From Mollicutes bacterium PWAP (GTDB lineage Bacteria; Bacillota_I; Bacilli_A; Mycoplasmatales; Metamycoplasmataceae): 11,818 nt of DNA. Position numbers and translations under genes: made by a program. Shown here one piece after another: positions 1 to 11,818 of this stretch. The notes below the pieces were generated by a model. The model saw only the letters and a list, made by a program, of their open reading frames with translations. It was not told the DNA's origin and searched no databases. The stretch is taken from positions 1 to 11,818 of the forward strand of contig JAIFTM010000030.1 in the NCBI GenBank assembly GCA_019661745.1. Direction: 5' to 3'. The first letter of the stretch is position 1, and each line of letters begins with the position of its first letter.

Positions 1-78
1 AAAAAAAATCAAAATTTTGCTAAAAACCAAAGAAGTTTGTTATCTTTAAATAAGCGCGTATTTTATGAAAATTCCTAA
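1..78 (+). CDS. possible 3' end of an upstream gene (partial)
   Basis: Frame 1 is open from the window edge to a TAA at 76-78 and would encode 25 residues ending in NKRVFYENS. Frame 3 closes almost at once and frame 2 closes near position 49, so frame 1 is the best candidate for a C-terminus entering from the left. The composition (Lys, Asn, Gln, Arg, a hydrophobic patch) suits a mycoplasma protein tail, but nothing identifies a family. If real, it lies 42 nt before the MATE start and may be co-transcribed with it. An open frame this short could also be chance. Confidence 0.3.
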   Translation, partial: KKNQNFAKNQRSLLSLNKRVFYENS

Positions 79-120
79 ATAAAGTTTTTAAAATTATGCT
101 TTTTTATTTAGAGAGAAGTC

Positions 121-1635
121 ATGACAATTAATAAAAAAAATAAAAAAAAATCTTATTGAGATAAAACACATTATTCAATATTTCCAAAAAATAAAACAAA
201 ATGAAAAATATATTTTAAAGCTTTTTTACCTGTTATGTTTTCTTCCCTTTTATATGCTTTAAATGGGTTTGTTGATAATTTTATGGTTGGTAAAGTTAAT
301 GGAGCTGCAGCCCTTAGTGCTGCCAACTCTTGAACAGCTATTGTGTTAGGATTTTTAATTGCAATAAGTAGTGCCGGTTCTATTATTATGGCTCAATATT
401 ATTTTTCTGAAAATTATGAAATGGCCAAACAAGTTTCAAAAATTAGATTTTTATTATCCGTTTCAGTTGTTTTATTATTTTCAATTATTGTTTCGATAAT
501 ACCTGAAAAATTTATTGATGTTTATATGAAAAAACCCCTCAATGCAAATAGAGATTTTTTTCATCAGTATTGGCAAGGAATACAATATTTAAAGTATGTA
601 ACAATTTCATGAGTATTAATTTCATTTACTGCTAACTTTGGTTTCCAACTAAGAGAAATTAATTTAAGTAAATACCCTTTATATTGAGGTATTTTATCTC
701 TTACAATTAATATATCTCTTAATGCCATTTTTATTTATGGAATTGGAACTGATGTTGATGGAGCTGCCTTTGCTACTATTGCAGCCAGATTTAGTGTATT
801 GTTATTTGTCTCTATTGTTTACATTATTAAAAAACCAAAAATTGCTTTTAATCCACTAAAAATTTTCATTATTGATAAACTTATTTGAAAACAAATGTTA
901 AAAAGATGATTTGTTTTTATTTCAACATTTGCAGTATTTTTTGCCGTGATATTTAGAAATAAATTTTATGATATGGCTTATCCAGATAGTTCTATTGATA
1001 AAAATATTGGTGCACTTGATGTTATAGGCATAAGTGGTGCTATTCAAAATTTATTTACAACTATGTTTTCTGTAACGGGCACAATGGCAGTTTTATTTGT
1101 AGGTTCTGAGTTAGGTAAAAATAACATTCAAAAAGCAAAAGAAAATGCTGGAGAATTAAGAGGTTTTAATACTCTAAATGCATTCATTTTATCTATTTTA
1201 CTTTGTATAATGGCAACTTTTGTTCCTTATATGACTTTTTTAGTCCATGATGATAATCTTGCAGCAATACACCCACAACTTATAAACATAAGAAATTCAT
1301 TATATGTAATAGCTGTAATTTATCCATTTTGAATTTGATTTACTACAATAAGACGTAATTCTTTAAGTGGAGGAAAAGGCTTTTGATTTCAATTGGGAGA
1401 TATAATAATTACTATTCTTCAAATTGGATGAATTGCCATTTTAGCTTTTTTTATAGTTGAAGTCCAATCTCCAGCAAATAAAAATTTATTTTGAACAGAT
1501 CATTTTTGACTTATGTATGCAATATTTTTGTCTAGTGATTTATTCAAATTATTATGAATGGAAATAGCAGTAAGAAAAGTTGATTGAGCTCGTTCTATTG
1601 TAAATAATAATAATAAAAAAATATTTAAAAATTAA
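121..1635 (+). CDS. MATE-family multidrug/cation efflux transporter
   Basis: This is an integral membrane protein of 504 aa, usual for MATE exporters, which have 12 helices and exchange organic cations or drugs for Na+ or H+. After a basic, soluble N-terminus (residues 1-33) comes the first helix followed by VDNFMVG (51-57), which matches the helix-1/loop signature of MATE proteins. About a dozen hydrophobic segments follow, including a family-typical GIGTDVDGAAFAT stretch near residue 205. Many in-frame UGA codons (for example after residues 12, 27 and 70) are read as Trp; with the standard code the gene shatters into pieces. The ATG at 121 is preceded by GAGAAG only about 2 nt away, an unusually tight ribosome-site spacing, but the next in-frame ATG is already inside helix 1. 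No terminator is visible before rpmB. The substrate cannot be predicted. Confidence 0.87.
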
Positions 1636-1664
1636 AAGAAAAAACAAAAAAGATTAAAGATATA

Positions 1665-1670
1665 TATAAT
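1665..1670 (+). promoter_or_regulatory. promoter -10 box for rpmB
   Basis: A perfect TATAAT lies 37 nt before the rpmB ATG. The -35 region is only A-rich, as is common in mycoplasmas, where the -10 element dominates recognition. The expected start of transcription near 1677 gives a leader of about 30 nt carrying the AGAAAGGA ribosome site at 1694-1701. The surrounding TATATA repeats make the exact register uncertain. Confidence 0.55.
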
Positions 1671-1707
1671 AAAATTACTTAAAATAAATATTTAGAAAGG
1701 ATTTTAG

Positions 1708-1902
1708 ATGGCAAGAAAAGATGATATAACAGGTAAAGGTCCTCTAAGTGGAAATAAAAGATCTCATGCTCTTAACTCAACAAAGAGAAAATATAATCTA
1801 AACCTACAAATTGTAAAAATTAAACAAAATAGTAAAGTTATTAAAGTTAAAGTTTCAGTTAAAACAGCTAAAACTCTTAAAAAACAAGGTAGATTAGCTT
1901 AA
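1708..1902 (+). CDS. rpmB: 50S ribosomal protein L28
   Basis: L28 is a small basic protein of the large ribosomal subunit. The 64-residue product has the family's N-terminal pattern: [14 protein letters not shown] (residues 8-21), then T-K-R and NLQ (near 30-33), followed by the beta-strand [15 protein letters not shown]. Length matches bacterial L28 (about 60-65 aa). The position after the initial basic residues that is Cys in zinc-binding L28 forms is Asp here, and the protein has no Cys, so this is the zinc-independent type. AGAAAGGA at 1694-1701 sits 6 nt before the ATG and fixes the start. The gene has its own -10 box and a weak terminator, and is separate from the operon that starts at 2045, though the adjacency of L28 to the Asp23-like gene is the same as in Bacillus-type genomes. 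Confidence 0.97.
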
Positions 1903-1912
1903 AAAGATATTT

Positions 1913-1937
1913 AAAAAAAGAATTATTATCTTTTTTT
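1913..1937 (+). terminator. weak intrinsic terminator after rpmB
   Basis: AAAAAAAGA (1913-1921) pairs perfectly with TCTTTTTTT (1929-1937) around a 7-nt loop, and T's continue to 1939. An alternative pairing joins AAAAAGATA (1901-1909) with TATCTTTTT (1927-1935). The stem has a single G-C pair, so it is thermodynamically weak, but its location right after the stop codon and its U-tract fit termination. Confidence 0.5.
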
Positions 1938-1984
1938 TTATCTATTTTTATTTTATTTATTACTTTATTATTTTTTATAACTTC

Positions 1985-2002
1985 ATAACCCTAAAGGGTT
2001 AT
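1985..2002. repeat. perfect palindrome overlapping the operon promoter
   Basis: ATAACCCT (1985-1992), two A's, then AGGGTTAT (1995-2002) form an 8+8 bp perfect inverted repeat. It lies exactly between the -35 position and the -10 box of the promoter for the seven-gene operon, the classic place for a repressor operator. It would be upstream of the predicted transcript start, so a hairpin in this operon's own mRNA is unlikely; it could instead be a hairpin in rpmB read-through RNA. It does not match the HrcA CIRCE element. No binding protein can be named. Confidence 0.6.
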
Positions 2003-2006
2003 ATAT

Positions 2007-2015
2007 TGGTATAAT
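2007..2015 (+). promoter_or_regulatory. extended -10 promoter for the gls24-fakA-plsX-rnc-smc operon
   Basis: TGGTATAAT is an ideal extended -10 element (TGN plus TATAAT at 2010-2015). With a start near 2022 it gives a leader of about 23 nt, containing AAGGAGA at 2033-2039 in front of the ATG at 2045. No recognisable -35 is seen; the position is occupied by the palindrome at 1985-2002. Genes downstream are close-packed with no internal terminator visible, so this is probably the main promoter for everything to 9463. Confidence 0.65.
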
Positions 2016-2044
2016 TTAAAATATTTCAAGTTAAGGAGAAAAAA

Positions 2045-2332
2045 ATGTTAAATAATCAAGATGAAACAAACTTAAATGATTTGTTAGTCGAAGAAGCTTT
2101 AAAAGTTCCTGGAATTAAAAGTGTAATGTTTTTAAATGAAGATGAAAACCAAAACAAAATTTTTATTATTGAAAATACACCTAAAAGATTAGAATTTAGA
2201 ATTAAAATTTCAGTTAATGTTGGAATTAATGTTTCAACTATTGTAAGAGAGTATTCTGATTTAATAAGTAACACTTTGATAAAAAAACATAAAAGAGTAA
2301 AACCAATAGTATTTATAGGAAAGGCATTTTAA
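2045..2332 (+). CDS. Asp23/Gls24-family (YloU-like) protein
   Basis: This 95-aa protein shows the Asp23/Gls24 pattern: an N-terminal helix ending in VPGIKSV (residues 21-27 region), a variable loop, the strand EFRIKISVNVGINV, then an amphipathic helix and a closing strand PIVFIG. Family members are soluble or membrane-associated proteins linked to envelope stress in Firmicutes; the biochemical role of the YloU branch is not established. It is at the short end of the family. Identification is helped by position: as in Bacillus, it lies between rpmB and a DAK2-domain gene. A strong AAGGAGA site 5 nt before the ATG sets the start. The stop is 3 nt before the fakA ATG, so the two are very likely translated together and may act in one lipid- or envelope-related process (inference). 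Confidence 0.8.
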   Translation: MLNNQDETNLNDLLVEEALKVPGIKSVMFLNEDENQNKIFIIENTPKRLEFRIKISVNVGINVSTIVREYSDLISNTLIKKHKRVKPIVFIGKAF

Positions 2333-2335
2333 AAT

Positions 2336-3994
2336 ATGAAAACAATAAATGGAAGTCTTCTTAAAAATTTTTTAATTAGTGGAAGTAGTAATATTATTAA
2401 TAATAAAGACAGAATAGATGCAATGAATGTATTCCCTGTACCCGATGGAGATACAGGTAGTAATATGGCAGGAACTGTTCAAGCAGGAATTGATGAGTTA
2501 AAAAGAATTGATGGTAATGTAGATAAAATTTCTTCTACTTATGGAAGAGCAACTCTTATGAGTGCTCGTGGTAATTCTGGAGTTATAATGTCTCAAATTA
2601 TTAAAGGATTAACTGTAGTAGCTAAAAATAAAGAATTATTTACTATTAAAGATTTGATTGAAATGTTTGTTCAATCTCAAATTTATTCTTACAAATCTGT
2701 TATGACTCCTATTGAAGGTACTATTCTTACTGTGGTTCGTATAACAAGCGAAAAATTACAAGAAAAAAAAGATACTTATAATTCAATTGAAGAAGTTTTA
2801 AAAGATGCTGTTACTTTTGCAAAACAAGCATGTAAAAGAACTCCCGAGTGATTACCAGTTCTTAGAGAAGTTGGTGTTACTGATTCTGGTGGAGAAGGAT
2901 ATTTGATGTTTATTGAAGGTTTATATCTTTCTTCAATAGGCAAAGATGTAACAATCAGTGACCAACAAGCAGAAGTAGATGCTTTCTTAGATATGGGCGG
3001 CGATTGAGAAGAAGGAGAATATGGTTATTGTACTGAATTCATTCTTATTCTTAAAAAACCAAAATTATTTGATAAAGAAAAATTTTCTAAAACTATGGAT
3101 AGATTTGGTAATTCTATGGTTCTTGTTCAAGATGAAAATATTGTGAAATTACACTTACATACTCAAAATCCTGGATCTTTAATTAAGTATGCAATGAAAT
3201 TTGGCGATTTTGTAAAAATAAAATCTGAAAATATGACAATTCAAGCTAATAATGCTTCAGAAGACGCCAAAACAATAAGAATTAAAGAAAATCAAGAAAA
3301 CCCTACTGATGGCCTTATTTCTTCATCAAGCAATAAAGAGACCGCTATCATATCTGTTAATTCAGGATCTGGATTTGAAAAAGAAATGGTTGATTTTGGC
3401 GTTGATTACGTAATTGGTGGTGGTCAAACGGATAACCCCTCTACAAGAGATTTTTTTAAAGCTATTGAAGAAGTTAATAATAAAAATATTATTTTATTAC
3501 CCAATAATGGAAACATTATTTTAGCTGCTCAACAGGTAGCTCAAACTGTTCAAAACAAAAATATTGTTGTTTTGCCAACAAAAACACAGATTCAAGGAAT
3601 TGTTGCTATGATGAACTATTCTTCAGAAAGTTCTATTGAAGACAATTATGAGTTTATGCAAGAAACTTTAAGTGAAGTTGCAACAATACAAGTTACCAAA
3701 GCTTCTAAAACAACCAAAATAAATGGTGTTCAAGTTGTTAAAGGACAATATCTTTCTATTGGTAATAAAAAAATCTATAAATCCACTCCAAATAAAATTG
3801 ATGCTGCCATTTATGCTATTAAACAATTAGTTAATAAAGAGACTGAAGTTGTTTCAATTTTTTATGGAATGAATTCTTCTTCCGCTGAAGCAGATAGTAT
3901 AGTTGAAAAAGTTGAAATAGAACTTAATGAAATAGATTTTGAAATTAAACGTGGCGATCAACCAACATATGATTTCATTATTGGAGTTGAATAA
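2336..3994 (+). CDS. fakA: fatty acid kinase catalytic subunit, DAK2-domain protein (YloV-like)
   Basis: FakA transfers phosphate from ATP to a fatty acid held by a FakB partner, giving acyl-phosphate for PlsX/PlsY. The 552-aa product has the full architecture. The N-terminal DhaL/DAK2 domain holds the Mg-ATP motif PVPDGDTGSNM (34-44; D37, D39) and SARGNSGVIMSQ (76-87). The middle domain has YGYC (C232) and HLHT (H273, H275), matching the zinc site described in the middle domain of Staphylococcus FakA. The C-terminal domain carries GGGQTDNPS (361-369), typical of the family. Two UGA codons (near 2849 and 3004) are read as Trp; without this the gene looks split. The ribosome site is AGGAAAGG at 2318-2324. 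Its stop overlaps the plsX start by 1 nt (TAATG), which couples translation of consecutive pathway enzymes. No fakB is in the window; it should be elsewhere in the genome. Confidence 0.93.
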
Positions 3995-4932
3995 TGAAAA
4001 CTATTGCATTAGATTTAATGGGTGGTGATAAAGGCCCAAATGAATTTCTTTCTGCTATCTCAATCTTTTTGAAAGAAAATGAAAATATAAAAGTAATTGC
4101 TATTGGGGATAAAAATGAAATTGAAGTTTCAATTAAAAATGATAGATTTAAATTTATTCACACTGATATACAAATTGATAAAAATAATTCTATTCGTAAA
4201 GAATTAAAAAAAGAAAGTTCAATGAAAATGGCAATCTCTTTAGTTAAAGATAAAAAAGCCGATATTGTTATAAGTTCAGGAGATAGTGGAATGTATATTT
4301 CATTGATGACTTTAATTTTAAAAAGACAAGAAGGTGTTAGCAGACCAGCTTTTGCCGTGATGCTTCCTACTTTTTTTGAAAATAAAAAAGTTCTTTTTAT
4401 GGATGTTGGAGCTAATTTAGAAGTTAGAAGTAATTTTTTAACTGAATGAGCTTCTATTGGTTCAAATTTTTATAATAAGACTTTTGGAACAAAAAAACCC
4501 AAAGTTGCTGTTTTAAATATAGGAACTGAAAATTCTAAAGGTTTTGATTTTCACAAAGAAGCAAATGATTATTTAAAAAATAATTTTAATGATTCTTTTG
4601 AATATGTTGGATTTATTGAAAGTAGAGAAATACTTAAAGGTGAAATTGATGTTGTTGTAACTGATGGTTATGCAGGAAATATGGTTCTTAAAACCGTTGA
4701 AGGTACTTCAAATATTTTATTACAAATGATTCAAAATAAATTAAAAAATAAATTTATGTGAAAAGTTGGCGGAGCAATTACTAAAGGAGCATATGATTCT
4801 TTATCAAGAGATTTTGATTATAGAAGTGTCGGTGCTGCGTGAGTCATCGGTGTCAATGGCTTAGGATTAAAAGCTCATGGAAATAGTGATTTAAAATCTT
4901 ATTTAAGTGCTTTAAGATTAGCTAATTTATAA
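3994..4932 (+). CDS. plsX: phosphate acyltransferase PlsX
   Basis: PlsX is a peripheral membrane enzyme that interconverts acyl-ACP and acyl-phosphate; acyl-phosphate is the donor used by PlsY in phosphatidic acid synthesis. The 312-aa product begins with ALDLMGGDKGP (5-15), then SSGDSGM (94-100, the counterpart of the usual GNTGA-like motif), RPAFAVMLPT, DVGANLEVR (137-145), NIGTENSKG (175-183), DGYAGN (224-229) and a closing GVNGLGLKAHGNS, all PlsX landmarks in the right order. Three UGA codons encode Trp (near 4447, 4758 and 4840). GGAG at 3983-3986 precedes the ATG, which overlaps the fakA stop. With FakA upstream, acyl-phosphate made from imported fatty acid could be used directly or moved onto ACP; de novo synthesis genes that flank plsX in Bacillus are absent here. 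Confidence 0.95.
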
Positions 4933-4944
4933 TAGAAAGGTAAT

Positions 4945-5601
4945 ATGCATAAAATAATTTATAAATTAGCAGAAGAATTTAATTTCAAAGTAAATGATAA
5001 ACTTTTTAAAGAAGCGTTTACACACAAATCTTTAAGAGCAAATAGAGATAATATTAAAACTTATGAGCGTTTGGAATTTTTAGGTGATGCAATTTTGCAA
5101 AAAGAAGTTAGTATTTTTTTGTTTAGAAAATATCCAAATAAAGATGAAGGTGAATTAACCAGAATGAGAATTAATCTTGTTGACAATTTTAATTTAGGTA
5201 TTTGAGCTCATAAGTTAAAATTAAATTTAATTTTAAAAAAAGCAAAAGATTTAGAATTTAATAAAAATTCTAAAATTTGAGGAGATTTGTTTGAGTCTTT
5301 AATTGGTGCTATTTATATAAATGAAGGCCATATAGTTGTTAGAAATATTTTAAAAAAAACAATTCTTTCAATTGATAATATTAAAGAAAATAAAAATCCC
5401 AAAACATTGGTTCAAGAATATTTGATGTCCGAATTTAGAGGCAATGTTGAATATGTAATATCCGAATTTGATGATAAATTTAAAGCCCTTCTTATAATGA
5501 ATGGTTTTAATTACGGAGAAGGAATTGGCAAAACAAAAAAAGAAGCTGAAATTAATGCAGCTATTAGCGCAATTAAAAAATATAAAATTGGAGAAAAATA
5601 A
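4945..5601 (+). CDS. rnc: ribonuclease III
   Basis: This double-strand-specific endoribonuclease processes rRNA precursors and structured mRNAs. In the 218-aa product the endonuclease domain has the signature ERLEFLGDA (41-49) with metal ligands E44 and D48, and the second acidic pair in [12 protein letters not shown] (D114, E117). A double-stranded RNA-binding domain follows (about 149-214), starting [10 protein letters not shown] and ending [12 protein letters not shown]. All catalytic residues are present, so it should be active. Two UGA codons (near 5203 and 5278) are Trp; a standard-code reading would break it into two pieces. AGAAAGG at 4934-4940 sits 4 nt before the ATG. It lies 12 nt after plsX and overlaps smc by 1 nt, the same order as in Bacillus. 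RNase III could also trim this operon's own hairpins (inference). Confidence 0.97.
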
Positions 5602-8519
5602 TGAAATTAATTAAAGTAGAAACACAAGGGTTTAAATCATTCGCAGATAGAACAATTCTTAAATTTGATGGTGGTGTAGTTGGAATTGTTGGGCCTAATG
5701 GATCAGGTAAATCTAATATTAATGATGCTATTCGTTGAGTTCTTGGTGAAAAATCTGCAAAGAATCTTCGTGGCGATAAAATGGAAGATGTTATTTTTGC
5801 AGGAAGTAAAACAGTTAAAGCATTAAATTTTGCTGAAGTATCTTTAACATTTGATAATTCAAAAGGAAATAATTCTATTCCACATAAAAAAATTGTTATT
5901 ACCCGTATTTTAAGAAGAGGTAAAAGTAGTAATGAATATTATGTAAATGGTGATTTAGCTAGATATAAAGATATTCAAGACATTGCCATGGAAACTGGTA
6001 TTGGAAAATCTTCTCTTGCTATCATTTCACAAGGAACAGTTCAAGAAATAGCAAATTCAAACCCCTTAGAAAGAAGAATTATTTTTGAAGAAGCTTCCGG
6101 AATTAGCAAATACAAATCTAGAAAAAAACAAACTCTTTCCAAGTTATTAAAAACAGAAGAGTCATTAGAAAAAATAGATACTATTGTTTTAGAACTTGAA
6201 AAAAGATTAACTCCTTTAAAAAAACAAGCTGATAAAGCAATTAAATTTAGAGATTTAAAAAGTGAACTAAAAAATGTTGAAATTGGTTTAATTTCTTATG
6301 AAATACAATCTCATCTTAAAAACATTTCTACATTAAATTCAGAACTTGAAAGTTTTGATTCAGTTAAAGAAGATTTAGAAACTAAAGTAGAATTAGATGA
6401 TGCCAAAATGAGACAAAACATTGAATCTAAATCACAAAAAGAACATGAAATTAGAAATCTTGAAAATGATTTAGAAAAAAATCAAGCCAAACTAAGAGAA
6501 GCCGAAATTAGTTTTTCTAAAATTTCTCAACAAAGAGAAATGATTTTAAATGGAACAATTAAAGTAGATTCTAAAGCACGTATTGCTGCTTTAAAAGAAG
6601 AACTTGAAAGTTTAAATTCTTCAATATTTACTTTTAATTCTTTAAAGAATGAAAAAGAACTTGAAATTATTGATAAAAAAGAAAATGTAACTTTAATTTC
6701 TCAAAAAATAAGTGATAATTCTTTAGAAATTGAAAAACAAACTAGAAATAAATACAGATTACAATCAAAAAAACAATTATTAATTGATCAAAGAGACAAT
6801 AAATCAAATTTATTTGTTGGTGTAAAAACAATTATTAAAAATAAAACAAATTTCAAAGGTGTTTATGGAATTGTTTCTGATTTAATTGAAGTTGATACAA
6901 AATTTCAACCAGCCATAGAATCTGTTATTAGTGGTAGTTTCCAAAATATTGTTGTTGAAGATAGTGATATTGCAACTAAATTAATTAATTTTTTAAAGAA
7001 AAACAAAAGTGGAAGAGCAACTTTTATACCTTTAGAAACTGTTAAGCCCAAAAGAATTCAAAAAGAAATAAAACAAATTCTTTTTGAACAAGAAGGTTTC
7101 ATTGGAATTGGTAGTGATTTAATTAAAGGAAATTACACAAAATTAAATGAGTTTATATTAGGTAATGTTATTGTAGCCGACACTATTGAAAATGCAAATA
7201 AAATTTCTTCATTAATTAATAGAAAATTTATGGTTGTTTCATTAGAAGGAGACATAGTTAGAATTGGTGGTGTTCTTTCTGGTGGTCAAAGAACAAATTC
7301 CAAAAATATTTTAGGAATTGATGAGCAAATTGAAAAAATAGAAAAATTACTTCCAAGCGTTGAAGAAACAATTAAAAAAATCAAACTTATTAATGATCAA
7401 ATAATAAAAAATAAAAACTCTATTGAAAATCAAATTGGAGAAATAAATTTACAAAGAGTTCGTTTAATTGAAAAACATATAACTGCTAGCGATCATTATT
7501 CAACTCTTTATGCTCAATATAAATCTTTAAGTGATGAAGAATTGAATTTTGATTCTAAACTTGCAGAAGTTGATGAAAAATCTATTACTTTATTGGAAAG
7601 TGAAAAAGATTCTTTACTAACTGTTATTAAAGTTAAAAAAGAAGAAGTTATTGTTATTAATAACGAGAATAATCAAATTATACTTTCTAAAAGTGATACA
7701 GAATCCAAACTAAGAAATATTATTAGTGAAACTAGTGAAAAAAGCATTTCAAGAAATAAATCAAAAATTATTCTTGAAAATCACTCTAATAGATTAATGC
7801 AAGAATATGAAATTACTATTGAAGCTTCAAAAGATTTTAAATTAACTATGGATTTTGAAGAAGCGAGAAGTTTTGTTGAGGGCAAAAAACAAGAACTTAA
7901 AAACATTGGCAATGTTAATATGGATTCAATTCTTGAATTTGAAGAAATTAATGAAAGATATCAAACATTTATCGATGCAAAAGATGAACTTCAAACAGCT
8001 ATTAACAATATAGTTTCAACAATTTCTCAATTAGACAAAATAATGATAAAAAAACTTAAAACTACTTTTACTGAAGTTAATGCTGAGATGGGTAAAATTT
8101 TTAGAACTTTATTTGGAGGAGGTAGCGCAGAGCTTAAATTCACAGATCCTTCCAACTTATTAGAAACAGGCGTTGATATTATTGCGCAGCCTCCCGGAAA
8201 ATCTGTTAAAAGTTTAAAACTTTTATCAGGTGGAGAAAAAGCTCTTGTTGCTATTTCTTTACTATTTTCTATACTTAAAGCTAAACCGTTACCTTTATGT
8301 ATTTTAGATGAGGTAGAAGCTGCTTTAGATGATAGTAATGTTATTAGATATGCTAATTTTTTGCAAGAATTAAAAGACAAAACACAATTCTTAGTTGTTA
8401 CACACCGTGCCGGAACTATGTCTAGAGTTGATTCTCTTTTTGGTGCTACTATGCAAAAACGTGGTGTAACTTCATTTTTTAGCGTTAAGCTTGAAGAAGC
8501 TAAAAAACTTATAGATTAG
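5601..8519 (+). CDS. smc: chromosome partition protein SMC
   Basis: SMC is the ATPase of the bacterial condensin that compacts and helps segregate the chromosome, normally with ScpA and ScpB, which are not in this window. The 972-aa product has the N-terminal head with Walker [10 protein letters not shown] (31-39), a first coiled-coil arm (about 160-410, Lys/Glu-rich heptads), a globular hinge (about 417-560, beginning [12 protein letters not shown]), a second arm (about 565-830), and the C-terminal head with signature [13 protein letters not shown] (S876) and Walker [13 protein letters not shown] (D903, E904). The length is well under the roughly 1,190 aa of Bacillus SMC; head and hinge are complete, so the arms are shorter. 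One UGA codon (5736-5738) gives Trp46 right after Walker A; the standard code would make the head appear truncated. GGAG at 5590-5593 is the ribosome site, and the ATG overlaps the rnc stop. Confidence 0.97.
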
Positions 8520-8530
8520 GAGTTAAAAAA

Positions 8531-9241
8531 ATGGCAGAACAAATTAAATTAATTGATGTTTATAAAAAAAGAAAATTAAAAGTTGCTTCATTAATAAATG
8601 AAGATTTAAATCAAAAATGAAATTCATATATGAGAGTTTGAGACTCTGCATTTAATATAACTAATAAAATTCTTTTGAAAAATTCTTTTGAACAAATTTT
8701 AGATTTTCATCCAGATATATTATTTTTTACTGAAGAACATTTAGAATATTGAAAAAATAATTTTTATTTAAAATTTTTTAAATTAAGTAAAAGTAGGAGA
8801 TTTTTCTTAGTTATGATTAAAGAAAAAAGAAATCCTAACGATTATAAATTTATTAAAGATTTAAGAATTGATAACATTATTTATTTAGAAGATTCAAATG
8901 AAACAATTACTTGAAATACAATGTCTATTTTAAGACAATTTTGAACAAGTAGCAATAATAAAAATGTAGTTTTTTACAAAGATTTTATTTTAGATTTAAA
9001 AAACAATTTTATTTCAAAAAATGGAGAAGAAATAAATCTTACAAAAAATGAATTACTTTTATTTCAACTTATTTATAAATATAGAAAAACTGGAATTTTT
9101 AAATCAAAAATTTTAAAAATTATGTGAAATGATGATGAAAAAGATGTTACTAGAGTTGTTGATGCTTTGCTTCATAGACTTAAACAAAAAATTGGAAGTG
9201 AATACTTTATTAGCAGAAAACTTAAAGTCAGGCTTCTTTAA
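8531..9241 (+). CDS. atypical OmpR/PhoB-type response-regulator-like winged-helix protein
   Basis: The C-terminal part of this 236-aa protein (about 147-236) fits the OmpR/PhoB DNA-binding domain: a leading strand pair (FYKDFILDL, FISKNGEEI), then INLTKNELLLFQLI (168-181) in place of the usual LT..E..LL, a KILKIMW turn (193-199), and the recognition helix RVVDALLHRLKQKIG (208-222). The final wing is short and lacks the usual G-x-GY. The N-terminus (about 15-140) has a receiver-like alternation of strands and helices, with PDILFFT (61-67) where a receiver has PD followed by the phospho-acceptor Asp; that position is Thr67. The conserved beta-4 Ser/Thr and beta-5 Lys are also not evident. It is therefore probably phosphorylation-independent, like the orphan regulators ChxR or HP1043. 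Six UGA codons are Trp. AGGAG (8518-8522) overlaps the smc stop, so it is probably expressed with smc. Target genes are unknown. Confidence 0.75.
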
Positions 9242-9463
9242 ATGATTCCATATATTATTGATTTGCATGGGCTTGATTCAACTGAAGCCGTTTCATCTTT
9301 AGAAACGGCTTCAATTTCTTTAGATGAAGGTTCTATTTCAGAACTAGTTGTAATCACGGGTAATGGTTTTGTTTTGAAAGATTTAACTTTTGAATGAGCT
9401 ATAAAAAAAGGCTATGAAGTGCGTTATGAAAATGGAAATAAAGGCACAATAATTATTTATTAA
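9242..9463 (+). CDS. stand-alone Smr-domain protein
   Basis: This 73-aa protein is nearly all Smr domain. It opens with IIDLHGLDSTEA (5-16), the first conserved Smr motif (D-L-H-G-L and E-A), has VVITGNG (36-42) in place of the second motif (usually HGxG or TGxG), and ends GNKGTIIIY, like the closing G-x-hydrophobic strand. Smr domains occur at the C-terminus of MutS2 or alone; several are nicking endonucleases on DNA or RNA, for example at collided ribosomes, but activity here is not shown. The ATG directly follows the stop of the winged-helix gene (TAA then ATG) and only a weak AGG precedes it, so translation is probably coupled to that gene. One UGA codon (near 9395) is Trp. The coding sequence contains a striking 12-bp inverted repeat (9283-9313). 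It is the last gene of the operon. Confidence 0.8.
9283..9313. repeat. 12-bp perfect inverted repeat inside the Smr gene
   Basis: TGAAGCCGTTTC (9283-9294) and GAAACGGCTTCA (9302-9313) are exact reverse complements separated by a 7-nt loop. Six of the 12 pairs are G-C, far above local composition, so the mRNA hairpin should be the most stable structure in the neighbourhood. It lies about 40 nt after the start codon and has no following T-run, so it is not an intrinsic terminator. It may be an mRNA control or processing structure, a protein-binding site, or chance within codons for an E-A-V-S and E-T-A-S repeat-like stretch. Confidence 0.9.
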
Positions 9464-9464
9464 T

Positions 9465-9491
9465 AAAAAAATGCAAAAAATGCATTTTTTT
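9465..9491 (+). terminator. intrinsic terminator ending the smc operon
   Basis: AAAAAAATGCA (9465-9475) pairs with TGCATTTTTTT (9481-9491) over a 5-nt A loop, giving an 11-bp perfect stem whose 3' arm is the T-run. It begins 2 nt after the Smr stop codon. The symmetric A and T runs would allow function on both strands, but no gene converges from the right. Confidence 0.85.
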
Positions 9492-9538
9492 ATTTTGTTT
9501 TTAAACAATATATTTTATAAAAAGAATTTAAAAGTACC

Positions 9539-9544
9539 TATAAT
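9539..9544 (+). promoter_or_regulatory. promoter -10 box for pyk
   Basis: A perfect TATAAT lies 45 nt before the pyk ATG and after the preceding terminator. No good -35 is seen at the expected spacing. A start near 9551 gives a leader of about 38 nt, ending in a strong AAGGAG at 9579-9584. The strong ribosome site suits a highly expressed glycolytic gene. No riboswitch-like structure is seen in the leader. Confidence 0.65.
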
Positions 9545-9588
9545 ATTAAATGTATTTTAAAAAAAGATTTTAAAAAATAAGGAGAAAT

Positions 9589-11010
9589 ATGAAAACTACA
9601 GATAAAAGAACAAAGATCATTGCTACTATTGGTCCTGCTACTCACTCTGCTGAAAAAATTGAACAATTATTCGATGCTGGTATGACAACAGTTAGACTAA
9701 ATTTTTCACATGGTGATCACAAGGAACAAGGAGATAGAATTGTATTTGTTAGAGAAGTTGCTTCTAAAAGAGGGATTCCAATATCAATTGCTTTAGACAC
9801 AAAAGGTCCTGAAATTAGAGTTGGTAAATTTCAAGGTGGTAAACAACCTATTTCAGTTGGTCAAAAAATTACAATATTTACTTTAAATGAAGATTTTGCT
9901 AATAAAGAATGTGGACAAGGAGAAATGACTGTTGCTTATGACATGTCACAAGACCTCGAAGTTGGTAAAACTGTTTTAGTTGATGATGGCAAATTACAAC
10001 TTGAAGTAATAGAAGTTACTCCAGGTATTGTTAAAACTATTGCAAAAAACCACCACGTTGTTAAAACTAACAAAAGAGTTAATCTTCCGGGAACAAAATT
10101 TTCAATGCCTTTCTTAGCTGAAAAAGATAAAAATGACATTAGATATGGGGCAAAAATTGGTGTTGATTATATTTTTGCATCATTCGTTAATACACCTGAA
10201 GATATAAATGAAATTAAAGATATTCTTAAAGAAGAAAATTCTGAAGAAATTATGGTATTTGCTAAAATTGAATCTCAATATGCTGTTGATAACTTTGATG
10301 CAATAGTTGAATCTACAGATGGTGTTATGGTAGCTAGAGGAGATCTTGGTTTAGAAATACCTTACTATGAAGTTCCTGTTGCTCAAAAAATGATGATTAG
10401 AAAAATGAGAGATGCAGGTAAGCCAGTTATTGTTGCTACTCAAATGTTAGATTCTATGGAATCAAATCCTCAACCAACTAGAGCTGAAGTTTCAGATGTT
10501 TACTTAGCTACAGAACTTGGTGCTGACGCTACTATGCTTTCAGGTGAATCAGCTGCTGGAGAATACCCTGTTGAATCAGTTCAAGTTATGGCTACAATAA
10601 ACATGACTGCTGAAAGAGAATTCTATAATAAAGAATACTACAAAAATTATTTAAAAGGTTTAGCAAAACCTTCTAATAAAAGAGAAGAAATTGCTATGTT
10701 GGTAACTAAAAAAGCTCAAAATGGTGATTTTAAATATTCTGTTGTTCTTTCAAAAACAGGAAAACTTCTTAATGTTGTTTCAAAATTCAGACCTAATACT
10801 GCAATTATTGGTGTTACTGAAAACGAAAAACAAATTACAAAATTTGGAGCTGTATCATCAGTTTTTGTTATTCCAGGAACTAAAGCATTTATTTCTATGC
10901 ATAAAGATGTAGAAAAGGAAGCTAAAAAAGCTGTTGCTTTATATGGTGCTGAAAAAGGTGACAAATTCTTAGTTGTTGAAAACGAAAAAGTTTCAGAATT
11001 CATATTTTAA
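9589..11010 (+). CDS. pyk: pyruvate kinase
   Basis: Pyruvate kinase is the last glycolytic enzyme: phosphoenolpyruvate + ADP to pyruvate + ATP, in the cytosol, and a main ATP source for organisms that live by fermentation. At 473 aa it is the standard length without the extra C-terminal PEP-utilising domain found in some Firmicutes. Motifs in order are KIIATIGPAT (9-18), VRLNFSHG (35-42; R36, N38, S40), LDTKGPEIR (69-77), FAKIES (224-229; catalytic K226, metal ligand E228), MVARGDLG (247-254; metal ligand D252), VATQMLDSM, and the ADATMLSGESAAGEYPVE segment. The allosteric C-domain follows. No UGA codon is needed. Start is set by AAGGAG at 9579-9584. It stands alone between two terminators, so it is regulated separately from the smc operon. 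Confidence 0.98.
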   Translation: MKTTDKRTKIIATIGPATHSAEKIEQLFDAGMTTVRLNFSHGDHKEQGDRIVFVREVASKRGIPISIALDTKGPEIRVGKFQGGKQPISVGQKITIFTLNEDFANKECGQGEMTVAYDMSQDLEVGKTVLVDDGKLQLEVIEVTPGIVKTIAKNHHVVKTNKRVNLPGTKFSMPFLAEKDKNDIRYGAKIGVDYIFASFVNTPEDINEIKDILKEENSEEIMVFAKIESQYAVDNFDAIVESTDGVMVARGDLGLEIPYYEVPVAQKMMIRKMRDAGKPVIVATQMLDSMESNPQPTRAEVSDVYLATELGADATMLSGESAAGEYPVESVQVMATINMTAEREFYNKEYYKNYLKGLAKPSNKREEIAMLVTKKAQNGDFKYSVVLSKTGKLLNVVSKFRPNTAIIGVTENEKQITKFGAVSSVFVIPGTKAFISMHKDVEKEAKKAVALYGAEKGDKFLVVENEKVSEFIF

Positions 11011-11031
11011 TTAAATAACTTAAAATTGTTT

Positions 11032-11054
11032 AAGAACCATTAGGTTCTTTTTTT
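11032..11054 (+). terminator. intrinsic terminator after pyk
   Basis: AAGAACC (11032-11038), loop ATTA, GGTTCTT (11043-11049), then T's to 11054: a 7-bp perfect stem with three G-C pairs and a classic U-tract, 21 nt after the pyk stop. Its T-run merges directly into the -10 region of the next gene. Confidence 0.9.
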
Positions 11055-11066
11055 ATAATCTATAAT
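11054..11066 (+). promoter_or_regulatory. tandem -10 boxes for the metallopeptidase gene
   Basis: Two perfect TATAAT hexamers occur one after the other, at 11054-11059 and 11061-11066. The second ends only 6 nt before the ATG at 11073, so transcription would start at or next to the A of the start codon. The first would leave a leader of about 5-7 nt. No Shine-Dalgarno sequence is present. No -35 can be recognised, since that region is the pyk terminator. Confidence 0.55.
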
Positions 11067-11072
11067 TATTTT

Positions 11073-11765
11073 ATGAGTAATTTATTAATGTTTAGAAGAA
11101 AAGGAAAAAGTATTTATGTAGTAGTAAAATATACTAATAATAAAAACATTTATCTTAAATATAAAGAAAACGAAATTATTTTAGAAACGCCTACGGAAGT
11201 AGAAGAATTTATTTTAAGAAATTTTGTTGAAAAAAACTTAGATAAGTTTTTAAAATTAAAAGAAAATACTAATTTTGAAAAACACTTCGATTTTAATAAA
11301 AAATATATTTATATTGATGGAAAAAAAGAATTTTTTACAATTTTAAATGGTTTTAATAAACCTAAATTTATAAAAAAAGGAAATAATTATTACTTCCAAA
11401 CTCAAAATAATACTTTAGAAGAATTTAAAAGCGCTTATAAATCTCTATTTAAAAAAGATTTATTAAAAGAAATGACTTTATTAAGTAAAAATATTGCTAC
11501 AGAAATGGAAATCGAAGATCACGTTATAAAAGTCAGTGATAAAATTAGTAATTGAGGGAGCAACTTAGTTCAAAAAAAACAAATCACTTATGCAATAATG
11601 CTCAATCATTTTTCAAAAGATTTCAAAAGATATTTAGCAGTTCATGAATTGACACATAACTTATATCCTAATCACTCTAAAAAGTTTTGAAATAAAATTT
11701 CTTTATATGTTCCAAATTGAAAAGATATTAGAGATAATTTAAATAAAGGAAAACATTGTTTATAA
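11073..11765 (+). CDS. YgjP-like (DUF45) zinc metallopeptidase
   Basis: This 230-aa protein matches the YgjP/DUF45 group of putative zinc-dependent metallopeptidases. The N-terminal half (about 1-140) is Lys-rich beta/alpha sequence as in the family. WGS (161-163) is followed by the core VHELTH (190-195, zinc ligands H191 and H195, catalytic E192) and then NHSKKFW (200-206, third ligand H201). The family usually reads WGSC; here the Cys position is Asn. No signal peptide or membrane segment is seen, so it is probably cytosolic. Its physiological substrate is unknown. Three UGA codons (near 11553, 11688 and 11718) are Trp, so the standard code would cut off the whole catalytic part. There is no ribosome site; the -10 boxes directly precede the ATG. 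It is transcribed apart from pyk. Confidence 0.85.
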
Positions 11766-11818
11766 ATTTTAATATTTTCTAAAAAGTTATGTTATATCAA
11801 AATAATAATTTAAAAATA
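11766..11818. other. non-coding tail of the window
   Basis: The final 53 nt are AT-rich with no gene and no convincing hairpin terminator. TGTTATAT near 11789 resembles a degenerate extended -10, but the window ends before a start codon could be tested. Confidence 0.4.

Follow-up and report, generated by a model that had tools for sequence, protein, structure and literature searches.

Here we show by computation that the open reading frame at 8531-9241 of a contig from Mollicutes bacterium PWAP (family Metamycoplasmataceae; GenBank assembly GCA_019661745.1, contig JAIFTM010000030.1) encodes a receiver joined to an OmpR/PhoB winged helix, that the phosphorylation pocket of this receiver is dead, and that the gene combines the lack of a detected kinase with purifying selection in its relatives and a position between smc and smr that is conserved in one clade. 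The protein is probably an atypical transcription regulator of the OmpR/PhoB type that acts independently of phosphorylation, and represents a family known to us from Mycoplasmatales alone. The window, by which we mean the whole stretch of 11,818 nucleotides that was analysed, contains the following features.

5601..8519, + strand: smc, the upstream neighbour, with Pfam SMC_N and SMC_hinge matches above their cut-offs.
8518..8522, + strand: ribosome-binding site AGGAG, overlapping the smc stop codon TAG (8517-8519), read from the sequence.
8531..9241, + strand: the regulator gene, encoding an atypical receiver / OmpR-PhoB winged-helix protein of 236 aa (code 4).
8567..8956, + strand: receiver-derived domain, residues 13-142, with pocket residues replaced (I22, N23, T67, K97 and L119).
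8963..9238, + strand: winged-helix DNA-binding domain, residues 145-236, with residues 165-224 as the Trans_reg_C core.
9242..9463, + strand: smr-like protein of 73 aa (Pfam Smr, E 7.6e-5, 23.2 bits, under the cut-off of 25.7).
9465..9491, + strand: 10-bp stem with a T-rich 3' arm, directly after smr, read from the sequence.

The limits of the reading frame are exact (ATG at 8531, stop codon TAA at 9239-9241), and the six TGA codons within it are decoded as tryptophan under the mycoplasma code. An OmpR/PhoB winged helix had been proposed for the C-terminal half in an initial annotation made from the sequence alone, and this is borne out by Pfam Trans_reg_C, which matches with 30.8 bits (E 3.2e-7), above the curated cut-off of 26.2, in an alignment that spans profile positions 1-60 of 77 and leaves the wing unmatched. 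The assignment is also supported by fold comparison and by 20 matching NCBIfam models, all of them for OmpR/PhoB-type regulators and all under their own cut-offs, with the best stretches lying inside residues 122-228. The SMC_ScpB profile PF04079 is absent from the Pfam families of the window protein at E values up to 10, and a separate ScpB is encoded on contig C35 of the PWAP genome. Searches with the single window sequence returned the query itself as the sole entry from the protein database and no match in a scan of genome contigs; the family was revealed by whole-genome searches and a profile.

The N-terminal half had likewise been described as receiver-like, a description upheld by profile-profile comparison and by a predicted (beta-alpha)5 fold of the receiver kind. 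Pfam gave no Response_reg match to the window protein, even at E values as high as 10. Compared with seven canonical receivers, six of which were drawn from the family's own profile search and hence are not independent picks, the N-terminal profile gave an E value of 1.2e-7 over 116 columns, against 0.064 for the best of 30 column shuffles and 0.18 for the reversed control. Subsets of the profile were weaker, with E values of 7.8e-5 for the smc-linked rows alone, 0.0012 without genus g14 and 4.9e-5 for genus g12 alone. The structure models were built from just 7 and 11 sequences, and their separate-domain Z scores were 13.9 and 15.0 for the first model versus 12.5 and 11.2 for the second.

The phosphorylation pocket was examined across 28 family rows, comprising 20 genomes of the taxonomic family, 3 paralogues, G043 and P0004-P0007; P0002 (identical to G020) and P0003 (identical to G043) were left out as duplicates, P0012-P0015 from the profile search were excluded from the family, and G035, which has an intact receiver, served as a canonical row. 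In the window protein I22 and N23 replace the acid pair, T67 stands at the phospho-Asp position, K97 at that of Thr/Ser, L119 at that of Lys and I116 at that of Tyr, in agreement with the earlier statement that the other conserved receiver residues are missing. Both acids, the Asp and the Lys are present in all seven canonical rows compared, and none of them in the window protein. Across the family, the first metal-binding acid is non-acidic in 28/28 rows and the second is acidic in 6, such that no row has both; the pocket Lys is retained in 8 rows, Thr/Ser in 6 and Tyr/Phe in none. The phospho position itself is more variable, being Asp in 19 rows, Glu in 5, and Thr, His, Trp and Phe in one each. 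The threonine noted earlier at this position is thus a feature of one lineage and not a trait of the family as a whole. The window protein shares with aspartate-less receivers (ALRs) the lack of Asp there, which those 19 rows do not show; the ALR tendency to keep an acidic triad-1, Lys and Y/T is not seen in the window protein (I22, L119, I116 and K97). The window receiver would no longer take phosphate, and since 19 rows keep the phospho-Asp, phosphorylation by a small-molecule donor may still be possible for those members.

The face through which PhoB-type receivers pair has been retained to a greater extent. Every one of the 28 rows has the first Asp of the ADDY motif (D114 in the window protein), and 27 also have the last Arg of alpha5, which is replaced by Gln136 in the window protein; in PhoB-type dimers these two residues pair with each other. 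A further two positions, equivalent to PhoB Asp101 and Arg115, are described in published work as interface contacts (PMC10609481, for MtrA; PMC4511772), and are occupied by an acidic-Lys pair in 17/28 rows, Tyr-Lys in 5, Tyr-Leu in 2, Asn-Lys in 1 and Asn-Asn (N115/N129) in the window protein. In the remaining two rows (G007 and G018) the charges are reversed to Arg-Asp or Arg-Glu, resembling the PhoB mutant pair R115D and D101R, in which D101R is reported to partly rescue R115D (PMC4511772). We read this reversal, probably a single event in one genus, as a sign that a dimer contact is under selection. Among eight rows of more remote kinship, taken from a different family in the same order (f3), the ADDY Asp varies (Asp in 2, Glu in 3, Asn in 3), which limits the dimer argument to the nearer relatives. 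With N115/N129 for the charged pair and Q136 for Arg, the window protein is the most derived row at this face, and its own dimer may be weak or absent. On these residue patterns, the receiver of the family would be a dimerisation module independent of phosphorylation.

A regulator without a kinase had been predicted, and indeed no kinase/regulator system was found in the PWAP genome, which is 80.9% complete, so that a kinase could sit in the missing part. In this genome the regulator gene is the only Trans_reg_C match, Response_reg and HisKA gave no match, and the one HATPase_c match is a 637-aa protein identified as GyrB by NCBIfam. Across 58 genomes (a set that takes in G028 and G050 and leaves out G091, G241 and G242) HisKA had no match, with 12/14 control genomes positive, while HATPase_c counts, for which protein identity was established in the PWAP genome only, reached 3 in G037 and stayed at 1 or 2 per genome in the remaining 57, with no obvious spare among the holders of the regulator. 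G037, from another family of the order, encodes a 149-aa receiver beside a 417-aa HATPase protein (L074:5229-7127), which is likely a real two-component pair missed by HisKA; as this HATPase protein escapes the model, HisKA alone is insufficient for ruling kinases out. A receiver and winged-helix protein with a canonical pocket occurs in G035 (L075:5169-5855), where HisKA has 0 matches and HATPase_c 2.

By profile search, the family is present in 20/135 genomes of the taxonomic family and in 6 of its 14 genera, and in 11/124 when genomes of good quality are considered; across the order, 32/320 genomes match at E 1e-7, one of which (G035) is the canonical receiver. Named holders include Candidatus Mycoplasma mahonii, Mycoplasma todarodis, Mycoplasma marinum, Mycoplasmatales bacterium DT_67 and DT_68, a Metamycoplasmataceae MAG and uncultured bacterium LS06H_Bin3, and the sources given in titles or in the accessible text of papers are brittle star, squid, octopus and deep-sea sinking particles. 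One of 14 matches in a whole-genome search, in G034 (L014), was a methionyl-tRNA synthetase and was dropped. As the window gene has no close relative, selection was estimated from relatives: omega ranged from 0.044 to 0.119 across 8 pairs taken from genera g14 and g12, with 0.03-0.21 for the receiver part and 0.02-0.07 for the wing part (7 pairs, one undefined), several of the underlying dS values exceeding 1. Both halves are constrained, which argues that the receiver is still needed. The earlier description of the gene as a relic is therefore at odds with the purifying selection seen in its relatives, and the regulator looks like a working gene rather than debris.

In the window the regulator stands near the end of a series of genes on one strand, in the order of a 95-aa ORF, a FakA-like kinase subunit, plsX, rnc, smc, regulator and smr, separated by 0 to 12 bases or overlapping by one. 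The 95-aa ORF, which has no Pfam match, is presumably Asp23-like. The overlap of the ribosome site with the smc stop codon is as previously described, and the smr ATG at 9242 abuts the regulator stop codon. The stem at 9465..9491 likely marks the operon end; it was omitted by the terminator scan, whose rule demands three G-C pairs, and which found one terminator-like site in 8300-9650 (0.2 expected), a hairpin of 12 pairs with a 7-base loop at 9283-9313, inside the smr coding sequence. A promoter scan of the same interval gave 11 sites versus 9.0 expected, and no promoter is claimed. Further downstream, 11073-11765 encodes a YgjP-like metallopeptidase (Pfam, 105.6 bits).

On a tree of SMC, genera g1, g9, g10, g14, g8 and g7 form one clade with support 1.0, and in 8 of its 9 genomes the regulator lies behind smc, with one extra ORF between the two in two g14 genomes, while in G008 it is absent from that place. 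In all eight smc-linked genomes smr adjoins the regulator. Genus g12 has a different arrangement, in which 10/11 genomes share the order recO-like, regulator, short ORF, PGI, dnaN-like (by Pfam for G021, by ORF lengths for the others); the remaining genome, G156, has the regulator near rnc in opposite orientation (L069:7442-9733). In Mycoplasma marinum (L131) the regulator and smr remain paired with each other, at a distance of about 8 kb from smc. Given its position elsewhere in g12, the link to smc is a clade trait and not a rule. Among 32 loci with smc parts, the stretch examined contains the regulator in 6 and does not in 26, the latter including M. marinum, where the gene is further off, two non-mycoplasmas by title, and L156, which ends 183 bases behind smc. 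The suggestion that expression is tied to chromosome compaction and lipid genes has gene order as its only basis, and that order does not extend to g12. A palindrome at 1985-2002, upstream of the operon, had also been put forward as a site for DNA-binding mapping of the protein; its core (1986-2001) is unique in the PWAP genome at up to 2 mismatches and the palindrome did not turn up among the operon leaders displayed for relatives, with other AT-rich palindromes at a similar place in the leaders of L131 and L132.

Sister branches of the family lie near phosphate-transport genes at three loci, where no kinase domain was found among the scanned neighbours.

L070:7521-8201 and L071:7392-8135: regulator relatives near pstS and phoU.
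L124:3836-4513: regulator relative near pstS.

In G091 a second copy is flanked by a fusA-like gene on one side and by pstS, permease, pstB and phoU genes on the other; the ORFs of G028 follow this order too, and Pfam confirms its pstS and phoU; and the relative in G242 lies between metG and pstS. PhoU matches (E 0.001, some under the cut-off) occur in 12/20 genomes with the regulator versus 31/115 without it; these counts ignore kinship and carry no weight in our argument.

The phosphate-transport neighbourhoods would fit a reading in which the receiver responds directly to a ligand, to the redox state or to the phosphate-uptake machinery, as a kinase-free switch resembling PhoB, and RitR, a near structural match, is described by its PDB title as a redox sensor evolved from response regulators. 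As the window copy is away from pst genes and PhoU was not found in the 80.9%-complete PWAP genome, we consider this reading quite unlikely. Its position directly behind smc, with a ribosome site in the smc stop codon and the same placement in eight of nine clade genomes, could instead point to a chromosome-structure factor, a loader or nucleoid protein acting with SMC on DNA in place of a missing ParB, and ParB_N is found in 0/35 genomes of the taxonomic family searched. However, ParB is equally absent from family members without the regulator, so that its absence does not track the gene; the regulator does not adjoin smc in g12 and M. marinum; and SMC's winged-helix partner ScpB has its gene at another locus, all of which makes such a role very unlikely. 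We regard as similarly improbable a combined scenario, in which ParB-less mycoplasmas would have turned a former response regulator into a DNA-binding dimer that is constitutive and co-produced with SMC, serving both as a nucleoid or SMC-site factor and as a transcription regulator, with the sister branches being kinase-free PhoB proteins under direct control of the phosphate-uptake machinery.

If the gene were a relic in decay, descended from a response regulator whose kinase disappeared and now itself on the way to being lost, this would fit the 115/135 genomes of the taxonomic family without a match, one of which, G008, stands beside the PWAP genome on the SMC tree (support 0.93) and is only 83% complete. 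Against this, reading frames are intact, omega is low in two genera, the gene has been kept behind smc in all but one genome of the SMC clade, and no convincing remnant was found behind smc in the 13 tested of 19 loci that have the gene neither there nor elsewhere, leaving decay a very doubtful account. The best remnant match (E 0.001, in L110) runs in the other orientation, on the opposite strand. In G023 smc is followed by a 48-aa ORF (E 0.009), for which tblastn gave no match in that genome; both were taken as chance. Finally, the protein might be phosphorylated after all, by acetyl phosphate or an unrecognised kinase, as the Asp kept in 19/28 rows, the Lys kept in 8 and the G037 HATPase protein, which demonstrates that kinases can escape HisKA, would allow. 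This is very unlikely given Thr67 and the loss of both acids and Lys in the window protein, the lack of any row with both acids, and HATPase_c counts that leave no obvious spare among holders in the 58 genomes, the one in the PWAP genome being GyrB. For the phosphorylation-independent transcription regulator that we prefer, the receiver would serve as a dimerisation module, pairing via the alpha4-beta5-alpha5 face, so that two winged helices would sit on a tandem DNA site; activity would be set by protein level, via co-transcription with the plsX-rnc-smc operon, or alternatively by ligand or protein contact at the receiver.

The comparison with atypical orphan regulators made at the outset is strengthened by the solved full-length structures matched, which include RitR (5u8k) and the atypical orphan regulator 2hqr. 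RitR of Streptococcus pneumoniae is likewise an orphan with a receiver, a winged helix and no phospho-Asp. It differs in host and gene neighbours, and in its pocket: RitR retains Glu9, Lys103 and Tyr100 (PMC4395418), whereas in the mycoplasma family the first acid and Tyr are lost in 28/28 rows and Lys in 20/28. HP1043 (HsrA) of Helicobacter pylori was compared with the window protein by folds and profiles only. Among PhoB-type regulators, DrrD of Thermotoga maritima (1kgs) has a canonical pocket, and the seven canonical rows compared keep both acids, Asp and Lys, none of which is present in the window protein. The likeness to ChxR of Chlamydia trachomatis, an atypical OmpR/PhoB regulator without a phospho-Asp according to the same survey (PMC4395418), is by analogy, ChxR being absent among the structure matches listed.

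To our knowledge, mycoplasmas are usually described without two-component parts. The 2015 survey lists 5 of 45 bacterial classes as having no aspartate-less receivers, Mollicutes being one of them (PMC4395418), and two other papers report no two-component system in M. pneumoniae (PMC2515320) or Spiroplasma eriocheiris (PMC5289999). The family is unmentioned in the accessible portions of PMC4395418, PMC5138195, PMC10449156, PMC8125052, PMC6245734, PMC2515320, PMC5289999, PMC4511772 and PMC10609481; in two places of the text retrieved from PMC6245734, 'PhoB' denotes the program Phobius and not the regulator. Automatic annotation already labels one relative (P0002) a "response regulator transcription factor". 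Atypical aspartate-less OmpR/PhoB regulators are already known as a kind (RitR, HP1043, ChxR), and what is new, in our reading, is a Mycoplasmatales family in which nearly the whole pocket has been lost.

The genome of Candidatus Mycoplasma mahonii carries the regulator gene, and the excerpted text of its published account names only HigA, MraZ and HrcA (PMC10449156), such that our analysis adds a candidate transcription factor absent from that portion of the account. Mycoplasmas serve as models of minimal regulation, and these findings suggest that here a receiver persisted after its kinase was gone. Having lost the phosphorylation pocket but retained most of the dimer face, the family offers a way to study how a phospho-switch becomes a permanent or ligand-driven regulator.
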